This document shows positions 1 to 64,000 of a stretch of 64,000 nt of DNA, one piece after another. Position 1 is the first letter of the stretch. Every line of letters begins with the position of its first letter. The notes below the pieces were generated by a model that saw only the letters and a program-made list of their open reading frames with translations, ran no database searches and was not told where the DNA came from. Position numbers and translations under genes: made by a program. The DNA is from Oceanibaculum nanhaiense (GTDB lineage: Bacteria; Pseudomonadota; Alphaproteobacteria; Oceanibaculales; Oceanibaculaceae), in contig NZ_MPOB01000009.1 in assembly GCF_002148795.1 (NCBI RefSeq), positions 1 through 64,000 of the forward strand, read 5' to 3'.

Positions 1-8
1 ATCACAGC

Positions 9-35
9 CGATTCCAGCCCCGCAAGCCGGAATCG
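9..35. repeat. Inverted repeat upstream of ftsB
   Basis: Arms CGATTCC (9-15) and GGAATCG (29-35) flank a 13-base loop and could form a short hairpin. No T-tract follows it, so a classical terminator is not supported. The rest of positions 1-165 shows no gene. A TTGACG hexamer at about 129-134 might belong to an ftsB promoter, but no convincing -10 is seen. Confidence 0.3.
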
Positions 36-165
36 CCAACCGACTCTGTCGACTCACAAACTCCCCGGACGGACACTGAGTCATTTCCGCAACAGGTTGA
101 TTCTTCTTAGCGAATCGATCCGGTTGCGCTTGACGGCATTGGAGTCGCTGTGATTCCATCGAGCC

Positions 166-579
166 ATGGACGCCATTCGTGAAATACGCCGCCGCGCGCG
201 ACATGCTGTAGGCCCGGTCTGCGGGGCGCTGCTGCTGGGCTATTTCGTCTATCACGCGGTGCAGGGCGAGCGCGGGCTGCTGGCCTGGCGCCAGGTTGAT
301 CAGCAGATTGCCGGGGCCGAGGCGACATTGGCCGAGGTGCAAACCGTTCATGAACGGCTGGCGCGCAAGGTGTCCCTGCTGGAACCCACCAGCATTGACC
401 CTGATATGCTGGATGAGCGGGCCAGGATCATGCTGAATCTTGTCCATGCCGATGAGCTGGTGGTTTTTGCTGCGTCTGCGAACGGTTTTTCTGTTACGCC
501 AGACTTGCCGCCAGCCCCAGACTTTCGCGCTGCAAAATCGATGGTCGCACAGGCGCCTGCCATCGCAAAAGCTGATTAA
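166..579 (+). CDS. ftsB: FtsB/DivIC-family cell division protein
   Basis: Probable septum-formation initiator (FtsB/DivIC family), a bitopic inner-membrane divisome protein that pairs with FtsL and FtsQ. The 137-residue product has a basic N-terminus (residues 1-13), one membrane segment at about 14-32, and a heptad-like coiled-coil region at about 35-75 ending in the family-typical segment around LDERARIMLNLVHADE. The tail after residue about 105 is low-complexity and Ala/Pro-rich. In alphaproteobacteria this gene commonly precedes the pdh operon, as here. The start ATG at 166 begins just before the basic cytoplasmic stub. Family assignment is from topology and context; sequence identity in this family is low. 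Confidence 0.85.
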   Translation: MDAIREIRRRARHAVGPVCGALLLGYFVYHAVQGERGLLAWRQVDQQIAGAEATLAEVQTVHERLARKVSLLEPTSIDPDMLDERARIMLNLVHADELVVFAASANGFSVTPDLPPAPDFRAAKSMVAQAPAIAKAD

Positions 580-606
580 CTGAATTTCAGTTAATTCACG
601 ATTTTT
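575..606 (+). terminator. AT-rich palindrome with T-tract after ftsB
   Basis: A perfect 10-1-10 inverted repeat at 575-595 (arms ATTAACTGAA and TTCAGTTAAT) overlaps the ftsB stop codon. It is followed after five bases by six T residues (601-606). The form is that of an intrinsic terminator for ftsB, but the stem is unusually A+T-rich for this GC-rich DNA, so an operator role for the pdh promoter region is also possible. Confidence 0.5.
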
Positions 607-813
607 TCAATATTTTCAATTTATTAAGACGCCCTTGATCGCATCGGGGGATTGCACTATTTCTTGCCCAGGTTCTGGGGGCGCCGATCAAGCAATTAGG
701 CTTGCCGGCAATTTCTCCTATATACTGGATGGTGATGGTTAATGGCTGTGATGCAGCCGGCCACCATCCAACGCATGAGCGCGATCATATGAGCGCGACT
801 GAAGGGAGGCGTT
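607..813 (+). promoter_or_regulatory. pdhA upstream region
   Basis: About 200 noncoding bases before pdhA. The A+T-rich patch at 605-630 stands out from its surroundings and could act as an UP-like element. TATACT lies at about 720-725, but I cannot pair it with a convincing -35 box. A strong ribosome binding site (GAAGGGAGG) precedes the pdhA ATG. Confidence 0.35.
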
Positions 814-1881
814 ATGGCTAGTACCAGCAGCAAAACCGGAACAAAAAGTGCTGCCAACCGCAGCACAGCCAGCCGCACGGCGACGAAAGCCAAGAGCACG
901 CCGGCCAAAGGCGCGCCAAAGGCGTCGCTCGACGAGCTGAAGCATCATTACCGCGAAATGCTGCTGATCCGCCGTTTCGAGGAGAAAGCGGGCCAGCTTT
1001 ACGGCATGGGCCTGATCGGCGGCTTCTGCCATCTCTATATCGGCCAGGAGGCCGTGGTGGTTGGCATGCAGGCCGCCATTGAGGATGGCGATTCGGTCGT
1101 CACCTCCTACCGCGACCACGGTCACATGCTGGCAACCGGTATGGAATCGCGCGGCGTGATGGCGGAGCTGACCGGCCGCAGCGGCGGCTATTCGCGCGGC
1201 AAGGGCGGCTCCATGCACATGTTCAGCCGCGAGAAGAATTTCTATGGCGGGCACGGCATCGTCGGTGCCCAGGTGCCGATCGGCACCGGCATCGCCTTCG
1301 CCAACCAGTATGAAGAGAATGACCGGGTCTGCCTCACCTATCTGGGCGATGGCGCGGTCAATCAGGGCCAGGTCTATGAGAGTTTCAACATGGCCGCCCT
1401 GTGGAAGCTGCCGGTCATCTACATCATCGAGAACAACCAGTATGGCATGGGCACCTCGGTGCAGCGCGCCGCCGCCGGACCTGACCTCGCGCATCGCGGC
1501 CATGCCTACGGCATTCCCGGCGAAGTCGTGGACGGCATGAATGTGCTGACCGTGAAGGAGGCCGGCGAGAAGGCCGTGGCCCATGCCCGCGCCGGCAAGG
1601 GGCCGTACATACTGGAGATGAAGACCTACCGCTATCGCGGCCACTCCATGTCCGATCCGGCCAAGTACCGGACCAAGGAGGAGGTCAACAAGATGCGGCA
1701 GGAACGCGACCCCATCGACAATGTGCGCAAGATGCTGCTCGACGCCGGCGCGGCCGAGGATGATCTGAAAATCATCGACCGCGAGGTGAAGGACATCGTG
1801 ACCGACGCCACCGATTTTGCACAGACCAGCCCGGAGCCCGATCCGTCCGAACTGTGGACCGACGTGCTGGTCGGGTCCTGA
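814..1881 (+). CDS. pdhA: Pyruvate dehydrogenase E1 component, alpha subunit
   Basis: Thiamine-diphosphate-dependent decarboxylating subunit of the pyruvate dehydrogenase complex (pyruvate to acetyl-CoA, NADH, CO2), acting with PdhB as an alpha2beta2 E1. The 355-residue length fits the heterotetrameric E1-alpha family. The ThDP/Mg-binding motif runs from GDGAVNQG (from about residue 178) to NN (207-208), and the conserved loop [15 protein letters not shown] lies near residue 275. The first 30 residues are Ala/Lys/Thr-rich and probably flexible. The ATG at 814 is preceded by a near-perfect Shine-Dalgarno (AAGGGAGG). First gene of the pdhA-pdhB-pdhC-lpd-lipA operon. Confidence 0.96.
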
Positions 1882-1948
1882 ACGCAATCCGAAGCTACAC
1901 TCTGCGGCCGGCGATCAAGGCGCTGCCGCGAAACAGGTGAGGGATATC

Positions 1949-3331
1949 ATGCCCATCGAGGTTCTGATGCCGGCGCTGTCGCCGACCATGACGGAAGGCA
2001 AACTGGCCAGCTGGCTGAAAAAAGAAGGCGATGCGGTCAAGGCCGGCGACGTGCTGGCCGAGATCGAGACCGACAAGGCGACCATGGAGGTTGAGGCGGT
2101 CGATGAGGGCACGCTCGGCAAGATCCTGGTCGAGGCGGGCACTGACGGGGTGGCGGTGAATACCCCCATCGCGATGCTGCTGGAGGAAGGCGAATCGGCC
2201 GAGGACGCAAAGGCTGCCCCCGCGCCGAAATCCGCCCCTGGGCCCGAGGCGAAGCAGGAGGCCCCCAAGGAAGAAGCCAAGGCACCGGCCGCGCCGGCCC
2301 AGCCGAAGGCCGCCGTGCCGGCCAGCGACGAGGATCGCTTTTTCGCCAATACCAGGACCCAGACCGTCCGCGAGGCGCTGCGCGACGCGATGGCCGAAGA
2401 GATGCGGCTCGACAAGAAGGTGTTCCTGCTGGGCGAGGAAGTCGCCCAGTATCAGGGCGCCTACAAGGTCAGCCAGGGGCTGCTGGACGAATTCGGCGCC
2501 AAGCGCGTCATCGATACGCCGATCACCGAGCAGGGCTTTGCTGGCCTAGCCACCGGTGCCGCCTTCAAGAAGCTGCGCCCGATCGTCGAGTTCATGACCT
2601 TCAACTTCGCCATGCAGGCGATTGACCAGATCATCAACTCGGCGGCCAAGACGCTCTACATGTCGGGCGGCCAGATGGGCTGCCCCATCGTGTTCCGCGG
2701 GCCGAACGGTGCAGCGTCGCGCGTCGCCGCGCAGCACAGCCAGTGCTATGCCTCCTGGTATGCGCATTGTCCGGGCCTGAAAGTGGTGTCTCCCTGGTCG
2801 GCAGCAGACGCCAAGGGCCTGCTGAAATCGGCGATTCGCGACGATAATCCGGTCATCTTCCTGGAGAACGAGCTGCTCTACGGCCAGAGCTTCGAGGTGC
2901 CGGAATCGGAAGAGTTTGTCGTGCCCATCGGTCGCGCCAAGGTGGTGCGCGCGGGCTCAGACGTGACCATCACCGCCTTCTCGATCATGGTCGGCCGGGC
3001 GCTTGAGGCGGCCGAGAAGCTGGCCGAGATCGGCATCGAGGCGGAGGTCATCGATCTGCGCACCATCCGGCCGCTGGATACCGAGACCATCATCAATTCG
3101 GTGAAGAAGACCAACCGTCTCGTTACCTGCGAGGAAGGCTGGCCCTATGCCGGCATCGGGTCCGAGCTGGCGGCGCTGATGATGGAGGAATGCTTCGACC
3201 ATCTGGACGCGCCGGTGAGGCGGGTTAGTGGTGCCGATGTGCCGCTGCCCTATGCCGCTAATCTGGAAAAGCTGGCGCTGCCGCAGGCAGAGCATATCAC
3301 CGAGGCGGCCAAGGCCGTCTGCTATCGCTGA
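1949..3331 (+). CDS. pdhB: Pyruvate dehydrogenase E1 component, beta subunit, with N-terminal lipoyl domain
   Basis: Beta subunit of heterotetrameric E1. In 460 residues it carries an N-terminal lipoyl domain (about 1-78, lipoyl-lysine K43 in ETDKATME), a flexible Ala/Pro/Glu/Lys linker (about 80-125), then the transketolase-like beta domain (from about 127, with [20 protein letters not shown]) and the transketolase C-terminal domain. An upstream in-frame start at 1817 would overlap pdhA; the ATG at 1949 is preferred because the protein then begins exactly like the PdhC lipoyl domain ([17 protein letters not shown]). A lipoyl domain fused to E1-beta is known in Zymomonas and rhizobia. It lies between pdhA and pdhC in one transcription unit. 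Confidence 0.96.
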
Positions 3332-3371
3332 GCCAGCCCACGATAACGCCGGACGCTAAAGGGGAAACACC

Positions 3372-4712
3372 ATGCCGATCAAGGTTCTCATGCCGGCCCT
3401 GTCGCCGACCATGACAGAGGGTACGCTCGCCAAATGGCTGAAGAAGGAGGGCGACAGCGTCGCCTCCGGTGACGTCATTGCCGAGATCGAGACCGACAAG
3501 GCCACGATGGAGGTCGAGTCGGCCGATGAGGGCGTGCTCGGCAAGATTGTCGTGACGGACGGGACCGAGGGCGTGCCGGTGAACGAGATCATAGGCTGGC
3601 TGCTGGAGGAGGGCGAGGACGCCTCCGCCATCGACGCGGCGGGCGACGCCAAGCCGGCGCCGAAGCCGGAAGCCCCCAAGGAAGAGCCGAAGCCCGAGGC
3701 CCCTAAGGAAGCCCCAAAGACGGAAGCGCCCAAGGAAGCTCCGAAGGAGCCGGCGAAGCCTGCTGCTGCTTCCGGTGACAAGGGCGACCGCATCTTCGCC
3801 AGCCCGCTGGCCCGCCGCATGGCGGAGCAGGCCGGCCTTGATCTCGGCTCTGTGAGCGGTTCCGGGCCGAATGGCCGCATCGTGAAGGCCGATATCGAGT
3901 CCGCGCTGTCGAAGGGCACTGGCAAGGAGGCGGGCAAGGCCGCTGCGCCCGCACCGCAGGCCGCTGCCGCGCCATCTGGTGGGGCAGCACTGCCGCAGAG
4001 CCAGCCGGACGTGCCGGGCCTGCCCTCCTATACCGAGGTGCCGAACAGCTCCATGCGCAAGGTCATCGCCAAGCGCCTGATGGAGTCGAAGCTGACCGCG
4101 CCGCATTTCTACCTGACCATCGATTGCGAGATCGACAGGCTGCTCGCCGTGCGCAAGGAGCTGAACGAGAAGGCCGGCGACAGCGGCTACAAGCTGTCGG
4201 TCAACGATCTCATCATCCGCGCCAGCGCGCTGGCGCTGAAGAAGGTCCCGGCGGCCAACGCCACCTGGACCGAAAGCGCTATCCGCATCTACGACCAGGT
4301 CGATATCTCGGTCGCCGTCGCCATCGATGACGGGCTGATCACCCCGGTGATCCGCGATGCCGGCTCCAAGGGGCTGATCGAGATTTCCGCCGAGATGAAG
4401 GATCTGGCAAAGCGGGCGCGTGATCGCAAGCTGAAGCCCGAGGAATTCCAGGGCGGCACTTTCTCGATCTCCAACCTCGGCATGTTCGGCATCAAGGATT
4501 TCGCCGCCGTCATCAACCCGCCGCAGGGCGCCATCCTGGCGGTCGGTGCGGGCGAGCAGCGGCCGGTGGTGAAGGACGGCGCGCTGGCCATCGCCACGGT
4601 GATGAGCTGCACCCTGTCGGTCGATCACCGCGTGGTCGATGGCGCGGTCGGGGCGGAGTTCCTCTCCGTCTTCAAGAAGCTGATCGAAGACCCGATGACG
4701 ATGCTGCTGTAA
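3372..4712 (+). CDS. pdhC: Dihydrolipoamide acetyltransferase (E2) of pyruvate dehydrogenase
   Basis: Core acetyltransferase of the pyruvate dehydrogenase complex, moving the acetyl group from lipoamide to CoA. The 446-residue protein has one lipoyl domain (1-78, K43), a linker of repeated Lys-Pro-Glu-Ala units (about 85-130), a peripheral-subunit-binding domain (about 137-178, around SPLARRMAEQAGLDL), a second Ala/Pro linker, and the catalytic domain (about 215-446) with the signature DHRVVDG (His419). Its lipoyl domain is nearly identical to that of the preceding pdhB product, suggesting recent duplication or conversion between neighbours. The ribosome binding site AAAGGGGAAA precedes the ATG. 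Confidence 0.96.
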   Translation: MPIKVLMPALSPTMTEGTLAKWLKKEGDSVASGDVIAEIETDKATMEVESADEGVLGKIVVTDGTEGVPVNEIIGWLLEEGEDASAIDAAGDAKPAPKPEAPKEEPKPEAPKEAPKTEAPKEAPKEPAKPAAASGDKGDRIFASPLARRMAEQAGLDLGSVSGSGPNGRIVKADIESALSKGTGKEAGKAAAPAPQAAAAPSGGAALPQSQPDVPGLPSYTEVPNSSMRKVIAKRLMESKLTAPHFYLTIDCEIDRLLAVRKELNEKAGDSGYKLSVNDLIIRASALALKKVPAANATWTESAIRIYDQVDISVAVAIDDGLITPVIRDAGSKGLIEISAEMKDLAKRARDRKLKPEEFQGGTFSISNLGMFGIKDFAAVINPPQGAILAVGAGEQRPVVKDGALAIATVMSCTLSVDHRVVDGAVGAEFLSVFKKLIEDPMTMLL

Positions 4713-4734
4713 GGTGGCAGGAAGGGAGACCGAC

Positions 4735-6150
4735 ATGGCCGATACCTCATTCGACCTCATCGTCGTCGGCGGCGGGCCGGGCGGCTACGTCGCCGCCATC
4801 CGCGCGGCGCAGCTTGGCATGAAGACGGCGCTGGTCGAGCGTGAGCATCTGGGCGGCATCTGCCTGAACTGGGGCTGCATCCCGACCAAGGCGCTGCTGC
4901 GCTCCTCCGAGGTCAAGCACATGCTCGACCATCTGGGCGATTACGGCTTCTCCGCCAAGGATATCAGCTTCGACGTGAAGAAGGTGGTGGAGCGCTCCCG
5001 CAAGGTGGCGGCGCAGCTTTCCGGCGGCGTGAAGCACCTGTTGAAGAAGAACAAGGTCACCGTGTTCGACGGTTCGGCGAAGCTCGACGGCACCGCCGGC
5101 GGGCAGCGCAAGATCGCCGTGACCGGCAAGGACGGCAAGAAGACCGCCGACCTGACCGCGAAGAATGTGATTCTGGCCACCGGCGCGCGGGCGCGTTCCC
5201 TGCCGGGGCTGGAAGCGGACGGCAAGCTGGTCTGGACCTACAAGGAAGCGATGGTGCCGGAGACCATGCCGAAATCGCTGCTGGTCGTCGGCTCGGGCGC
5301 CATCGGCATCGAATTCGCCAGCTTCTACAAGGATATGGGTGCGGAGGTCACGGTCGTCGAAGTGATGGACCGTATTCTGCCGGTGGAGGATGAGGAAATC
5401 TCCGCCTTCGCCCGCAAGGCGCTGGAAAAGCAGGGCATGAAGATCATCACCTCGGCCGGGGTGGAGGCGCTGAAGAAGGGCCAGAACAACGTCACCGCGA
5501 CCATCAAGGCCGGCGGTAAGACCAGCGACATCACGGTGGACCGGGTGATCCTGGCCGTCGGCATCGTCGGCAATGTCGAGAATCTGGGCCTCGACGGCAC
5601 CAAGGTGAAGGTGGAGAAGACGCATATCGTCACCGACCCCTACAGCGCCACCGGCGAGCCGGGTGTCTATGCCATCGGCGATCTGACCGGCCCGCCCTGG
5701 CTGGCGCACAAGGCCAGCCATGAGGGCGTGATCTGTGTCGAGAAGATCGCCGGGCTGAAAGATGTCCACCCGCTGGATACCGCGAACATCCCCGGCTGCA
5801 CCTATTGCCGTCCGCAGGTCGCCAGCGTCGGCATGACCGAGGCCAAGGCGAAGGCGGCGGGCCACGAGGTGAAGGTCGGGCGCTTCCCCTTCATGGGCAA
5901 TGGCAAGGCCATCGCGCTGGGTGAACCCGAGGGTCTGGTGAAGACCGTGTTCGACGCCAAGACCGGTGAATTGCTGGGTGCGCATATGATCGGCGCGGAA
6001 GTGACCGAGCTGATCCAGGGCTATACCATCGCCCGCACGCTGGAGAGTACGGAGGCGGAGCTGATGCACACCGTCTTCCCGCATCCGACGCTGTCCGAGA
6101 TGATGCACGAATCCGTGCTTGACGCTTACGGCCGGGTTATCCACTTCTAG
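4735..6150 (+). CDS. lpd: Dihydrolipoamide dehydrogenase (E3)
   Basis: FAD-dependent disulfide oxidoreductase that reoxidises dihydrolipoamide with NAD+ in 2-oxoacid dehydrogenase complexes. The 471-residue length is typical. FAD-binding GGGPGG lies near residues 12-17, the redox disulfide is C43/C48 (GGICLNWGCIP), the NAD-binding GSGAIGIEFA is central, and the C-terminal catalytic His-Glu dyad lies in HPTLSE (H450, E455). An earlier in-frame ATG at 4714 exists, but 4735 has the better Shine-Dalgarno (GAAGGGAG) and yields the standard N-terminus. It follows pdhC closely and is the E3 dedicated to this operon. No lipoyl domain is fused at its N-terminus. Confidence 0.96.
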   Translation: MADTSFDLIVVGGGPGGYVAAIRAAQLGMKTALVEREHLGGICLNWGCIPTKALLRSSEVKHMLDHLGDYGFSAKDISFDVKKVVERSRKVAAQLSGGVKHLLKKNKVTVFDGSAKLDGTAGGQRKIAVTGKDGKKTADLTAKNVILATGARARSLPGLEADGKLVWTYKEAMVPETMPKSLLVVGSGAIGIEFASFYKDMGAEVTVVEVMDRILPVEDEEISAFARKALEKQGMKIITSAGVEALKKGQNNVTATIKAGGKTSDITVDRVILAVGIVGNVENLGLDGTKVKVEKTHIVTDPYSATGEPGVYAIGDLTGPPWLAHKASHEGVICVEKIAGLKDVHPLDTANIPGCTYCRPQVASVGMTEAKAKAAGHEVKVGRFPFMGNGKAIALGEPEGLVKTVFDAKTGELLGAHMIGAEVTELIQGYTIARTLESTEAELMHTVFPHPTLSEMMHESVLDAYGRVIHF

Positions 6151-6180
6151 GGTCTGGCTCCGAAATAAGGATATAGCCTC

Positions 6181-7152
6181 ATGAGTTCCGTGGAGGTGAA
6201 ACCGGTGGTCCGCCATCCGGAAAAGGCCCACCGTCCGGACAATCCCGTGCAGCGCCGCAAGCCGGAATGGCTGCGCGTGAAGGCGCCGGTCTCGAAGGAG
6301 TACAACGAGACACGGCAGCTGATGCGCACGCTCAACCTCGTGACCGTGTGCGAGGAAGCGGCCTGCCCGAATATCGGCGAATGCTGGAAGAAGAAGCACG
6401 CCACCTTCATGATCCTGGGCAGCGTGTGCACCCGCGCCTGCGCCTTCTGCAACGTCGCCACCGGCATGCCGGACAAGCTGGACCCGCATGAGCCCGACAA
6501 TATTGCGGTGGCGGTCGGCAAGCTGGGGCTGGAGCATGTCGTCATCACCTCGGTGGACCGCGACGATCTGCCGGATGGGGGGGCGGCGCATTTCGCGCGC
6601 GTCATCCAGCGGCTGCGCGAGGAAGCGCCGGGCACCACCATCGAGATTCTGACGCCGGACTTCCTGCGCAAGGAGGGCGCGCTGGAGGTGGTGGTCGCGG
6701 CCAAGCCGGACGTGTTCAACCACAATCTGGAAACCGTGCCGCGGCTCTACCCGTCGATCCGGCCCGGTGCCCGCTATTTCCACTCGCTGCGCCTGCTCGA
6801 CCGGGTGAAGGAACTGGACCCGTCGATCTTCACCAAGTCCGGCATCATGGTCGGCCTCGGTGAGACGGCGGAGGAGGTGGCGCAGGTGATGGACGATCTG
6901 CGCAGCGCCGATGTCGATTTCATCACCATCGGCCAGTATCTGCAGCCGACGCCGAAGCATGCGGCGGTGGACCGCTTCGTCACGCCGGACGAGTTCAAGG
7001 CCTATGAGCGCAAGGCTTATTCCAAGGGCTTCCTGATGGTCTCGGCCTCGCCGCTGACACGCTCCTCGCATCATGCCGGCGATGATTTCCAGCGCCTGCG
7101 CGCGGCGCGCGAGGCGAAGCTGACGGCCCAGGCCGTTCCCGCCGCCGAGTAG
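6181..7152 (+). CDS. lipA: Lipoyl synthase
   Basis: Radical-SAM enzyme inserting two sulfurs into protein-bound octanoyl groups to make lipoyl groups. The 323-residue protein carries the auxiliary [4Fe-4S] cluster motif CX4CX5C (C57, C62, C68) and the radical-SAM motif CX3CX2C (C83, C87, C90). The RSSHHA segment near the C-terminus supplies the serine ligand characteristic of the family. It is the last clear member of the pdh operon, so lipoyl-group synthesis is co-expressed with two lipoylated subunits (PdhB and PdhC). Confidence 0.96.
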
Positions 7153-7162
7153 CCGAGCCTCA

Positions 7163-7648
7163 ATGCCGACACACGCGGAACAGCGCGTCCTGCCCTACGC
7201 GCCGCAGAAGCTTTTCGATCTGGTCGCGGATGTGGAGCGCTATCCGGAATTCCTGCCCTGGTGCCTGGGCGCGCGCATCCGCAAGCGCGAGCCGGCGCTG
7301 CTGGTCGCCGACCTGATCATCGGTTTCAAGATGGTGCGGGAACGCTTCACCTCGCGCGTGGCGCTCGACCAGCCGGGCATGCGGATTGACGTCACCTATA
7401 CGGAAGGCCCGTTCAAGTATCTGAACAATCACTGGATTTTCCTGCCGGCCGAAGGCGCGGGCGAGGGCGGCGGCGAGGGTTGCCTCATCGACTTCTATGT
7501 CGATTTCGAGTTCCGCTCGGTCTTGCTGCAGAAGATGATGTCGGTGCTGTTCAACGAGGCGGTCCGGCGCATGGTCGGCGCTTTCGAGACTCGCGCCCAT
7601 GCGCTCTATGGCGAGGCGGCGGGGCCTGCAAACCCTTCAGCCGACTGA
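7163..7648 (+). CDS. COQ10/RatA-like START-domain protein
   Basis: A 161-residue single-domain protein of the polyketide cyclase/START (SRPBCC) superfamily, COQ10/RatA branch. Hallmarks are the N-terminal PYAPQKLFDLVADVERYPEF region and the C-terminal helix with LFNEAVRRMVGAFE. Mitochondrial Coq10 binds ubiquinone and supports respiration. The E. coli relative RatA was described as a ribosome-association inhibitor, but no antitoxin partner is present here, so the toxin label should not be carried over. It starts 10 bases after lipA and is probably cotranscribed with it. A role with respiratory quinone is inferred from family and operon. Confidence 0.85.
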   Translation: MPTHAEQRVLPYAPQKLFDLVADVERYPEFLPWCLGARIRKREPALLVADLIIGFKMVRERFTSRVALDQPGMRIDVTYTEGPFKYLNNHWIFLPAEGAGEGGGEGCLIDFYVDFEFRSVLLQKMMSVLFNEAVRRMVGAFETRAHALYGEAAGPANPSAD

Positions 7649-7649
7649 T

Positions 7650-8174
7650 TCAGGGCGCTTCAGGTTTTCTTTCCCTCGGTCGAACCGCCGCGTCGATCAT
7701 CGCCAGCGCCTTCTCCACCGTGGCCCGGCGCACCGCACTGCGGTCGCCGGGGAAGACTTCGTGATGGGCGGCGGTCTCCGCACCCGTGCGGGCGACGGCG
7801 AAATGAACCAGCCCGACCGGCTTCGTGGCTGTGCCGCCGCCGGGGCCGGCAACGCCGGTGACGGCGACCGCGATATCGGCGCGGGACCGGGCCAGCGCGC
7901 CCTCGGCCATGGCGCGGGCAACCGCCTCGCTGACCGCGCCTTGCTGGGCGATCAGCGCCGGATCGACACCCAGCATCTCCGCCTTCGCCTCGTTGGAATA
8001 GGTGACGAAGCCGCGATCCACCACGGCGGAGGAACCGGCGATCTCGGTCAGCGTGCCGGCGATCAGCCCGCCGGTGCAGGATTCCGCCGTGGCGAGCATG
8101 AAACCTGCTTTCTTGCAGCGGTCCAGCAGGGCGGCGGCCTGGGCCTGAAGATCGGCGGGAAGCATCGCAGTCAC
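7650..8174 (-). CDS. pncC: Nicotinamide-nucleotide amidohydrolase (CinA C-terminal domain)
   Basis: A 174-residue stand-alone CinA C-terminal domain, probably nicotinamide mononucleotide deamidase (PncC), which converts NMN to nicotinic acid mononucleotide in NAD recycling. Diagnostic sequence includes [13 protein letters not shown] near residue 28, the [12 protein letters not shown] segment and GVAGPGGGT. The larger CinA N-terminal (molybdopterin-binding-like) domain is absent. It is convergent with the preceding COQ10-like gene and forms a tight minus-strand operon with pgpA and ispDF, overlapping the pgpA stop by four bases. Confidence 0.9.
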
Positions 8175-8632
8175 CAGAAGAAATGGACGATCAGGGCGGC
8201 GACCATCATGCCATAAAGCCCTGCCAGCACGTCATCCGCCATGATGCCAAAGCCGCCGGTCAGTTTTCTGTCGGCGAGTGAGACCGGCCAGGGCTTGGCG
8301 ATGTCGAACAGCCGGAACAGCGCGAAACCGATGGCATAGGCCAGCGGGTCGAGCGGCAGCACGGCCAATACCATCCATTGTCCCACCACCTCGTCGATGA
8401 CGGCGGATCCGGGGTCCTTGCGGCCGATCCCTCCGGCATAGGCGGCACTCGCCCAGCAGCCGATGGGGAACAGCAGCGCAGCCGCCGCCAGCAGCGTCAG
8501 CGGGCCGAACTGATCCGCGATCAGCCAGGCGAGGGGCAGGGCGGCCAGCGATCCCCAGGTGCCCGGTGCCTTCGGGATACGCCCGACCCAGAACCAGGTG
8601 GCCAGGATATAGGCCGGGTGAAACGGACTCAT
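8171..8632 (-). CDS. pgpA: Phosphatidylglycerophosphatase A
   Basis: Inner-membrane phosphatase that dephosphorylates phosphatidylglycerol phosphate to phosphatidylglycerol. The protein has 153 residues with several hydrophobic segments. Family motifs are an N-terminal segment around [30 protein letters not shown] in the middle, and a final [14 protein letters not shown] region. The reading frame continues upstream within ispDF; the ATG at 8632 is chosen because it overlaps the ispDF stop by four bases (translational coupling) and begins right before the conserved domain. Confidence 0.92.
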
Positions 8633-9786
8633 GTGCGCGGCAGTTCGACGGTTGCCATGGCCTGCGCGGCGATGCCCTCGCGCCGGCCGGTGAAACCCAG
8701 TTGCTCGGTTGTGGTCGCCTTCACGCTGACCCGGTCTGCGGCGAGGCCAAGAATCTCCGCGATCCGTGCGGTCATGGCTTCCCGGTATGGACCGACCTTG
8801 GGGCGCTCGCAGATCAGCGTCACATCGACATGGACAATCCGCCCGCCCTTTGCCGCCACCAGCTCGGCCGCATGGGCAAGAAACCGGTCGGAGGAGGCGC
8901 CCTTCCATTGCGGGTCGCTTGGCGGGAAATGCTGGCCGATATCGCCGGCGGCGATGCAGCCCAGCAGCGCATCGGTCAGTGCGTGCAGTCCGACATCGGC
9001 GTCGGAATGGCCCTCCAGCCCGCGCTCATGCGGCACGGCGACGCCGCACAGTATCACATGGTCGCCGGCGTTGGCGAAGCGGTGCACGTCGAAGCCGCCG
9101 GCGCTGCGGGTCTCGAAGGCAGCACCCAGAAGGGTTTCGGCGCGCATCAGGTCCTCCGCCGTGGTGATCTTGAAATTCTTCTCGGTGCCCGGCACCAGCG
9201 CGACCGTCTGGCCTGCCGCCTCCAGCAGCGATGCATCGTCGGTCAGCTCCTGCCCGGCCAGTGCTCGGTGCGCCGCCAGTATATCGGCAAAGCGGAAGCC
9301 CTGCGGCGTCTGCGCGCGATACAGGCCGCCGCGCGGCACCGTCGCGGCGATTCGGGCGCCCTCGGCGCGCTTCAGCGTGTCGGCGACGGCAAGGGCGGGG
9401 ATGGCGCCGGGATGCTCCTTCAGCGCCGCCAGAACGGCGTCGATGGTCGCGGGGGCGGTGAAGGGCCGGGCGGCGTCCTGGATCAGCACCAGATCGGGTG
9501 CAGCTGCGGAGAGCGCTTCCAGACCCAGCCGCACGCTGTCCTGCCGCGTCGCCCCGCCGGCAATCGGCTCGCCAAGGCTGAGATCGCCCACTGCCTGATC
9601 GTAGAGATTGCGGTCGTCGGGATGAATGACCACGCGCACAGCATCGATGCCGGGATGTGCCAGGAACCGCGCCACCGTATGGCGCAGCACCGGTTGCCCG
9701 GCCAGCGGCAGATATTGCTTTGGCAGGCTGCCGCCGAGGCGGTGGCCGCGTCCGGCGGCGACAATGAGGGCGATGGTCTTCGACAT
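8629..9786 (-). CDS. ispDF: Bifunctional IspD/IspF isoprenoid synthesis enzyme
   Basis: Fusion of 2-C-methyl-D-erythritol 4-phosphate cytidylyltransferase (IspD, residues about 1-225) and 2-C-methyl-D-erythritol 2,4-cyclodiphosphate synthase (IspF, about 230-385), two non-consecutive steps of the MEP isoprenoid pathway. IspD shows the nucleotide-binding motif [16 protein letters not shown]. IspF shows the metal-site motif FDVHRF and the segment [18 protein letters not shown]. IspDF fusions are common in alphaproteobacteria. First gene of the ispDF-pgpA-pncC operon. Confidence 0.95.
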
Positions 9787-9835
9787 GCGCCGGAGCCTAT
9801 GCCGGCGCGGCCGGAATTTCCACCGCGATGCGCTG

Positions 9836-10147
9836 TCAGACTGCCACGTCTACGATCATACCGGTCTTCTTCTCCGCCGTTTCCTTGACCTTCTCCAGGA
9901 TCGTCTCGCGGATCTTTTCTTCGATCTTGGCGCGCTCCTGCGCGTCCATGTTGCGCAATTCCTCTTCCGTCACGCCAAGCTCGCCGAGAATCATCTCGCG
10001 CATGCGCTCGGCTGGCGATTTGTTCATATAGTTGAGGAATTCGTCCTGGGCCGACGTCTTCCCGATTTGCGCGGACGGGCTCGACGCCGCAGAGGACGCG
10101 CCGCCGACAGGAGGGGTATAGGGGGCGCCGATACCGGAAACAGACAT
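9836..10147 (-). CDS. Small conserved hypothetical protein
   Basis: No function recognised. The 103-residue product has a Ser/Ala/Pro-rich N-terminal 30 residues, then a charged helical region built around [21 protein letters not shown] and an acidic/basic helix ending at VAV. There is no signal peptide or membrane segment. The start at 10147 (MSVSGIGA) is chosen over an in-frame ATG at 10198 because GGAAGG lies at proper distance before it. It sits between ispDF and the divergent CcsA-like gene. The regular [13 protein letters not shown] helix suggests a protein-interaction module, but that is inference. Confidence 0.65.
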
Positions 10148-10351
10148 GAGAAATTTCCTTCCAGTCGATTGACCTGTCGGGGAAGGCGCAAATGTCATGC
10201 CCGCAGAGTATCCTTCTAACTATTTGACTTTATTATAAGTGCCTTTGATGCCCGGATGGTCATTCCTGCCCATCGGCAGAATTTGCCGGGTAGAATCTTC
10301 CACACGTAACCGCGCAGTCCGATAATTTCTGCGCTGCGGAAAATGATATTT

Positions 10352-10366
10352 TGCGAATCGTTCGCA
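10352..10366. promoter_or_regulatory. Palindrome TGCGAA-N3-TTCGCA before the CcsA-like gene
   Basis: A perfect 6-3-6 inverted repeat just upstream of a TATATT hexamer at about 10371-10376 and about 40 bases before the start codon of the CcsA-like gene. The position suits an operator. The binding factor is not identified. The rest of 10148-10405 is a divergent intergenic region with no gene seen. Confidence 0.35.
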
Positions 10367-10405
10367 GCACTATATATTCCTCATCAGACAGGATATAAGG
10401 CGCAC

Positions 10406-11206
10406 ATGCCGACTTCCGTGATTCTCAGTCTTTCCGCTCTGTTGTCGATGCTTCCGGCGTCGCTGCTGCCCTTTGGCCAGGCGGCGGGCAGGGAGCGGCT
10501 GTTCTGGCTGCTGCTGGTGCCTGCCATTGTCGGCCCGACGGCCTGGGTGGTGGTGCAGATGTACGGACGCTGGTACGCGGATTTGTCCGGCGCGCTGTGG
10601 GTCACCGTGGCCGCGACCATGGTGCTGTTCGCCGGCCTGTCGCTGATCGTGCCTGCCAGCCGGCGCCTGGCGCCGCTGTTGCTGCCCTATCTGGTGTTGC
10701 TGGGCGTGCTGGCCACCGTGCTGCGGCCGATCGAGGCCGGGCCGTTTCCGGGAACCGTGCCGGGCCTCTGGACCCAGGCGCATATCGTGATGTCGGTCAT
10801 GGCCTATGCGCTACTGACCCTGTCGGCGGTCTCCGGCTTCGCGGTGTTCCTGCAGGAGCGCGCGCTGAAGCGCAAGCAGCCGACGAAGCTGACCCGGCTG
10901 CTGCCCGCCGTGGCGGAAGGCGAGCGGCTGCAGATCGGCCTGCTCGTTCTGGCGGAAATCCTGCTTGGCCTCGGCGTTGCCACCGGCATGGCGGTGAACT
11001 GGACCAAGGGCGGCGGCGTGCTGGCGCTGGACCATAAGAGTATCCTGTCGATCATCGCCTTCGCCGTCGTGCTGGCCCTGCTGCTGGCGCACTGGCTGAC
11101 CGGGCTGCGCGGTCGCATGGCGGCCCGCCTGGTGCTGATTGCCTTCCTGTTGCTGACCCTGGCCTATCCGGGCGTGAAATTCGTCGCCGATATTCTTCTC
11201 GGCTAA
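10406..11206 (+). CDS. CcsA/YpjD-like cytochrome c assembly family membrane protein
   Basis: Integral membrane protein of 266 residues with about eight hydrophobic segments, matching the CcsA/CcmC/YpjD-type cytochrome c assembly domain. The family signature here is the central segment TQAHIVMSVMAYALLTLSA, with a conserved His, and the later LDHKSILSIIAFAV segment. Close relatives are annotated YpjD or CcsA-like and their exact role outside dedicated heme-export systems is uncertain. The start at 10406 is preferred over an upstream in-frame ATG at 10343 because it begins directly before the first membrane segment and follows GGATATAAGG. No other ccm genes are adjacent. Confidence 0.8.
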   Translation: MPTSVILSLSALLSMLPASLLPFGQAAGRERLFWLLLVPAIVGPTAWVVVQMYGRWYADLSGALWVTVAATMVLFAGLSLIVPASRRLAPLLLPYLVLLGVLATVLRPIEAGPFPGTVPGLWTQAHIVMSVMAYALLTLSAVSGFAVFLQERALKRKQPTKLTRLLPAVAEGERLQIGLLVLAEILLGLGVATGMAVNWTKGGGVLALDHKSILSIIAFAVVLALLLAHWLTGLRGRMAARLVLIAFLLLTLAYPGVKFVADILLG

Positions 11207-11274
11207 CGCACGACAATCTGTATGCAGGTCGCGTGATTCACGCGCTTGTCATCCGGATTTGTTCGGTGTAGCGT

Positions 11275-11291
11275 TGCCCAAAGTTTGGGCA
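11275..11291. promoter_or_regulatory. Palindromic NtrC-box-like site upstream of dusB-ntrBC
   Basis: TGCCCAAAGTTTGGGCA is a perfect 8-1-8 palindrome 22 bases before the dusB start. Its TGC-N11-GCA frame and 17-base length match those of NtrC binding sites (consensus TGCACYAWWWTGGTGCA), but only 12 of 17 positions agree. An autoregulatory role for NtrC is plausible and unproven. Confidence 0.45.
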
Positions 11292-11312
11292 CGAAAGGAA
11301 GATGCCTAAAAT

Positions 11313-12326
11313 ATGAGCGTATCAATCGGACCGATTACCCTGGACTCGCCGGTGATTCTGGCACCCATGTCGGGTGTCACCGACCAGCCGTTCCGCCGCA
11401 TCGTCCGGCGTTTCGGTGCCGGGCTCGTGGTTTCCGAGATGATCGCCAGCGCCGCCATGGTGCAGCAGGCGCGCAAGGAAATCCGCAAAATGTCGGAGGA
11501 TTACAGCACGGATTATCCGTTGTCGGTGCAGCTTGCCGGTTGCGAACCCGCGCTGATGGCCGACGCGGCGAAGCTGAATGCCGGCCGGGGCGCGGCCATC
11601 ATCGACATCAATATGGGCTGCCCGGTGAAGAAGGTGACCGGCGGACAGCAGGCCGGCTCGGCGCTGATGCGCGATCTCGCTCATGCCGCGGCGCTGATCG
11701 AGGCGACGGTGAAGGCCGTCGATATCCCGGTCACGCTGAAGATGCGCACCGGCTGGGACGATGACAGCCGCAACGCGCCGGAGCTCGCAAGGATCGCAGA
11801 GGATCTCGGCGTGCGCATGGTGACGGTGCATGGTCGTACCCGCTGCCAGTTCTATACCGGCCGTGCCGACTGGTCCTATGTGCGCGCGGTGAAGCAGGCC
11901 GTCTCCATCCCGGTGATCGTGAATGGCGACGTGACCAGTGAGGAAGAGGCCGCCGAGGCGCTGCGCCTGTCCGGCGCCGACGGGGTGATGATCGGGCGCG
12001 GCAGCTATGGCCGGCCCTGGTTCCCCTCCCAGGTGGCGCATTATCTGCGCACCGGCGAGAAACTGCCGGACCCGCCCCTGCCGGTGGTTCTGGAAACCGT
12101 GCGGGATCATTGGGAGGCGATGCAGCGCCATTACGGCCCGCAGCTGGGCTGCCGCATCGCCCGCAAGCATATCGGCTGGTACAGCCGCTGCCTGCCTGGT
12201 TCCGCCGCGTTCCGCCAGCAGGTCAACAACACCACCGATTCGGACGAGGTGCGTTCCGCGATGGAAAGTTATTTCGCCGCCGTCATGGACGGGCAGGCAG
12301 GCAATACAGTTCGGGAGGCCGCCTGA
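11313..12326 (+). CDS. dusB: tRNA-dihydrouridine synthase B (NifR3 family)
   Basis: FMN-dependent reductase making dihydrouridine in the D-loop of tRNAs. In alphaproteobacteria it is known as nifR3, the first gene of nifR3-ntrB-ntrC. The 337-residue protein begins with the family start [18 protein letters not shown], has the catalytic-cysteine region [19 protein letters not shown] near residue 100, and ends the barrel with [16 protein letters not shown]. Its TGA overlaps the ntrB ATG by one base, so translation of the three genes is coupled. A palindrome resembling an NtrC box lies just upstream. Confidence 0.94.
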
Positions 12327-13491
12327 TGGCGAAGATTAGCGCGCCGCTGAAGCTGCTGGGCAGGGGGCGGCGCCCGGCACGCCTCGACGAATCGGCGATC
12401 CTGCTGGCGCTGGCAAGTCCGGTTCTGGTGGTCGATGCGGACAATCAGATCGTTTATGTGAATGATGCGACCGAGCAGTTTTTCCGGCTCAGCGCCAACC
12501 AGCTCGTCGATCATCGGCTCGCCGACTTCATTCCGGCGGACAGCCCGCTTTTCTCCCTGCTGTCTCAGGTCAGGGCGCATGGCAACAGCATGTCGGATCA
12601 TGGCGTGACGCTGGAGACGCCGCGCATCGGTACCCGCGACGTGACGATCGAGGTGGCGAGCATCGCGGATTACGAGGGGCAGGTGGCGATCTGTATCCAT
12701 GAACGCTCGGTGGCGCTGCAATTCCATCAGCAGCTGACCTTCCGCGGTGCGGCGCGCTCCGTCACCGCTATGGCGGCAATGCTGGCGCATGAGGTGAAAA
12801 ATCCGCTGTCCGGCATTCGCGGCGCGGCGCAGCTGCTTGAGCAAAGCGTGCAGGACCCCGGCGATCAGGAACTGACCACGCTGATCCGCGACGAGACCGA
12901 CCGTATCTGTGCGCTGGTGGACCGGATGGAAGTGTTCTCCGATGAGCGGCCGATGCCGCGCGGCCCGGTGAATATTCATCTGGTGCTGGATCATGTGCGC
13001 AAGGTCGCCAAGACCGGCTTCGCCCGGCAGCACCGGTTTATCGAACAGTATGACCCCTCGCTGCCGGCGGTGCTCGGTAACCGCGACCTGCTGATTCAGA
13101 TATTCCTGAATCTGGTGAAGAACGCCTCGGAGGCCTTGCCGGAGGAGGGCGGGGAAATCACCCTCAGCACCGCCTACAAGCATGGCATCCGGCTGGCTGT
13201 GCCGGGCACGCGCAGCAGCTTCGACCTGCCGCTCGTGATCAGCGTCACCGATAACGGGTCCGGCATCCCCGACGAGTTGCGGCAGAACCTGTTCGACCCG
13301 TTCGTCACCACCAAGCAGAATGGCAGCGGCCTCGGGCTGGCGCTGGTCGCCAAGATCGTCGGCGATCATGGCGGCATCATCGAGGTCGACAGCCAGCCCA
13401 GGCGCACCACCCTGCGCGTCATGCTGCCAATGGCGCCGGAGGAGATGGGCAGCGATCCGGTGGCGCGGATGCTGCCGGCGGAGGCCGAGTG

Positions 13492-13492
<1 letters not shown>
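12326..13492 (+). CDS. ntrB: Nitrogen-regulation sensor histidine kinase NtrB
   Basis: Cytoplasmic kinase/phosphatase controlling NtrC in response to nitrogen status signalled by PII. The 388-residue protein has a PAS domain (about 25-120), a HisKA dimerisation domain with phospho-acceptor H155 in [18 protein letters not shown], and a HATPase domain with N-box [20 protein letters not shown] and [12 protein letters not shown]. No membrane segment is present. The ATG at 12326 overlaps the dusB stop and its own stop overlaps the ntrC start, indicating a coupled operon. Confidence 0.95.
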
Positions 13493-14952
<1,460 letters not shown>

Positions 14953-15002
14953 CGCCCCTAAACGCGTGATCCGGAAACGCAAGGCTGGCCGATGGTAATG
15001 CT

Positions 15003-17390
15003 ATGAGCGACGACGCCTTGGAACAGGCGCGGCGCGAGGACGGCGCGAGAAAAGACGGAACAGGCTCGGCAGGCATGACGCATTTCTGGCGTCATCTCGG
15101 GCACTGGGCGGAGCGCGTGCGGCTTGGCCGCAAGGTGGCGCTGCTGTTGATCGTCGCCGCCCTGGTGTCGGGCGTGGTGACCTATGCCGCGCTGACGGAT
15201 TCCGGACCGGTCGGTCCCGATCCGAACACCATCTTCGTGCTGATGAATGTCAATCTGCTGCTGTTGCTGCTGGTTGGCATGGTGGTGTCCTACCGGCTCG
15301 TGCAGCTCTGGCTGGAACGGCGGCGTGGCCTCGCCGGTTCCAAGCTGCATCTGAAGCTGGTGACGCTGTTCGCCCTGGTTGCTGTGATTCCGGCGATCAT
15401 CGTCGCGGTGTTTTCCGCCCTGTTCCTGAATTTCGGCGTTCAGTCCTGGTTCGACGAGCGGGTGCGCACGGCAGTCAACGAATCGCGCGAGGTGGCGAAG
15501 GCCTATCTGGCGGAGCATCAGAAGACGATCCGTGCCGACGTGCTGGCGATGGCTGCGGATCTGAACCGCGAGGCGCTGAATCTGTCCGCCAATCCCCGGC
15601 GTCTCACTGCTTTCATCAGCGCGCAGGCGCAAGTGCGGGCGCTGGCCGAGGCGGTGGTGTTCGACAGCACCGGCTATATCCTGGCGCAATCGGCGCTCAG
15701 TTTCGCGATGCATTTCGAGACCGTGCCGGAAGCCTCGCTGCGTGAGGCGGAAACCGGCGTTGTCGTGCTGATGGAGAATGATGCCGACGACCGGGTGCGC
15801 GCTCTGGTCCGGCTCGACGGGTTCGCCGATGCCTACCTCTATGTCGGGCGGTTCGTTGACAGCAAGGTTCTGGCCCATATGGACCAGACAGAGGCGGCGG
15901 TCGAGGAATATCAGCGCCTGCAGGGCCGGCAATCCAGCCTGCAGATCACCTTCGTGATGATTTTTGTCGTGGTGGCGCTGCTCATGCTGCTGGCTGCCGT
16001 CTGGGTTGGGCTGAACGTGGCGGCGGAGCTGTGGCGGCCGGTGCGCAACCTGATCGGCGCGGCGGAACGGGTGCGCGCCGGCGACCTGACCGCCCGGGTG
16101 GCGGACGAAGACAGTACCGACGAGCTGGGCGTGCTCAGCCGGGCCTTCAACCGGATGACAAGCCAGCTTGAGGAGCAGCGGCAGGAGCTGATCGACGCCA
16201 ACCGGCAGCTCGATACGCGCCGCCGCTTTACCGAGACGGTGCTGGCCGGTGTTTCGGCCGGCGTCATCGGCCTCGATGCAGAGGGACGGATCAACCTGCC
16301 CAACCGATCCGCCTCTTTGCTGCTGGATCAGCCGCTGGAACGGGCAATTGGCCTGCCGATTGGCGATGTTGTGCCGGAGATGGCGGAATTGCTGGCCGTG
16401 GCGCAGGCGCGCCCGGACCGCGATCAGGAACGCGAGGTCATCCTGCAGGGCGAGGCGGGGCAACGCACGCTGTTGGTGCGGATCACGGCGGAGCGTGGCG
16501 ACAGCAATGCCGAGCAGGAGCGCGCGCTGGGCTTCATCCTTACCTTCGACGATATCACCCAATTGATGACGGCACAGCGCAAGGCCGCCTGGGCCGATGT
16601 GGCGCGCCGCATCGCGCACGAAATCAAGAATCCCCTTACCCCGATCCAGCTTTCCGCCGAGCGGCTGAAGCGCAAATATCTGGGTGAAATCGTCTCCGAC
16701 AAGGAAAGCTTCGTCGCCTGCACCGAGACGATCATCCGTCATGTCGGGGATATCGGCCGCATGGTCGATGAATTCTCCGCCTTCGCGCGGATGCCGGCTC
16801 CGGTGCTGCGCAACGAAGCTCTCGACGCGCTGTGCCGCGAGACCCTGATGCTGTATCGCAGTGCCCACCAGGATATCCGCTTTGTGGCCTCCCTGCCGGA
16901 CGAGCCGGCTACCGTATGGTGCGACCATCGCCAGGTCCGGCAGGCGCTGACCAATCTGGTGCAGAACGCCATCGAATCGATTGAGGCAAGGCGGGAAACC
17001 GATCTCCGGCCCGGTATTGTCCGGCTGGCAGTGCTGCACAGGCAGGGCCAGGTTGAGCTGCATGTCGAGGACAATGGCAAGGGATTGCCCAAGGATGTCC
17101 GGCATCGCCTGACCGAACCCTATGTGACGACGCGCGAGAAGGGCACGGGGTTGGGGCTCGCCATCGTCAAGAAGATCATGGAGGATCATGGTGGCGACCT
17201 GGTGATCGAGGATCGCCGGCGCAGCGGTGCACGTGTCCGGTTGATTTTCCCGGGGCGGGATGTAATCTCCGGCCACAATGGTAAATCCAGCACCGAGGCA
17301 GAGACTGCCCGTTCGCCCGATTCCGGCCAGGGTTCAGGCCCAGGCTCTGGCGACGACACCCCTGAGTTAGCGGTTATTCATGGCGCATGA
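15003..17390 (+). CDS. ntrY: Membrane sensor histidine kinase NtrY
   Basis: Membrane-bound kinase of the NtrYX system, linked in alphaproteobacteria to nitrogen use, redox and envelope control. The 795-residue protein has three N-terminal membrane segments (about 43-62, 78-98, 118-143), a periplasmic sensor region, a fourth segment (about 315-340), HAMP, PAS, then HisKA with AHEIKNPLTPIQLSAERL and HATPase with NLVQNAIESI, DNGKGLPK and KGTGLGLAIVKKI. The C-terminal 40 residues are Ser/Gly-rich. It overlaps ntrX by 11 bases and follows ntrC by 50. Confidence 0.95.
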   Translation: MSDDALEQARREDGARKDGTGSAGMTHFWRHLGHWAERVRLGRKVALLLIVAALVSGVVTYAALTDSGPVGPDPNTIFVLMNVNLLLLLLVGMVVSYRLVQLWLERRRGLAGSKLHLKLVTLFALVAVIPAIIVAVFSALFLNFGVQSWFDERVRTAVNESREVAKAYLAEHQKTIRADVLAMAADLNREALNLSANPRRLTAFISAQAQVRALAEAVVFDSTGYILAQSALSFAMHFETVPEASLREAETGVVVLMENDADDRVRALVRLDGFADAYLYVGRFVDSKVLAHMDQTEAAVEEYQRLQGRQSSLQITFVMIFVVVALLMLLAAVWVGLNVAAELWRPVRNLIGAAERVRAGDLTARVADEDSTDELGVLSRAFNRMTSQLEEQRQELIDANRQLDTRRRFTETVLAGVSAGVIGLDAEGRINLPNRSASLLLDQPLERAIGLPIGDVVPEMAELLAVAQARPDRDQEREVILQGEAGQRTLLVRITAERGDSNAEQERALGFILTFDDITQLMTAQRKAAWADVARRIAHEIKNPLTPIQLSAERLKRKYLGEIVSDKESFVACTETIIRHVGDIGRMVDEFSAFARMPAPVLRNEALDALCRETLMLYRSAHQDIRFVASLPDEPATVWCDHRQVRQALTNLVQNAIESIEARRETDLRPGIVRLAVLHRQGQVELHVEDNGKGLPKDVRHRLTEPYVTTREKGTGLGLAIVKKIMEDHGGDLVIEDRRRSGARVRLIFPGRDVISGHNGKSSTEAETARSPDSGQGSGPGSGDDTPELAVIHGA

Positions 17391-18783
17391 CATCCTGATC
17401 GTCGATGACGAGGCGGATATTCGGCAGCTTATCTCCGATATTCTGGAAGATGAGGGCTATCGCACGCGGATGGCGGCGAACTCTGACGAGGCGTTCGAGG
17501 TTATCGCGACCCGCCTGCCGCATCTCGTGATCCAGGATATCTGGCTGCAGGGCAGCCGGCTGGACGGGCTGCAGATTCTCGACCGCGTGAAGCACGATCA
17601 TCCGAACCTGCCGGTGGTGATGATCAGCGGCCATGGCACCATCGAGATGGCGGTCAGTTCGATTCAGCGCGGTGCCTACGATTTCGTCGAAAAACCGTTC
17701 AAGACCGACCGCCTGCTGCTGCTGGTCAAGCGCGCCATCGAGGATGCCAGCCTGCGCAAGGAGAATGCGGAACTCCGGCTGCGCGGCGGCCCGGAGATGG
17801 AGCTGACGGGTACCTCGCCTGCCGTTCTGAATCTGCGCCAGTCGATCGAGAAAGTGGCGCCGACCGGCAGCCGGGTACTGATTACCGGCCCGGCCGGGTC
17901 GGGCAAGGAAGTGGTGGCGCGGATGGTCCATGCGCGCTCCCGGCGCAACAATGGTCCTTTCGTGGTGCTGAATTGCGCCACCATGCATCCCGACCGGCTG
18001 GAACTGGAGCTGTTCGGCAGCGAAAGCGAGCAGGAAGGCAATGGCGGGCGGAAGATCGGCACTTTCGAGCAGGCCCATGGCGGCACGCTGCTGCTCGACG
18101 AGGTGGCCGACATGCCGCTGGAGACTCAAGGCAAGATCGTCCGCGTGCTGCAGGATCAGACCTTCGAGCGTCTGGGCGGCCGCCGCCGCGTCGAGGTGGA
18201 TGTCCGTGTCATCGCTTCCACCAACCGCGATCTTGAGCAGGAGATGCAAGAAGGCCGGTTCCGGCAGGATCTCTATTACCGGCTGAATGTTGTGCCGCTG
18301 CGCGTCCCGTCCCTGCGCGACCGCCGGGATGATGTGCCGACCCTGATCGCCTATTTCCTGGCTCGTGCGGCGGAACAGGCCGGTCTGCCGGTGCGCCAGA
18401 TCAGCGAGGATGTGATCGCGGCGCTGCAGGTCTATGAATGGCCGGGCAATGTGCGCCAGCTGCGCAATCTGGCGGAATGGATGCTCATCATGGCGCCCGG
18501 CGACGCGCGCGAGCCGATCCGGATCGAGAATCTGCCGCCCGAGATCAGCGCCACCGCACCGGCGGTGACACGGCTGGACAAGGGCAGCGAGATCATGAAT
18601 CTGGCGCTGCGCGAGGCGCGTGAGCTGTTCGAGCGCGAATATCTGATGGCGCAGGTGAACCGGTTCGGCGGGAATATCTCGAAAACCGCGGCCTTCGTCG
18701 GTATGGAACGGTCCGCGCTGCACCGGAAGCTGAAGTCACTGGGCGTACCGGCCACGGAACGGGCGCCCAAGCTGGTTTCCTGA
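17380..18783 (+). CDS. ntrX: Response regulator NtrX, lacking the GAFTGA loop
   Basis: Partner regulator of NtrY. The 467-residue protein has a receiver (1-122, phospho-acceptor D53), an AAA+ sigma-54-interaction-type domain (about 140-375, Walker A GPAGSGKE, Walker B GGTLLLDEVAD) and a C-terminal Fis-type HTH (GGNISKTAAFVGMERSALHRKL). Where sigma-54 activators carry GAFTGA, this protein reads LFGSESEQEGNGGRKIGTFE, so direct sigma-54 activation is unlikely. Loss of the loop is known in alphaproteobacterial NtrX, which can work with sigma-70 promoters. The start overlaps ntrY. Confidence 0.94.
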   Translation: MAHDILIVDDEADIRQLISDILEDEGYRTRMAANSDEAFEVIATRLPHLVIQDIWLQGSRLDGLQILDRVKHDHPNLPVVMISGHGTIEMAVSSIQRGAYDFVEKPFKTDRLLLLVKRAIEDASLRKENAELRLRGGPEMELTGTSPAVLNLRQSIEKVAPTGSRVLITGPAGSGKEVVARMVHARSRRNNGPFVVLNCATMHPDRLELELFGSESEQEGNGGRKIGTFEQAHGGTLLLDEVADMPLETQGKIVRVLQDQTFERLGGRRRVEVDVRVIASTNRDLEQEMQEGRFRQDLYYRLNVVPLRVPSLRDRRDDVPTLIAYFLARAAEQAGLPVRQISEDVIAALQVYEWPGNVRQLRNLAEWMLIMAPGDAREPIRIENLPPEISATAPAVTRLDKGSEIMNLALREARELFEREYLMAQVNRFGGNISKTAAFVGMERSALHRKLKSLGVPATERAPKLVS

Positions 18784-18829
18784 TGTCCGGCACCTGCCGG
18801 AGACCAGGCCGAAAGGATAGGCAACAGCC

Positions 18830-20206
18830 ATGAACGTGATTATCTGCGGCGCGGGGCAGGTTGGCTCCAGCATCGCCCGCTATCTGTCCTCCGAGGGCAA
18901 TGACGTTACCGTCATCGACCAGTCGCCGGACCTGATCCGCAAGATCAACGACACGCTCGACGTGCGCGCCTTCGTTGGCCACGCCTCGCATCCCAGCACG
19001 CTGGAGATGGCGGGTGCCAAGGAGGCCGACATGCTGATCGCGGTCACCTATGCGGACGAGGTGAACATGGTCGCCTGCCAGGTCGGCCATTCCCTGTTCC
19101 AGGTGCCGACCAAGATCGCCCGCATACGCAGCCAGAATTATCTGCAGCCGGAATGGGCGGATCTGTTCAGCCGCGAGAACATGCCGATCGACGTCATCAT
19201 CTCGCCGGAGGTGGAGGTCGCGCGCCATATCGGCCAGCAGCTTCAGGTGCCCGGCGCCTTCGACATGCTGGCGATGGCTGATGGCAAGGTGCGGGTTGTC
19301 GGCGTCCGCTGCGGTGACGACTGCCCTGTGCTGAACACGCCGATGCGCCAGCTCGCCAGCCTGTTCCCGGATCTGAACATGGTGGTCGTTGCGATCATCC
19401 GGAACGACAAGGTGATCGTACCGTCCAGCGAAGACCAGATGCTGGCCGATGATGAGGTCTATTTCGTCTGCGATACCGGGCATCTGGCCCGGGCCATGGC
19501 CGCCTTTGGCCATCAGGAACCGGAAGCGCGCCGCATCATCATCGTCGGTGCCGGCAATATCGGCCTGACCCTGGCCCAGAATATCGAGGAAAATCAGGCT
19601 GGCGTCAGCGTGAAGCTGATCGAGGTGTCGCCCGAACGTGCCAAGCGGGCGGCTGGCCAGCTCGCCAAGACGATGGTGCTGGCGGGCAGCGCGCTGGACC
19701 CGGAAATCCTCGAAGAGGCGAATATCCGCAGCACGGAGACCTTCGTCGCGGTCTCCAACGATGACGAGGTGAACATCATCAGCGCGCTGCTGGCCAAACG
19801 CTATGGCTGCGAGCGCGCGGTGACCCTGATCAACAATCAGCCCTACGGCCCGCTGGTCACGGCGCTGGGGGTGGATGCGGTGGTCAATCCGCGCTCCATC
19901 ACGGTCTCGACCATCCTGCAGCATATCCGCCGCGGCCGTATCCGGGCCGTCCACTCGCTGCGCGAGGGGGTGGGCGAAGTGATCGAGGCGGAGGCGCTGG
20001 AAACCTCCACCATGGTCGGGGTGCCGCTGCGCGAGGCGAAGCTGCCGAACGGTGTCATTGTCGGCGCCATCCTGCGCGAAGACGAGCTGGTCGTGCCGCG
20101 CGGCGACACCAGGATACAGGCCAAGGACAGGATCATCCTTTTTGCTGCCAGCAATGCGGTAAAGAAGGTGGAGAAGCTGTTCTCGGTTCGGCTAGAGTAT
20201 TTCTGA
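18830..20206 (+). CDS. trkA: Trk potassium uptake regulatory subunit TrkA
   Basis: Peripheral NAD(H)-binding regulator of Trk/Ktr potassium channels. The 458 residues hold two tandem RCK units: Rossmann domain 1 starting MNVIICGAGQVGSSIARYL, a TrkA-C domain, then Rossmann domain 2 starting at about residue 232 (IIIVGAGNIGLTLAQNIEE) and a second TrkA-C domain. The size is that of the doubled TrkA form. No TrkH/TrkG channel gene lies in the window. It follows ntrX by 46 bases and may belong to the same unit, as in Azospirillum-type genomes. Confidence 0.95.
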   Translation: MNVIICGAGQVGSSIARYLSSEGNDVTVIDQSPDLIRKINDTLDVRAFVGHASHPSTLEMAGAKEADMLIAVTYADEVNMVACQVGHSLFQVPTKIARIRSQNYLQPEWADLFSRENMPIDVIISPEVEVARHIGQQLQVPGAFDMLAMADGKVRVVGVRCGDDCPVLNTPMRQLASLFPDLNMVVVAIIRNDKVIVPSSEDQMLADDEVYFVCDTGHLARAMAAFGHQEPEARRIIIVGAGNIGLTLAQNIEENQAGVSVKLIEVSPERAKRAAGQLAKTMVLAGSALDPEILEEANIRSTETFVAVSNDDEVNIISALLAKRYGCERAVTLINNQPYGPLVTALGVDAVVNPRSITVSTILQHIRRGRIRAVHSLREGVGEVIEAEALETSTMVGVPLREAKLPNGVIVGAILREDELVVPRGDTRIQAKDRIILFAASNAVKKVEKLFSVRLEYF

Positions 20207-20252
20207 GGCGGTTGACGCCTTCCCGTTCCCGTTGCGTCTCTCGAGGTTGCGC

Positions 20253-21119
20253 ATGTCCCGTATCGCTTACGTCAATGGCCGCTATGTCCCGCATGGCGAG
20301 GCCGCCGTCCATATCGAGGATCGCGGCTATCAGTTCGCCGATGGTGTCTATGAGGTGGTCACCGTGGTGAAGGGGCGGCTGGTGGACGAAGATCCGCACC
20401 TCGACCGGCTGTGGCGCTCGCTCGGTGAGCTGCGCATCGATGTGCCGATGTCGCGCGCCTCGATGAAGGCGGTGACGCGGGAGATCATCCACCGCAACCG
20501 TCTGAAGACCGGCCTGGTCTATATGCAGGTGACGCGCGGTGTTGCCCGGCGCGACCATCCGTTTCCGAAGCCGGGCACGCCGCCGGCCATGGTCATGACG
20601 GTGAAGCATATGCGGCTGCCGGGCCGGGCGAAGATCGAGGAAGGCGTGAAGGTCATCTCGATCAAGGATATCCGCTGGGAACGCTGCGATATCAAGACGG
20701 TAGGGCTGTTGCCGAATATCCTCGGCAAGCAGCAGGCGCGCGAGGCCGGGGCCACCGAGGCCTGGCAGGTCGATGAGGACGGCATGGTGACCGAGGGCAC
20801 CTCGACCAATGCCTGGATCATCACCAAGGATGGCGAGTTGGTCACAAGGCCGGCCACCAACGATATCCTGAACGGCATCACCCGGTTGCGCATCCTGAAG
20901 ATCGCCGACGAGCATGGCGTGAAGTTCGTCGAGCGGGCGTTCAGCCTGGAAGAAGCGCTGCAGGCGCGCGAGGCCTTTATTTCCAGCGCCACCAGCTTCG
21001 TTACGCCGGTGACGCAGATCAATGACACGGTCATCGGCAATGGCCGCGCCGGCACGGTGTCGCTCGGCCTGCGCGACTGGTACGACGAATTCATGGCGGG
21101 CCTGAAGGAGAGCGCGTGA
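20253..21119 (+). CDS. dat: D-amino-acid aminotransferase (class IV PLP enzyme)
   Basis: Fold-type IV aminotransferase, probably D-alanine/D-amino-acid transaminase supplying D-glutamate or interconverting D-amino acids. The 288-residue length and the sequence RCDIKTVGLLPNILGKQ, with predicted PLP-lysine K148, match D-AAT. The TEGTSTNAWII segment binds the cofactor phosphate. A branched-chain or aminodeoxychorismate-lyase-like activity cannot be excluded from sequence alone. ATG 20253 is preferred to an earlier in-frame ATG at 20232 because homology begins at MSRIAYVNGRYV. Its TGA overlaps the next gene's GTG start. Confidence 0.86.
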   Translation: MSRIAYVNGRYVPHGEAAVHIEDRGYQFADGVYEVVTVVKGRLVDEDPHLDRLWRSLGELRIDVPMSRASMKAVTREIIHRNRLKTGLVYMQVTRGVARRDHPFPKPGTPPAMVMTVKHMRLPGRAKIEEGVKVISIKDIRWERCDIKTVGLLPNILGKQQAREAGATEAWQVDEDGMVTEGTSTNAWIITKDGELVTRPATNDILNGITRLRILKIADEHGVKFVERAFSLEEALQAREAFISSATSFVTPVTQINDTVIGNGRAGTVSLGLRDWYDEFMAGLKESA

Positions 21120-21793
21120 GCGCCTTGGCGGTAAACGAATTTCCGGCGCGCCCGCGTGCCGTCCTTTTCGACTGGGATCATACGCTGGTCGATAACTGGG
21201 ATGCGATCCGCGCGGCGCTGAATTTCACGCTGGTCAGCTTCGGCCAGCAGGAATGGAGCGTCGAGGAGACGCGCGCCCGCGTGAAAGCCTCGCTGCGCGA
21301 CAGTTTTCCGGTGCTGTTCGGCGAGCGCTGGGAGGATGCGCGCACGGTCTTTCTCGACCATTTCGCCGCCAATCATCTGGAAGTCCTGAAACCGCTGCCG
21401 GGGGCCGCCGATTTATTGGAGCATCTGGCCGGGCAGGGCATCTATATGGGCATCGTCTCCAACAAGCGCGGTCCGGTCTTGCGGCTGGAAGTGACGCATC
21501 TTGGCTGGGACCGTTATTTCGGGCGGATCATCGGTGCGGAGGATGCGCCGGAGGACAAGCCATCGCCGATACCGGTGTCGATGGCGCTGGAAGGCAGCGG
21601 TATCGTGCCAGGCGCCGATGTCTGGTTCGTCGGGGATACGTCGATTGACATGGAATGCGCGCACAATGCCCGCTGCATGCCGGTCCTGGTCCGCGATCCG
21701 GTGCCCGATGACCCGGCGCTGACGGCCTTTCCGCCGTCCTGGCTGGCGCCGCATTGCGGGCAGCTGATAGATTGGCTGCGGAACAGCGCCTAA
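21116..21793 (+). CDS. HAD-superfamily hydrolase, phosphoglycolate-phosphatase-like
   Basis: Haloacid-dehalogenase-type phosphatase, subclass IA. The 225-residue protein has motif I DWDHTLVDNWD (nucleophile D19, acid/base D21), motif II VSNKR, and motif III/IV around DVWFVGDTSIDMECA. Substrate is unknown; phosphoglycolate or a related small phosphate ester is a family-based guess. The GTG start at 21116 overlaps the dat stop by four bases, so the two are coupled. It precedes hfq by 161 bases. Confidence 0.85.
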   Translation: MSALAVNEFPARPRAVLFDWDHTLVDNWDAIRAALNFTLVSFGQQEWSVEETRARVKASLRDSFPVLFGERWEDARTVFLDHFAANHLEVLKPLPGAADLLEHLAGQGIYMGIVSNKRGPVLRLEVTHLGWDRYFGRIIGAEDAPEDKPSPIPVSMALEGSGIVPGADVWFVGDTSIDMECAHNARCMPVLVRDPVPDDPALTAFPPSWLAPHCGQLIDWLRNSA

Positions 21794-21954
21794 GGATGAC
21801 GGACCGGCTTTGCCGGCGGTGGCCTTGCGTCCCCATTGAATCCATTGAGTTGCACCCCAATTTCATTTATCGGTAGTTATTTCGCAGATGCGAAAAGACC
21901 GGGGCGACAAGAGCCTCAACCGGGCTCCAACAAATTAACAGACGGAAAGCAAAA

Positions 21955-22209
21955 ATGTCTGATAAGAATCAAAATGTTCAGGACGTATTCCTCAACAACA
22001 TCCGCAAGCATAAAACGCCGGTCACGATCTTCCTGATCAATGGCGTGAAGCTGCAGGGGATCGTAACCTGGTTCGATAATTTCTCGGTTCTGCTGCGCCG
22101 TGATGCGCATTCGCAGCTTGTCTACAAGCATGCGATTTCGACGATCATGCCGGCCCAGCCGATCCAGCTGTTCGACGGGGCGAAGGAAGGCACTGAAACT
22201 GACGATTAA
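21955..22209 (+). CDS. hfq: RNA chaperone Hfq
   Basis: Hexameric Sm-like RNA chaperone for small RNA-mRNA pairing. The 84-residue protein carries Sm1 with [19 protein letters not shown] and FDNFSVLL and Sm2 with the diagnostic YKHAISTI. The C-terminal tail is short, as usual in alphaproteobacteria. The ribosome binding site is CGGAAAG before the ATG. The TAA overlaps the hflX ATG by one base. The hfq-hflX pair is widely conserved. Confidence 0.97.
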
Positions 22210-23597
22210 TGCCACAGGCGCGGGCCAACGGAATGGGTGACGCGTCAAAGGGGACGCCCCACCAGGGGGCACCCGAGGGTATTGCGACGCACGCATCCTC
22301 GACTCGTGCGTTGATCCTTCATCTCGACCTGCTGTCCGCCTCTGACAAGGGCGGCGGCGGGGCTGTTCGTGCGCCCGAAGCACGGCTGGAAGAGGCGCGC
22401 GGTCTTGCGCTCGCCATCGATCTCGACATCGTCCATGCGGAGGTCGTGCGGGTTTCCCGTGCGACGCCGGCAACGCTGATGGGCAGCGGCCAGGTCGAAC
22501 GCTTCGCCGATGTCATCGACGCGATGGAAATCGAGGTGGCGGTGATCGATACCGCCCTGTCGCCGGTGCAGCAGCGTAATCTGGAACGCTCCCTGAAATG
22601 CAAGGTGATCGACCGCACCGCGCTGATCCTGGAGATTTTCGGTGCCCGCGCGCGCACTCATGAAGGAAGGCTGCAGGTCGAACTGGCGGCGCTGACCTAC
22701 CAGCGCAGCCGTCTGGTGCGGTCCTGGACCCATCTGGAGCGGCAGCGCGGCGGCGCCGGCTTCATGGGCGGCCCGGGTGAAAGCCAGATCGAGCTGGATC
22801 GTCGCATCATCGACGACAAGATCGTGAAGCTGAAGCGCCAGCTGGAAGAGGTGAAGCGCACCCGCGAGCTGCATCGCAGCGCGCGGCGCAAGGTGCCGTA
22901 CCCCATCGTCGCGCTGGTCGGCTACACCAACGCCGGCAAGTCCACCCTGTTCAACCGGCTGACGCGGTCCGCCGTTTTCGCCAAGGATTTGCTGTTCGCG
23001 ACGCTGGACCCGACCATGCGGCGGCTCTCCCTGCCATCCGGCCGGCAGATCATCCTGTCGGACACGGTGGGGTTCATCTCCGACCTGCCGACGCAGCTTG
23101 TCGCGGCCTTCCGCGCCACGCTGGAGGAGGTTCTGGAGGCCGATATCATCCTGCATGTCCGTGATGTCGCCCACCCCGACAGCGCGGCGCAGCGCGCCGA
23201 TGTCGAGGCAGTGCTGGCCGATCTCGGCATCGCGCCGGACCAGATCGCGACGCCGATGCTTGAGGTGTTGAACAAGGTCGATCTGCTGCCGGAAGAGGAG
23301 CGCGGGCAGGTGCTCAATCTCGCCGCCCGCGATCCGGACAAGGTCGCCGTATCCGCCCTGGAAGGCTCTGGCGTGGATGATCTGCTCACCGTGCTCGACC
23401 AGCGGCTGAACGCCCGGCGGGAACTGTTGCGCGTCGATGTCGATCTGACGGACGGCGCCACGCTGGCCTGGCTGTATCAGCATGGCGAGGTGCTGGAGCG
23501 CGAGGATGATGAAGAACATTCGCATCTGCTGGTCGGCCTCGATCCGGCCGACCGGGCGCGTTTCGAGCGCCGTCAGGCCGGCCTGACCCTTTCCTGA
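22209..23597 (+). CDS. hflX: Ribosome-associated GTPase HflX
   Basis: Ribosome-binding GTPase that rescues or splits stalled ribosomes under stress. The 462-residue protein has the HflX N-terminal domain, the signature RGGAGFMGGPGESQIELDRR around residue 180, then a G domain with G1 GYTNAGKST, G3 DTVGF and G4 NKVD. Translation may begin at the ATG overlapping the hfq stop or at the in-frame ATG eight codons later (MGDASKG); the first 30 residues are not conserved-looking. Cotranscribed with hfq. Confidence 0.93.
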   Translation: MPQARANGMGDASKGTPHQGAPEGIATHASSTRALILHLDLLSASDKGGGGAVRAPEARLEEARGLALAIDLDIVHAEVVRVSRATPATLMGSGQVERFADVIDAMEIEVAVIDTALSPVQQRNLERSLKCKVIDRTALILEIFGARARTHEGRLQVELAALTYQRSRLVRSWTHLERQRGGAGFMGGPGESQIELDRRIIDDKIVKLKRQLEEVKRTRELHRSARRKVPYPIVALVGYTNAGKSTLFNRLTRSAVFAKDLLFATLDPTMRRLSLPSGRQIILSDTVGFISDLPTQLVAAFRATLEEVLEADIILHVRDVAHPDSAAQRADVEAVLADLGIAPDQIATPMLEVLNKVDLLPEEERGQVLNLAARDPDKVAVSALEGSGVDDLLTVLDQRLNARRELLRVDVDLTDGATLAWLYQHGEVLEREDDEEHSHLLVGLDPADRARFERRQAGLTLS

Positions 23598-23615
23598 TAC
23601 TTCTCGGACTTCGGC

Positions 23616-24443
23616 ATGAATCTCGATCCTGACCGCGTTTCGGCCCTGCTGCGCGAGACAGCAGAGCTAAAAATCCTGCCGCGCTTCCGCGCACTTGGCG
23701 AAGGCGACACACATGAGAAGGGACCAGGCGATCTGGTCACCATCGCCGATCTGGAGTCCGAAAAACATCTGACGCCGGCGCTGAAGCGTCTGCTCCCCGG
23801 TTCCGAGGTGGTGGGCGAGGAGGCGGCCTCCGCCAACGCGGCTGTGCTCGACCTTCTGCACGGGGACAGCCCGGTCTGGATCATCGACCCGGTGGATGGC
23901 ACCGCCAATTTCGCCGACGGATCGGAGATGTTCGCCGTCATCGTGGCGCTGGTGCAGGGCGGCGAGGTGCTGGCCGGCTGGATTTACGATCCGATCCGCG
24001 ATCGCATGGCGGTGGCCGAGGCGGGCGAGGGGGCGTATCTGGACGACAAGCGGATGCGGGTGTCGAATCCTGTGGCGCTGTCGGAGATGCTGGGGACGCT
24101 CAGCCTGAAATTCGTCCCCACCGGGGAGCGGCCGGTGCTGCGGGCCCGCGCCCAGGAACTGCGCCGGTTCTTTTCACTGGGCTGCGCCGGCCAGGAATAT
24201 CTGCAGCTGGCGGAGGGGCGGACGCATTTTTCCGTCTATCGCCGGATTATGCCCTGGGACCATGCGGCTGGCTGGCTGATCCATAAGGAGGCCGGCGGCG
24301 TCGGCGCCTTCGCGGACGATACCCCCTACAATGCGACGATCCATCAGGGGCGCCTGATCATGGCGCCGGACGGCGAAAGCTGGCGCGCCCTGCGTGACCT
24401 GCTGTTCCCGACGCCGGCGGACCGGGTTGAATCTGTCAGTTGA
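23616..24443 (+). CDS. Inositol-monophosphatase-family phosphatase
   Basis: Mg-dependent phosphatase of the IMPase/FBPase/CysQ superfamily, 275 residues. It has GEE in motif region 1, the metal-binding DPVDGTANF near residue 90, and the C-terminal WDHAAGWLIHKEAGG. Candidate substrates in the family are inositol monophosphate, histidinol phosphate and 3'-phosphoadenosine 5'-phosphate; the sequence does not let me choose. It follows hflX by 18 bases and may be cotranscribed. Convergent with the next gene. Confidence 0.88.
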   Translation: MNLDPDRVSALLRETAELKILPRFRALGEGDTHEKGPGDLVTIADLESEKHLTPALKRLLPGSEVVGEEAASANAAVLDLLHGDSPVWIIDPVDGTANFADGSEMFAVIVALVQGGEVLAGWIYDPIRDRMAVAEAGEGAYLDDKRMRVSNPVALSEMLGTLSLKFVPTGERPVLRARAQELRRFFSLGCAGQEYLQLAEGRTHFSVYRRIMPWDHAAGWLIHKEAGGVGAFADDTPYNATIHQGRLIMAPDGESWRALRDLLFPTPADRVESVS

Positions 24444-24454
24444 ACAGGCTGGCG

Positions 24455-24871
24455 TTACGCCTTCAGATCGATAATCTTTTTATTTCCCGGCGCGATGATT
24501 ACCGGCTCTTGCCGGCGCAAGGGGGTTGAGGCCCGGACCGGCACGTCGATGGCCGGCGGCTCTGCAGGCAGTGATGGCTTTGCGGGCGAATCGGCTTCGG
24601 TTAGGCCCAGTTTCTCTAGGGTCAGGCTGTCATCGGCACTGTCCGGCAACAGGGTGCCGAGATAATCCAGCGCGAAGCGGCGACGGTCCTTCTCCTGCTC
24701 GAACAGCACGGTGAGGGACAGCGCCTGAACCCGCCCGCCGCCATGGTCGCGCGCCATCATGAATCCGCCGAAGCGGATGCTCCACTTGCCTTTGCTGTGC
24801 GCCGACAGCCAGGTTTCAGCATAGTCGAGCGAACGGCGATGCGGAACCGGATAACGCAGTATGTAGCGCAT
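24455..24871 (-). CDS. Hypothetical protein
   Basis: Not recognised. The 138-residue product starts MRYILRYPVPHRRSLDYAETWL, has a small mixed alpha/beta-looking N-terminal domain (residues 1-75), then a Pro/Ala-rich linker and ends with NKKIIDLKA. No membrane segment, signal peptide or Cys motif is seen. The ATG at 24871 is chosen because upstream sequence runs into the doubled palindrome and the end of the FrnE-like gene. It probably shares that gene's transcript (53-base gap). Confidence 0.6.
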   Translation of the reverse strand: MRYILRYPVPHRRSLDYAETWLSAHSKGKWSIRFGGFMMARDHGGGRVQALSLTVLFEQEKDRRRFALDYLGTLLPDSADDSLTLEKLGLTEADSPAKPSLPAEPPAIDVPVRASTPLRRQEPVIIAPGNKKIIDLKA

Positions 24872-24890
24872 GGCCGGCGGTCCTTTCCGG

Positions 24891-24936
24891 GCCGCCCTCA
24901 GGCGGCGGGATACATAAGCCGCCCTCAGGCGGCGGG
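24891..24936. repeat. Tandem 19-bp palindromic repeat overlapping a stop codon
   Basis: GCCGCCCTCAGGCGGCGGG occurs exactly twice, at 24891-24909 and 24918-24936, with eight bases between. Each copy contains the dyad GCCGCC-CTCA-GGCGGC. The second copy includes the stop codon (24925-24927) of the FrnE-like gene. It could form two GC hairpins in the mRNA between that gene and the downstream hypothetical gene, as an attenuator or RNA-stability element. Confidence 0.7.
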
Positions 24937-25569
24937 GCTGCCTTCTTCCTGCAAGGCGAGATCGAACATCGGAAACAGCGCCTCGGGTTCCTGCGCGCCG
25001 GACAGGCCATATTTGCCGTTCAGCACGAAGCAGGGCACGCCATTGATCCCGATCCGGTTGGCGGTCGTGCATTCGGCCTCGACCTCGGCCTTATGCTCGA
25101 TCCCGTCGAGGAAAGTCTCCAGCTCGGCGGCGGGCAGGCCTTGCGTCGTGCCGATCTCCGCCAGCACTTGCCGGTCGCCGATATCGCGGCCTTCCAGGAA
25201 ATAGGCCTGGAACAGCGCCTCTGTCACCGGTTCCTGCAGTTTTTTGTCATAGGCAAAGCGGATCATCCGGTGCGCATCCACCGTGTTGGGGGTGCGCTTG
25301 ATCTGCTCGAAATCGAACGGAATGTTCTCGCTGCTGCCGACCCGGCGGATGGTGTCGTAGATCTGCCGGGCGCGCATCTCGCTGCCGAACTTGGCTTCGA
25401 CATAGGCCTGGCGGTCCATGCCTTCCTTCGGCATGCCGGGGTTCAGCTGGAAGGCGCGCCAGCGGATTTCGAGGGCAGGCATCGGCCGCAGCTTCAGCGC
25501 GCGCTCCAGTCGGCGCTTGCCGATATAACACCAGGGGCAGATCACGTCGGAGAAAATATCGAGGCGCAT
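24925..25569 (-). CDS. DsbA/FrnE-family thiol oxidoreductase
   Basis: Thioredoxin-fold protein of the FrnE/2-hydroxychromene-2-carboxylate-isomerase-like DsbA group, 214 residues. It has the redox motif CPWC (C11, C14) in DVICPWCYIGKRRLERAL and the conserved cis-proline segment GINGVPCFVLNGKYGLSGAQ near residue 175. There is no signal peptide, so it acts in the cytoplasm. FrnE of Deinococcus is a cytosolic disulfide isomerase; the exact substrate here is unknown. The start at 25569 directly precedes the beta strand leading to CPWC; an upstream extension to 25674 has no homology-like features. Confidence 0.9.
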   Translation of the reverse strand: MRLDIFSDVICPWCYIGKRRLERALKLRPMPALEIRWRAFQLNPGMPKEGMDRQAYVEAKFGSEMRARQIYDTIRRVGSSENIPFDFEQIKRTPNTVDAHRMIRFAYDKKLQEPVTEALFQAYFLEGRDIGDRQVLAEIGTTQGLPAAELETFLDGIEHKAEVEAECTTANRIGINGVPCFVLNGKYGLSGAQEPEALFPMFDLALQEEGSPAA

Positions 25570-25715
25570 GACAGTTCCTTTCCCGCCCATTTTGCTGCTC
25601 ATCTTGCCGCGTAGCCGGCATGCCGCTTGACGGGCGTCAGCAGGGATTCGAGCATGAGGCACAACAAACGGCAACCCGTCAATCGGGGGGCCTAATCACA
25701 AGAACGGGAGGAACC

Positions 25716-27368
25716 GTGTCCAACGCTGCATTGCCGGGCGCCTATGCGCGCGATCTGGACAGAGGGGCGGCCAATCATGTCGCCTTGAGTCCGCTGTCGT
25801 TTCTGGAACGCTCGGCGCTTGTCTATCCTGACAAGATTGCCGTCATCCATGGGAGCCGGCGGTACAGTTACCGCGATTTGCGGGCGCGTTGCGGCCGGCT
25901 GGCGGCGGCGCTGGCGGCGCGCGGCATCGGGGCGGGCGATACGGTCTCCATCCTGGCGCCAAATACGCCGCCCCTGTTGGAGGCGCATTACGGTATCCCG
26001 ATGCTGGGGGCGGTGCTGAACGCGATCAACACCCGGCTCGATGCCGATACCATCGCCTTCATCCTGCAGCACGGCGAATCAAAGGCGCTGATCGCTGACC
26101 GGGAATTCGCCGATATGGTGAGACCGGCGCTGGAAAAGCTTGGGCGGGACATCCTGCTGGTCGAGATCGACGATCTGGAAGCGGGCGGGGCGGGAAGCCC
26201 TTTGGGCGGTATCGACTATGAGGATTTCCTGGCGGAAGGGGATACGGGGCACGCCTGCGCGCCGCCTGCCGACGAATGGCATCCGATCGCGCTGAACTAT
26301 ACCTCCGGCACCACCGGCAATCCCAAGGGCGTGGTCTATTCCCATCGCGGCGCCTATCTGAACGCCATCGGGCAGGTGCTGGCCTTCGGGCTCGGGCCCC
26401 AGACCCGCTATCTCTGGACCCTGCCGATGTTCCATTGCAACGGCTGGACCTACACCTGGGCGGTGACGGCGGTGGGCGGCACCCATGTCTGCCTGCGGCG
26501 TGTCGATCCGGCGCTGATCTTCCCGGCGATCCGCGACCATACCGTCAGCCATATGTGCGGCGCGCCTATCGTGCTGAACATGATGATCCATGCGCCCGAG
26601 GAGCAGAAGCTCGCCTTCGATCATGTGGTGGAGGTGGCGACGGGCGGCGCTGCACCGCCCTCGGCGGTGATCGAGAAGATGGAGGCGATGGGCTTCCGCG
26701 TCACCCACCTCTATGGGCTGACCGAGACCTATGGCCCGTCCACGGTCTGCGCCTGGCAGGAGGAGTGGGCCGATCTGGAACTGGAGAAGCGGTCGGGCAA
26801 GATGGCGCGGCAGGGCGTGCATTATCCGACGCTGGAGGGCATGCGCGTCGTCGATCCGGAAACGCTGCAGGATGTGCCGGCCGACGGTCAGACCATCGGC
26901 GAGGTGCTGTTCCGCGGCAATACGGTGATGATGGGCTACCTGAAGAACCGGAAGGCCACGGACGAGGCCTTTGCCGGCGGCTGGTACCACAGTGGCGATC
27001 TCGCCGTGCTGCACCCCGACGGCTATATGGAGGTGAAGGACCGCGCCAAGGACATCATCATCTCCGGCGGCGAGAACATATCCTCGCTGGAGGTGGAGGA
27101 GGCGCTGTTCCGCCACCCCTCGATCATGGAGGCCGCGGTGGTGGCCCGGCCGGACGAGAAATGGGGCGAAAGCCCCTGCGCCTTTGTCACGCTGAAGCCC
27201 GGTGCCCCGGCGCTGAGCGAGGCAGAGGTGATCGACTGGTGCCGGCAGAAGCTGGCGCGCTTCAAGGTGCCGCGCACCGTGGTGTTCGGGCCGCTGCCGA
27301 AGACCTCGACCGGCAAGATTCAGAAATTCGTGCTGCGCCAGCAGGCCAGCAGCGTGGAGCCGGCTTGA
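25716..27368 (+). CDS. Fatty-acyl-CoA synthetase (AMP-forming)
   Basis: Member of the ANL adenylate-forming superfamily, activating a carboxylic acid to its CoA thioester. The 550-residue protein has the P-loop-like YTSGTTGNPKGVV, LYGLTETYGPS, the hinge region YHSGDLAVLHPDGYMEVKDR, and the catalytic-lysine motif KTSTGKIQK at the C-terminus. Overall it resembles the medium/long-chain and methylmercaptopropionate (DmdB-like) ligases; substrate is not determined. A GTG start at 25716 with GGGAGG eight bases upstream is favoured over an in-frame ATG at 25620 that would overlap the opposite-strand gene's promoter region. Confidence 0.9.
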   Translation: MSNAALPGAYARDLDRGAANHVALSPLSFLERSALVYPDKIAVIHGSRRYSYRDLRARCGRLAAALAARGIGAGDTVSILAPNTPPLLEAHYGIPMLGAVLNAINTRLDADTIAFILQHGESKALIADREFADMVRPALEKLGRDILLVEIDDLEAGGAGSPLGGIDYEDFLAEGDTGHACAPPADEWHPIALNYTSGTTGNPKGVVYSHRGAYLNAIGQVLAFGLGPQTRYLWTLPMFHCNGWTYTWAVTAVGGTHVCLRRVDPALIFPAIRDHTVSHMCGAPIVLNMMIHAPEEQKLAFDHVVEVATGGAAPPSAVIEKMEAMGFRVTHLYGLTETYGPSTVCAWQEEWADLELEKRSGKMARQGVHYPTLEGMRVVDPETLQDVPADGQTIGEVLFRGNTVMMGYLKNRKATDEAFAGGWYHSGDLAVLHPDGYMEVKDRAKDIIISGGENISSLEVEEALFRHPSIMEAAVVARPDEKWGESPCAFVTLKPGAPALSEAEVIDWCRQKLARFKVPRTVVFGPLPKTSTGKIQKFVLRQQASSVEPA

Positions 27369-27429
27369 CCGGCGCGCCGTGGCGTGCCGAGATGTCTTAT
27401 CCCTTTACCAATTCAGGAAAGACCAAAGG

Positions 27430-27753
27430 ATGATCATCGATCACCGCACCTACGACATCAAGCCGGGTTGCCTGCCGAAATTCCTGCAGCTTTACGGCAC
27501 CGAAGGCTTTCCGGTTCAGCTGAAGCATCTGGACCAGCCCTATGGCTATTTCACCGTCACCGACATCGGGCCGCTGAACCAGGTCATCCATATGTGGAAG
27601 TACGAGTCGTTGGCCGACCGTGAGGCGAAGCGGGGCGCGCTGCAGGCCGATCCGGCCTGGCAGGCCTATCTCGCCAAGAGTGCCGAAGCCGGCTATGTCG
27701 CGCGGCAGGAGAACAAGATCCTGAAGGCGGCGCCGTTCTTTGAGCTGAAATAA
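27430..27753 (+). CDS. NIPSNAP-family protein
   Basis: A 107-residue dimeric alpha/beta-barrel (ferredoxin-like) NIPSNAP domain protein. The start MIIDHRTYDIKPGCLPKFL and the MWKYESLADREAKRGALQADPAWQAYL segment are characteristic. Bacterial members have no firmly established activity; several sit beside acyl-CoA ligases and degradation genes, as here. The ATG at 27430 follows AAAGGA. It lies 61 bases after the acyl-CoA synthetase and is likely cotranscribed. Confidence 0.88.
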   Translation: MIIDHRTYDIKPGCLPKFLQLYGTEGFPVQLKHLDQPYGYFTVTDIGPLNQVIHMWKYESLADREAKRGALQADPAWQAYLAKSAEAGYVARQENKILKAAPFFELK

Positions 27754-27779
27754 TCTATATAAAACAGCCGACTATAAAT

Positions 27780-27812
27780 GTTCATGTTTTGTTCTTGACG
27801 AAAGAACGGAAC
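27780..27812 (+). promoter_or_regulatory. LexA (SOS) box and promoter
   Basis: GTTC at 27780-27783 and GTTC at 27791-27794 are separated by exactly seven bases (ATGTTTT), a perfect match to the alphaproteobacterial LexA consensus GTTC-N7-GTTC. A TTGACG -35-like hexamer follows immediately (27795-27800). No good -10 is seen at 17 bases spacing. A perfect dyad GTTCTT-N5-AAGAAC (27791-27807) and another GAAC (27809-27812) make the site denser. It lies 65 bases before the start of a 42-codon gene. Confidence 0.72.
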
Positions 27813-27858
27813 ATGCGGCACTCTTCCCGCCAGAACCTATCTGGTGAGGGAGAGTGTC

Positions 27859-27987
27859 ATGTCGGAACAGACTCTGAATGCGATGGACCGGGTGCTCAGC
27901 AGTGTTGCCGTTTTCGGCAGCTTCGCATTGCTGATGGTGGTCATGACCTATGGCTGGCTCACCGCTTTCCGCGTGATGGCCAGCTGA
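27859..27987 (+). CDS. Small single-pass membrane protein, probably SOS-induced
   Basis: A 42-residue open frame, ATG to TGA. A short polar N-terminus (MSEQTLNAMDRVLSS) is followed by one uninterrupted hydrophobic segment (about 12-33, including VAVFGSFALLMVVMTYGWL) and a short basic end. The ribosome binding site GAGGGAG lies at 27844-27850. The upstream LexA box suggests induction by DNA damage. Size, topology and regulation resemble SidA of Caulobacter, a 29-residue SOS-induced inner-membrane division inhibitor, but I see no clear sequence similarity, so a shared function is inference. It ends seven bases from the convergent gene's stop. Confidence 0.68.
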   Translation: MSEQTLNAMDRVLSSVAVFGSFALLMVVMTYGWLTAFRVMAS

Positions 27988-27994
27988 CACTTCT

Positions 27995-28576
27995 TCAATG
28001 CAGGTTGGGCGAGGCCGGGTGGATGAAGGGCAGGATGTTGCCCGCGTCCGCCCGTCCTGACCCGGCGCGCGCCATCCCTATGATGTCAGCGCCCTTCGGT
28101 GGCAGGTGAATGCCGGCGCGCAGCAGGCAGTCGGCCAGCAGCAGGGCAGGAAGCTCGAACAGGCGGATGGCGGCCGGTTTCAGGATGCTGCCGGCCAGGC
28201 GGCCAAAGGAATCTTCCCGGTCGGCCTGGCGCCTGTCGCGGCGGCGCTGCTGGCACAGTGAGACGAGATCAAGCAGGCATGTCTCATCCTCTGTGACCTC
28301 GGGACAGCGCGGGCAGTTCACCGCGATCTGCCGGCAGGAGCCACCGGCCAGGATGCTCATCATGCCTTCCAGCGGGTCGATGGCGTCCAGCGCATAGGCA
28401 AGCGCAAACCCTTCCATCAGGATCTCGCGGGTTTGTGCGGGTGGCCAGCCCTGGCGCAGGGCGGCAACCCAGACGCGAATGCCCCAGAGGGTCAGTTTCC
28501 GGCCATTATCGAGCGCGGCGAAGGAATCTTCGCCGTCCGGCGGGTTGTTCCGGTGATTGTCACAGCCGCTATACAT
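27995..28576 (-). CDS. Uncharacterised protein, paralogue of its upstream neighbour
   Basis: Function unknown. From the ATG at 28576 the product has 193 residues; a longer start at 28621 is possible. The core from about residue 27 (LTLWGIRVWVAALRQG) through VTEDETCLLDLVSLCQ to LLLADCLLRAGIHLP aligns colinearly with the protein encoded just upstream, showing tandem duplication. A CPRCPEV motif could bind metal; the paralogue keeps only one of these cysteines. No membrane segment or signal peptide. The start overlaps the upstream gene's stop by eight bases, so the two are translated together. Confidence 0.65.
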   Translation of the reverse strand: MYSGCDNHRNNPPDGEDSFAALDNGRKLTLWGIRVWVAALRQGWPPAQTREILMEGFALAYALDAIDPLEGMMSILAGGSCRQIAVNCPRCPEVTEDETCLLDLVSLCQQRRRDRRQADREDSFGRLAGSILKPAAIRLFELPALLLADCLLRAGIHLPPKGADIIGMARAGSGRADAGNILPFIHPASPNLH

Positions 28577-29099
28577 GGCAGGCTTGCCGGCTGAGCGGGA
28601 AATGCAGGCCGGCCTCGGCAAGCTCTGCTGCGAGATCGTGGCCCAGCCGTGCCGTCACAGCGGCGGCGGCAGGGCGCAGAAAAGACCGGCAGAGCAGGGC
28701 AGGGGCGAACTGCTCGCCCGCCTGACTGTAGCGCAGCAGATCGAGCAGCCGGGCCTCGTCGTCGCTGACCGGCCGGCTGCAGGCTGGCCATAAGCGGATC
28801 GGCCGGATCGCGCCATGCGCCAGCGACAGCATGAACAGTTCCAGCCGGCGCAGCGCCTGGGGCTGGTGCAGCCGGCGGAACGCCCCTTCCAGCGCATGGT
28901 CCACCGGCTGTCCACGCCGGCCATCGACCCAGAGCCGCATCGCCCAAAGGGCGAATTGTTCCGCGAAGGGAAGATCGAGACGGTCGCGCTGGCAATCGCG
29001 GATATCGACCGGCGCCAGGGACCGTTCGCGCGCATTGGGCCCGGTCGGGGCGGTAGCTGTCGCGGCGGCTGCGGTCTGTTCCGGTTCCACGCCTGTCAT
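28569..29099 (-). CDS. Uncharacterised protein behind a Fur-like box
   Basis: Function unknown. The 176-residue, mainly helical product begins MTGVEPEQTAAAAT with a low-complexity N-terminus. The conserved core starts at FALWAMRLWVDGRRG and ends AAELAEAGLHFP, colinear with the downstream paralogue; shared features are LW-x-x-R-x-WV, a central Cys, V-x-x-DE-x-x-LLDL and the closing AGLHFP/AGIHLP. A site resembling a Fur box lies about 26 bases before the start codon, suggesting iron-dependent expression of the pair. It is divergent from nothing on the other side; 29100-29284 holds only this control region and a terminator. Confidence 0.68.
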   Translation of the reverse strand: MTGVEPEQTAAAATATAPTGPNARERSLAPVDIRDCQRDRLDLPFAEQFALWAMRLWVDGRRGQPVDHALEGAFRRLHQPQALRRLELFMLSLAHGAIRPIRLWPACSRPVSDDEARLLDLLRYSQAGEQFAPALLCRSFLRPAAAAVTARLGHDLAAELAEAGLHFPLSRQACHV

Positions 29100-29124
29100 A
29101 TCCCTGTCCCGTCCATTTATTAAT

Positions 29125-29143
29125 GCAAGTGATAGTCATTCTT
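29125..29143 (-). promoter_or_regulatory. Fur-box-like operator
   Basis: The plus strand reads GCAAGTGATAGTCATTCTT, which agrees with the Fur consensus GATAATGATAATCATTATC at 13 of 19 positions and at 10 of 11 in the core TGATAATCATT. It lies in an A+T-rich stretch 26 bases upstream of the minus-strand gene starting at 29099, a normal repressor position. Confidence 0.55.
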
Positions 29144-29231
29144 ATTTATGGCAGGAATGAGGTCAAGCATGATGGCGGCCGGGGATTCGACAAAAGGCGA
29201 ATCTCTTGTGCTAACTAACTATGATAAAAAG

Positions 29232-29261
29232 AAAAACGCCCTCCGCAAGGGAGGGCGTTTT
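29232..29261 (-). terminator. Rho-independent terminator after the CoxM-like gene
   Basis: Stem CGCCCTCC (29237-29244) and GGAGGGCG (29250-29257) with loop GCAAG, flanked by A5 on one side and T4 on the other, so it can work in both directions. It sits 24 bases beyond the stop of the minus-strand FAD-subunit gene and ends the molybdenum-hydroxylase operon. Confidence 0.88.
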
Positions 29262-29284
29262 ACCATCAAACTGTTAGTCCGGGA

Positions 29285-30082
<798 letters not shown>

Positions 30083-30107
30083 GATGACGTCCTCGTCTAA
30101 TGCAGGC

Positions 30108-32489
30108 TTACTCGGCGGCCAACGGTGGGCGGGCGGATTGGATCGCCTGCCACACCTTGTCGGGCGTGGCGGGCATGGAGATATCGGTGATGCCGAGCGG
30201 GGTGAGCGCGTCGATCACCGCATTGATAACGGCAGGCGGAGAGCCGATGGCGCCAACCTCGCCACACCCCTTCACCCCCAGCGGGTTATCGGGGGCCGGC
30301 ACATTATGGGTGTCGAGTGTGAAGTTGGGCAGATTATCGGCGCGCGGCATGGTGTAGTCCATGTAGGAGCCGGTCAGCAACTGGCCCTGCTCGTCATAGA
30401 CGCACTTCTCCAGCAGCGCCTGGCCGATGCCCTGGGCGAGTCCGCCATGCACCTGGCCCTCGACGATCATCGGGTTGATGACCCGGCCGAAATCGTCCAC
30501 GGCGGTGAATTTCACCACCTCGGTAACACCGGTATCGGGATCGATCTCGACCTCGCACAGATGCGCCCCGCCGGGATAGGAGAAGTTCAGCGGGTCGAAG
30601 AAGGCGGTCTCCTCCAGCCCCGGCTCCAGCTCGGTGATCGGGTAGTTGTGCGGCACATAGGCAGCCAGCGAGATTTCGCCGAACGCTTTCTTGCGGTCGG
30701 TGCCGGCCACCTTGAACTCGCCATCCTCGAAGACGATGTCGGCCTCCGCCGCCTCCAGCAGATGGGCCGCAATCTTCCGGGCCTTGGTGATCACCTTGTC
30801 GAGCGCCTTGTCGATGGCCACGCCGCCGACTGCCAGCGAGCGCGAGCCATAGGTGCCCATGCCGAACGGAATTTTCGCCGTGTCGCCATGCACCACATCG
30901 ACATTCTCGATGGGAATGCCCAGCTTCTCGGCGACCAGCTGTGCGAAGGTCGTCTCATGCCCCTGGCCATGGCTGTGCGTGCCGGTGAACACCGTCACGC
31001 TGCCGGTCGGATGCACGCGCACCTGCCCGCATTCGTAGAGGCCGGCGCGTGCGCCCAGCGACCCGACAACGGCAGAGGGGGCGATGCCGCAGGCCTCGAC
31101 ATAGGTGGAAAAGCCGATGCCGCGATATTTGCCGCGCGACGCGGCTTCCTTGCGGCGCGCTTCGAAGCCGGCATAGTCGGCCAGTTTCAGTGCCTTATCC
31201 AGGCAGCCGCCGGGGTCGCCGGAGTCGTACACGAGCGCGACCGGGGTCTGGTAGGGGAATTCCTCGCGCTTGATGAAGTTGCGCCGGCGCAGCTCCGCCT
31301 GGTCCAGCCCCATCTCGCGCGCCGCCTGGCTGACGATGCGCTCCAGCAGATAGGTCGCCTCCGGTCGCCCGGCGCCACGATAGGCGTCCACCGGCACGGT
31401 GTGGGTGAAGGCCGCCTTCACATTGGCGAAGATCTTCGGCGTGGTGTACACGCCGGCCAGCAGCGTGGCGTAGAGATAGGTTGGCACGCAGGGCGCGAAG
31501 GTGGAGAGATAGGCACCCATATTGGCGATGGTCTCGACCTTCAGGGCCAGGAACTTGCCATCCTTGTCCATCGCCAGATGCGCGGTCGTCGCATGGTCGC
31601 GGCCATGCGCATCGGTCATGAAGCTCTCCGAGCGCTCGGCGGTCCATTTGATCGGCCGGTGCACCTTGGCGGATGCCCAGGTGACGATGGCCTCCTCGGC
31701 ATAATGGTAGATCTTCGAGCCGAAGCCGCCGCCGACATCCGGCGCCACGACGCGCAGCCGGTGCTCCGGTATCTGCAGAACGAAGGCGCCCATCAGCAGC
31801 CGGATGACATGCGGGTTCTGGCTGGTGGTATAGAGCGTGTAATCGCCAGTCGAGCGGTCATATTCGCCGACCGCCGCGCGCGGCTCCATCGCGTTCGGCA
31901 CCAGCCGGTTGTTCACCAGCTCGATCTTCGTGACATGGTGCGCGGCCTTGAGGGCGGCATCCACCTCGGCCTCGTCGCCGATGATCCAGTCGTAGCAGAG
32001 ATTGCCCGGCGCCTCGTCCCAGACCTGGGGCGCATTGGGGTCCAGCGCCTTCTTCGGGTTGGCGATGGCGCTCAGCGGTTCGTAATCGACCTCGATCAGC
32101 TCGGCGGCGTCCTTGGCCTGGGACCGGCTTTCGGCGATCACCACGGCGACCTGGTCGCCGACATGGCGTACCCGATCCACCACCAGCGGCGGATGGCCGG
32201 GTTCCTTCATCGGCTCGCCGTCGCGCGAATGGATCTGCCAGCCGCAGGGCAGGCCGCCGACATTGTCGGCCGCCATGTCCTTGCCGGTGAACACCGCGAC
32301 GACGCCGGGGGCGGCTTCCGCCCGTGAGGTGTCGATCTTGCGGATTTTGGCATGCGCGTAGGGCGAACGCAGAATATAGGCGTGGGTCTGGCCGGGGCGG
32401 TTGATGTCGTCGGTGTAATTGCCCCGACCGGTCAGGAAACGCTGGTCCTCCTTGCGGCGGACCGAGGCACCGATGCCATTAGCAGACAT
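30108..32489 (-). CDS. Molybdenum hydroxylase large subunit, form II CODH-like
   Basis: Molybdopterin cytosine dinucleotide-binding catalytic subunit of an aerobic carbon-monoxide-dehydrogenase-type enzyme, 793 residues. Domain order is typical: N-terminal alpha/beta hammerhead, then molybdopterin-binding domains with [16 protein letters not shown] and the C-terminal catalytic-glutamate region [11 protein letters not shown]. The active-site loop reads AYRGAGR (369-375), the form II signature, not AYRCSFR of true CO-oxidising form I. The real substrate may therefore be another aldehyde, purine or small carbon compound. It is transcribed with the small and FAD subunits. Confidence 0.92.
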
Positions 32490-32613
32490 GTTCTTCCTCC
32501 CTTTTGGCTGCCCGCACCGGAATAGGGCGGGTGGCGCAGGAACTGCCCGGTTTTCCGGGAACTGTCCGCCGGCGTTTTTGCCGGTTCTTGACTTCCTTGC
32601 TTTATTGGATTCG

Positions 32614-33087
<474 letters not shown>

Positions 33088-33243
33088 ACGAACCTCCCAG
33101 TGTTCGGTATTTCGATGTGTGGCGGTCTTGCGGTCGCCGCAAGCCGCCCTTGAACTTCATGATTAATATTACTCTCCCGCGCGGCACAACCAAGGTCAAG
33201 CAGCGGTTGCATGACAAGGCGATGTTGCGGGGGAGAAGTGACC

Positions 33244-33918
33244 TCAGCCCGCGAAGAAGGCGACGAGGGCGACGATGGCGGCGGCGAGCGACACCAGGAT
33301 CATCGGCGGCACGCCATGCTCGTAGGACGGCACGGGTGCCGGCGCTTCTGCTGCGGTTGGCGCGTGGTGCGGTGCCGGTGCAGTTGTCTGGGCTGTGGCT
33401 TGCGGCGTCGGAGCAGCCGGTGCAGCCGTCTCGGCCGGGGTTGCAACAGCAGCAGCCGGAGCCTCGATGGGGGCGGGACCGGCGACAACCTCGGAGAATT
33501 TCTCGAAAAACTCGCCGGACAGTTTCTTCGCCGTCGAATCGATCAGGCGGGAACCGATCTGCGCCAGCTTGCCGCCGACATTGGCGGTGACCGTGTAATG
33601 CAGGATGGTTGCGTTGGGGCCATCCTCTTCCAGCCGCACCTTGGCGCCGCCTTTGGCGAAGCCGGCGGCGCCGCCCTTGCCCTCGCCGCTGATGGTATAG
33701 CTTTCGGGCGGGTTCAGCTCGGACAGCGTGACCTCGCCACCAAAGGTGGCACTGACCGGGCCGACCTTGGCCTTCACCTTGGCGCTGAACTTGTCATCGC
33801 CATGCTTTTCGATGGACTGGCAGCCGGGAATCGCCTGGCCCAGGATGTCCGGATTGTTCAGTGCCTCCCAGACCTTCTGGCGCGGTGCGGGAATACGTTG
33901 TTCGCCCGTGAGCTCCAT
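33244..33918 (-). CDS. CoxG-like SRPBCC protein with C-terminal membrane anchor
   Basis: Carbon monoxide dehydrogenase subunit G family. In 224 residues: a START/SRPBCC domain (about 1-148, beginning MELTGEQRIPAPRQKVWEAL), a long Ala/Pro/Thr-rich linker (about 150-195) and one C-terminal membrane segment (about 205-223). CoxG proteins are thought to tether the oxidoreductase to the cytoplasmic membrane, and recent work suggests quinone delivery. The start at 33918 is chosen because the conserved domain begins there; a longer frame to 33993 has no recognisable sequence. It lies upstream of the CoxS-like gene on the same strand. Confidence 0.88.
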   Translation of the reverse strand: MELTGEQRIPAPRQKVWEALNNPDILGQAIPGCQSIEKHGDDKFSAKVKAKVGPVSATFGGEVTLSELNPPESYTISGEGKGGAAGFAKGGAKVRLEEDGPNATILHYTVTANVGGKLAQIGSRLIDSTAKKLSGEFFEKFSEVVAGPAPIEAPAAAVATPAETAAPAAPTPQATAQTTAPAPHHAPTAAEAPAPVPSYEHGVPPMILVSLAAAIVALVAFFAG

Positions 33919-34057
33919 GTCGCTCTCTCTCGCTATCGGCTTCGGCTGTGCCACCCCCGGCGCAGTGCGCCAGGGACGGCGTTTCGCCCGCAACCTTAGT
34001 CGAGCGTCCGGAGGGGGGCAAGCACGCCCCGGCCCCTATCCGGTGTGCGGCGGTATA

Positions 34058-35005
34058 TTAGTAAGGCAGTTCCACCGCGTAGCTGGAGACCGGCTTGATC
34101 TCCCTGATCAGCTTGGCGTCGAACAGGAACCGGGCAAACCGGTCATAGCGCGCATTGTCCATCGCCGCCGGCCGATGGGCGAAGCGGGCCAGTGTGTCGA
34201 ACCAGGCGCGGCGGTTCAGCTCGTCATCCAGTTCCGGCCGCTTGGCACGGAATGTGTCCCAGGTTTCCTGCGGATGGTTGATGAGATACTGCGTGCCCTT
34301 CTCGACGGCGGTCAGGAACCGGCGCAGGCGCGGATCGCTAATGCTGTCCCTGTGCGCGACATAGATCAGCTGGTCGAAGGGCGGTACGCCATGTTCCTCG
34401 ATGAAGAAGGGACGGCCCTTCTTGCCGATGAGGTCCATCTGGGTCAGTTCGAAATTCCGGTAGGCGCCGACCACCGCATCGACCTTGCCGGAAGCCAGCG
34501 AGGGCGAGAGCGAGAAGTTCACGTTCACCAGCGTAATGTCGTCCAGCGTCAGCCCGACCGAGCGCAGCACCGCGCCGAGAACGGCTTCCTCCGTGCCGCT
34601 GACCGAGAAACCGACGGTCTTGCCCTTCAGGTCGGCAACGGTTTTGACCGGACCGTCGGCCAGGGTGAGGATCGTGGAGAGCGGCGTGGCCACCAGCGTG
34701 CCGATGCGCACCAGCGGCAGGCCCTGGTCGGCCTGCAGATGCAGCTGCGGCTGGTAGGAGATGGCAATCTCCGCGCGCTTCGCCGCGACCAGCTTCGGCG
34801 GGTCGTTCGGGTCGGCTGGTGCGATCAGCTCAATCTCCAGATTTTCATCGGCAAAATAACCCTGGTCGAGTGCCACGAACAGCGGCGCATGGTCGGGGTT
34901 TATGAACCAGTCGAGCAGCACCGTCAGCTTGTCGGCGGCATGGGCCTGCATCGGTAGCGCGACGATAGCTGCAAAAGCGAGCGAACGCAAAAGCTTGCGG
35001 ATCAT
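34058..35005 (-). CDS. thiY: Thiamine-precursor (HMP) ABC transporter substrate-binding protein ThiY
   Basis: Periplasmic binding protein of the NMT1/THI5-like family, 315 residues. A cleavable signal peptide (about 1-23, ending AHA) precedes the binding domain, which starts DKLTVLLDWFINPDHAPLFVA. The family includes ThiY, which binds N-formyl-4-amino-5-aminomethyl-2-methylpyrimidine or hydroxymethylpyrimidine. The TPP riboswitch in front of the upstream thiX gene supports a thiamine-pathway substrate. The gene starts 20 bases after thiX. The matching ATPase (ThiZ) gene is not in this cluster. Confidence 0.88.
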   Translation of the reverse strand: MIRKLLRSLAFAAIVALPMQAHAADKLTVLLDWFINPDHAPLFVALDQGYFADENLEIELIAPADPNDPPKLVAAKRAEIAISYQPQLHLQADQGLPLVRIGTLVATPLSTILTLADGPVKTVADLKGKTVGFSVSGTEEAVLGAVLRSVGLTLDDITLVNVNFSLSPSLASGKVDAVVGAYRNFELTQMDLIGKKGRPFFIEEHGVPPFDQLIYVAHRDSISDPRLRRFLTAVEKGTQYLINHPQETWDTFRAKRPELDDELNRRAWFDTLARFAHRPAAMDNARYDRFARFLFDAKLIREIKPVSSYAVELPY

Positions 35006-35025
35006 TCCTTATATCCTATCGAGGG

Positions 35026-35826
35026 TTATCTGAGGTCCGAATGATCGGTCTCCGGCTGCCAGTGCAGGATGCGCCGGCTGGCCAGGTCGATCGTGAAATA
35101 GAGGGTGATGGCCATCGCCGCCAGCACCAGCAGCGCGGCGAACATCAGGTCGATCTGCAGCCGGGCATTGGCGTGCAGCATCAGGTAACCGAGGCCGGCG
35201 CTGGACCCCACCCATTCGCCGACGACCGCGCCGATCGGGGCGACGGCGGCGGCGATGCGCAACCCGGCGGCAAGGCCGGGCAGGGCGGCCGGCACGCGCA
35301 CCCGCCAGATCAGCCGCCAGCCATGGCAGCCCAGCGTGCGGGCGCTGTCGATCCAGGCCCGGTCGGTGCGGCGCAAGCCATCATGGAAGGCGGCGGTTAC
35401 CGGGAAAAAGATGATGAGGGCCGCCATCGCCACCTTGGAGGCCAGGCCATAGCCCAGCCACAGCACCAGAATCGGCGCCAGCGCGAAGACCGGGATCGCC
35501 TGGCTGACCACCAGCACCGGCATCAGCCAGCGCCGGACCTCGCCGGACAGTGCCATAACCAGCGCCGTGGAGACGCCCAGCGACACGCCCAGCAGCAGCC
35601 CGACGACGATTTCCGTCAGGGTTACGCCAGCATGGGGCAGGATGATGTTGCCGCGCTGTATCAGGGCGTCATAGACATCGGCCGGGCCGGGCAGCAGGAA
35701 GGATTCGATGCCGGTCAGCGACACCAGCGCCTGCCAGGCCAGCAGCAGGCCGGCCAGCGTCACGGCGGGGCGGAACAGCATCCAGCCCAGGGCGCGCATA
35801 TATCGGAAAAAGAGTGTGCCGTGCAT
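35026..35826 (-). CDS. thiX: Thiamine-precursor ABC transporter permease ThiX
   Basis: Membrane permease of a BPD-type ABC importer, 266 residues, about six membrane segments. The cytoplasmic EAA-like loop is ARTLGCHGWRLIWRVRVPAALPGL around residue 165. The ATG at 35826 lies just after the 3' end of a TPP riboswitch, so its ribosome binding site (GGGAAGAGG) is probably sequestered when thiamine pyrophosphate is abundant. It is followed closely by thiY. An ABC ATPase must be supplied from elsewhere. Confidence 0.9.
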   Translation of the reverse strand: MHGTLFFRYMRALGWMLFRPAVTLAGLLLAWQALVSLTGIESFLLPGPADVYDALIQRGNIILPHAGVTLTEIVVGLLLGVSLGVSTALVMALSGEVRRWLMPVLVVSQAIPVFALAPILVLWLGYGLASKVAMAALIIFFPVTAAFHDGLRRTDRAWIDSARTLGCHGWRLIWRVRVPAALPGLAAGLRIAAAVAPIGAVVGEWVGSSAGLGYLMLHANARLQIDLMFAALLVLAAMAITLYFTIDLASRRILHWQPETDHSDLR

Positions 35827-35829
35827 GTC

Positions 35830-35932
35830 CTCTTCCCTACGCCCGTGCTAACGGGATCAGGTTCTTGGGGTCGTCGCATCCCCGCGTGGGAGGCGACCTC
35901 TCAGCCTTATGGCTCCCCCGAGGTCGGCGCGA
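35830..35932 (-). ncRNA. TPP riboswitch (THI element)
   Basis: Read on the minus strand, the element contains GGGGGAGCC, the conserved GGCTGAGAGG of the pyrimidine-sensing arm, and ACCTGATCCCGTTAG followed by GCACGGGCGTAGGGAA of the pyrophosphate-sensing arm. These match the thi-box consensus closely. It ends about four to six bases from the thiX start codon, indicating control of translation initiation of thiXY by thiamine pyrophosphate. Confidence 0.93.
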
Positions 35933-35991
35933 ACTATGGCACAGGCATTCCGTCATGCAAGGGGCGATCTGCGCATGCCACGATTGACCGC

Positions 35992-37140
35992 ATGCGGTCG
36001 GCGACGTACCTGAAGCTCATGCTTGAAAAGCCGATCCTTCTGGGCAGCGACATCTACCGGCACTCGATCTATGGCCGGAAGCATCCGCTGTCGATCCCGC
36101 GCGTCGCGGCGGTGCTGGATATGATCCGGGCGCTGGGCTGGTTCGATGCGGGACGTTACCGTGCCGTCGAACCGGCGACGCGCGAACAGCTCGTCCGCTT
36201 CCACGCGCCCGATTATGTCGATGCGATCATCCGGGCGGAGGAAACACGGACCGTCCCGCCGGAGGATCAGGAGCGCTACAATATCGGGCGCAACGGCAAC
36301 CCGGTCTTCGCCGAGATTTTCCGCCGGCCCGCCACCTCCTGCGCTGCCTCCATCCTGGCCGCCGGGCTGCTGAAGGAGGGCGGGGTGGTGCATAATCCGG
36401 CGGGCGGTACGCATCACGGCCGGCCCGACCGGGCCAGCGGATTCTGCTATTTCAACGATGCGGTCCTGGCGATCCTTACCTTTCTGGATCAAGGGCTTGA
36501 GCGCATTCTCTACATCGATCTCGACGCCCATCACGGCGACGGGGTGCAGGACGCCTTCCATGACGAGGAGAGGGTGCTGACGATCTCGATCCACGAGCAG
36601 GGTCGCTGGCCGCGCACCGGCGCTCTGGATGACCGGGCTGGTGGCATGGCGCGCAACATCCCGGTGCCCGAAGGCTTCAACGACGATGAACTGGCTTATC
36701 TGGTGGGCGAGGCGCTGCTGCCGACGGCGCAGCGCTTCCGGCCGCAGGCCATTGTGCTGCAATGCGGCTGCGACGGGCTGGAGGATGATCCGCAAAGCCG
36801 GCTGTCGCTGTCCAACCGGGCGATCTGGGGCGCCGTGGAGACGCTGCACCGGATGGCGCCGCGCGCCCTGGTGCTCGGCGGCGGCGGCTATAATCCCTGG
36901 GCGGTGGTGCGCTGCTGGGCCGGCATCTGGGGCGTGCTGAACGGCCACCCCCTGAACGGACAGGCTCTTGACGATCCGCTGCCAATGCCGGCGCAATCGC
37001 TGCTGCGGGAGATTGTCTGGAACCACAGCCGGGGGCGCACTCCGCCGGAACACTGGTTCACCACGCTGGCGGACGATCCGCGCCCCGGTCCGGTGCGGCC
37101 GGAAATCCGGGCGGCGGCCAGGGCAATTCTGGAGGATTAA
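35992..37140 (+). CDS. Histone-deacetylase-family (AcuC/acetylpolyamine-type) hydrolase
   Basis: Zn-dependent deacetylase of the arginase/deacetylase fold, 382 residues. Metal and catalytic motifs are GGTHHGRPDRASGFCYFND, with tandem histidines, then IDLDAHHGDGVQDAF and GGGGYN, supplying the Zn ligands and the catalytic Tyr. Bacterial members include AcuC and acetylpolyamine hydrolases; substrate is not determined. An open frame extends far upstream through the antisense of thiX and the riboswitch and is not credible. The ATG at 35992 or one at 36019 (MLEKPILLG) could be the true start; neither has a strong ribosome binding site. Confidence 0.88.
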   Translation: MRSATYLKLMLEKPILLGSDIYRHSIYGRKHPLSIPRVAAVLDMIRALGWFDAGRYRAVEPATREQLVRFHAPDYVDAIIRAEETRTVPPEDQERYNIGRNGNPVFAEIFRRPATSCAASILAAGLLKEGGVVHNPAGGTHHGRPDRASGFCYFNDAVLAILTFLDQGLERILYIDLDAHHGDGVQDAFHDEERVLTISIHEQGRWPRTGALDDRAGGMARNIPVPEGFNDDELAYLVGEALLPTAQRFRPQAIVLQCGCDGLEDDPQSRLSLSNRAIWGAVETLHRMAPRALVLGGGGYNPWAVVRCWAGIWGVLNGHPLNGQALDDPLPMPAQSLLREIVWNHSRGRTPPEHWFTTLADDPRPGPVRPEIRAAARAILED

Positions 37141-37149
37141 GGTTTGGGA

Positions 37150-37617
37150 ATGCGGAAATTATTCTCTCTGGTGCCGGCTCTGGCGCTGCTGCTGGCCTTC
37201 TGGACCGGCAATGCCACCGCGCAGGGGGCTGCAAGCTTCGAGCGCAGCGGCCTGATCATCGAAACGGCGCAGGGCCAGCAGCACCGGTTCGATATCGAAC
37301 TGGCGGTGACACCGGCGCAGCAGGCGCAGGGGCTGATGTATCGCCAGCGGATGGCACCCGATGCCGGCATGCTGTTCCTCTATGACCGGCCGCAGAGTGT
37401 CGCCATGTGGATGAAGAACACGCTGATCCCGCTGGACATGCTCTTCATCGACACGAAGGGGCGGATCACCGGCATCGAGGAACGCACCGTGCCGTTCTCG
37501 ACCCAGACCATCGAGTCGCCGGGCCTCGCCAGCGCCGTGCTGGAACTGAACGCCGGCACCACGGAGCGCCTCGGCATCCGCGTCGGCGACCGGCTGGTGC
37601 ATCCGGCGTTTCAGTAA
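37150..37617 (+). CDS. DUF192-family exported protein
   Basis: A 155-residue secreted protein. The signal peptide spans about 1-25 (basic start, LVPALALLLAF core, cut near ATAQ). The mature DUF192 domain includes QGLMYRQRMAPDAGMLFLYD and MWMKNTLIPLDMLFID, and ends with VLELNAGTTERLGIRVGD. The function of DUF192 is not established. ATG 37150 is chosen with AAGG upstream; a TTG two codons earlier is possible. It begins ten bases after the deacetylase stop and is probably cotranscribed. Confidence 0.88.
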   Translation: MRKLFSLVPALALLLAFWTGNATAQGAASFERSGLIIETAQGQQHRFDIELAVTPAQQAQGLMYRQRMAPDAGMLFLYDRPQSVAMWMKNTLIPLDMLFIDTKGRITGIEERTVPFSTQTIESPGLASAVLELNAGTTERLGIRVGDRLVHPAFQ

Positions 37618-37631
37618 ACCTACCGCTTGCC

Positions 37632-38294
37632 TTACCGCTTCCGGGCCAGCGTCAGCCCGTCGCCGATGGGGATCATCGCCGGGGTGACGCGCTCGTCCTT
37701 GGCGATCTTCGCGTTCAGCGCCCGGATGGCGAGCGTGTCCTCATCCTGCTTCGCCGAATTGATGACGGAGCCGCCCCACAGCACATTGTCCACGCCGATC
37801 AGCCCGCCGGGCCGCAGCAGGGTCAGGGCCGCCTCGTAATAGCGTTCGTAATTGCCCTTGTCGGCATCGATGAAGGCGAAGTCGAAGCTGCCGGCCTGGC
37901 CGTCGGCGATCAGCGCCTCCAGCGTCTCGGTCGCCGGGGCAATGCGCAGGTCGATCTTGTGGTCGAGGCCGGCCTCCTGCCAGTAGCGCCGGCCGATCCC
38001 GGTCCATTCCGCATTGACGTCGCAGCAGATCAGCGTACCGTCGGCGGGCAGCGCCATGGCCACGCACAGCGCGCTGTAGCCGGTGAAGGTGCCAACCTCC
38101 AGGCAGCGCTTCGCGCCGGTCAGCTCGACCAGCAGGCGCATCAGCTGGCCCTGTTCCGGGGAGATCTGCATGCCGCCGGCCGGCAGGCTGGCGGTTTCCT
38201 CGCGCAGCCGGGCCAGCAGGGCGGACTCGCGCACGCTGGACCCAATCAGATAGGCGCGCAAATCCTCGGTCATTCCGGTTGTGGTGCGGGACAT
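37632..38294 (-). CDS. SAM-dependent O-methyltransferase (caffeoyl-CoA OMT-like)
   Basis: Class I methyltransferase of 220 residues. The SAM motif I is CLEVGTFTGYSALCVAMAL, the metal/active-site segment is FAFIDADKGNYERYYEAAL, and GGLIGVDNVLWGGSV follows, all diagnostic of the cation-dependent caffeoyl-CoA/catechol O-methyltransferase group. Substrate is unknown; bacterial members methylate small phenolics. The start at 38294 has AAGGAA at proper distance; an earlier ATG at 38327 does not. Convergent with the DUF192 gene. Confidence 0.9.
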   Translation of the reverse strand: MSRTTTGMTEDLRAYLIGSSVRESALLARLREETASLPAGGMQISPEQGQLMRLLVELTGAKRCLEVGTFTGYSALCVAMALPADGTLICCDVNAEWTGIGRRYWQEAGLDHKIDLRIAPATETLEALIADGQAGSFDFAFIDADKGNYERYYEAALTLLRPGGLIGVDNVLWGGSVINSAKQDEDTLAIRALNAKIAKDERVTPAMIPIGDGLTLARKR

Positions 38295-38410
38295 GGTCTG
38301 TTCCTTGAGAATCGTTCGCTGCGACAAACCTACCGCCCCGATTGCCGGGAGGGAAGATGCGCAATATCCTGCTTGCGCCGCCTGCCTTAAATCCCTAGTT
38401 TCCGGGCATT

Positions 38411-38487
38411 CGGGGTGTAGCGCAGCCTGGTAGCGCGCCTGCTTTGGGAGCAGGATGTCGGCGGTTCGAATCCGTCCACCCCGACCA
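38411..38487 (+). tRNA. tRNA-Pro (TGG)
   Basis: A 77-base cloverleaf. Acceptor CGGGGTG pairs with the 3' strand CACCCCG, the anticodon loop is CTTTGGGAG with anticodon TGG, and the T arm is GGCGGTTCGAATCCGTC. The discriminator A is followed by an encoded CCA end (38485-38487). Confidence 0.95.
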
Positions 38488-38525
38488 GTTTAAGGCCGGG
38501 CTATTCGCGAGTGAGGGGAAAGACG

Positions 38526-38831
38526 ATGTTGGCGCGCATCTATCAGCCGAGCAAGACCGCCATGCAGTCGGGCCGCGCGGGCACGCACCGCTGGGTCCTG
38601 GATTATGCGCCGGTGACGCCGCGCCGGCCGGAGCCGCTGATGGGCTGGGTCTCTTCGGGGGACACGATGAACCAGGTGCGGCTGCGCTTCGCGACGAAGG
38701 AGGAGGCCATCGCCTACGCCCAGAAGGAGGGCCTCCAGTTCGTCGTCGAGGAGCCGAAGGTGCGGACCATCAAGCCGAAGGCCTATGCCGACAATTTCGC
38801 CACCAACCGCATGCAGGCCTGGACGCACTGA
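38526..38831 (+). CDS. NADH-ubiquinone oxidoreductase accessory subunit (NDUFS4/18 kDa-like)
   Basis: ETC complex I subunit conserved region, homologous to mitochondrial NDUFS4. In 101 residues it shows ARIYQPSKTAMQSG, HRWVLDY and LMGWVSSGDTMNQVRLRF, then the AIAYAQKEG helix. In alphaproteobacteria this extra subunit joins the 14 core Nuo subunits and stabilises the NADH-dehydrogenase arm. The ATG at 38526 follows GAGGGGAAAG. The gene stands alone between two tRNA genes, away from any nuo operon in the window. Confidence 0.92.
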   Translation: MLARIYQPSKTAMQSGRAGTHRWVLDYAPVTPRRPEPLMGWVSSGDTMNQVRLRFATKEEAIAYAQKEGLQFVVEEPKVRTIKPKAYADNFATNRMQAWTH

Positions 38832-38867
38832 GGCGCCGCAGGCCCGCAAGCTTCAGTATCCGGATAT

Positions 38868-38901
38868 GGCCCCGTAGCTCAGCTGGCCCCGTAGCTCAAC
38901 T
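38868..38901 (+). repeat. Tandem duplication of the tRNA-Arg 5' end
   Basis: GGCCCCGTAGCTCAGCT (38868-38884) is immediately followed by GGCCCCGTAGCTCAACT (38885-38901), the true first 17 bases of tRNA-Arg. They differ at one position. The upstream copy cannot form a tRNA by itself and will lie in the 5' leader of the precursor. Confidence 0.9.
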
Positions 38902-38961
38902 GGATAGAGCACCGGCCTTCTAAGCCGGATGTTGCAGGTTCGAGCCCTGCCGGGGTCGCCA
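38885..38961 (+). tRNA. tRNA-Arg (TCT)
   Basis: A 77-base cloverleaf with acceptor GGCCCCG paired to CGGGGTC (one G-T), D arm GCTC-AACTGGATA-GAGC, anticodon stem CCGGC/GCCGG with loop CTTCTAA (anticodon TCT), T arm GCAGGTTCGAGCCCTGC, discriminator G and encoded CCA. A second copy of the first 17 bases lies directly upstream and offers a competing acceptor strand. Confidence 0.94.
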
Positions 38962-38980
38962 TTCCATCAGGCCGTGAGCC

Positions 38981-39187
38981 TCAGCGCCGGCCGAAGATCA
39001 GCAGCGCAACGCCACCCACGGCGGCAGCGACGCCGGCCACCAGATACCACATGGTTTCGTCCGTATAGCGGCCGGTCAGCGTGTTGGAGAGTTCTTCGAC
39101 CGGCGCTTGTGTCGCCTGCTGCGCGAAAATCAGCAGCACCACGCCAATGGCGAGGGCGACAATTCCGACGATCCTGCTCGTGTTCAT
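38981..39187 (-). CDS. DUF3185-family small membrane protein
   Basis: A 68-residue protein with two membrane segments (about 5-22 and 46-65) joined by a short polar loop containing TGRYTDETMWYLVAG, which marks the DUF3185 family. Function unknown. The start MNTSRIVGIVAL at 39187 is chosen with AAAGGAAAAAAG before it; an extended frame to 39238 adds only basic residues. Convergent with tRNA-Arg and divergent from the diguanylate cyclase. Confidence 0.82.
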   Translation of the reverse strand: MNTSRIVGIVALAIGVVLLIFAQQATQAPVEELSNTLTGRYTDETMWYLVAGVAAAVGGVALLIFGRR

Positions 39188-39386
39188 TCTTTTTTCCTTT
39201 CGCTTGCCTGATCGGTTGATCCTGCGGTAGCCGGCCACTCACAACCGCGCGCGGCAGGCCCCTATGGCGAGAACAACCCTGTGCGGGGCTATTTTGTTCC
39301 GCCAAAGCGGGAATAAGCGCTTACATCTTGGGCGGGTGAACGGGTACTCTCCGTTACCCTTTCATCTTTGCTGGCATTCCCGCCTC

Positions 39387-41132
39387 ATGCCGTTGGCCAT
39401 TCTTTCCCGTTCCTTCAAGAGCAGTCTCCGGGTTCGCGTCTTCCTTCTGACCGTGATCGTGTTCGCGGCGGTCGGCGCCTGCGCCTATCTGGCCTTCAAC
39501 TCGATGGTCGATCGGGCGATCATCCGGCTGGGGACGCTGTTCGCGGAAAAGCAGGTGCTCTATGACCGGTATCGCGGGCTGGAGACGCTGTTCCGCGAGG
39601 CCTCGCTGGCTGAAACCCTGGCGCGCGCGCCGACGATCCATGACTGGGCCAGGGATGAGGACGACCCGGAGAAACGCGCGCGCGGCATCGCCGAACTGGA
39701 GCATTACCGCCAGGCCTTCCGGGACGGCAGCTATTTCTTCGTTATCCACGAGTCCGGAAATTACTATTTCAACAACAAGGCCAATGAGTTCGCCGGCAAC
39801 CAGCTGCGCTACCGGCTGACCCAGGACAATCCGCGCGATGGCTGGTACTTCAAGACCATCCAGGAGAGCCGGGGCTGCCAGCTCAACGTCGATCATGACG
39901 ACAATATCCGGGTCACCAAGGTCTGGGTGAACTGCAAGGTTGTCGAGGACGGGCAGGTGCTGGGCATCATCGGTACCGGCATCGACCTGACCGATTTCAT
40001 CCGCGAGGTGGTGAACATCCCGCAGATCGGCGTGGACAGCATGTTCATCGATCACAGCGGCGCCATTCAGGCGCACCGCGATCCGAACATGATCGATTTT
40101 CACAGCCTGACCAAGGATCTGAAATCGAAGAACACGCTCTTCGCGCTGCTCGACCGGCAGCAGGATGGCGATGCGCTGGCGCGCATGATGGAGGAGGTGT
40201 CGCGTGGCGGAAAGTCGGTCGCCTCGCGGTTCGTGACCATCGGCGGCAAGCGCTATCTGGCCGGCATCGGCTATCTGGAACAGCTGGGCTGGTACAATGT
40301 CAGCCTGATGGATGTGGATCGCATCATCGAACGCGACCTGTTCATGCCGATCGCCGCCTTGCTGGGGGCGATGCTGGTGCTGGCGGCGGCTCTGGTGACC
40401 CTGCTGTTCAAGCGCAGCGTGCTGGACCGGCTTTCCGGGCTGGAAAAGGCGCTGCACCAGGTCGAGGCCGGCGACTACAAGCCTGGTGCGGACGAACGCG
40501 GCGGCGACGAGATCAGCCGGCTGTCGCGCGCGCTGACCCACATGGCCAAGGCGGTGGGCGATCATACGCATCTGCTGGAAGCGCTGGTGAAGGAGCGCAC
40601 TGCCCGGCTGGAGAAGCTGGCCAATCACGACAGCCTGACGGAACTCTATAACCGGCGCGGTTTCCTGGAGGCAGTGGAGCGCGAACGCAACCGCGCCGCC
40701 CGGTCCGGCGAAAGGCCGGGCCTTCTCATCATCGATCTTGACGATCTGAAGAAGGTCAATGACAGCCATGGCCACAAGGCCGGCGATATAGTGCTGATCG
40801 AGGTCGGCCGACGGTTGTCGAAGGTTGCCCGGAACTACGATGTCTGCGGCCGCTGGGGCGGCGATGAGTTCGTGCTGCTGGCTGCCGATTGCGACAGCAA
40901 GAGCCTGCGCATCGTGGCCGACAAGATACTCGCGGCGATCACCAGCAAAGCAGTCGGCATCGGCGAGGGCACGACAATCCCCATCGCGGTCAGCATCGGC
41001 GCCTGCCTGACCGACCCGGCGCGGCCGCTGGACCATTTCATTCCCAATGCGGATACAGCGCTCTATGAGGCAAAAAGGGATGGGCGCGGCCGGGCCGTGA
41101 TCTTCGAGGAGCTGATTCCGCCGACCGTGTGA
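39387..41132 (+). CDS. Membrane-bound diguanylate cyclase with periplasmic Cache-like sensor
   Basis: Probable cyclic-di-GMP synthase, 581 residues. A membrane segment at about 17-37 and a second at 318-342 flank a large periplasmic Cache-like sensor domain. HAMP (about 343-395) and a short coiled coil lead to the GGDEF domain (about 410-575). The active site GGDEF (491-495) is canonical, and RNYD (482-485), five residues before it, is an inhibitory I-site, so the enzyme should be active and product-inhibited. There is no EAL domain. The ATG at 39387 is chosen because the upstream extension is hydrophobically and compositionally odd. The ligand is unknown. Confidence 0.92.
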   Translation: MPLAILSRSFKSSLRVRVFLLTVIVFAAVGACAYLAFNSMVDRAIIRLGTLFAEKQVLYDRYRGLETLFREASLAETLARAPTIHDWARDEDDPEKRARGIAELEHYRQAFRDGSYFFVIHESGNYYFNNKANEFAGNQLRYRLTQDNPRDGWYFKTIQESRGCQLNVDHDDNIRVTKVWVNCKVVEDGQVLGIIGTGIDLTDFIREVVNIPQIGVDSMFIDHSGAIQAHRDPNMIDFHSLTKDLKSKNTLFALLDRQQDGDALARMMEEVSRGGKSVASRFVTIGGKRYLAGIGYLEQLGWYNVSLMDVDRIIERDLFMPIAALLGAMLVLAAALVTLLFKRSVLDRLSGLEKALHQVEAGDYKPGADERGGDEISRLSRALTHMAKAVGDHTHLLEALVKERTARLEKLANHDSLTELYNRRGFLEAVERERNRAARSGERPGLLIIDLDDLKKVNDSHGHKAGDIVLIEVGRRLSKVARNYDVCGRWGGDEFVLLAADCDSKSLRIVADKILAAITSKAVGIGEGTTIPIAVSIGACLTDPARPLDHFIPNADTALYEAKRDGRGRAVIFEELIPPTV

Positions 41133-41137
41133 GTTCT

Positions 41138-41698
41138 CTAGGCGGCGGGCTGATCCGGTCCGGCCAGGCTCCGCAGCGCGGCGCCGGTGATTGACATGCC
41201 AAGCTCCCCGGTCTCCTGCATGCCGAGGCCGGTATAGAAGCTGCGCGCCGGGTTCCAGTTCAGCACGTTCAGATCGACGCGCACGCAGTCACGCTCTATC
41301 GCAAGCTGGCAGATATGGCGCATCAGCACCTTGCCGACGCCATAGCCACGCGCCGTCTCGTCAACATAGAGGCTGTCCACGAACAGGCAGGGCTTGGCCT
41401 TGAAGGTGGAGTAGGTGGGAAACAGGGTGGCAAGGCCGGCGGGCGCCCCCTTCACCTCGGCCAGCCAGGCTTCGTAGCGCGGCGCCGGGCCGAAGCAGTC
41501 GCGCTCCACATCGGCCAGGGTGGCGAGAAACCAGTCCTCCGCCTTGATGAAGCGGGCCAGGGCCCGGGTCAGCTCCAGCACGGTCCGGGCATCCTCGGGG
41601 CGGGCGATACGAATCGTTACGGCGGACAAGGGACTGGCTCCTGCTGGGATCGAAAATGGGCCGGCACGGTGCCGTCTGGCACACATCCTGTCAATCAT
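41138..41698 (-). CDS. GNAT-family N-acetyltransferase
   Basis: Acetyl-CoA-dependent acyltransferase, up to 186 residues. The acetyl-CoA-binding motif is the segment VDETARGYGVGKVLMRHI, followed by LDVLNWNPARSFYTGLGM-like C-terminal sequence. The first 27 residues before TIRIARPEDART are not conserved-looking and no ribosome binding site supports the ATG at 41698, so the true start may be an internal TTG/GTG. It resembles the diamine/thialysine acetyltransferase subgroup; substrate unknown. Convergent with the diguanylate cyclase. Confidence 0.85.
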   Translation of the reverse strand: MIDRMCARRHRAGPFSIPAGASPLSAVTIRIARPEDARTVLELTRALARFIKAEDWFLATLADVERDCFGPAPRYEAWLAEVKGAPAGLATLFPTYSTFKAKPCLFVDSLYVDETARGYGVGKVLMRHICQLAIERDCVRVDLNVLNWNPARSFYTGLGMQETGELGMSITGAALRSLAGPDQPAA

Positions 41699-41759
41699 AT
41701 GCGCGGAGGACAGGTAAGGCTTTCACCGGGCAGTGGCGGCGTGCTATCTCGCAGGCACC

Positions 41760-43649
41760 ATGCTGCAAATTCAGAACCTCACCTTCCGTATCGCCGGCCG
41801 CGTCCTGTTCGACGAGGCTACTGTCGCCGTACCGACTGGCCACAAGGTCGGCATGGTCGGCCGTAACGGCACCGGCAAATCGACATTGCTGAAACTCATC
41901 ACCAACGATCTGCAGATCGATGGCGGGTCAATCGGCTTTGCCGGCAAGCCGCGCATCGGCAAGGTGTCGCAGGAAGCGCCGGGCGGCAGCACGACCCCGC
42001 TGCAGGCGGTGATGGCCGCTGATACCGAACTGACGGCGCTGCGCCGGGAAGAGCTGACCGCCAGCGACCCAACGCGGATCGCGGAAATCCAGATGCGCCT
42101 GGCCGATATCAGCGCGCATACCGCCGAAGCGCGGGCGGCGGCCATCCTGGCGGGCCTCGGCTTCGATGCTGAGGCACAGAATACGCCGCTGGACGATTTT
42201 TCCGGCGGCTGGCGGATGCGTGTCGCCCTCGCGGCCACGCTGTTCACCCGGCCTGACCTGCTGCTGCTGGACGAGCCGACCAACCATCTGGATCTGGAAG
42301 CCACACTCTGGCTGGAAGGCTATCTGAAGCATTATCCGCACACGATCCTGCTGGTCAGCCATGACCGCGACCTGCTGAATCGCGCGGTCGATGGCATCCT
42401 GCATCTCGAGCATGCGAAGCTGACCTATTACCGCGGGAACTACGATAATTTCGTCCGCCAGCGCGCGGAAAAGCTGGCGCAGCTGGATGCCCAGAAGCGG
42501 AAGATCGATAGCCAGCGCAAGCATATGCAGGCCTTCGTTGACCGGTTTCGCTACAAGGCCAGCAAGGCCCGGCAGGCGCAGAGCCGCATCAAGGCCATCG
42601 AGAAGCTGGGCAGCATCGTGCTGCCGACCGACGATGCTTCGGTCGTGTTCCGCTTTCCCGAAGCGGACGAGCTGGCACCGCCGCTGATTTCCTTCGACCA
42701 TGTGTCGGTCGGCTACGAACCGGGCAAGCCGATCCTGCGGCAGATCGGCATCCGTCTCGACCCGGACGACCGGATCGGCCTGCTGGGCGCGAACGGCAAC
42801 GGCAAATCGACGCTGGCCAAGCTGATTGCCGGCCGTCTCCAGCCGATGCAGGGCGACCAGCACCGGTCGGCGAAACTGCGTGTCGGCTTCTTCGCCCAGC
42901 ACCAGATCGAGGATCTGGATGCCGGCAGGACGCCCTACGATCACCTGAAGGATCTGATGCCGGACGCCCGCCCGGAAAAGGTGCGTCAGTTTCTCGGCAG
43001 CTTCGGCTTTTCCAAGAACAAGGCCGATGTGTCGGTCTCGGCGCTGTCCGGCGGCGAGCGTGCACGCCTGACGCTGGCGATGATGGCGGTGGAATCGCCG
43101 AACCTGCTGATTCTCGACGAACCGACCAACCATCTGGACGTCGAGGCCCGTGACGCGCTGATCCAGGCGCTGAACGAGTTTGCCGGCGCGGTGATCATCA
43201 TCAGCCATGATCCGCACCTTCTGGAACTGACCGCCGACCGGCTGCTGCTGGTCGCCGATGGTTGCGTCACGCCGTTCGACGGCGATATGGACGATTATCG
43301 CAAGCTGATCCTGGGGCGTGCCCGCGAAGCGCGCGAAGAGGCGGCGGAAAGCGACCCGAAGGCGGACATGACCGCCGAAGAACGGCGCGAGGCGCGCCGT
43401 GCCGCCGCCACGCACCGCAAGAACCTGGCCCCCTTGCGCAAGCGTGCCCAAGCCGCGGAACAGCAACTGCAGCGGCTCAACGCCGAGCATCAGCGAATCG
43501 CCGCCGCGCTGACCAAGCCGTCGATCTATGACGGTCCGAAGGAAAAGCTGGCGGAACTGCTGCGCGCGCAGGGCGAACTGGAAAAGAAGATATCCGAGAC
43601 CGAGTCGGCCTGGCTGGAAGCCGAGGCCGCGCTGGAAGAGGCCAGCTGA
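41760..43649 (+). CDS. ABC-F family ATPase
   Basis: Soluble ABC-F protein (EttA/Uup/YheS group) with two nucleotide-binding domains and no membrane segments, 629 residues. Domain 1 has GRNGTGKST, FSGGWRMRVALA and LLLLDEPTNHLD; the interdomain linker (about 235-300) is charged and helical; domain 2 has GANGNGKST, LSGGERARLTLA and LLILDEPTNHLD. A C-terminal basic coiled coil (about 520-629) is present. Family members act on the ribosome E site and tune translation. The ATG at 41760 is preferred over one at 41733. The closest subgroup looks like YheS. Confidence 0.93.
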   Translation: MLQIQNLTFRIAGRVLFDEATVAVPTGHKVGMVGRNGTGKSTLLKLITNDLQIDGGSIGFAGKPRIGKVSQEAPGGSTTPLQAVMAADTELTALRREELTASDPTRIAEIQMRLADISAHTAEARAAAILAGLGFDAEAQNTPLDDFSGGWRMRVALAATLFTRPDLLLLDEPTNHLDLEATLWLEGYLKHYPHTILLVSHDRDLLNRAVDGILHLEHAKLTYYRGNYDNFVRQRAEKLAQLDAQKRKIDSQRKHMQAFVDRFRYKASKARQAQSRIKAIEKLGSIVLPTDDASVVFRFPEADELAPPLISFDHVSVGYEPGKPILRQIGIRLDPDDRIGLLGANGNGKSTLAKLIAGRLQPMQGDQHRSAKLRVGFFAQHQIEDLDAGRTPYDHLKDLMPDARPEKVRQFLGSFGFSKNKADVSVSALSGGERARLTLAMMAVESPNLLILDEPTNHLDVEARDALIQALNEFAGAVIIISHDPHLLELTADRLLLVADGCVTPFDGDMDDYRKLILGRAREAREEAAESDPKADMTAEERREARRAAATHRKNLAPLRKRAQAAEQQLQRLNAEHQRIAAALTKPSIYDGPKEKLAELLRAQGELEKKISETESAWLEAEAALEEAS

Positions 43650-43761
43650 CCCTCCCTGGAAAGGCCGAACCTTCTGGCATGGCCGGGCTGCATGCTGCCG
43701 GCTTGCCCCTTGTCCGGCGCCGTCATAGGCTTGGCTAACAAGCCTTTGAGGGAGGACAAGA

Positions 43762-44346
43762 ATGAGCAGCACCGCAGCGCGGCGCGCCGAGGCTGTCGCG
43801 GAAACCGTTGCCCGGATTCGCACCATCGAGAAAGAACAAGGGGTTAGCCGCGCTTCTTTGGAAGCCATGAGGGTTGAACTTGCGGCTCTGGCGCGGCAGA
43901 AGGAGCTGTTTCCACGCAGCGATTTCCCGGCTGCCGATCTGCGCGACGACGTGTTCATCCGGCTGTCGGAGGATGATGACAACCGCTTTGCGCTCTATCT
44001 GAATTCCGGCCTGCCCGGCAAGGCGAGCTCGCCGCACAATCATACGACCTGGGCGGTCATCGCCGGCATTGAGGGGGCGGAGCACAACAAGATCTACCGC
44101 CGCATTGACGATGGTAGCGATCCCGGCCGCGGCCGCGTCGAGGTCGCGCGCGAAGTCACCGTCGGGGTCGGTGAATCGCTGGGGTTCATGCCGGAGGATA
44201 TCCATTCGATCCATGTGCTGACCGAGCAGCCGATCCTGCATCTCCATATGTACGGCAAGGGGCTGGAGCAGCTTCATGACCGGGTTTATTTCGACATGGA
44301 GAAAGGCACCTGCCAGCGCTTTCCCTCTCTCCCGATCGTGCGGTGA
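43762..44346 (+). CDS. Cysteine-dioxygenase-like cupin (thiol dioxygenase family)
   Basis: A 194-residue cupin of the cysteine/3-mercaptopropionate dioxygenase superfamily, with candidate Fe ligands in SSPHNHTTWAVIAG (two His) and DIHSIHVL (His). These would oxidise a thiol to a sulfinate with O2. The exact thiol is not resolved. It is followed seven bases later by a multi-rhodanese gene, and cysteine-related genes (metC) lie beyond, supporting a role in thiol/sulfane sulfur metabolism. The ribosome binding site is GAGGGAGGAC. Confidence 0.82.
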   Translation: MSSTAARRAEAVAETVARIRTIEKEQGVSRASLEAMRVELAALARQKELFPRSDFPAADLRDDVFIRLSEDDDNRFALYLNSGLPGKASSPHNHTTWAVIAGIEGAEHNKIYRRIDDGSDPGRGRVEVAREVTVGVGESLGFMPEDIHSIHVLTEQPILHLHMYGKGLEQLHDRVYFDMEKGTCQRFPSLPIVR

Positions 44347-44353
44347 GGCGGGC

Positions 44354-45946
44354 ATGGCAAGGCGCATTTCGGCAGCCGATCTGAAGGGCTGGATCCGCGA
44401 CGGCGGCGAACTCGCGATTCTCGATGTCCGGGAGCAAGGCAGCTATGGCAAGCGGCATCTGTTCTGGGCCGCCAACGCACCGCTGAGCCGGCTGGAGCTT
44501 GACCTGCCCCGGCTGGTGCCGCGTAAGGGTGCGCGCATCGCGCTCTGCGATGGCGGCAACGGGCTGTCTGAGCAGGCGGCGGAGAAGCTGGCACGCTGGG
44601 GCTATCGCGACGTTGCCGTGCTGGAGGGCGGCGTCGATGGCTGGGCGCATGCCGGTCTGGAGCTGTTCAGCGGCGTCTATGTGCCGTCCAAGGCGTTCGG
44701 CGAGTTCGTCGAACATGAATATGGTACGCCCTCGGTTTCCGCCGACGAGTTGAACGCCATGGTGGCTTCCGGCGAGAAGCTGGTGATTCTCGACAGCCGG
44801 CCGATGGATGAATATGCCACGATGAACATCCCCGGCGGCATCAATGTGCCGGGGGCGGAGCTGGCCTTCCGGGTTCACGATATTGTGCCCGATCCCGATA
44901 CGACGGTGGTGGTCAACTGCGCCGGGCGTACCCGCTCCATCATCGGGGCGCAGTCACTGATCAATGCCGGCGTCCCGAACAAGGTGGTGGCGTTGCGCAA
45001 CGGCACGATGGGCTGGCACCTGGCCGGCTACACGCTGGAGCATGGCCAGATGCGCCGTTATGGCGAACTCAGCGATGCCGGGCTGGAGACGGCCCGCAAG
45101 CACGCTGCCGATGTTGCGCAACGGTTCGGCGTGAAGAAGATCGACCGCGCCGGCGTGGACCGTTTCCGCGCCGAGGCGGAAGAGCACTCGCTCTATCTGC
45201 TTGATGTGCGCGATCCGACCGAGTTCGAGGTCAGCCGTGTGCCTGGTTCACTGCCGGCGCCGGGCGGCCAGCTGGTGCAGGCGACCGACGCTTATGTGGC
45301 GACCCGTAATGCCCGCATCGTGCTGATCGACGATCACGGCGTCCGCGCTACCATGACCGCTTCCTGGCTCATCCAGATGGGCTGGAAGGAGGTCTATGTC
45401 TATGAAAATGCGCTGGTTTCCGAGACTCTGGAGACGGGTCATTTCGTCGCGCCGGCACTCGGATTCGACCGCGAGCCGATGAAGAGCGTCTCGCCCGAAT
45501 CGCTGCAGATGCTGATCGAGGCCGACTCGGCGGTTGTCGTCGATGTGGCGCGCAGCCTCTATTACCGCGATCACGGCCATGTGCCGGGCGCCTGGTTCGC
45601 GATCCGTGCCCGGTTGGCCGAGGCGCTGAAGAGAATGCCGGAATCCGCGCATTACGTTGTGACGTCCGAGGATGGACGGCTGGCCAAGCTGGCGGCCTAC
45701 GATCTGGCGGCGCTGACGGATGCGCGCGTCACGGTGCTGGCCGGCGGCACCGACAGGTGGCGCGCCGACGGGCTGCCGACGGAGAAGGGCATGACGCGTC
45801 TGGCCTGCGAGCCGGACGATGTCTATCTCCGCCCCTATGACCGGGAGCAGGGCATCGAAGAGGCGATGAACGAATATCTGTCCTGGGAGATCGAGCTGGT
45901 GCGGCAGATCGAACGCGACGGCGACGCGACCTTTATCAAGTTCTGA
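44354..45946 (+). CDS. Four-domain rhodanese-like sulfurtransferase
   Basis: A 530-residue protein with four rhodanese-like domains: about 1-100, 125-225, 260-365 and 385-480. Domain 1 has a Cys in LCDGGNG and domain 2 a classical active-site loop NCAGRTRS. In domains 3 (LIDDHGVRA) and 4 (VTSEDGRLA) the catalytic Cys is replaced, so only the first two can carry persulfide. A C-terminal helical tail follows. Similar tandem rhodaneses occur in alphaproteobacteria next to thiol dioxygenases, as here. ATG 44354 follows GAGGCGGG. Likely cotranscribed with the cupin gene. Confidence 0.86.
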   Translation: MARRISAADLKGWIRDGGELAILDVREQGSYGKRHLFWAANAPLSRLELDLPRLVPRKGARIALCDGGNGLSEQAAEKLARWGYRDVAVLEGGVDGWAHAGLELFSGVYVPSKAFGEFVEHEYGTPSVSADELNAMVASGEKLVILDSRPMDEYATMNIPGGINVPGAELAFRVHDIVPDPDTTVVVNCAGRTRSIIGAQSLINAGVPNKVVALRNGTMGWHLAGYTLEHGQMRRYGELSDAGLETARKHAADVAQRFGVKKIDRAGVDRFRAEAEEHSLYLLDVRDPTEFEVSRVPGSLPAPGGQLVQATDAYVATRNARIVLIDDHGVRATMTASWLIQMGWKEVYVYENALVSETLETGHFVAPALGFDREPMKSVSPESLQMLIEADSAVVVDVARSLYYRDHGHVPGAWFAIRARLAEALKRMPESAHYVVTSEDGRLAKLAAYDLAALTDARVTVLAGGTDRWRADGLPTEKGMTRLACEPDDVYLRPYDREQGIEEAMNEYLSWEIELVRQIERDGDATFIKF

Positions 45947-45953
45947 TGCTGCG

Positions 45954-46355
45954 TCAGTGCTGGTGGCCGCAGCCGCCGTACAGCGCCTTCGGATCGACCT
46001 CGACCGGCATGATCTCGACCAGCTCGCCGCCGCGCACGGCGCGGTAGAAGCAGCTGCGCCGCCCGGTATGGCAGGCGACGCCCAGCTGATCGACCTTCAG
46101 CAGCAGGGTGTCGCCGTCGCAATCGACGATCAGTTCCTTCAGGGACTGCACCTGGCCGGAGCTTTCGCCCTTGCGCCACAGCGCCTGGCGGGAACGCGAC
46201 CAGTAGCAGACGTGGCCGGTGGCCAGCGTCTGCTCGATGGCGGCGCGGTTCATCCAGGCCATCATCAGCACCTCGCCGGTATCGTGCTGCTGGGCGATGG
46301 CCGGGACCAATCCGTTCGCATCAAACTTGATGATGTCGAATAGCGTCTCGCTCAT
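45954..46355 (-). CDS. hisI: Phosphoribosyl-AMP cyclohydrolase
   Basis: Third step of histidine synthesis, opening the purine ring of phosphoribosyl-AMP. The 133-residue single-domain form, with no fused HisE, has YWSRSRQALWRKGESSGQ, the metal-binding DCDGDTLLLKV and ACHTGRRSCFY. It ends with KALYGGCGHQH, whose extra Cys/His near the C-terminus may add a metal site. The start overlaps the metC stop by four bases, an unusual coupling of histidine and methionine pathway genes. No other his gene lies in the window. Confidence 0.94.
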   Translation of the reverse strand: MSETLFDIIKFDANGLVPAIAQQHDTGEVLMMAWMNRAAIEQTLATGHVCYWSRSRQALWRKGESSGQVQSLKELIVDCDGDTLLLKVDQLGVACHTGRRSCFYRAVRGGELVEIMPVEVDPKALYGGCGHQH

Positions 46356-47533
46356 GCGGCGGCCTTGAGTTTGTTCATCCGCTCGAAGCCGGCCTCCAGG
46401 TCGGCGATGATGTCCTTCGGGTCCTCCAGGCCAATATGCAGGCGCAGCAACGGGCCTTCCGGGTTCCAGGCCTCTACGGTGCGCGGCGGATAGCAGGTGG
46501 TGATGAGGCTTTCATAGCCGCCCCAGCTGGCGCCGATGGAGAACAGGTCCAGCCCTTCGATCATCGCCGCCAGCGCGGACTTCGGTGCATCCTTCAGCAC
46601 CACGCCGAACAGGCCGCTGGCGCCGGTGAAATCGCGCTTCCACAGGGCGTGATGCGGATTGCCGGGCAGGGCAGGGTGCAGCACCCGGGAAACTTCCGGC
46701 CGCTTCTCCAGCCATTCGGCGACGGCCAGCCCGTTCTGGTGGTGCTGCTTCAGCCGCACCGCCATGGTGCGCAGTCCGCGCAGGCCCAGATAGGCGTCGT
46801 CCGGGGCCACGCAATAGCCCATCGCGCTGGTCACCGCGGACAGCGGCGCGAAATGATCGTTCTTGGTGACCACGATGCCCAGCATGGCGTCGGAATGGCC
46901 GACGACATATTTCGTTGCGGCGTGGATCGAGACATCCACACCCTTGTTGAAGCTGTCGAAATAGAGCGGAGTCGCCCAGGTATTGTCGTGCAGCACCACG
47001 CAGCCGGCCTTGTGCGCGGCCTCGGCGATGGCCGGGATGTCCTGGATCTCGAAAGTGTGGGTGCCCGGCGATTCGACATAGACCAGCTTCGTGTTCGGCC
47101 GAATCAGCTCGGCGATGCCGGCGCCGATGCCGGGCGCGAAATAGGTCGTCTCCACACCGGCCTTCACCAGCACGCTCTCGCAATATTTGCGGGTCGGCGC
47201 ATAGACCACATCACAGACGAGAATATGATCGCCGGCATTCACATAGGCCAGGATCGACGCTGCGATCGCCGCCATGCCCGACGGGTAAAGCAGGGCGCGG
47301 TCGCCGCCTTCGATTTCCGCCATTGCCTCCTGCAGGGCAAAGCTGGTCGGCGTTCCGTACCGGCCATAGGCCATGTCGCGATACAGGTCGCGGTTACGGT
47401 TTTCCCAGGATTCGAGCGTCTTGTGGGTGATCGTCGAGGCGTGAAAGACCGGCGTATTGATGATCCGGTTCTCGGTCGCAACCTTCCGCCCCAGATGGGC
47501 CAGCATGGTTTCCTTGGACATAGTGTTCTTCAT
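46352..47533 (-). CDS. metC: Cystathionine beta-lyase (Cys/Met metabolism PLP enzyme)
   Basis: Gamma-family PLP enzyme of 393 residues, probably cleaving cystathionine to homocysteine, pyruvate and ammonia. It has YGRYGTPTSFALQEAMAEIEGG, the substrate/PLP segment around VYVESPGTHTFEIQDIP, and the PLP-lysine in IHAATKYVVGHSDAM. Related gamma-lyase or sulfhydrylase activities cannot be excluded. It starts MKNTMSKETM at 47533; an in-frame ATG four codons later is possible. Translationally coupled to hisI downstream. Confidence 0.9.
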   Translation of the reverse strand: MKNTMSKETMLAHLGRKVATENRIINTPVFHASTITHKTLESWENRNRDLYRDMAYGRYGTPTSFALQEAMAEIEGGDRALLYPSGMAAIAASILAYVNAGDHILVCDVVYAPTRKYCESVLVKAGVETTYFAPGIGAGIAELIRPNTKLVYVESPGTHTFEIQDIPAIAEAAHKAGCVVLHDNTWATPLYFDSFNKGVDVSIHAATKYVVGHSDAMLGIVVTKNDHFAPLSAVTSAMGYCVAPDDAYLGLRGLRTMAVRLKQHHQNGLAVAEWLEKRPEVSRVLHPALPGNPHHALWKRDFTGASGLFGVVLKDAPKSALAAMIEGLDLFSIGASWGGYESLITTCYPPRTVEAWNPEGPLLRLHIGLEDPKDIIADLEAGFERMNKLKAAA

Positions 47534-47929
47534 TTCTGGTGGCTCCCATGGGCTGAGGAGGGCTGATGCGTGAAGGCCAATCGGGCTGACCGTTACCTAG
47601 AGGCGCTTGGAAACTGGTGTCAAGCCCTGCTGCCTGTCATGAAGTTTTCGGCCTGAGTACCCTGGAAAACAAGGCTTCTCGTACTTCGTGCCGCGTGTTT
47701 CGAGTCGAATGCTTGCCAAATGTTGCCATGGCATGGTGGAATACCTGCCATCGAATAACGAGGGCCTAGAACTTCGGCAGTTGATCGGAATTTGGGCAAC
47801 AAGGTCGGAGAAAAGGCCGGAATTTTGTTCGATACCGGGAAGATCGGTTTGGCGCGCGGTTTGCTATGCACTCCATACCGGCCTTTGCGGGCTGTACGAT
47901 AAACCATAATTAACAGGGGTGGTTTCAGG
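47534..47929. promoter_or_regulatory. Divergent intergenic region between metC and aapJ
   Basis: Nearly 400 bases with no credible gene. It contains a 10-base palindrome TGCCATGGCA (about 47723-47732) and, close to aapJ, the sigma-54 promoter candidate listed separately. I find no SAM-riboswitch pattern on the metC side. Confidence 0.6.
47850..47865 (+). promoter_or_regulatory. Candidate sigma-54 (-24/-12) promoter for aapJQMP
   Basis: TGGCGC-GCGGT-TTGCT matches the RpoN consensus TGGCAC-N5-TTGCW with invariant GG and GC at the right spacing; only one of the consensus positions differs (A to G). Transcription would start near 47876, about 53 bases before the aapJ ATG. This agrees with NtrC-dependent control of general amino-acid permeases. 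Confidence 0.6.
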
Positions 47930-48970
47930 ATGAAAAAGCTGAGCCTTTTGGGTCTCGGACTCGGTCTGCTGGCGGGTTTTGCCGTCACGGCCGGGACTGC
48001 GGCGGCCCAGAGCACACTCGAACAGATCAAAGCGCGCGGCCATCTGCGGTGCCAGGTTGGCATTCCGTCGCCGGGCTTTTACATGCTCGATCAGAATGGC
48101 AACTGGTCCGGTAGCGATGTCTCGATCTGCCGGGCCGTCGCGACGGCCGTCTTCGGCGATCCGTCGAAGGTCGAATTCCAGTCAGTGACCAGTGCTGTGC
48201 GCTTTACCGCGCTGGCCAACGGTGAATCCGACATGCTGTCGCGCACTGCGACCTGGACGCTGTTCCGCGACACGCAGCTCGGTCTGAAGTTCGCCAACAT
48301 CAACTTCTATGACGGCCAGGGCTTCATGGTTAAGAAGTCGCTCGGTCTGAAGAGCACCAAGGAGCTGAAGGGTGCCACGGTTTGCGTGCTGACCGGCACC
48401 ACGACCGAGCTGAACATGACCGACTACAGCCGGACCCTCGGCCTGGATCTGAAGCCGATCGTGTTCGAGGACAACAATGTTCGCGACCAGACCTACGATC
48501 AGGGCGGCTGCGATGCGGTCACCAATGACAAGTCGGGTCTGGCCTCGACGCGTGCCAAGTTCGCCAATCCGAACGACCACGTGATCCTGCCGGAGACGAT
48601 TTCCAAGGAGCCGCTTGGCCCGGCCGTGCGTAATGGCGATGACCAGTGGTTCCAGATCGTTCGCTGGTCGGTCTTCGCGCTGATTGCGGCCGAGGAATAC
48701 GGCGTCAACTCGAAGAATGTCGATCAGATGAAGGCCAGCCCGCCGAATCCCGAGGTCGCGCGCTTCCTCGGCGTCGAGGGCGAGCTTAGCAAGGGTCTCG
48801 GTCTCGAGAAGGACTGGGCCTACAACATCATCAAGCATGTCGGCAATTACGGCGAAGTGTACGAGAAGTACATGGGCGAAGGCCCGGGGGCCATCGGCAT
48901 CCCGCGCGCCGGATCGCAGAACGCGCTGTGGACCGAGGGCGGGCTGATGTACGCCCCGCCGTTCCGGTAA
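47930..48970 (+). CDS. aapJ: General L-amino-acid ABC transporter substrate-binding protein
   Basis: Periplasmic receptor of the AapJQMP/BztABCD system, 346 residues. A signal peptide (1-25, cut after GTAAA) is followed by EQIKARGHLRCQVGIPSPGFY, WSGSDVSICRAVATAVFGD and the QGGCDAVTNDKSGLAS segment typical of AapJ. It binds a broad range of L-amino acids, notably glutamate, glutamine and aspartate. First gene of a complete operon with its two permeases and ATPase, behind a sigma-54-type promoter. A hairpin after the gene may lower downstream expression relative to the receptor. Confidence 0.94.
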   Translation: MKKLSLLGLGLGLLAGFAVTAGTAAAQSTLEQIKARGHLRCQVGIPSPGFYMLDQNGNWSGSDVSICRAVATAVFGDPSKVEFQSVTSAVRFTALANGESDMLSRTATWTLFRDTQLGLKFANINFYDGQGFMVKKSLGLKSTKELKGATVCVLTGTTTELNMTDYSRTLGLDLKPIVFEDNNVRDQTYDQGGCDAVTNDKSGLASTRAKFANPNDHVILPETISKEPLGPAVRNGDDQWFQIVRWSVFALIAAEEYGVNSKNVDQMKASPPNPEVARFLGVEGELSKGLGLEKDWAYNIIKHVGNYGEVYEKYMGEGPGAIGIPRAGSQNALWTEGGLMYAPPFR

Positions 48971-48982
48971 GCACTACGAACA

Positions 48983-49018
48983 AGCGCCCGGTTGGGATTA
49001 TCCCGGCCGGGCGTTCTT
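48983..49018 (+). terminator. Intercistronic hairpin between aapJ and aapQ
   Basis: Stem CGCCCGG (48985-48991) with CCGGGCG (49007-49013), plus an inner GGG/CCC pair, followed by TTCTT. The weak T-tract suggests partial termination or 3' mRNA protection, which would keep the binding protein in excess over the membrane subunits. Confidence 0.6.
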
Positions 49019-49050
49019 CGTAACACAGTTTATTTTTGCGGAGTTCTGGG

Positions 49051-50247
49051 ATGGCGATGCTGGAAAAAGGATCGCCGGCGCGGGAGATGTCGTTCGCCTC
49101 GATGGTGAATGACGAGAGGTACCGCGCCGTCTTCTATCAGATCGTCGCGTTCGCTGTGATCATGTGGTGTGGGTGGTTCCTGTTTACCACGACGTCACAG
49201 AATCTCGCGACACGCGGCATGAGTTCGGGGTTTGACTTTCTGGGCAATACGGCAGGGTTTGCGATTGCCTGGCACATCATTCCCTACGAACCGACGGACA
49301 ATTACGGCCGGGTCTATCTCGTCGGCATCACCAACACGCTGATTGTCTCGGTCGTCGCCATATTCTTCACGACGATCGTGGGCTTCATTGTCGGCATCCT
49401 GCGGCTGTCGAGCAACTGGCTGATCGCCAAGCTGGCGGGCTGGTATGTCGAGATCCTGCGCAACACACCGCTGCTGCTGCAAATCCTGTTCTGGTATCTC
49501 GCGGTCTTTTCGGTGCTGCCGCAGCCGCGCAACAGCCTGGCTATTCTGGGCGCTTTCGAGCTGAACAATCGCGGCTTCTACATGCCGGCGCCGATTCCGG
49601 GCGAGCTGTTCTGGCTGACCATGCTGGCGATTGTCGTTGGCGTCGCCGCGACCCTGCTGCTGGCGAATTTCGCCAAGCGGCGGCATCTGGCGACGGGGCA
49701 CCGGATCAATATCCTCTGGCCGTCACTCGGGCTTCTGATCCTGCTGCCGCTGGCGGTTTTCCTTGTTACCGGCGCGCCGCTCAGTTTCGACTATCCGGTG
49801 CTGCAGGGCTTCAATTTCACGGGCGGCACGAGCGTTCCGCCTGCCTTCTGCGCGCTGCTGATCGCGCTGGTGGTCTATCATTCGGCCTTTATCGCGGAGA
49901 ATGTGCGCGCGGGCATCCAGTCGGTCGGCCACGGCCAGACGGAGGCGTCCTATTCGCTGGGGCTGCGCCCCAGCCTGACGGTCCGGCTGATCGTCATTCC
50001 GCAGGCGATGCGCGCGATCATCCCGCCGCTGATCAGCGTGTGGATGAATGTGGTGAAGAATTCGTCCCTGGCGGTCGCCATCGGCTTCCCGGATCTGGTC
50101 TCGGTCTTCATGCAGACCTCGCTGAACCAGTCCGGCTATGCGATCGAGATCGTGGCCATGGTGATGCTGTTCTACATGACGGTCAGTCTCAGCATTTCCT
50201 CGGCGCTGAACGTCTATAACAAGTCCGTCCAGTTGAAGGAGCGTTGA
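49051..50247 (+). CDS. aapQ: General L-amino-acid ABC transporter permease
   Basis: First permease of the AapQ/BztB type, 398 residues, with about eight membrane segments and the large insertion typical of this family. Conserved pieces are LVGITNTLIVSVVAIFFTTIVG and the EAA-type loop GHGQTEASYSLGLRPSLTVRLIVIPQAM near residue 290. It forms a heterodimer with AapM. The ATG at 49051 follows GGAGTT; an earlier in-frame start at 49036 is unlikely. Confidence 0.93.
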   Translation: MAMLEKGSPAREMSFASMVNDERYRAVFYQIVAFAVIMWCGWFLFTTTSQNLATRGMSSGFDFLGNTAGFAIAWHIIPYEPTDNYGRVYLVGITNTLIVSVVAIFFTTIVGFIVGILRLSSNWLIAKLAGWYVEILRNTPLLLQILFWYLAVFSVLPQPRNSLAILGAFELNNRGFYMPAPIPGELFWLTMLAIVVGVAATLLLANFAKRRHLATGHRINILWPSLGLLILLPLAVFLVTGAPLSFDYPVLQGFNFTGGTSVPPAFCALLIALVVYHSAFIAENVRAGIQSVGHGQTEASYSLGLRPSLTVRLIVIPQAMRAIIPPLISVWMNVVKNSSLAVAIGFPDLVSVFMQTSLNQSGYAIEIVAMVMLFYMTVSLSISSALNVYNKSVQLKER

Positions 50248-50250
50248 GCG

Positions 50251-51600
50251 ATGGCCAATACCGATGCCACCGAAGTAACGTTCCGGCCGAAACCCAGCCT
50301 GCCGCCGCCACCCAATACGGTGGGGCCGGTGGGCTGGCTGCGCCGCAACCTGTTCAACAGCTGGTACAACACGCTGTTGACGATCCTGGCGGCCTGGCTG
50401 CTCTTCTACTTCTTCAGCAATCTCTATGACTGGGGGATTGCCAAGGCGGTGTGGAAGGCGGACAGCCGCCGACAGTGCCTGGACACCAGCCCCGACGGTG
50501 CCTGCTGGGCTGGCGTGTTCCACTGGTTCAACGCCTTCATGTATGGCCGCTACCCCTATCTGGAGCAGTGGCGGGTGAATTTCAGCTTCGTGGCGCTGGC
50601 CGCGTGGATGGCGCCCTGCTGGATTCCCCGCGTCACCGGCAAGATCGGCATCGGCATCAGCGCGGTTCTGGTCTTTCCGTTTTTCGCCGGCTACATGTTC
50701 GCCGGCGGGGACAAGGGCCTCTTCGTGCAGCTCATGCTGTCAGCGGCCATCGTCACCTTCCTGTCGATCTGGCTGCATGTCGCCTGCTGCCTGTTCACCG
50801 GCCGCTCCTTGCCGGCGACGATTCTGGGGCTGGCGGGGAAGGGCGATGATGCCGACCTCAAGGTACAACGCAATGTCCTGGTCGGGGCCTTCCTGGTCGC
50901 GCTTGCCATCGTGTTCGCGATCCAGATGCCCTGGACGCTGCGGGAGATCCCGACCAACAACTGGGGCGGCCTCTTTCTGACTCTGGTGATCTCGGGCATC
51001 GCCATCACCACCGCCTTGCCGGCGGGGGTCGTGCTGGCACTTGGCCGGCGGTCAAAGATGCCGGTCATCCGCACGGCGTCGATCGTCTTCATCGAGCTGT
51101 TCCGCTCGGTGCCGCTCATCACCATCCTGTTCATGGCCGTGACCATGATGCCGCTGTTCCTGCCGGAGACGATGGTGCTGAACAAGCTGATCCAGGTGAT
51201 CATCGCGGTCTGCCTGTTCGCGGCTGCCTATATGGCGGAAATCGTCCGCGGCGGCCTGCAGGCTATCCCGCGCGGCCAGTATGAGGCGGCCCAGTCGATG
51301 GGTCTCAGCTACTGGAAGATGATGGGGCTTGTGGTCATGCCGCAGGCGCTGAAGCTGATGATCCCCAACATCGTCAGCAATTTCATCGGCCTGTTCAAGG
51401 ACACCACGCTGGTCTCGATCATCGGCCTCTATGATCTGCTGCTGATGCTGAAAGCGGTCAGCCAGAACCCGCAATGGAACGGGTTGCACACGGAGCCTTT
51501 CGTGTTCGGGGCCTTCGTCTTCTTCATCTTCTGCTATGCGATGTCGCGGTACAGCCAGCACCTGGAGCGTACTCTGGGTGCCGGTCAGGCGCGGCGCTAG
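50251..51600 (+). CDS. aapM: General L-amino-acid ABC transporter permease
   Basis: Second permease of the AapM/BztC type, 449 residues. The N-terminal half has four membrane segments with an extra periplasmic loop containing two Cys-bearing stretches; the C-terminal permease domain carries LFLTLVISGIAITTALPAGVVLALGRR and the loop IPRGQYEAAQSMGLSYWKMMGLVVMPQAL. It starts three bases after aapQ. Confidence 0.93.
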   Translation: MANTDATEVTFRPKPSLPPPPNTVGPVGWLRRNLFNSWYNTLLTILAAWLLFYFFSNLYDWGIAKAVWKADSRRQCLDTSPDGACWAGVFHWFNAFMYGRYPYLEQWRVNFSFVALAAWMAPCWIPRVTGKIGIGISAVLVFPFFAGYMFAGGDKGLFVQLMLSAAIVTFLSIWLHVACCLFTGRSLPATILGLAGKGDDADLKVQRNVLVGAFLVALAIVFAIQMPWTLREIPTNNWGGLFLTLVISGIAITTALPAGVVLALGRRSKMPVIRTASIVFIELFRSVPLITILFMAVTMMPLFLPETMVLNKLIQVIIAVCLFAAAYMAEIVRGGLQAIPRGQYEAAQSMGLSYWKMMGLVVMPQALKLMIPNIVSNFIGLFKDTTLVSIIGLYDLLLMLKAVSQNPQWNGLHTEPFVFGAFVFFIFCYAMSRYSQHLERTLGAGQARR

Positions 51601-51615
51601 GAACGGGAGTCATTC

Positions 51616-52407
51616 ATGAGCGTCGAAGCGGTGAGCGACACCGAAAACCATATCAAGTCACTGATCCAGAACGAGGTTGTTATCCAACTGGCGAGCGTGA
51701 ACAAATGGTTCGGTGAGTTTCATGTCCTGAAGGACATCAACCTCTCGGTCTATAAGGGCGAGCGGATCGTGATCTGCGGCCCCTCAGGGTCCGGCAAATC
51801 GACCCTGATCCGCTGCATCAACCGGCTGGAGGAGCATCAGAAGGGCGACATTCTGGTGAACGGGGTGACGCTGGACAGCAATCTGAAGAACATCGACGCG
51901 ATCCGCGGCGATGTCGGCATGGTGTTCCAGAGCTTCAACCTGTTTCCGCATCTGACCGTGCTGGAAAACTGCACGCTGGCGCCGATCTGGGTGAAGAAGA
52001 TACCCAAGAAGGAAGCCGAGGAAATCGCCATGCAGTACCTGGAACGGGTGAAGATCCCGGAACAGGCGGATAAATATCCCGGCCAGATGTCCGGCGGCCA
52101 GCAGCAGCGCGTGGCGATCGCGCGGTCGCTGTGCATGAACCCGTCGATCATGCTGTTTGACGAGCCGACCTCGGCGCTCGACCCGGAGATGATCAAGGAA
52201 GTGCTGGACGTCATGGTCGGGCTGGCCGAAAGCGGCATGACCATGCTGGTGGTCACGCATGAGATGGGCTTCGCCAACAAGGTGGCGGACCGCATCATCT
52301 TCATGGACCAGGGCGAGATCGTGGAGCAGAACGTGCCGTCGGAATTCTTCACCAACCCGAAATCCGACCGGACCAAGCTGTTCCTGAGCCAGATTCTGGA
52401 TCACTGA
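51616..52407 (+). CDS. aapP: General L-amino-acid ABC transporter ATP-binding protein
   Basis: ATPase of the polar amino-acid family (GlnQ/HisP-like), 263 residues. Walker A is GPSGSGKST, the Q-loop segment [17 protein letters not shown], signature [15 protein letters not shown], Walker [16 protein letters not shown] and the H-loop VVTHEMGFA. The first 20 residues are a variable extension. It ends the aapJQMP operon and is followed by a terminator. Confidence 0.95.
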
Positions 52408-52426
52408 GCGCGGTCGCCAATACAAT

Positions 52427-52462
52427 AAAAAGCCGGCGGTGGGGTGCCCATCGCCGGCTTTT
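52427..52462 (+). terminator. Rho-independent terminator after aapP
   Basis: A long stem AAAAGCCGGCGGTGGG / CCCATCGCCGGCTTTT (one G-T pair) with loop GTG, flanked by A and T runs. It ends aapJQMP and can also serve the convergent minus-strand acetyltransferase gene. Confidence 0.92.
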
Positions 52463-52480
52463 CTGTTTTGCGGGCTGGTG

Positions 52481-53494
52481 TCAGCGCCGGTGCGCGGGTA
52501 CTTCCAGGCCGAACAGATGCGGGTGCGGCAGCCGGTGGGTTTCACGGCGTACCGGCTGGAACCCCATTTTCTGATAGAGCGGCAGGGCGCGCGGGTGGTC
52601 GAGGTCGCAGGTGTTCACCGTCACCTTGCCCGGGGTGGCCCGGCCGGGGCTGCTGCTCCAGGCCTGGTCGATGCCCCAGTTCAGCAGATAGCCGCCAAGT
52701 CCCCGGCTGATGAATTCCGGCATCAGGCCGAAATAGGCGAGGTCTACGACATCCGCCTCGCGGCGGTCGAGCTGCACCATGCCGGCCGGCACGCCGGCCA
52801 CCGACAGCACGTAGAGATCGACATTCTCGTCCTGGATCGTGGCGGCGATCTCCGCATCCGAGGAGAGCCGCTGATTGACCCAGGCCCAGGGCGCGCCAAT
52901 GCTGTTGTAGAGATAGCGGTAGAACGACACGGTCGGGTTTTCTGCCCGCTGCAGGCTGAGCCGCAGGCCGGACGGTGCCGGTACTGTCGGGCGAGTCGGC
53001 TGCTGGCGCATTTCCAGATAGGTGACGGTGGTCTCTATCGTCCACTGCTCGGCGGGGGCGGCGTCCGTGCCGGGGCCGCCGCGCAGCCAGCGCGTCAGCA
53101 GGCTGCGCTCTTCCTCGGCATAGCCCAGCTTCTCGTAGAACGCCTTTACCTTCATGTTGGTCGGCCGGACCAGCAGCATGACCTTGCAGATGCCATGTTC
53201 CGCCAGCCAGTCCTCCGCCGCCTTCACCATGGCGCGGCCATGGCCGCCGCCCTGGATGTCCGGATCAACGGCGACATAATACATCCAGCCGCGATGGCCC
53301 TCGCTGCCGACCATGGCGGTGGCGGCAATTCGGCCGGCTTCCTCGCCAACCAGAATCTCGCTGCTGGGGTTCGCCCGGGCACGCGCGATGTCGGCTTCGG
53401 GATCGTTATAGGAGACGGTGAGGTTGCATTTGCGCCAGAGGGCGGCGATCTCGTCAGCCTCGTCGGGCCGCATCGGCCGGATCGAGAGACTCAT
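52481..53494 (-). CDS. Fused double GNAT acetyltransferase
   Basis: A 337-residue protein with two acetyltransferase domains. The N-terminal one (about 1-145) resembles YpeA, with the acetyl-CoA motif VDPDIQGGGHGRAMVKAA and KAFYEKLGYAEEERSLLTRWL. The C-terminal one (about 160-335) is a second GNAT fold with GLMPEFISRGLGGYLLNW and LPLYQKMGFQPVRRETHRL. Substrates are unknown. The ATG at 53494 overlaps the upstream sseA stop by four bases, so it is coupled to the sulfurtransferase. A longer frame to 53542 would run into sseA. Confidence 0.85.
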   Translation of the reverse strand: MSLSIRPMRPDEADEIAALWRKCNLTVSYNDPEADIARARANPSSEILVGEEAGRIAATAMVGSEGHRGWMYYVAVDPDIQGGGHGRAMVKAAEDWLAEHGICKVMLLVRPTNMKVKAFYEKLGYAEEERSLLTRWLRGGPGTDAAPAEQWTIETTVTYLEMRQQPTRPTVPAPSGLRLSLQRAENPTVSFYRYLYNSIGAPWAWVNQRLSSDAEIAATIQDENVDLYVLSVAGVPAGMVQLDRREADVVDLAYFGLMPEFISRGLGGYLLNWGIDQAWSSSPGRATPGKVTVNTCDLDHPRALPLYQKMGFQPVRRETHRLPHPHLFGLEVPAHRR

Positions 53495-54354
53495 CCCACG
53501 GCCGCCCCCACGGCCACTGGCGTATCGTCGCGCTTGCCCCATTCGGCCCAGCTGCCGTCATAGACCGCGACATCGTCGCGGCCGACAAGGTAGAGGCCAA
53601 GCGCCAGCACGCAGGCCGTCACGCCCGACCCGCAGCTCGCCACGATGGGCTTGTTGAGATCGACACCCGCCTCGGTGAACCGGGCACGCAGCGCCTCGGC
53701 GGGCTTCACGGTCTTGTCCTCGGGATTCAGCAGATCGGTGAAGGGCACGTTCAGGCTGCCCGGAATCCGCCCTTTGCGGCCCGGCCAGACTTCCGGCTCC
53801 TCGCCGCGCCAGCGGCCGGCGGAGCGGGCATCGACGATCTGCGCGGCCTTGCTGTCCAGATTGGCTTTCACCTGATCGACCCGGCGCAGCAGCGCCTCGT
53901 TCGGCCGGGCGGTGAAGTGCTTTTCTTCCGCCTGGCTGGGGCCGGCCGCGACGGCGCGGCCTTCGGCCAGCCATTTCGGCAGGCCGCCATCCAGCACGGC
54001 GACATCCCGGTGGCCGAAGACGCGCAGCATCCACCAGGCGCGCGCCGCGCTCATCAGGCCGAACTGGTCATAGACGACAACCTTCACGCCATCGCCGATG
54101 CCGAGCTGCCGGACCTTGGCCGAGAATTTCTCGGGGCTTGGCATCATGTGCGGCAGATCCATGCCTTCGGCGGAAATATCGTCGATGTCGAAGAATACGG
54201 CGCCGGGGATGTGCTTCGCCTCGAACTCCGTGCGGCCGCTTTTCTTCATGGCCGGCAGGTAATAGCTGGCATCGATAATCCGCACGGCAGGGTCGTCCAG
54301 ATGGTCCGCCAGCCATTGCGTCGAGACCAGGGCGTCGGGCTTGGCGTAACTCAT
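53491..54354 (-). CDS. sseA: 3-mercaptopyruvate/thiosulfate sulfurtransferase
   Basis: Two-domain rhodanese of 287 residues. The N-terminal domain (1-140) is catalytically silent; the C-terminal domain holds the active-site loop CGSGVTA with C241, whose Gly/Ser/Val/Thr pattern indicates 3-mercaptopyruvate rather than thiosulfate preference. Other markers are VSTQWLADHLDDPAVRIID at the start and VAVYDGSWAEWGKRDD at the end. It belongs to the same sulfur theme as the rhodanese/thiol-dioxygenase pair 8 kb away. First gene of a two-gene unit. Confidence 0.93.
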   Translation of the reverse strand: MSYAKPDALVSTQWLADHLDDPAVRIIDASYYLPAMKKSGRTEFEAKHIPGAVFFDIDDISAEGMDLPHMMPSPEKFSAKVRQLGIGDGVKVVVYDQFGLMSAARAWWMLRVFGHRDVAVLDGGLPKWLAEGRAVAAGPSQAEEKHFTARPNEALLRRVDQVKANLDSKAAQIVDARSAGRWRGEEPEVWPGRKGRIPGSLNVPFTDLLNPEDKTVKPAEALRARFTEAGVDLNKPIVASCGSGVTACVLALGLYLVGRDDVAVYDGSWAEWGKRDDTPVAVGAAVG

Positions 54355-54435
54355 CGGGGAAACTCCACAGGATCGTTAAGGAAGCACGGAGCCTAGCCCC
54401 GCCGCCGATGCCATTCAATAATATCTGAAAACGGC

Positions 54436-54951
54436 CTATTTCGCGGCGATTGCCGGGTCCTGGGCGCCGTCGAGGAATTGCCGCAGATTGCCGCCTGCCA
54501 GCCGGTAGAAGATTTTCTCCGCCTTCAGCAGCGTCGCCATGCCTTCATAGAAGCGCCTTGCTTCCTCGTTCCAGCTGTCGGCGGTCCAGTCGATCTGGAA
54601 GGCGCCGCGCTGCAGGGCGACCTCTGCCAGCGCGCGCATCAATGCCAGTCCGACGCCGAGGCCACGCGCCCGCTTGGTCACGAAAATATCCTGAATGAAC
54701 AAGGAGTTTCGGCAGATTGCGACGGCATAGATCTCGCTGAAGGCGACCATGCCGAGCGGCTCGTCGCCATCCATCGCCAGCAGCAGTTCGACCGTTTTCC
54801 GGTCGCCATTCAGGGCGGATTTCAGTTTGCGGATCATGTCGGGGCGCGGCAGCGGCGGCGTGACCCCGTAAAACTGCAACAGTTCGCGGCTAAGATCGAC
54901 GATAGCGTCGATATCGTTCGGGCCGGGAGCGCGTATCTCGAAGGAGGGCAT
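54436..54951 (-). CDS. GNAT-family N-acetyltransferase
   Basis: A 171-residue acetyltransferase with EIRAPGPNDIDAIVDLSREL at the start, the acetyl-CoA motif [24 protein letters not shown], and DSWNEEARRFYEGMATLL at the end. It is of the same general subgroup as the acetyltransferase at 41.1 kb. Substrate unknown. Monocistronic by spacing. The 207 bases upstream (54952-55158) show no further gene; TATAAA at about 55122 may be a -10 for sixA. Confidence 0.85.
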   Translation of the reverse strand: MPSFEIRAPGPNDIDAIVDLSRELLQFYGVTPPLPRPDMIRKLKSALNGDRKTVELLLAMDGDEPLGMVAFSEIYAVAICRNSLFIQDIFVTKRARGLGVGLALMRALAEVALQRGAFQIDWTADSWNEEARRFYEGMATLLKAEKIFYRLAGGNLRQFLDGAQDPAIAAK

Positions 54952-55158
54952 CGACGTTACCTGCCGCGCAATGTCTGAGGTGCGCTCGTCATCGGTGGAA
55001 CGGTCTTCCGGAAAAGTTCGGGCTATAGTCGGCGATTCAGGGCGCTACGCCCTTGCGGACAATGCCCTTTCGCCTCTGTCGAAGTCAATTTGTCACTTCC
55101 GCTTTCTCCCAGGCATGACCATATAAATCGCAAAACACCATCAGGGATGCCGCCACGT

Positions 55159-55674
55159 ATGAAGACGCTTTACCTGCTTCGCCACGCGAAATCGAGTTGG
55201 GACAATCCGGGATTGAAGGATGAAGAGCGGCCGCTGAACGAACGCGGGTTCCGCGCGGCGACCGTCATGGGGCTCTATTTCGCGCAGTGCGGTTTCCGGC
55301 CGGACGTGATCCTGTGCTCGACCGCGCGGCGCGCGCTGGAGACGCTGGATCAGGTGCGTCCGCGCCTTGCCGGCAAGCCGGCCCTGACCATCGACAAGGC
55401 GATTTATCGTGCGGATTCGGCGGCACTGCTGGCGTTGGTACGCGACCTGCCGGAGACCGCCGGATCGGCACTGATCGTCGGCCACAATCCGGCTCTGGAA
55501 GAGTTCGCCCTGGCCCTGGCGGGAAGCGGCGCAAAAGAACTGCGTGCCGGCATGGCGGAGAAATACCCAACCGGCGCTCTCGCCGTCCTGTCCCTGCCGA
55601 AGCAGCCCTGGGCGGAAGTCAGCTGGAAAGCGGCTGAGCTGCGCAATTTCACAAGCCCGAAGGATCTGGTGTAG
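55159..55674 (+). CDS. sixA: Phosphohistidine phosphatase SixA-like
   Basis: Histidine-phosphatase-superfamily protein, 171 residues. The RHG-type motif LLRHAKSSWDNPGL lies at the very start, and VGHNPALEEFALAL carries the second catalytic His. SixA removes phosphate from histidines of HPt or nitrogen-PTS proteins. The start at 55159 puts the RHA motif at residues 8-10, as in the family; an ATG at 55147 is close and possible. It precedes the CYTH-CHAD gene by 133 bases. Confidence 0.9.
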   Translation: MKTLYLLRHAKSSWDNPGLKDEERPLNERGFRAATVMGLYFAQCGFRPDVILCSTARRALETLDQVRPRLAGKPALTIDKAIYRADSAALLALVRDLPETAGSALIVGHNPALEEFALALAGSGAKELRAGMAEKYPTGALAVLSLPKQPWAEVSWKAAELRNFTSPKDLV

Positions 55675-55807
55675 GCGCCGGACGAATTCTCACCCTCGTG
55701 CATTACAGAATTGTGACAGTTGAGGAATGGCTTTTTTCCCTGCCGCGATTGCACCAATTTCAGGATTCGTATAGGGCGTTGTTGCCATAGTTGGATTTGA
55801 GGCTGTC

Positions 55808-57448
55808 GTGGCAATGTCTGGTGACGAGAGGCGAACAGGGGGCGGGCACGAGAGCGGCCGCCCGCGGGAAACCGAGCTGAAGCTGGCCCTCGATCCGGCG
55901 CTGGCGGAGCGCCTGTGGCGGCATCCGCTGTGGAAGGCCCATGCGCCGAGCCGCACTGTCAGCCGGCAGTTGCGGGCAATCTATTTCGATACGCCGGATT
56001 TGCAGCTTGCCCGCGCCGGGGTCGAATTGCGGGTGCGGCGCCAGGGCCGCCAGAATATCCAGGCGGTCAAGGCCCGCGGCGCCTATGCCGCCGGCCTCGT
56101 GCAGCGCGACGAGCTGGAAGTGCCGGTCCCCGAGGCGCTGCCCCATGCGGTTCCGGTGCCCGAACGTATTGCCGATGCAGCGCTTCGCAGGCTGGTCGAG
56201 CAGGCGGTTGCGGAAGGCCTGGCGCCGATCTTCGAAACCGACATACGGCGCTGGGAACGCAGCATCACCTATGGCGGCGGGCGGATGACACTCTGCCTCG
56301 ACCGTGGGGCGGTACGGGTCGGCGAAAAACAGTCGCCGCTGTGCGAGCTGGAGATCGAACTGGTGGACGGTCCGGTCGGACTTGTGTTCGATCTGGCGCA
56401 GGAGCTGCTGACGCATGTTCCCCTGCGCGTTGCCCATGGCGGCAAGTCGAAGCGGGGCTATGACCTGCTGCTGGACCGCCAGCCCCGGCCGGAAAAGGCG
56501 GAAAAACCCGCGCTTAGCCGCCAGATGATGCTGGAGGATGTGCTGGCCCTCAGCGTGCGCAGCTGCCTCAAGCAGATACTCGCCAACGAGGTCATCGTCT
56601 GCCAGGGCGACGATCCGGAAGGCGTGCATCAGATGCGGGTCGGATTACGCCGCCTGCGCTCTCTTTTCACGGTTTTCACGCCGGTCCTGCCGGCGGCGCA
56701 GACGGAGCATTTCAAGGCGGAGCTGAAATGGCTGGCCGGCGAGCTGGGCACGGCCAGGGACTATGATGTGTTTCGCGACGAGATCGTGCGGCCCGTCCAG
56801 GCGCGTTTTTCGACGGCCCCCGGTATGGCGGGCCTGCTGAAGGACGCGGACCTGGTCGGTGCGCAGGCCTATGAGCGTGCCCGGACGGCGATTGCCGACC
56901 GCCGCTACACGCGGCTGCTGCTCGACCTCAGCCGCTGGATCGCCGAGGCAGGCTGGCGGGAGCAGAATTTGACGGAAACCGGTGCGCAGCTCTTCGCGCC
57001 GGCGCGTGACTTCGCCGATGCGCTGCTGGAACAGCGCGGCCGCAAGCTGCGCAAGAATGGCAAACGCCTGCTGGCCGGCCCTCCCGCGGACCGGCATCTC
57101 CTGCGTATTCACGTGAAAAAGATGCGCTATGCGGCGGAATTTTTTTCTGAGCTTTATCCGCGCAAGAAGACCGGCCCCTATCTGAAAAGGCTGGCGGCGC
57201 TGCAGGAAGTGCTGGGCCATATGAATGATGTGGCGGTTGCCGAGAACCTGCTGTTACCGAAAGAAGGTGCGGGCAATTCCGGTAAGGATGCCCAACGGAA
57301 CGTCCAGCGCGGCCATGCGGTCGGTCTCGTGCTGGGCTGGCATGGAAGGGCTGCGTGGGAGCACGGCAGGGAACTGGACAAGCTGTGGCGCCGGCTGCAG
57401 GCAAGCGACAGTTTCTGGCGCAAGCCGTCCGCGTCCGACAGGCTGTGA
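55808..57448 (+). CDS. CYTH and CHAD domain protein
   Basis: A 546-residue two-domain protein. The N-terminal CYTH (triphosphate tunnel) domain (about 17-225) begins with the metal-binding ETELKL motif, as in inorganic triphosphatases. The C-terminal CHAD domain (about 238-530) is helical and His/Arg-rich, with HQMRVGLRRLRSLF and HVKKMRYAAEFF. CHAD binds polyphosphate, so polyphosphate/triphosphate metabolism is likely. A GTG at 55808 (GAGG at good distance) or the ATG two codons later is the start. Confidence 0.9.
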   Translation: MAMSGDERRTGGGHESGRPRETELKLALDPALAERLWRHPLWKAHAPSRTVSRQLRAIYFDTPDLQLARAGVELRVRRQGRQNIQAVKARGAYAAGLVQRDELEVPVPEALPHAVPVPERIADAALRRLVEQAVAEGLAPIFETDIRRWERSITYGGGRMTLCLDRGAVRVGEKQSPLCELEIELVDGPVGLVFDLAQELLTHVPLRVAHGGKSKRGYDLLLDRQPRPEKAEKPALSRQMMLEDVLALSVRSCLKQILANEVIVCQGDDPEGVHQMRVGLRRLRSLFTVFTPVLPAAQTEHFKAELKWLAGELGTARDYDVFRDEIVRPVQARFSTAPGMAGLLKDADLVGAQAYERARTAIADRRYTRLLLDLSRWIAEAGWREQNLTETGAQLFAPARDFADALLEQRGRKLRKNGKRLLAGPPADRHLLRIHVKKMRYAAEFFSELYPRKKTGPYLKRLAALQEVLGHMNDVAVAENLLLPKEGAGNSGKDAQRNVQRGHAVGLVLGWHGRAAWEHGRELDKLWRRLQASDSFWRKPSASDRL

Positions 57449-57478
57449 CCTTCACGTGCAGATAACCGCCAAGAGCGC

Positions 57479-57508
57479 TTGACCGCAGCGGCGCGCGGAG
57501 CCTATATC
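57479..57508 (+). promoter_or_regulatory. Promoter for tRNA-Cys
   Basis: TTGACC (57479-57484) and TATATC (57503-57508) with an 18-base spacer (or CTATAT with 17) form a good housekeeping promoter about 33 bases before the tRNA. Confidence 0.6.
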
Positions 57509-57540
57509 TTCCGCCCCACGGTCAAACGGCCGTCGCCGCC

Positions 57541-57614
57541 GGCCCGGTGGCAGAGTGGTTATGCAGAGGACTGCAAATCCTTGTACGTCGGTTCGATTCC
57601 GGCCCGGGCCTCCA
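57541..57614 (+). tRNA. tRNA-Cys (GCA)
   Basis: A 74-base cloverleaf. Acceptor GGCCCGG pairs with CCGGGCC, the anticodon loop CTGCAAA gives GCA, the T arm is CGTCGGTTCGATTCCGGC-like, the discriminator is T (U), as required for tRNA-Cys, and CCA is encoded. Confidence 0.95.
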
Positions 57615-57778
57615 GCGGCTTCCGTTTGCCGGATACCGGACCGATGCTGCCGCTAATTTTCGACGGCAGCGAATTCGGGCTGGAAAGCGGGAGGGGGCTT
57701 TGCTATAAGGCCGGCCTCCCAAGGCGGACCGCACAACGGTTCGTCAAGGATCGCAGCGGGATATCGCGCTGTTGCTGA

Positions 57779-57853
57779 TCCCCGGTAGCTCAGCGGTAGA
57801 GCAAGCGGCTGTTAACCGCTTGGCCGGCGGTTCGAATCCGTCCCGGGGAGCCA
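57779..57853 (+). tRNA. tRNA-Asn (GTT)
   Basis: A 75-base cloverleaf. Acceptor TCCCCGG pairs with CCGGGGA, the anticodon loop CTGTTAA gives GTT, the T arm is CGGCGGTTCGAATCCGTC, discriminator G, CCA encoded. A terminator follows at once. Confidence 0.96.
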
Positions 57854-57861
57854 ATTCGAAG

Positions 57862-57893
57862 AAAAGGGTGCGTCGCAGGACGCGCCCTTTTTT
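57862..57893 (+). terminator. Terminator after tRNA-Asn
   Basis: Stem GGGTGCGTC / GACGCGCCC (one G-T pair) with loop GCAG, preceded by A4 and followed by T6. Confidence 0.9.
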
Positions 57894-58029
57894 ATTTCGT
57901 TTTGTGTGCAGACCTGTCCGGGCGTTGTCAGGGGACGGGGAGGGGGATATAACTGCGCACGGCGGCTGCGGTCGCCTATCGATAGGCTTGAATCCGTTCG
58001 ATATCGTCAGACACTTGCCGGGTAGAATC

Positions 58030-58695
58030 ATGACGAATTTTGCGGCCGCGCGACACAATATGGTCGAGAGCCAGCTTCGCACCAACAAGGTGACGAATGC
58101 GGCCATCATCGAGGCTTTCGAGACGGTTCCGCGCGAACTGTTCGTCCCGAAGGCCTATCGTGGCATCGCCTATCTGGATGAAGACCTGCCGATTGGCGAG
58201 CAGCGCCATCTGATGGAGCCGGTGGTGCTGGCCCGGCTGCTGCAGGAGGCGCGCATCGCCGCCACCGACGCCGTGCTGGATATCGGCTGTGCCACGGGCT
58301 ATTCCACGGCGATTCTGGCGCGCCTCGCGGCCTCCGTGCTGGGGCTGGACGCGGTGGAGCCGATGGTCGATGAGGCCAATCGCCTGCTGACCGAACTGAA
58401 TTGCGACAATGCCGCCGTTATCCACGGCGCCATGCCGGATGGCTATGCCAAGCAGGCGCCCTATAACGCCATCGTGCTGAACGGCGCGGTTGAGACCATT
58501 CCCGGCGTGCTGGTCGATCAATTGGCCGAGGGCGGCCGGCTGCTGGCCGTGCTGCGCGAGCCGGGGCAACTGAACGGTGTCGGCCGGGCGGTGATCGTCA
58601 CCAAGACGGGGGGCGTGGCCTCGCGCCGCGTGCTGTTCGATGCCTCGACTCCGCTTTTGCCGGGCTTCGCCAAGGAATTGGGGTTCGTCTTTTAA
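58030..58695 (+). CDS. Protein-L-isoaspartate O-methyltransferase family protein
   Basis: Class I SAM-dependent methyltransferase of the Pcm/PIMT family, 221 residues. It starts MTNFAAARHNMVESQLRTNKV, has VPRELFVP, the SAM motif LDIGCATGYSTAILARLA, and ends SSTPLLPGF-like. This divergent group, located before tolC in alphaproteobacteria, is often annotated Pcm, but repair activity on isoaspartate is not proven and a small-molecule substrate is possible. The frame reaches upstream through tRNA-Asn; ATG 58030 is the natural start. Confidence 0.85.
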   Translation: MTNFAAARHNMVESQLRTNKVTNAAIIEAFETVPRELFVPKAYRGIAYLDEDLPIGEQRHLMEPVVLARLLQEARIAATDAVLDIGCATGYSTAILARLAASVLGLDAVEPMVDEANRLLTELNCDNAAVIHGAMPDGYAKQAPYNAIVLNGAVETIPGVLVDQLAEGGRLLAVLREPGQLNGVGRAVIVTKTGGVASRRVLFDASTPLLPGFAKELGFVF

Positions 58696-58763
58696 GCCGG
58701 TCTGGGTTACGGTTACCCACTTTGTTTTCCTTGGATATTCTGTCGCCAAATCTGAAAGGCCTC

Positions 58764-60206
58764 ATGATGTTGCCAAAGCTTACCGGCGCAAACCAGACCA
58801 TGGCTGATCCGGCGCGCCGTACTGGCTGGCGCGGTCTGCTGCTGGGTGGCGCCGCGGTCGTTGCGCTGGCCACCGGGTTCGTCTTGCCGTCGCCGGTATC
58901 CGCCCAGACGCTGAGCGAGGCCCTGGCGCTGGCCTACGAGACCAACCCGGTGCTGCAGGCCCAGCGTGCCCGGCTGCGCGAGACGGATGAAAGCCTGGCG
59001 CAAGCGCTGTCAAACTGGCGGCCGACCGTCAGCGTATCCGGCGAAATCGGCAAGACCACGACGGAAGTCGAGCGTTTCGGCAACGAAGACACGCAGAGCA
59101 GCAATACGCGGACGCCATCCCGCGCCACCTTTGCGGTGAATCAGCCGCTCTATCGTGGTGGCCGCACCACTGCTGAGACCGATCGCGCGGAAGCCAGCAT
59201 CCAGGCGCAGCGTGCCCAGCTTGTCTCCACCGAGCAGCAGGTCTTTCTGCGCGCCGCGACGGCCTATATGAACGTGATCCGCGATGAGGCGACGCTGGAA
59301 TTGCGCGTTAACAACGTGCAGCGCCTGCAGCGCCAGCTGGAGGCGACGGGGGATCAGTTCAATGTCGGCGAGGTAACGCGCACCGACGTGGCGCAGTCCG
59401 AAGCGCGGTTGGCCCAGTCGCAGGCGGATCGCGTCGCTGCAGAAGGCCAGCTTGCGGCCTCGCGTGAAGGGTTCATTCAGGTCGTCGGCATTGCCCCGAC
59501 GCGCCTCAGCGAGCCTAACGTGCCACTGGATACGCCGGAAGACCGCGAAGCCGTTCTGGCCGAGGCCGCGCGCAACAATCCGAACGTGCTGACGCAGCGT
59601 TTCTCGATCGATTCTGTCGCGGCGCAGACCAGACAGATTTTCGGCGAGACCCTGCCGCAGGTGACGTTGAGCGCTGAGGTCAGCCGCTTCGAAAACCAGC
59701 AGCTGCGCGATTCGCGCACTGATGAGGCCTCTATCTTCGCGACGGTGAGCGTGCCGCTGTACCAGTCGGGGTCGGTCAGTTCCCGCGTCCGGCAGTCGAA
59801 GCAGCAGGAGATGCGTGCCCAGAACGCGCTGGAGGATGCGCGGCGCACTGCCGTTTCCGATGCGGCGGCGGCCTATGATAATCTGGAGGCGGCCAAGGCC
59901 CGCATCGATTCGCTGGTGACCGTCATCGGTGCCGCGGAGATTGCCCTCGATGGCGTGCAGGAAGAGGCGAAGGTCGGGTCGCGCACCATTCTCGACATTC
60001 TCGATGCGGAGCAGGAGCTGCTGAACGCCCAGGTCAGCCTGGTGTCGGCACAGCGTGACGAGATTGTCTATAAGCTGCAATTGCAGACGGCCATCGGCCA
60101 TCTGACGGCCAGGGACCTCGGGCTTCAGGTTCAGCTCTACGATTTCGAGAAGCACTACCGCGAGACTCGCGGCCGCTGGTGGGGCTTTGATATTTCCGAG
60201 GATTGA
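58764..60206 (+). CDS. tolC: TolC-family outer membrane efflux protein
   Basis: Trimeric outer-membrane channel for type I secretion and RND efflux, about 480 residues. A signal peptide ends at PVSAQ (about residue 46). Two tandem outer membrane efflux repeats follow, with LSEALALAYETNPVLQAQRARL at the start, PLYRGGRTTAETDRAEA in the first and VPLYQSGSVSSRVRQSKQ in the second. ATG 58764, with AAAGG before it, is preferred; nearby ATGs at 58767 and 58800 are alternatives. No efflux pump genes are adjacent. It lies in the conserved pcm-tolC-popZ-valS order. Confidence 0.92.
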   Translation: MMLPKLTGANQTMADPARRTGWRGLLLGGAAVVALATGFVLPSPVSAQTLSEALALAYETNPVLQAQRARLRETDESLAQALSNWRPTVSVSGEIGKTTTEVERFGNEDTQSSNTRTPSRATFAVNQPLYRGGRTTAETDRAEASIQAQRAQLVSTEQQVFLRAATAYMNVIRDEATLELRVNNVQRLQRQLEATGDQFNVGEVTRTDVAQSEARLAQSQADRVAAEGQLAASREGFIQVVGIAPTRLSEPNVPLDTPEDREAVLAEAARNNPNVLTQRFSIDSVAAQTRQIFGETLPQVTLSAEVSRFENQQLRDSRTDEASIFATVSVPLYQSGSVSSRVRQSKQQEMRAQNALEDARRTAVSDAAAAYDNLEAAKARIDSLVTVIGAAEIALDGVQEEAKVGSRTILDILDAEQELLNAQVSLVSAQRDEIVYKLQLQTAIGHLTARDLGLQVQLYDFEKHYRETRGRWWGFDISED

Positions 60207-60304
60207 TCCGGTATTACCGGCAGGCCCGACGAATTTCGCCGGATGCTAGCCAAGGGGCATATTCTGTTCTACTGTAAAACGAAATATCATTATCTGGCGG
60301 CAAG

Positions 60305-60943
60305 ATGAGCGAAAACAAGGCAGAAGAACCGTCAATGGAGGAGATACTTGCGTCGATCCGGCGCATTATCTCCGAAGACGGCGCGGCAGACGAAGCCGAG
60401 CCTGAACCGGCACCAAAGGCTGCCAAGCCTGCGCCGAAGCCGCAGCCCGTAGCCGAGCCGGAACCCGAACCGGAAGTGGATTTCGAGGCGGTTCCCGCCG
60501 AAGAGCCGGAACCCGAGCTCGAACCCGAAATAGAAGAAGAAGCCTTCGTCCCGGACGAGGAAGAGGAAGATATTCTCGATCTGACCGAGAAGCTCGAAGA
60601 CGAGCCGGAAGCCGAGCCGCTGTTCGAGGAACAGAAGCGGCGGGCGCAGGCCGCCCCTCCGCCGGTTTTCGAGGAAGAGGACGAGGATGAGGGGCTGGTG
60701 TCCCCGCCGAAGCGCGAGGAAGCCGTTTCCGCCTTTGCGAACCTGACCTCCTCGCTTGAGGCACGGCATCCGGAACTACCCATCGGGGCAGGCCACAAGA
60801 CATTGGAATCGCTAACCAAAGAGGTTATGCGCCCGATGTTGAAGGAATGGCTCGACAAGAACCTGCCGCATATCGTCGAGAGGTTGGTCCGCGAGGAGAT
60901 CGAGCGGATCGCCCGGCAGGGTCAGCGCCACCCGGAAGACTGA
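60305..60943 (+). CDS. popZ: Polar organising protein PopZ (DUF2497)
   Basis: Self-assembling polar scaffold that anchors chromosome centromere complexes (ParB) at the cell pole in alphaproteobacteria. The 212-residue protein has the conserved N-terminal helix PSMEEILASIRRIISED, a long acidic Pro/Glu-rich disordered spacer (about 28-130) and C-terminal oligomerisation helices with LKEWLDKNLPHIVERLVREEI. This three-part layout is that of PopZ. It sits before valS, as in Caulobacter and relatives. Confidence 0.92.
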   Translation: MSENKAEEPSMEEILASIRRIISEDGAADEAEPEPAPKAAKPAPKPQPVAEPEPEPEVDFEAVPAEEPEPELEPEIEEEAFVPDEEEEDILDLTEKLEDEPEAEPLFEEQKRRAQAAPPPVFEEEDEDEGLVSPPKREEAVSAFANLTSSLEARHPELPIGAGHKTLESLTKEVMRPMLKEWLDKNLPHIVERLVREEIERIARQGQRHPED

Positions 60944-61092
60944 ACCGATTTACCGCCCCATCGGATCCGCCCATCCCGCAGGGATGACCGGCGGTGTTTG
61001 GTGTTAGCCGTTGGCAGGGCGGGCCGCTTGGCGTAGATAAAGCGCCTCAAGCCATTCCATAGCAGACCAGACGAAACCGAGGATTTTCGAGA

Positions 61093-63741
61093 ATGCTGGG
61101 CAAGACTTTCGAGCCGGCCGCGATCGAGGCGAAATGGTACCCGGAATGGGAGAAGAGCGGCGCCTTCCGCTGCGACCCGACTTCGGCCAAGACGCCCTAC
61201 ACGATCATGATGCCGCCGCCGAACGTCACCGGCAGCCTGCATATGGGCCACGCGCTGACCTTCACCCTGCAGGACATCCTGGTCCGCTATCACCGGATGA
61301 AGGGCTATGACGTGCTGTGGCAGCCCGGCACCGACCATGCCGGCATCGCGACGCAGATGGTGGTCGAGCGCCAGCTCGAATCGCAGCAGATCACCCGGCA
61401 CGATCTCGGTCGTGAGAAATTCGTCGAGAAAATCTGGGAGTGGAAGGCCGAATCCGGCGGTACCATCATCAACCAGCTGCGCCGGCTGGGCGCCTCGGCC
61501 GATTGGGAGCGCGAGCGCTTCACCATGGATGAGGGCCTGTCGCATGCCGTGCGCAAGGTCTTTGTGCGGCTGTTCAAGGAAGGCCTGATCTACCGCGACA
61601 AGCGGCTGGTGAACTGGGATCCGCGCCTGCTGACGGCGATCTCCGATCTCGAGGTCGAGCCGCGAGAGGTGAAGGGCAAGCTCTGGCATTTCCGCTACAT
61701 GCTGGCCGATGGCAGCGGCCGCTCGATCACCGTGGCGACCACACGCCCGGAAACCATGCTGGGCGACACTGCCGTAGCCGTGCATCCCGAGGATGAGCGC
61801 TTCACCGATCTGGTTGGCCAGATGGTCGAACTGCCGCTGGTCGGGCGCCTGATCCCGATCATCGCTGACGAGTATTCCGACCCGGAAAAGGGCACCGGTG
61901 CAGTGAAGATCACCCCGGCGCACGACTTCAACGATTTCGAGGTCGGCAAGCGGCACAATCTGGAGATGATCAACGTTCTCGACCGCGAGGCGCGGATGAA
62001 CGAGAACGTGCCGGAGGCCTATCGCGGCCTCGACCGCTACAAGGCGCGCGAGAAGATCGTCGCCGATATCGAGGCGCTGGGCCTGTTGGTCGAGATCGAG
62101 GACCACCCGCACACCGTGCCGCATGGCGACCGCTCCGGCGTCGCCATCGAGCCCTGGCTGACCGACCAGTGGTTCTGCGATGCCGCCACGCTGGCCAAGC
62201 CGGCGTTGGAGGCGGTGGAGACCGGCAAGACCGAGTTCGTGCCCAAGCAGTGGGAAAAGACCTATTACGAGTGGATGCGCAACATCCAGCCCTGGTGCGT
62301 GTCGCGTCAGCTCTGGTGGGGCCATCAGATCCCCGCCTGGTACGGGCCGGATGGCAAATATTTCGTCGAGGAAACCGAGAAAGAAGCTGCCGCCGCCGCC
62401 GATGCGCATTATGGCAAGCCGGTAGAACTGACCCGCGATCCCGACGTGCTCGACACCTGGTTTTCCTCGGCGCTGTGGCCGTTCTCCACGCTGGGCTGGC
62501 CGGAGGAGACGCCGGAGCTGAAGCGGTACTATCCCGGTGACGTACTGGTCACGGGCCTCGACATCATCTTCTTCTGGGTCGCCCGCATGATGATGGCCGG
62601 TATCCATTTCGAACAGGATATCCCCTTCAGGACGGTCTATATCCACGCCCTGGTGCGCGACGAGCGCGGCCAGAAGATGTCGAAGTCGAAGGGCAATGTC
62701 ATTGACCCGCTGGACCTGATCGACCGGTTCGGCGCCGATGCGCTGCGCTTTACCCTGACGGCGCAGGCCGGGCAGGGGCGCGACATCAAGCTGGCCGAGA
62801 GCCGGGTCGAGGGCTATCGCAACTTCGCCACCAAGCTGTGGAACGCAGCGCGCTATTGTGAGATGAACGGGGCACAGCCGGTCGCCGGATTCGATCCCGC
62901 CACGGCGAAGCAGCGGGTCAACCGCTGGATCGCCGGCGAGGTGGTGCGAACGGCGAAGAAGATTTCACAGGCCTTTGAAACCTATCGCTTTAACGACGCA
63001 GCCGGGGCGGCTTACCAGTTCGTCTGGGGCAGTTTCTGCGACTGGTATCTGGAATTCACCAAGCCGATCCTGCTGGGCGAGGACGAGGCCGCCAAGGCCG
63101 AAACCCGCGCCATGACCGGCTGGGCGCTGGACCAGATCCTGCTGATGCTGCATCCGATGATGCCCTACATCACCGAGGAGCTGTGGAACGCGCTTGCCGA
63201 GAAGCGGGGCGGGCTGCTGATTTCCGCTGCTTTCCCAGAACTGCCGGACAGCCTGATCGATGCGGAGGCGGATGCCGAGATGGAATGGCTGGTCCGTCTG
63301 ATCAGCGATATCCGCTCGGTGCGCAGCGACATGAATGTGCCGCCCGCCGCCAAGGCGCCGCTGCAGGTGAAGGGCGCCAGCGCCGCCACCCTGGCGCGCT
63401 TCGACTCGCATAACGACATCATCCTGCGCATGGCCCGACTCTCCGGGGTCGAGACGGTGGATGACACCGCCAAGGGCGCGGTGCAGATCGTCCTCGACGA
63501 GGCCACGCTGGCCTTGCCGCTGGCCGACCTGATCGACGTTTCGGTGGAAAAGCAGCGCCTGACCAAGGAGATCGACAAGGTCGAGGTGGAGATCAAGAAG
63601 ATCGCCGCCAAGCTGGCGAACGAGAATTTCGTCGCCAAGGCGCCGCCCGAGGTGGTCGAGGAAAACCAGGAGCGCAAGGCCGACGCCGAGGCCACCCGTG
63701 ACAAGCTGTCGGCGGCCCTGCAGCGGCTGGCGGCGGTGTAG
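61093..63741 (+). CDS. valS: Valyl-tRNA synthetase
   Basis: Class I aminoacyl-tRNA synthetase charging tRNA-Val, 882 residues. The HIGH-type motif is [15 protein letters not shown] (about residue 40), the editing domain includes [17 protein letters not shown], the KMSKS motif is [11 protein letters not shown] (about residue 525), and a C-terminal coiled-coil arm begins at about 815. The 149 bases between popZ and valS contain no recognisable gene or T-box. Confidence 0.97.
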
Positions 63742-63746
63742 GCCCG

Positions 63747-64000
63747 TTACGCCAGCTTTTTCTCCAGCGCCCGGCTGAGATAGGGCTTCAGGTAGCGTCC
63801 GGTGTGGCTGCGCGGGTTTTCGGCCACTTCCTCGGGCGTGCCGATGGCGACGATCTCGCCGCCGCCGGTGCCGCCCTCTGGGCCAAGATCAATGACCCAG
63901 TCGGCGGTCTTGATGACCTCCAGATTATGCTCGATCACCAGTACCGTGTTGCCCTGCTCGACCAGCGCGTGCAGCACTTCCAGCAGCTTCTTCACATCCT
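63747..64000 (-). CDS. uvrA: Excinuclease ABC subunit A, C-terminal fragment (truncated by window edge)
   Basis: The last 84 or so codons of uvrA, the damage-recognition ATPase of nucleotide excision repair; the rest lies beyond position 64000. Visible sequence includes [28 protein letters not shown], the Walker-B-adjacent H-loop of the second ATPase domain, and [24 protein letters not shown], the standard UvrA end. Convergent with valS, five bases apart. Its promoter, where a LexA box might be expected, is outside the window. Confidence 0.96.

Follow-up and report, generated by a model that had tools for sequence, protein, structure and literature searches.

The 64 000 nt of Oceanibaculum nanhaiense DNA analysed here (contig NZ_MPOB01000009.1, positions 1 to 64 000), referred to below as the window, contain a putative SOS promoter standing directly ahead of a very short open reading frame (ORF). 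The LexA operator (SOS box), GTTCATGTTTTGTTC, lies at positions 27780–27794 of the plus strand, matches GTTC-N7-GTTC exactly and is kept in homologues. It is spelled GTTC-ATGTTTT-GTTC, i.e. it is of the type with an AT-rich spacer and a TGTTC end, and GTTC-N7-GTTC is the LexA operator consensus of Caulobacter (PMC9578287). A −35 element, TTGACG (27795–27800, plus strand), abuts the box, as the first-pass annotation had stated, and a TTGAC-type hexamer occupies the same position in nearly all homologues. The probable −10 element, CACTCT (27819–27824, plus strand), is a weak match with an 18-nt spacer that the consensus promoter scanner did not call in the window. It was placed by comparison with relatives, where TATCTT, TATTGT, CATAAA or CATCGT is found at a spacing of 16–18 nt. 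The operator thus adjoins the promoter, as in members of the LexA/SOS regulon, and LexA bound there would directly block RNA polymerase. The ribosome binding site, GAGGGAGAG (27846–27854, plus strand), is purine-rich, as is the sequence at the same place in most homologues. The ATG is 79 nt from the start of the box and the predicted 5′ UTR is about 30 nt. Folding of the mRNA is ordinary (z −1.3) and lends no support to a structured leader or terminator, and a consensus promoter scan of the opposite strand gave no promoter-like site for an antisense RNA. Extra inverted GAAC repeats on the 3′ side of the box (27804–27814) were considered as a second operator and dropped, as they are absent from two relatives, G001 and G002.

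Upstream of the box, on the same (plus) strand, is a NIPSNAP-family gene (27430–27753), itself preceded by a gene for an AMP-binding enzyme. Downstream, two adjacent genes for hypothetical proteins (27995–28579 and 28569–29099, minus strand) converge on the short ORF. Their products share about 31 % identity (E 6e-9) and match no Pfam model, and the pair, which is an old tandem duplication, has stayed beside the short ORF throughout the genus (four of four genomes). Elsewhere in the window there is a TPP riboswitch (Rfam RF00059, 61.1 bits) at 35816–35929 on the minus strand.

The ORF, MSEQTLNAMDRVLSSVAVFGSFALLMVVMTYGWLTAFRVMAS (27859–27987 on the plus strand, stop codon included), is predicted to encode a 42-aa single-helix membrane protein, a reading based on homologues, purifying selection and helix prediction. 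The most hydrophobic stretch, residues 12–30 (VLSSVAVFGSFALLMVVMT, encoded by 27892–27948, plus strand), has a mean Kyte-Doolittle value of 2.21 and contains no charged residue, and AlphaFold2 predicts one helix spanning residues 3–41 (mean pLDDT 91.7). The earlier description of a 42-codon frame with a ribosome binding site and a membrane segment is therefore accurate, and hydropathy and structure prediction agree on one membrane helix in a tiny protein, as is the case for SidA. Its membrane topology is ambiguous by charges. A core, S-x-x-A-x-x-G-[ST]-F-x-[FL]-[FL]...YGW, is common to members of families f1 and f155. The small residues (S14, A17, G20 and S21) fall on one face of the helix, where they would fit helix-helix packing, and the aromatic end (YGW) is conserved in the helix. 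Nothing in the sequence points specifically to FtsW or FtsN. No model in Pfam, NCBIfam, PHROGs or PADLOC matches the protein, and it is in this sense only that the suggestion that it had been missed by annotation holds. Searches of viral contigs found no relative, hence there is no sign of a phage origin, and literature searches found no description of the protein.

The bare operator motif is not in itself informative. GTTC-N7-GTTC occurs twice in the window against 1.1 expected, which is chance level, and the other copy, at 15438, lies inside a coding frame resembling that of a histidine kinase. The significance of the box therefore depends on the conservation of box and ORF together. Genome-wide, there are 64 perfect motifs compared with 27 for the reversed control, and boxes with an AT-rich spacer and a TGTTC end stand mostly ahead of DNA-repair genes. 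Boxes of this type were found ahead of uvrA/ssb, imuA, a Y-family polymerase gene and a PA0069-type radical SAM gene, as well as an AlkZ-like DNA glycosylase gene, a DUF2924/serine-recombinase unit and a GFA-like gene. Where no family search was made, these names reflect a reading of the translations. Each of the four genomes of the genus has lexA and recA, and upstream of both genes are paired boxes with one mismatch in the left half; the right half is intact, reading TTTTGTTC or TTTGTTC in most copies.

Three of the boxed genes are noted separately. The perfect box at L024 (G000:C3, 241163–241177, minus strand) is followed by the gene for the AlkZ-like glycosylase (PF06224, E 2.7e-70), which suggests SOS control of crosslink/alkylation repair in Oceanibaculum. 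At L026 (G000:C6:325330-325344), a perfect box precedes the DUF2924 gene and a serine-recombinase-like gene; this is probably an integrated element, and its activity could be controlled by the SOS response. The perfect box at L028 (G000:C11:48444-48458) is located just before the start of the GFA-like (cysteine-rich) gene, which is followed by a membrane gene of exopolysaccharide-synthesis type and would be an unusual SOS target, if real.

When 59 relatives were searched with the single sequence, matches were confined to the genus, and a profile was consequently needed to find distant homologues. The ORF is present in four of four genomes of the genus, with the other three copies 100, 83 and 71 % identical to that in the window. 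The 42 residues are identical in G000 and G003, which differ by 9 synonymous and no nonsynonymous codon changes; set against G001 and G002, the two gave dN values of 0.10–0.18 and dS values of 0.84–0.99. These figures indicate that the ORF is under purifying selection in all four Oceanibaculum-group genomes. Among the same four genomes, the 22 nt made up of box and −35 element are 91–100 % identical, compared with 16–60 % for the 25 nt on the 5′ side of the box and 31–83 % for the 35 nt on the 3′ side of box and −35.

A profile built from three sequences recovered two further ORFs from 385 genomes of the class, both from family f155 (E 1e-14 and 2e-10) and both with perfect boxes, one letter-identical (GTTCATGTTTTGTTCTTGA) and the other double. 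Searching the order to which f155 belongs (61 genomes) yielded 21 ORFs, all in f155 and distributed over four genera: 4 of 4 genomes in g251, 8 of 9 in g213 (the ninth genome is 77 % complete), 1 of 1 in g295 and 8 of 8 in g297, with 0 of 1 in g296. Each of the 21 is preceded by a perfect box, and this confirms the g297 ORFs, whose profile scores are weaker. In g213, the start region is covered by a second box, located about 45 nt beyond the first. A 14-sequence profile added one more ORF, MLKLIENPTRLNELCSTVAVVGSTGFFLFVIGLGMAQTLRSLI, from genus g215 (E 3.6e-5). In that genus, 29 of 29 matches from 29 genomes have a perfect box 73–74 nt before the ATG, and pooled codon differences from the first sequence comprise 413 synonymous and 116 nonsynonymous. 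The g215 group is linked to the others more weakly, through this E value and a common promoter layout.

Altogether, a perfect LexA box was found upstream of 54 of 54 homologous ORFs (54 genomes, including that of the window). At the genome-wide rate, a perfect box is expected in approximately 0.2 % of 130-nt stretches. As a control, none of 23 chance-level profile matches had a box upstream; these weak matches (E>0.001, L073–L095) were dropped as chance, and L071 (E 0.048) was left aside. The distance from box to start ranges from 70 to 129 nt in the homologues, and the layout is the same, namely box, abutting −35 (TTGAC or close to it), 16–18 nt, −10, leader, ribosome binding site and ATG. 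The protein is strongly conserved within genera and approximately 26–50 % identical between them. No conserved neighbourhood was seen across the genera, where the neighbouring genes differ, and promoter and ORF thus appear to be the conserved unit, travelling together. On the sequence comparisons, box and ORF define a family that extends over at least three family-level groups. As the first-pass annotation had made lack of conservation of frame or box in relatives one of the points on which its proposal would fall, the 54 perfect boxes lend strong support to a LexA-controlled small membrane protein. The retention of switch and mini-protein in several alphaproteobacterial genera argues that the DNA-damage response genuinely includes this protein, probably in an important role.

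Several small proteins that act when DNA is damaged can be compared with the 42-aa protein. TisB of Escherichia coli is a LexA-controlled membrane peptide of 29 aa, with an amphipathic charged helix and a long regulated leader. DinQ, also from E. coli, is given in its report as a LexA-controlled single transmembrane (TM) peptide (PMC3567139). Both are short membrane peptides, like the 42-aa protein, but they belong to a different bacterial class and have a different LexA box, and the charged helix and long leader of TisB are absent here. SidA of Caulobacter crescentus, an inner-membrane division inhibitor of 29 aa, is under LexA control and acts on FtsW (PMC4211646). It shares with the 42-aa protein an alphaproteobacterial-type LexA box, a tiny size, a single TM segment and the bacterial class, but differs in length (29 versus 42 aa), and the 42-aa protein is known from sequence alone. 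A second Caulobacter division inhibitor, DidA (71 aa, single TM), is SOS-independent and acts on FtsN (PMC4211646). It too is small, single-TM, alphaproteobacterial and linked to DNA damage; however, it is longer, and the 42-aa ORF has a LexA box. YneA of Bacillus subtilis, SosA of Staphylococcus aureus and ChiZ of Mycobacterium tuberculosis are SOS-induced bitopic membrane proteins (PMC13396833, PMC6851548). These are likewise small proteins with a single TM segment, but each of them also carries either an extracellular domain or an extended region (LysM in YneA and ChiZ), whereas the 42-aa protein is essentially helix only. YneA binds TM7 of FtsW via its own TM helix, and low-confidence models place SosA, ChiZ and SidA on FtsW (PMC13396833). 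Judged by its box and its conservation, the 42-aa ORF belongs to an undescribed LexA-regulated family of single-helix membrane proteins, which may be independent of SidA. It appears to be a new protein family within a known kind of SOS effector, inferred so far from genome sequences.

The small SOS-induced membrane proteins SidA, YneA, SosA and ChiZ block late division (PMC4211646, PMC13396833), and for this reason the likeliest function, by analogy, is to block the late divisome as SidA does. We put at about 0.6 the probability that the locus is a LexA-repressed single-gene SOS unit whose peptide helix blocks the late divisome, at FtsW or FtsN, until repair is complete. In undamaged cells, LexA would sit on the box abutting the −35 element and shut the promoter. 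On damage, RecA filaments would trigger self-cleavage of LexA, and a short transcript bearing a strong ribosome binding site would be made. The peptide of about 42 residues would insert in the inner membrane as one helix and pack against a TM helix of a late-divisome protein, FtsW or FtsN, and constriction would then pause until the DNA had been repaired.

The conserved small-residue face and the YGW end suggest a helix partner, and many short single-TM proteins bind a larger membrane protein. The product could accordingly be an SOS-induced regulatory peptide with a membrane partner outside the divisome, such as a protease, a transporter, a histidine kinase or a respiratory complex. We consider this unlikely, as no conserved neighbour gene indicates such a partner and division is the target of those SOS-induced small membrane proteins that have been studied best (PMC13396833). 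The small size and single predicted helix would also fit an SOS-induced peptide that, like TisB or DinQ, which are both LexA-controlled, depolarizes the membrane, slowing metabolism and promoting persistence. However, a predicted 5′ UTR of about 30 nt, with the unremarkable folding reported above, is too short to hold a long regulated leader, and the hydrophobic core is uncharged, unlike the amphipathic helix of TisB. A TisB-like type I toxin would have a long structured leader and a helix that is both amphipathic and charged; neither is seen here, making a depolarizing toxin a rather improbable reading. Finally, the box could be a chance match and the ORF constitutive or untranslated, given that a window of this size should hold roughly one bare motif by chance. 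With a perfect box ahead of all 54 homologues, where approximately 0.002 are expected per 130-nt stretch, and with the frame under purifying selection, conservation has practically refuted this explanation. How alphaproteobacteria outside Caulobacter halt division upon DNA damage is largely unknown, since SOS division effectors are easily missed because of their size and fast divergence. The family described here offers a choice of genera for testing a division checkpoint, together with conserved residues and natural variants.

Other small ORFs are found behind promoters of the same type. The pattern GTTCNNNNTTTGTTCTTGNC has 53 matches across the 385 genomes searched in the class, compared with 3 for the reversed pattern, and the genes that follow include recA, radical-SAM genes and small membrane ORFs without clear homology. 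Two of the latter, L113 (MRNVYGYVADTVCFGGLISLVLFWAVVLPSSGQI) and L114 (MTPKMIEPILETLSLTGLMGVFVFWLGVAQSGAPF), stand behind perfect LexA boxes, and a third, L173 (MISQINPIHLGWVLLRILWEVGVLSSIGAPILIWLL), follows a double box that was recovered by a looser pattern. These three ORFs are from other alphaproteobacterial families, have 34–36 residues and good ribosome binding sites, and encode membrane proteins by hydropathy. Further 34–35-aa ORFs of the L113/L114 type were sought in the order of genome G119, for which four genomes were covered. A LexA-driven mini membrane protein may thus be a common design in Alphaproteobacteria, and screening for mini-ORFs that follow conserved TGTTCTTGAC-type LexA promoters is a usable method for finding such proteins. 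It is also conceivable, though doubtful, that the 42-aa protein, its versions in other families, the L113 and L114 ORFs (34–35 residues) and Caulobacter SidA are remnants of one old, fast-evolving SOS divisome brake, whose promoter, box included, has been better conserved than the protein. In four genomes of f38 (G040, G167, G264 and G340), several near-identical TGTTCTTGAC-type LexA boxes are present in each (up to 8), some near contig ends, and these may mark a repeat family or a mobile element with an SOS promoter.
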